DNA of 6,522 bases, taken from assembly GCA_027037705.1 (NCBI GenBank), contig JALVYZ010000407.1, positions 1-6,522 on the forward strand. Reading direction: 5' to 3'. Source of the stretch: a bacterium. Its GTDB lineage: Bacteria; DYJV01; JALVYZ01. Under the pieces are notes generated by a model. The model was not told where the DNA came from. It searched no databases and saw nothing but the letters and a program-made list of their open reading frames with translations. Numbering within the stretch: the first letter of the stretch is position 1; each line of letters begins with the position of its first letter. Made by a program: the position numbers and the translations under genes. This document shows positions 1-6,522 of the stretch, one piece after another.

Positions 1-1130
1 GGGAAATTCCTGATGTTAAATATGTTCAGGTTTTTGATTATGGAGCAACTCCTCTTTCAACAATAAAAGGAAATCTTGATATTTTAATAACTGGTGAAAA
101 TTTACATGAAATAGATAAAACTGGAGATGAAATTCTTAAAAAATGCTATGAAACCAAAGGATTGACTGCTTGTTCAAGAACATGGGATTATGATAAGATT
201 TCTTACAATTTGGTCTATAATCCTAAAATTTTAAACTATTATCACATTACTCCTTATGACATTGCCTCACAGCTATCCACAAAAATAACAGGAAGTTTTG
301 TATCATTGATGAATGTGAACAACGAAAATTCATTAAAAGTCAGATTGATTTATAAGCAGAATGAAAGAGATTTTTTAGATAAAATAAAATTTTTTTACAT
401 AGACACCCCAATGGGGAAAATTCCATTTTCAGCTGTTGCAAAATTGAAGAAAACAGTTGAGCCAACAATAATTTCAAGAGAAAAATTAAAATACTCTCTT
501 GATGTTATTGGTTATAGAAGGAAAGCAGCAATAAGCCATATTGTCCATAGTTTTGATGAACAGATGAAAAATTTTAAAGTTCCCTATGGATATAAAATTT
601 CTCATGAAGGAGATATGAAACAGATGAAAGACTCTTTAAAGAGAATGTTAAAAGGTTTTTTAATTGGTATTGTGTTGCTTTTTCTAACAATGGTGCCAAT
701 ATTTCATTCATTTAAAGCTCCAGTTGCAATTTTAGTTGCAATACCTCTTTCTATGATTGGTGGAATACTTGCACTATTTTTGTGGAACTACCACAGAGCA
801 ATGCCAGCAATGATGGGATTAATACTACTTGCAGGTATTATTGTTAACAATTCAATATTGCTAATAGATTTTATTCAAGAAGCAATTAAAAGAGGAGTTA
901 ACATAAAAGAAGCTATCACTCAAAGCATTAAAATAAGAACAAGGCCTGTATTAATGACAGCATTTGGAACTGCTGTAGGAATGCTACCAATTGCAAGGGG
1001 ACACGCACTTGGACTTGAAAGACTTGCACCACTTGGAGCTGTAGCTATTGGTGGTCTTATGGTTGGAACATTTTTAACATTAATCTATGTGCCTTTGTTT
1101 TATTATTTTATGTCAAGGAAGAAAAGTTGA
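1..1130 (+). CDS. RND-family efflux transporter permease subunit, C-terminal part (5' partial)
   Basis: Inner-membrane proton-driven pump subunit of the AcrB/MexB/CusA superfamily, which normally works with a periplasmic adaptor and an outer-membrane channel. The frame is open from base 3 with no start codon, so the gene begins before the window; 375 residues are visible against about 1,020-1,050 for the family. Residues ~1-210 are the second periplasmic porter/docking region, including the phrase TPMGKIPFSAVA. Five C-terminal membrane segments follow at about residues 218-236, 239-261, 267-290, 314-331 and 342-369. Family marks are VNNSILLIDF (about 281-290) at the end of the third of these and RTRPVLMTAFGTAVGMLPIA (about 312-331). 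The protein ends SRKKS. I cannot tell drug from metal specificity, because the diagnostic TM4 residues lie outside the window. A TTG at 162 should not be taken as a start, since homology clearly extends upstream of it. Confidence 0.93.
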   Translation, partial: EIPDVKYVQVFDYGATPLSTIKGNLDILITGENLHEIDKTGDEILKKCYETKGLTACSRTWDYDKISYNLVYNPKILNYYHITPYDIASQLSTKITGSFVSLMNVNNENSLKVRLIYKQNERDFLDKIKFFYIDTPMGKIPFSAVAKLKKTVEPTIISREKLKYSLDVIGYRRKAAISHIVHSFDEQMKNFKVPYGYKISHEGDMKQMKDSLKRMLKGFLIGIVLLFLTMVPIFHSFKAPVAILVAIPLSMIGGILALFLWNYHRAMPAMMGLILLAGIIVNNSILLIDFIQEAIKRGVNIKEAITQSIKIRTRPVLMTAFGTAVGMLPIARGHALGLERLAPLGAVAIGGLMVGTFLTLIYVPLFYYFMSRKKS

Positions 1131-1131
1131 T

Positions 1132-1166
1132 AAGGCTGAAGGTTGAAGGCGGAAGGTAGAAGTAAT
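1132..1166 (+). repeat. Heptamer array AAGGNNG directly after the RND stop codon
   Basis: Units aaggctg, aaggttg, aaggcgg and aaggtag, followed by the decayed aagtaat, start one base after the TGA at 1128-1130. This is the reverse complement of the CCTTCNN heptamers at 6227-6261 (shared stretch tgaaggcggaaggtagaag). Relative to the direction of transcription it therefore has the same orientation as the copies between the leftward genes. No hairpin is evident. Confidence 0.75.
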
Positions 1167-1407
1167 AATAAAAAAAAGATAATTAAAAAATAGTATAAAA
1201 ATATATTTATTATCAATCATTACATTATTCATAAATTATTTCCTCATCTTCAATAATTTTATTTATTTGTTTTTTGGTAATTTTCAATTGCTGAAAAATT
1301 CGTAAAAATTTCTACTCAAATATTTTTTACCTTTTTACCTTTTGATATTTTAAAATTTTTATATTCTATTCACAAAAAATATACAAAAATTGTGATTTAA
1401 ATCTAAA
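1167..1407. other. AT-rich gap between RND gene and ATPase gene; no gene seen
   Basis: About 240 bases of A/T-rich DNA with runs of A and T and two tandem ttttacc-like units near 1325-1344. No open frame with a ribosome-binding site, no RNA gene and no convincing rho-independent terminator is visible. The only structured element is the interrupted inverted repeat at 1370-1395. Confidence 0.6.
1370..1395. promoter_or_regulatory. Interrupted inverted repeat TCACAA-N14-TTGTGA just before the ATPase start
   Basis: Perfect 6-base arms (1370-1375 and 1390-1395) are separated by 14 A/T-rich bases and end 12 bases before the ATG at 1408. Position and symmetry would suit an operator. In such AT-rich DNA a 6-base match can arise by chance, and no clear -35/-10 pair accompanies it. 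Confidence 0.25.
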
Positions 1408-2526
1408 ATGATAATAAAACGAAAATTAAAGGATAAAATCTTATCAAATTTTTTCAAAAATAAAGTTATCATTATCTATGGAGCAAGGCAGGTTGGTAAA
1501 ACTGTTCTTTTAAAGCAGTTAGAAAAAAGTATTAATGAAAAGATTCTGTGGTTAAATGGAGATGAGCCAGATGTTAGAGAGGAATTATCAAATGTCACTT
1601 CCACTCAGCTAAAATTAATTATTGGAAATCACAAAATAGTGTTTATTGATGAAGCTCAAAGAATAAAACATATTGGATTAACATTGAAATTAATAGTTGA
1701 TAATTTTCCTGAAGTGCAAGTTGTAACTACAGGCTCAAGCTCTTTTGAACTTGCTGATGAAATAAAAGAGCCTTTAACAGGAAGAAAGTTTGAATATTTT
1801 TTGTATCCTTTGTCTTATGAAGAAATAATTGACCATTTTGGCTATATTGAGGCAAAACGTTATTTAAATTTTGTAAAATATGGCCTATATCCTGAAATAA
1901 TAGTAAAAAATGAAAATGCAAAAGAAATACTTTACAATTTAAGTGACAGCTATTTGTATAAAGATTTATTAATCTATGAAGGTATAAAAAAACATTCACT
2001 TTTAGTAAAATTACTTCAGGCTCTTGCATTGCAAATAGGCAATGAAGTATCCTTTTTGGAATTAGCTTATCTATTAGGAGTGGATAAAAACACAGTTGAA
2101 AAATATCTAAATCTTCTTGAGCAAAGTTTTGTAATTTTTAGACTTAATGCATTAAGCAGGAACTTAAGAAACGAAATAAAAAAAGGGAAAAAATTTTATT
2201 TCTGGGATGTTGGAAAAAGAAATGCATTAATATCAAATTTAATGAACCTAATTTAAGACCTGATATTGGAGGATTATGGGAAAATTTTGTTATTTCAGAG
2301 AGGATAAAATATTTATAATGGTATTTTTGCAAATTTTTATTTCTTGCGATCAACAACTCAAAAAGAGATAGATTTTATAGAAGAGATAGGAGGAAAACTA
2401 AACATTTATGAAATAATATGGAATGAGAAGAAAAAAGCTAAAATCCCTTTAAGCTTTTCAAAAAATTACAATTTTGAAAATTTTAAAATCATTAACAGGA
2501 AAAACTTTTTTGAGATTTTAAATTAA
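1408..2526 (+). pseudogene. AAA ATPase with C-terminal DUF4143 (COG1373 type), broken by two frameshifts
   Basis: Read through both shifts, this is about 373 codons, close to full length for COG1373 proteins (roughly 380-400 aa). The role of these ATPases is poorly defined. Walker A is GARQVGKT at residues 25-32, Walker B is IVFIDE at 77-82 (D81, E82), and a sensor-1-like TTGSSS lies at 107-112; a winged-helix-like stretch (LAYLLGVDKNTVEKYLNLLE) follows around 220-240. Frame 1 runs to RNALISN, then TAA at 2254. The conserved continuation NEPNLRPDIGGLWENFVISE lies in frame 3 from 2241 to about 2312 and ends at TAA 2316. The tail returns to frame 1 from 2314 (YNGIFANFYFLRSTTQKEID) and stops at 2526. 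Each break sits at a short T run. In the DUF4143 tail the usual E-(F/I)-K-W reads EIIW (ATA at 2416-2418), and the usual YFW-R reads YFLR, both consistent with decay. No strong Shine-Dalgarno precedes ATG 1408. The alternative is sequencing error in homopolymers. Confidence 0.85.
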
Positions 2527-2658
2527 ATAAAAGCCTTAACAATGACTATATTTTGAATTTCAGCTCTATTACTAAAAAACAGGCAAAAAGATTTTTGATA
2601 AAATTTCAATTTAACTTTTTTCGCCTTCAACTTTCTACATTTCACTTTTGTTTTTGTA
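2527..2658. other. Convergent intergenic gap with degenerate heptamers
   Basis: Gap between the rightward ATPase remnant and the leftward ccdA-like gene. At 2624-2647 it holds worn units (ccttcaa, ctttcta, then catttca / ttcactt) that recall the CCTTCNN and TTCACTA families of the other gaps. The only hairpin candidate is CAAAA-AGAT-TTTTG near 2585-2597, too weak for a confident bidirectional terminator. Confidence 0.5.
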
Positions 2659-3357
2659 TCACACTAATATATACACTCCACTCAATATAATTAAACTTCC
2701 ACAAATCCTCTTTAAAATTAAAGTCCCTTTTGATTTTTCATTCCAGTTTAAATATCTTCTAACAATTTCTGTAAAAGTGCCAGCAAATACTATTACAGAA
2801 CAGTGACCAATTGCATATACAATTAAAAGTAAAATTCCAAATAAAAATTTTTTTGTTGAAACATTAAATATTACTGCTAATAATGGAGCAAGGTATGCAA
2901 AAGTGCAAGGACCTAAAGCTACACCAAAAATTATTCCAAGCAAAAAAGCAGCAAATATACCATTTCCTGACTTATTAAAAAAGGATGTTCCAAATGAAAA
3001 ATCTGGTAATTTTATAATTTCTATTAAATATAGCCCTATTAAAACAAATATTCCAGCTACAATTAAATTTCCTGTCTTTCCAATATCTCCAGCAATTCTC
3101 CCTGTTAGAGCAGTTATAAATCCTACAGCAATAATTGTTAAAAGTATTCCAATTGAAAAAATAAAAGAAATATAAAAAGCCTTCCTGGTTGAAACCTTTT
3201 CATGCTTATTCATAAATCCTACAATTAAAGGGATACTTGATAAATGGCATGGACTTAATAAAATGCTTAAAATTCCCCATAAAAATGCTGCAAAAAGTGA
3301 TAAAAATCCACTTTTGGATAATGAAGTAGAAACAAAGGTAAAGATATCAGCAATCAT
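2659..3357 (-). CDS. ccdA: CcdA/DsbD-type transmembrane thiol:disulfide electron carrier
   Basis: Inner-membrane protein of 232 aa, the usual CcdA size, expected to carry electrons from cytosolic thioredoxin to an extracytoplasmic thioredoxin-like partner. About six hydrophobic segments are visible. The two family cysteines are C37 in LLSPCHLSSIPLIVGF and C151 in FGVALGPCTFAYLAPLLAV, each in a Pro-Cys context within its membrane segment. A further cysteine sits in YAIGHCS (C186). The ATG overlaps the stop codon of the upstream thioredoxin-like gene in an ATGA at 3354-3357, and a GGAG lies 4 bases upstream of the start, so the two genes are probably translationally coupled. Context argues for feeding that thioredoxin rather than cytochrome c maturation, since no heme-handling genes are in view. 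The gene symbol is a family label, not proof of the classical role. Confidence 0.9.
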   Translation of the reverse strand: MIADIFTFVSTSLSKSGFLSLFAAFLWGILSILLSPCHLSSIPLIVGFMNKHEKVSTRKAFYISFIFSIGILLTIIAVGFITALTGRIAGDIGKTGNLIVAGIFVLIGLYLIEIIKLPDFSFGTSFFNKSGNGIFAAFLLGIIFGVALGPCTFAYLAPLLAVIFNVSTKKFLFGILLLIVYAIGHCSVIVFAGTFTEIVRRYLNWNEKSKGTLILKRICGSLIILSGVYILV

Positions 3358-3773
3358 TTGACTCCATACTTTCTAAAGATTTTTTCCACCTCTTCAAAGG
3401 GGATATATCCCTGATGACGGAAGAGTTCATTGCCATTTTTATCAAGTATAATTTGAGTGGGAATAACCTTAATTTTATACAGATATGCATAAGGTTTTCC
3501 TTCTTCAGTCCATACATCATAAAATAAAACTTTTACTTTTCCTTTATATTTTTCTCTAATTTTTTCCATAACAGGTTCCATCATTTTACAAGCTATACAT
3601 TTAACTGATCCAAGGTCAATAAAGGTAAGGATATAGTTATCATCTTTGGGAGTTTCAGTTTTTTTAATCTTACTCTTACTATTATTTTCATTTTTATTAT
3701 TACAGCCCTCCTGGAATGTTGAAATAAAGCATAATATTACGATAATAAAGATAATTTTTAAGTTAATTTTCAT
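3354..3773 (-). CDS. Thioredoxin-fold protein with N-terminal membrane signal, CxxC active site
   Basis: 139 aa. The start is the ATG at 3773: AAGGAGG (3778-3784) lies 4 bases before it, and a hydrophobic signal segment begins at once (residues 5-20, KIIFIIVILCFI). The open frame reaches further up to 3866, but those residues are translated repeat DNA. After the signal comes C24 in FQEGC, a poor match to a lipobox, so it may be a lipoprotein or simply membrane-anchored; a charged Asn/Lys/Glu linker follows to about residue 45. The thioredoxin domain (about 46-139) has the redox pair C59-I-A-C62 in SVKCIACKMMEP and the cis-proline P105 in KVIPTQIIL. It is expected to act outside the cytoplasmic membrane as the acceptor for the coupled CcdA-like protein downstream. 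Its target is unknown; the neighbouring genes make a metal(loid) or sulfur substrate plausible. Confidence 0.88.
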   Translation of the reverse strand: MKINLKIIFIIVILCFISTFQEGCNNKNENNSKSKIKKTETPKDDNYILTFIDLGSVKCIACKMMEPVMEKIREKYKGKVKVLFYDVWTEEGKPYAYLYKIKVIPTQIILDKNGNELFRHQGYIPFEEVEKIFRKYGVK

Positions 3774-3777
3774 ATTG

Positions 3778-3784
3778 CCTCCTT
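3778..3784 (-). promoter_or_regulatory. Shine-Dalgarno AAGGAGG fixing the thioredoxin start
   Basis: A near-perfect anti-16S match 4 bases before ATG 3773-3771. It decides for the short form of the protein over an upstream in-frame start at 3866. Confidence 0.85.
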
Positions 3785-3791
3785 TTTTATT

Positions 3792-3815
3792 ATGTGTAGA
3801 TGCGTAAATGCGATA
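3792..3815. repeat. Octamer array ATGCGTAG type, 3 units
   Basis: Units atgtgtag, atgcgtaa and atgcgata on the + strand, starting 7 bases beyond the thioredoxin Shine-Dalgarno site. Same family as the long array at 6126-6187 and the worn one at 4551-4574; in all three gaps this octamer is the repeat closest to the gene start. Confidence 0.8.
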
Positions 3816-3860
3816 ATTGTTATTAGTTGTAATTAGTAGTAATTTGTAGTAATTTATTGT
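3816..3860. repeat. Decamer array (AATTAGTAGT type), about 4-5 units
   Basis: Successive 10-base units tattagttgt, aattagtagt, aatttgtagt and aatttattgt follow the octamer array. The period of 10 is clear. This unit is not seen in the other two gaps, where the 100-base block occupies the corresponding place. Confidence 0.7.
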
Positions 3861-3869
3861 TATCAACTA

Positions 3870-3897
3870 TTCACCGTTCACGGTTCACGGTTCTATA
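3870..3897. repeat. Heptamer array TTCACGG, 3-4 units
   Basis: Units ttcaccg, ttcacgg and ttcacgg, then the decayed ttctata. It belongs with the TTCACTA heptamers at 4688-4708 and 6307-6341, which sit at the matching place in the other gaps. Confidence 0.8.
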
Positions 3898-3900
3898 ATA

Positions 3901-3960
3901 TCAACTAACCTCAACTAACAACTAACTAACTTTAACTAACCTCCAACTAACCTTCAATCA
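3901..3960. repeat. 10-11-base repeat array (TCAACTAACC type), about 6 units
   Basis: Units built on AACTAACC with 2-3 variable bases between: tcaactaacc, tcaactaac, tttaactaacc and tccaactaacc, ending in ttcaatcaa. The same unit recurs at 4763-4806 and 6343-6382. Here it ends about 48 bases from the stop of the 48-aa gene. Confidence 0.85.
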
Positions 3961-4008
3961 ATATCTAAATTCCGGTATATTTGCTCCCCTGAGCTCAAAA
4001 ACAGGCTT

Positions 4009-4155
4009 TCATTTTTCTTTAGTTGCATCTAACATCTTTTTTTTAAAAACATTCATCATAAATTTCAAAGCTTCTTTTTCATCCTTATCAGATATAATTC
4101 TTTCTGCCTCTATTATTTCATTTAATGAAAAAATAATCGAATATTTATCCTTCAT
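4009..4155 (-). CDS. Small protein of 48 aa, unrecognised, overlapping the DGC gene
   Basis: Translates to 48 residues beginning MKDKYSIIFSLNEIIEAERI and ending KKKMLDATKEK, stop TGA at 4011-4009. GGAGG (4165-4169) lies 9 bases before the ATG, inside the end of the DGC gene, and the first 11 bases of this gene overlap that gene's last codons and stop; such an overlap usually means translational coupling. The sequence is highly charged and looks alpha-helical (EIIEAERIISDKDEKEALKF), with no membrane segment and no cysteine. I do not recognise the family. The opening YSIIFSLNEIIEAE faintly recalls the start of DUF3343-like small proteins, but the rest does not follow. It is probably cytosolic and made together with the DGC protein. 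Confidence 0.72.
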   Translation of the reverse strand: MKDKYSIIFSLNEIIEAERIISDKDEKEALKFMMNVFKKKMLDATKEK

Positions 4156-4525
4156 TTAATTTTTCCTCCACCTTTTTTAAGGTTTCATCTATTAATTCTT
4201 TGCCTAATCTTAAATCGTGATTTTTAGTTACTCCTAACTCTGTAATTCTAATATGTTTTGTAAATTTCAAATTCTTTTCTTCAAGAGTTTTTTTAGCACA
4301 GTCAAGCTGACATCCATCAATTACTATAATATTATCTGCAGATTCTGTTGATTTTACAATCCCAGACACATTTCCTCCAATTCCTGCGAGGCAGAATAAC
4401 TTTCCAGTTCCTTTTTCTGTTAAAATTATTCCTATTTCATTTGAAAGCTGGCCAACATTTGAGCCTCCAGCGCACGCAAAAATTAAAGTAGTTGTTGTTT
4501 CACAACAGCAACTATTGTTTTGCAT
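4145..4525 (-). CDS. DGC-domain protein, putative zinc/metal-binding
   Basis: 126 aa, cytosolic. The start is ATG 4525 because AGGAGG (4532-4537) ends 6 bases before it; an ATG five codons earlier (4540) lies upstream of that site. The protein matches the DGC family by its name motif, here VIDGCQLDCA (residues 68-77; C72, C76), and by FACAGGSNVGQLS (C18) and KLFCLAGIGG (C45). The N-terminus adds three consecutive cysteines (C6-C8), giving seven cysteines in the first 80 residues and suggesting metal or metalloid-thiol binding. The biochemical role of the family is not established. Proteins of this kind are, to my knowledge, often encoded near COG0701 permeases and thioredoxins, as here. The next gene starts inside its 3' end. 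Confidence 0.9.
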   Translation of the reverse strand: MQNNSCCCETTTTLIFACAGGSNVGQLSNEIGIILTEKGTGKLFCLAGIGGNVSGIVKSTESADNIIVIDGCQLDCAKKTLEEKNLKFTKHIRITELGVTKNHDLRLGKELIDETLKKVEEKLNEG

Positions 4526-4531
4526 TTTAAA

Positions 4532-4537
4532 CCTCCT
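4532..4537 (-). promoter_or_regulatory. Shine-Dalgarno AGGAGG fixing the DGC start
   Basis: It lies 6 bases before ATG 4525-4523. An alternative ATG at 4540-4538 sits immediately upstream of the site and would have no ribosome-binding site of its own, so the 126-aa form is preferred over 131 aa. Confidence 0.8.
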
Positions 4538-4550
4538 CATTTTATTGTAT

Positions 4551-4574
4551 AAACGTAAATACGTTGATGCTTGT
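4551..4574. repeat. Degenerate octamer array near the DGC gene start
   Basis: Worn 8-base units aaacgtaa, atacgttg and atgcttgt, in the same register as the ATGCGTAG octamers at 6126-6187. It begins 13 bases beyond the DGC Shine-Dalgarno site. The call depends mainly on its matching position in the other gaps. Confidence 0.5.
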
Positions 4575-4580
4575 AACTAA

Positions 4581-4680
4581 TTTGAATTTTGGATTTTGAA
4601 TTAAAATTTTCCTTTATCATTCTTTCTTTCATCTTCAGCCTTAAAATTAGTGTTGGTGTTAGTGATGGTGTTAGTTTTTA
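4581..4680. repeat. 100-base composite repeat, copy 1
   Basis: Aligns without gaps to 6200-6299 with 8 mismatches, all within its middle 25 bases (4605-4628). It contains heptamers (ttttgaa, ttttgga, ttttgaa), a worn CCTTCNN section, and hexamers of TTAGTG type at 4647-4676 (ttagtg, ttggtg, ttagtg, atggtg). It has no terminal inverted repeats and no coding capacity. Confidence 0.9.
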
Positions 4681-4687
4681 AAAATTT

Positions 4688-4708
4688 TTCACTTTTCACT
4701 ATTCATTT
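4688..4708. repeat. Heptamer array TTCACTA, 3 units
   Basis: Units ttcactt, ttcacta and ttcattt directly follow the 100-base block, as ttcatta, ttcattt and ttcacta do after the second copy of that block. Confidence 0.75.
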
Positions 4709-4722
4709 TCATTTATACTAAC

Positions 4723-4757
4723 GACTCCCGACTCCGCACTCCAGACTCCACACTATT
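4723..4757. repeat. Heptamer array GACTCCC, 5 units
   Basis: Units gactccc, gactccg, cactcca, gactcca and cactatt in perfect 7-base register. The same family occurs at 6464-6498 and is among the most GC-rich non-coding sequence in the window. Confidence 0.85.
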
Positions 4758-4762
4758 ATTCC

Positions 4763-4806
4763 CTCAACTAACCTCAATAACCTTAACTAACCTTTAACTA
4801 ACCTCC
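4763..4806. repeat. 10-base repeat array (CTCAACTAAC type) ending 5 bases from the permease stop
   Basis: Units ctcaactaac, ctcaataac, cttaactaac and ctttaactaac. Same family as 3901-3960 and 6343-6382. It lies almost directly against the 3' end of the permease gene (stop TAG at 4814-4812), leaving no room for an ordinary terminator between them. Confidence 0.85.
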
Positions 4807-4811
4807 TAATC

Positions 4812-6110
4812 CTACCCCACAATCTTCCCAAAAATCATTCCTGATATAGTTGCCATAATAACAACTAATGACACATATGCTACAGTCTTTTTTGTTCCCA
4901 TTACACTTCTTATAACAAGCATATTTGGTAGTGATAATGCTGGTCCAGCCAATAAAAGAGCCAAAGCTGGTCCTTTTCCCATTCCATTTGCAAGCAAGCC
5001 CTGTAAAATTGGGACCTCTGTTAATGTTGCAAAATACATAAATGCTCCTGCAACAGATGCAAATAGATTTGCTCCAAGGGAATTCCCTCCAACCATTGTT
5101 GAAATCCATCTTGATGGAATTATTCCACCATCTGTTGAATCTGGAGTTCCAAGACAGAAACCTGCAATTAACACACCAATTCCAAGTAGAGGTAATATCA
5201 TTTTAGATAAATCATAAGTCTGGAAAAACCAGTCCTTCATATCATCTCCAGAAAGATTCAACACAATTGATAAGGTAATTGCACCTATTCCAAATGGAAT
5301 CATTGGGTTTTTAAAAAGAAATGCTGCAATTATTACAGGAATTGTAGCTAATACGAGATGAAGTAATTTTATCCCATACCAAAGAATAAGTGTTATTCCA
5401 AGCAAAATAGCAAAAATTGTAGTTAATATCCATTTATTGGAATAGATTTCATACCATAAACCAGTATGTGAAATTGGTTTTCCCCAATTAGCAAATACTA
5501 AAATGGCAATCATAAATAAGAAGTAAAGTATTGTTTGCCAAATTGGTCTTGCCTCTTCAGTTTCTCCTATGAAAAGTCCACCTTTTTTATCAATATCCTC
5601 TTTAAAAATTATCTCCATTAAAATCCCAATTACAACACTGAAAAGAATAGCTCCAATAGCTCTTGCAATTCCAAGTTGATAGCCTAAAATTCTTGCAGTT
5701 AAAATAATTGCAAGAACATTGATCGCAGGACCAGAGTATAGAAATGCAGTTGCAGGTCCAAGTCCAGCTCCTCTTCTGTAAATGCCTGTAAATAATGGTA
5801 GAACTGTGCATGAGCAAACTGCTAAAATAGAACCAGAGATTGAAGCAACTGAATATGCAATTATTTTATTTGCCTGAGCACCAAGATATTTCATTACAGA
5901 TTGCTGGGATACAAATACAGCAATTGCTCCTGCAATGAAAAATGCTGGAACAAGGCATAATATAACATGCTCTCTTGCATACCACCTTAATAATTTCAAA
6001 CTTTCAAAAATAGCATTCTGAAATCTCTTATATTCAAGTGGAAGATTGTAACAAATTATGAAAACTATGAACATAATTAAAATATTTTTCAAAATTTGTT
6101 TCATGTTCAT
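4812..6110 (-). CDS. COG0701/DUF318 (ArsP-type) permease
   Basis: Polytopic inner-membrane permease of 432 aa. The family includes ArsP exporters of trivalent organoarsenicals, but most members have no known substrate. The start ATG at 6110 is set by AAAGGAG (6118-6124) 7 bases upstream; an ATG two codons later is less well placed. Hydrophobic segments are visible throughout, with a hydrophilic loop at about 168-190 between the two halves. The first half carries AVCSCTVLPLF (97-107; C99, C101) and GAGLGPATAFLYSGPAIN (114-131). The second half carries the matching pattern EVPILQGLLANGMGKGPAL (365-383) then LAGPALSLPN (387-396), the internal repeat typical of the family. GVLIAGFCLGTPDS (312-325) adds C319. 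It is the first visible gene of the leftward cluster with the DGC, thioredoxin-like and CcdA-like genes, which suggests transport linked to thiol chemistry. Arsenic specificity is not shown. Confidence 0.92.
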   Translation of the reverse strand: MNMKQILKNILIMFIVFIICYNLPLEYKRFQNAIFESLKLLRWYAREHVILCLVPAFFIAGAIAVFVSQQSVMKYLGAQANKIIAYSVASISGSILAVCSCTVLPLFTGIYRRGAGLGPATAFLYSGPAINVLAIILTARILGYQLGIARAIGAILFSVVIGILMEIIFKEDIDKKGGLFIGETEEARPIWQTILYFLFMIAILVFANWGKPISHTGLWYEIYSNKWILTTIFAILLGITLILWYGIKLLHLVLATIPVIIAAFLFKNPMIPFGIGAITLSIVLNLSGDDMKDWFFQTYDLSKMILPLLGIGVLIAGFCLGTPDSTDGGIIPSRWISTMVGGNSLGANLFASVAGAFMYFATLTEVPILQGLLANGMGKGPALALLLAGPALSLPNMLVIRSVMGTKKTVAYVSLVVIMATISGMIFGKIVG

Positions 6111-6125
6111 TTTTTTACTCCTTTA

Positions 6126-6187
6126 ATGTGTTAATGCGTAGATGCGTAGATGCGTAGATGCGTAAATGAGTGAATGCATGTATGCGG
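6126..6187. repeat. Octamer array ATGCGTAG, nearly 8 units
   Basis: In 8-base register: atgtgtta, atgcgtag three times, then atgcgtaa, atgagtga, atgcatgt and atgcgg. Three central units are identical and the edges are worn. It starts one base beyond the permease Shine-Dalgarno site (6118-6124), so any transcript starting further upstream would carry it as its last 5' leader segment. Confidence 0.92.
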
Positions 6188-6199
6188 TTAAATAATAAT

Positions 6200-6299
6200 T
6201 TTGAATTTTGGATTTTGAATTAAAATTTTCCTTCATCCTTCTACCTTCCGCCTTCATCCTTAAAATTAGTGTTGGTGTTAGTGATGGTGTTAGTTTTTA
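6200..6299. repeat. 100-base composite repeat, copy 2
   Basis: Partner of 4581-4680 (92 of 100 identical, no gaps). This copy keeps a clear 7-base register from 6199 to about 6261: ttttgaa, ttttgga, ttttgaa, ttaaaat, tttcctt, catcctt, ctacctt, ccgcctt, catcctt. TTAGTG-type hexamers follow at 6266-6295. Copy 1 has lost the register in the middle. Confidence 0.92.
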
Positions 6300-6306
6300 T
6301 CATTTT

Positions 6307-6341
6307 TTCATTATTCATTTTTCACTATTCACTATTCACAA
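6307..6341. repeat. Heptamer array TTCACTA, 5 units
   Basis: Units ttcatta, ttcattt, ttcacta, ttcacta and ttcacaa, in register, directly after the 100-base block. Confidence 0.85.
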
Positions 6342-6342
6342 C

Positions 6343-6382
6343 ATCAACTAACATTAACTAACCTCAACTAACTTCAACTAAC
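6343..6382. repeat. Decamer array NTCAACTAAC, 4 units
   Basis: Units atcaactaac, attaactaac, ctcaactaac and ttcaactaac in exact 10-base register, differing only in the first three bases. Confidence 0.9.
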
Positions 6383-6386
6383 ATTC

Positions 6387-6414
6387 TATAGCCCATAGCC
6401 CAGTGCCTATAGCC
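6387..6414. repeat. Heptamer array TATAGCC, 4 units
   Basis: Units tatagcc, catagcc, cagtgcc and tatagcc. This family appears only here in the window. Confidence 0.8.
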
Positions 6415-6427
6415 CATTTATCAATTT

Positions 6428-6455
6428 TTCATTTTTCATTATTAATTATTCATTA
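6428..6455. repeat. Heptamer array TTCATTA, 4 units
   Basis: Units ttcattt, ttcatta, ttaatta and ttcatta in 7-base register; an AT-rich variant of the TTCACTA family. Confidence 0.65.
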
Positions 6456-6463
6456 ATTTTATT

Positions 6464-6498
6464 TGCTCCAGACTCTGCACTCCCGACTCCCGACTATT
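6464..6498. repeat. Heptamer array GACTCCC, 5 units
   Basis: Units tgctcca, gactctg, cactccc, gactccc and gactatt. Second copy of the family at 4723-4757; both end in a unit reading nactatt. Confidence 0.85.
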
Positions 6499-6522
6499 TT
6501 TTCCCCAATCTCATTTTTCACA

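Follow-up and report, generated by a model that had tools for sequence, protein, structure and literature searches.

The window analysed here, a stretch of 6,522 nucleotides, is contig C407 of the draft genome G000, which totals 2.05 Mb in 496 contigs at 92.8% completeness and 3.3% contamination; GC content across the sampled contigs is 28%. It raises the question of why the spaces between neighbouring genes should consist of short tandem arrays of many units and several periods set end to end, and whether any rule governs their arrangement. The window encodes a partial RND (ACR_tran) transporter on the + strand, a DUF4143 ATPase and a DsbD-like membrane protein (- strand), together with the following genes, gaps and arrays, the latter called with Tandem Repeats Finder.

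1132-1162, + strand: GAAGGNN heptamers directly past the RND gene stop codon, in the usual sense and on the usual side for GAAGG
3357-3776, - strand: thioredoxin-like gene
3777-4007, - strand: Gap I, between the short ORF and the thioredoxin-like gene
3796-3818, - strand: CGCAT octamer array (+ strand ATGCGTAAATGCG), start-codon side of Gap I
about 3819-3862, - strand: AATTAC/AATAAC decamer array (+ strand TTAGTAGTAAT; ATTAGTAGTA decamer), Gap I
3870-3893, - strand: GTGAACC heptamer array (+ strand TTCACGG), Gap I
3902-3957, - strand: GTTAGTTNNN decamer array (+ strand AACTAACC), stop-codon side of Gap I
4008-4155, - strand: short ORF
about 4145-4540, - strand: DGC-domain protein gene
4541-4811, - strand: Gap II, between the ArsP_1 permease and DGC genes
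4581-4602, - strand: TTCAAAAT heptamer array (TTTTGAA as called), Gap II
4647-4675, - strand: CACTAA/CACCAA/CACCAT hexamer array (TTAGTG/TTGGTG, called as a 12-mer), Gap II
4723-4754, - strand: GGAGTNN heptamer array (+ strand ACTCCNN; GACTCC as called), Gap II
4762-4805, - strand: GTTAGTTNNN decamer array (+ strand AACTAACC), Gap II
about 4812-6110, - strand: ArsP_1 permease gene
6111-6500, - strand: Gap III, upstream of the ArsP_1 permease gene and cut by the contig end
about 6134-6177, - strand: CGCAT octamer array (+ strand ATGCGTAG), start-codon side of Gap III
6197-6221, - strand: TTCAAAAT heptamer array (TTTTGAA as called), Gap III
6229-6261, - strand: GAAGGNN heptamer array (+ strand CCTTCNN), Gap III
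6266-6294, - strand: CACTAA/CACCAA hexamer array (TTAGTG/TTGGTG, called as a 12-mer), Gap III
6307-6339, - strand: GTGAATA heptamer array (+ strand TTCACTA), Gap III
6340-6384, - strand: GTTAGTTNNN decamer array (+ strand AACTAACC), Gap III
6388-6417, - strand: GGGCTAT heptamer array (+ strand ATAGCCC; TATAGCC in the preliminary description), Gap III
about 6472-6495, - strand: GGAGTCG heptamer array (+ strand ACTCCCG), stop-codon side of Gap III

Tandem arrays with periods of 7, 8, 10 and 6/12 account for most of the sequence in the three gaps. In mRNA sense, Gap I runs from GTTAGTT decamers through GTGAACC heptamers, AATTAC/AATAAC decamers and CGCAT octamers to a Shine-Dalgarno sequence, and Gap II from GTTAGTT decamers through GGAGT heptamers, GTGAA/AATGAA, CACTAACACC hexamers and TTCAAAAT heptamers, again to a Shine-Dalgarno sequence. 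Gap III holds most of the known modules and has ~140 bp in common with Gap II (86% identity). No Rfam model matched the window at gathering score. Every array named in a preliminary description of this DNA was recovered, and its account of 3792-6498 as repeat-built intergenic DNA holds for the three gaps, though two real genes (DGC and ArsP_1) lie inside. The GAAGGNN array at 1132-1162 had been overlooked in that description, and the TTTTGAA heptamers (4581-4602 and 6197-6221) were absent from its list.

To place these gaps in their genomic setting we sampled 68 contigs (580 kb), many of them chosen for matching array patterns and 30 chosen blind, counting arrays without overlap and taking expectations from dinucleotide shuffles. 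Gaps in the 580 kb sample contained 243 arrays in 40.5 kb against 39.7 expected, with strong excesses at period 7 (69 vs 4.7), period 8 (35 vs 4.5) and period 10 (33 vs 6.4), and multiples of these (14, 16, 20, 21 and 24) were likewise raised; the periods favoured in coding DNA were 9, 12 and 15. The excess was weaker in the 30 blind contigs (27 arrays vs 10.8), where period 7 was still the most frequent (8 vs 2.0), hence the distribution of arrays is uneven, and contigs picked by pattern inflate their density. The frequency of array gaps was correlated with GC (r = 0.48) and contigs lacking arrays tended to have lower coding GC; this patchiness could partly be a binning effect. Unit families of the window recur across G000, nearly all of them between genes. 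The genome-wide, gap-confined system suggested from the window alone is therefore borne out by an excess of period 7 and by unit families common to many gaps, and it survives the two outcomes named in advance as speaking against it, namely arrays at one locus only or a period 7 no commoner than the others.

The arrays are concentrated between genes transcribed in the same direction. Among gaps of at least 40 bp, arrays were present in 68 of 158 between co-directional genes, in 5 of 44 between divergent genes and in 3 of 12 between convergent genes, a difference that was significant between co-directional and divergent gaps (Fisher p = 7e-5) and not significant against convergent ones. The blind contigs alone gave 6 of 42 co-directional and 1 of 13 divergent gaps, which was not significant.

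The arrangement of the arrays also follows transcription. They had been described as unrelated sequences set side by side without a rule, but their order and sense proved to be fixed relative to the genes. As orienting gaps by C>G could itself create such a rule, a second test took the strand of the genes and defined unit families as its basis, and the rule held. In mRNA sense, GTTAGTT (GTTAGTTNNN), GGAGT, GAAGG, GTGAA, AATGAA and GGGCTAT lie on the stop-codon side, and CACTAAC, CACTAACACC, AACTAATAAC, TTCAAAAT, CGCATNNN, AATAAC and CGCAT on the start-codon side, so that G-type arrays form the upstream side and C/A-type arrays the downstream side. Sense to antisense counts were 69:9 for GGAGT, 29:2 for GAAGG, 22:1 for GTTAGTT and 15:0 for both GTGAA and AATGAA among the upstream families, and 50:1 for CACTAA, 59:0 for AATAAC and 12:0 for TTCAAAAT among the downstream families. 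In contigs fetched after the rule had been framed, all five families with counts of at least 4 kept their direction (including GGAGT 21:4, GAAGG 8:0, CACTAA 5:0 and AATAAC 9:0). Overall, 46 gaps were canonical in orientation, three reverse and two tied. Where genes opposed the majority strand of their contig, seven of seven gaps were canonical, hence arrays track transcription and not the contig majority strand.

The first array begins a median of ~9 nt after the stop codon, and in many gaps the element spans from a few bases past the stop to ~20-40 bases short of the next start. Base composition changes accordingly within array gaps, from 28% G and 8% C in the first half to 18% C and 11% G in the second, whereas the halves of array-free gaps show no such contrast (16% G and 11% C, then 15% G and 11% C). 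G exceeded C in the 5′ half of 63 out of 65 gaps.

Many gaps are related to one another. BLAST comparisons linked 85 of 190 gaps by shared cassettes, the best pairs having 60-250 bp in common at about 77-96% identity, and 861 of the inter-gap hits were in the same sense against 184 in the opposite sense, orientation being arbitrary in divergent and convergent gaps. Judged by these alignments, the gaps are mosaics of related cassettes, in effect a dispersed mosaic element. Array copies therefore share descent, and statistics over gaps do not describe independent events.

The term unrelated is also inapt for some gaps in a second way, since both of their sides are complementary cognate arrays. 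Such pairs extend over whole gaps at L025:15879-15967 (GGAGT..ACTCC), L104:2596-2736 (ATGCG..CGCAT) and L109:4205-4317 (GAAGG..CCTTC), with RNA fold z-scores of -5 to -6; folded as single-stranded DNA, the first two gave -4.9 and -5.5. In cognate-arm hairpins the conserved 5-base cores are paired, and the spacers, variable and 2-3 bases long, are left as internal loops, a pattern of paired cores and free spacers found in 6 of 9 GGAGT candidates and 11 of 14 ATGCG (octamer) candidates with z < -2. Mean z against shuffles was -3.8 for GGAGT, -2.9 for ATGCG and about -3.6 for GAAGG and GGGCTAT, and GTTAGTT/CACTAAC arms paired slightly (mean -1.2; Gap II -2.4, Gap III -1.8). Non-cognate combinations of arms showed no pairing beyond shuffles (z ~0). 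A GTTAGTT/AATAAC pairing hinted at by one fold did not exceed that of shuffled arms. Across gaps, a 5′ half gained 6.4 kcal/mol (permutation sd 1.0) by pairing with its own 3′ half instead of one from another gap, an advantage that was 4.4 with same-family-arm gaps excluded and 1.6 in array-free gaps. Most array gaps folded as a whole no better than shuffles, including two of the three in the window (z = -1.73, marginal, for Gap I, +0.67 for Gap II and -0.79 for Gap III). Cognate-arm pairing is thus a property of a subset of gaps, and the window gaps are largely unpaired mosaics, not clean hairpins, in which only GTTAGTT/CACTAAC pair.

Covariation in the GGAGT hairpins is slight: an alignment of seven contained 18 pairs, in two of which both bases had changed with pairing preserved. 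Sense and antisense strands did not differ in folding (z = -2.4 and -2.9, p = 0.18), so no RNA-level selection on pairing is demonstrated, and a hairpin in RNA can be told from one in DNA only by position and family orientation. No folding specific to the RNA sense through G-U pairs was found, and anti-pairing of spacers was weak at best. Arm swaps within one family cost no pairing; fold-back copying was rejected as the source of the arms, own arms being no better than swapped ones. A search for intrinsic terminators, defined as a G+C-rich hairpin with a T run after it on the sense strand, gave two sites where 1.6 were expected; both lie within a gene on the + strand. Sense-strand hairpins are followed downstream by A-rich DNA and a Shine-Dalgarno sequence, so the elements do not qualify as intrinsic terminators. 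RNase III is present.

Comparison with other genomes showed that arrays alone are widespread. Four-unit GGAGTNN arrays are found across many phyla, with cyanobacteria predominating among the matches listed; at these listed loci the arrays are long and uniform, lie in all gap types and, in co-directional gaps, are strand-neutral (20 antisense, 19 sense). In 87 kb of G001, from the same order as G000, arrays were close to absent (12 vs 8 in shuffles). The GGAGT-armed hairpin pattern, searched in 290 genomes, matched only G000 and the unrelated G171, and the reversed pattern matched none. A 191 kb sample of G171 (42% GC) revealed gap-filling hairpins of the same kind in co-directional gaps, built from other heptamer units, such as AGGTGTT..AACCT at L305:3769-3850, which forms 4-6-bp helices with a single mismatch each 7 nt (z = -6.1). 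The G-type half came first in 13 of 16 array gaps of G171 compared with 18 of 40 array-free gaps, and GGAGT hairpins across taxa were arranged GGAGT..ACTCC in 10 cases and in reverse in none. As this G-first hairpin rule is strand-symmetric, it was not counted in favour of transcription coupling. One idea is that G-first order results from avoiding Shine-Dalgarno-like and ATG words before starts; however, ATG before the start codon is not avoided in array-free gaps.

The anatomy described above is well supported, and a function may be proposed for it. We give roughly an even chance to the reading that these elements work within mRNA, between cistrons and in a REP-like manner, having expanded through slippage and dispersed through copying. 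This builds on the observed placement between stop codon and Shine-Dalgarno sequence, the rarity in divergent gaps and the family-wise sense, to which the following steps would be added. Slippage would alter array length, and recombination or gene conversion would spread the cassettes. In polycistronic mRNA, the structured or repetitive spacers could then occupy the ribosome-free RNA between cistrons, slowing 3′-5′ decay and insulating cistrons as REP/BIME hairpins do, while the Shine-Dalgarno region would stay open.

A less probable explanation, which nevertheless deserves weight, is that the arrays are functionless debris: slippage expands repeats in gaps, template switching inverts them and gene conversion spreads them, and the sense bias marks where insertions are tolerated, away from start signals. 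The varying array density between contigs, the many gaps with unpaired mosaics and the strand-neutral GGAGT arrays elsewhere (20 antisense to 19 sense among the matches listed) all fit this account, as does the heptamer excess in many bacteria, ascribed to polymerase slippage where PMC4679880 cites Mrazek 2007. It is at odds with the fixed sense and side of each family. Template switching would also copy spacers, yet own arms have no pairing advantage over same-family swaps, and because array-free gaps do not avoid ATG before the start, tolerance alone fails to predict the bias. We regard as very unlikely a replication-strand effect, with arrays oriented to the leading strand and the gene link only apparent; genes and replication are often co-directional, which would favour it, but all seven informative minority-strand gaps track local gene direction. 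Least credible of all is the dedicated template-copying process raised in the preliminary description, in which a reverse-transcriptase or telomerase-like enzyme writes the arrays: their regular periods, and nothing beyond, speak for it, spacers differ within arrays, and no reverse-transcriptase domain (RVT_1) was found in G000, G171 or G001.

Two further explanations appear improbable to a similar degree. The dispersed 60-250 bp cassettes at ~77-96% identity in many gaps, and their inverted-repeat anatomy, would suit a family of non-autonomous mobile elements (MITE or REPIN-like) in which tandem arrays form the terminal arms by chance. Its ends, however, are not constant and its borders track stop and start codons, not target-site duplications; furthermore, no Y1 transposase (RAYT, PF01797) was found in G000 (92.8% complete) or G171, while control genomes matched. 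Alternatively, the arrays could be repeated putative RNA-protein sites (Csr-like GGA, TRAP-like NAG or those of a dedicated regulator), with spacing and not pairing as the relevant property. Against this, at least eight unrelated unit families occupy one position, cognate complementary arms exist, and TRAP sites are spaced ~5 nt apart. In its favour, GGA or UAG recurs each 7 or 10 nt in sense orientation, and MacGregor proposed binding of S1, Csp or CsrA for TAACTGA repeats (PMC4679880). The intercistronic mRNA element remains our preferred reading.

Several known systems resemble parts of what was found. The suggested likeness to cyanobacterial heptamer repeats is supported: STRR arrays share a period of 7, intergenic location, several units, variable copy number and genome-wide scatter (PMC4692102), and G-rich heptamers (GGGGA(C/T)T/GGGAATC) are reported from Nostoc and Xanthomonas (PMC4692102). 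An intergenic excess of heptamers over other periods, as in STRR, was found in G000, and an STRR-like absence of strand preference was not. GGAGT arrays at the mostly cyanobacterial listed loci have no strand or gap-type preference, whereas those of G000 have a fixed order, sense and side, and add periods 8, 10 and 6/12. In Nostoc, the tRNA-Leu(UAA) intron has a P6b stem-loop, whose stem is built on TDNGATT or NNTGAGT heptamers; it is alike in having heptamer-array arms, exchangeable repeat classes forming one structure and mutations mostly at unpaired positions (PMC4476775). It differs in occupying one intron locus, compared with many intercistronic gaps and many unit families in G000. TAACTGA direct repeats of marine Beggiatoaceae are likewise forward intergenic heptamers near start codons, with a possible post-transcriptional role and a scattered phylogeny (PMC4679880). 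They consist of a single unit that sits right at the ribosome-binding site and lacks a cognate partner array, whereas G000 modules fill the whole gap.

REP elements are rare in divergent (promoter-only) gaps, and a REP-type position between cistrons fits the array gaps of G000. REP/BIME and REPIN elements are also dispersed extragenic hairpins with a possible effect on mRNA decay (PMC3116915; PMC12306157). The G000 elements differ in that they have no RAYT and no conserved palindrome and their arms are tandem arrays; as no RAYT was found, they do not belong to the REP/REPIN class. In the open-licence literature we found no report of gap-filling elements with fixed order and sense in which several families form cognate array arms.

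More tentatively still, and with some doubt, array-armed intercistronic hairpins may be mRNA elements of a class that is general among bacteria and has evolved repeatedly, each unrelated lineage forming long stems with regular mismatches from its own 7-10-base units. The G-type arm would invariably come first, and the stems would serve to structure RNA between cistrons. If so, the bacterial heptamer excess would partly be a footprint of such stems and not of polymerase slippage alone. Fixed sense, side and order together with cognate arms in two unrelated genomes would make an intercistronic RNA element a concrete, testable rival to slippage as the main account of that long-known excess. Sense bias, matched arms and a G-type arm first are signatures that can be screened for in all genomes, and our results extend the known cyanobacterial heptamer repeats by adding a testable architecture. 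The mixture of units side by side, singled out as unusual in the preliminary description, is real and is not new in itself, mixed heptamers being known from Microcystis (PMC4679880).

Among hairpins with GGAGT-array arms found in other taxa, the order GGAGT..ACTCC outnumbered ACTCC..GGAGT by 10:0 (sampled stretches L152, L158, L160, L171, L179, L196, L204, L208, L214 and L223), and this GGAGT-first rule is strand-symmetric. G171, an unrelated genome of 1.8 Mb, contains hairpins that fill gaps and in which helices alternate regularly with mismatches; their arms are arrays of heptamers (or 8-mers), and the repeated unit takes many different sequences:

L305:3769-3850, array-armed hairpin
L307:3650-3731, array-armed hairpin
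L308:8628-8701, array-armed hairpin
L309:9946-10050, array-armed hairpin
L312:19491-19576, array-armed hairpin

A second dispersed hairpin, CCGAGCACCT..AGGTGCTCGG, which is not built from arrays, sits within several gaps that carry short tandem arrays:

L021:385-600, array gap with this hairpin
L114:4449-4772, array gap with this hairpin
L110:705-949, array gap with this hairpin

The gap at L022:588-1455 holds an apparent insertion-sequence remnant (transposase OrfA-like).

Within the window, DsbD-like, thioredoxin-like, DGC-domain and ArsP_1 permease genes cluster at 2662-6110, possibly as a single redox/metalloid operon. The reading frame of the DUF4143 ATPase gene (1408-2526) ends at a stop at 2256 and its apparent C-terminal part resumes in a different frame at 2344-2526, reflecting either a frameshifted pseudogene or a sequencing error.
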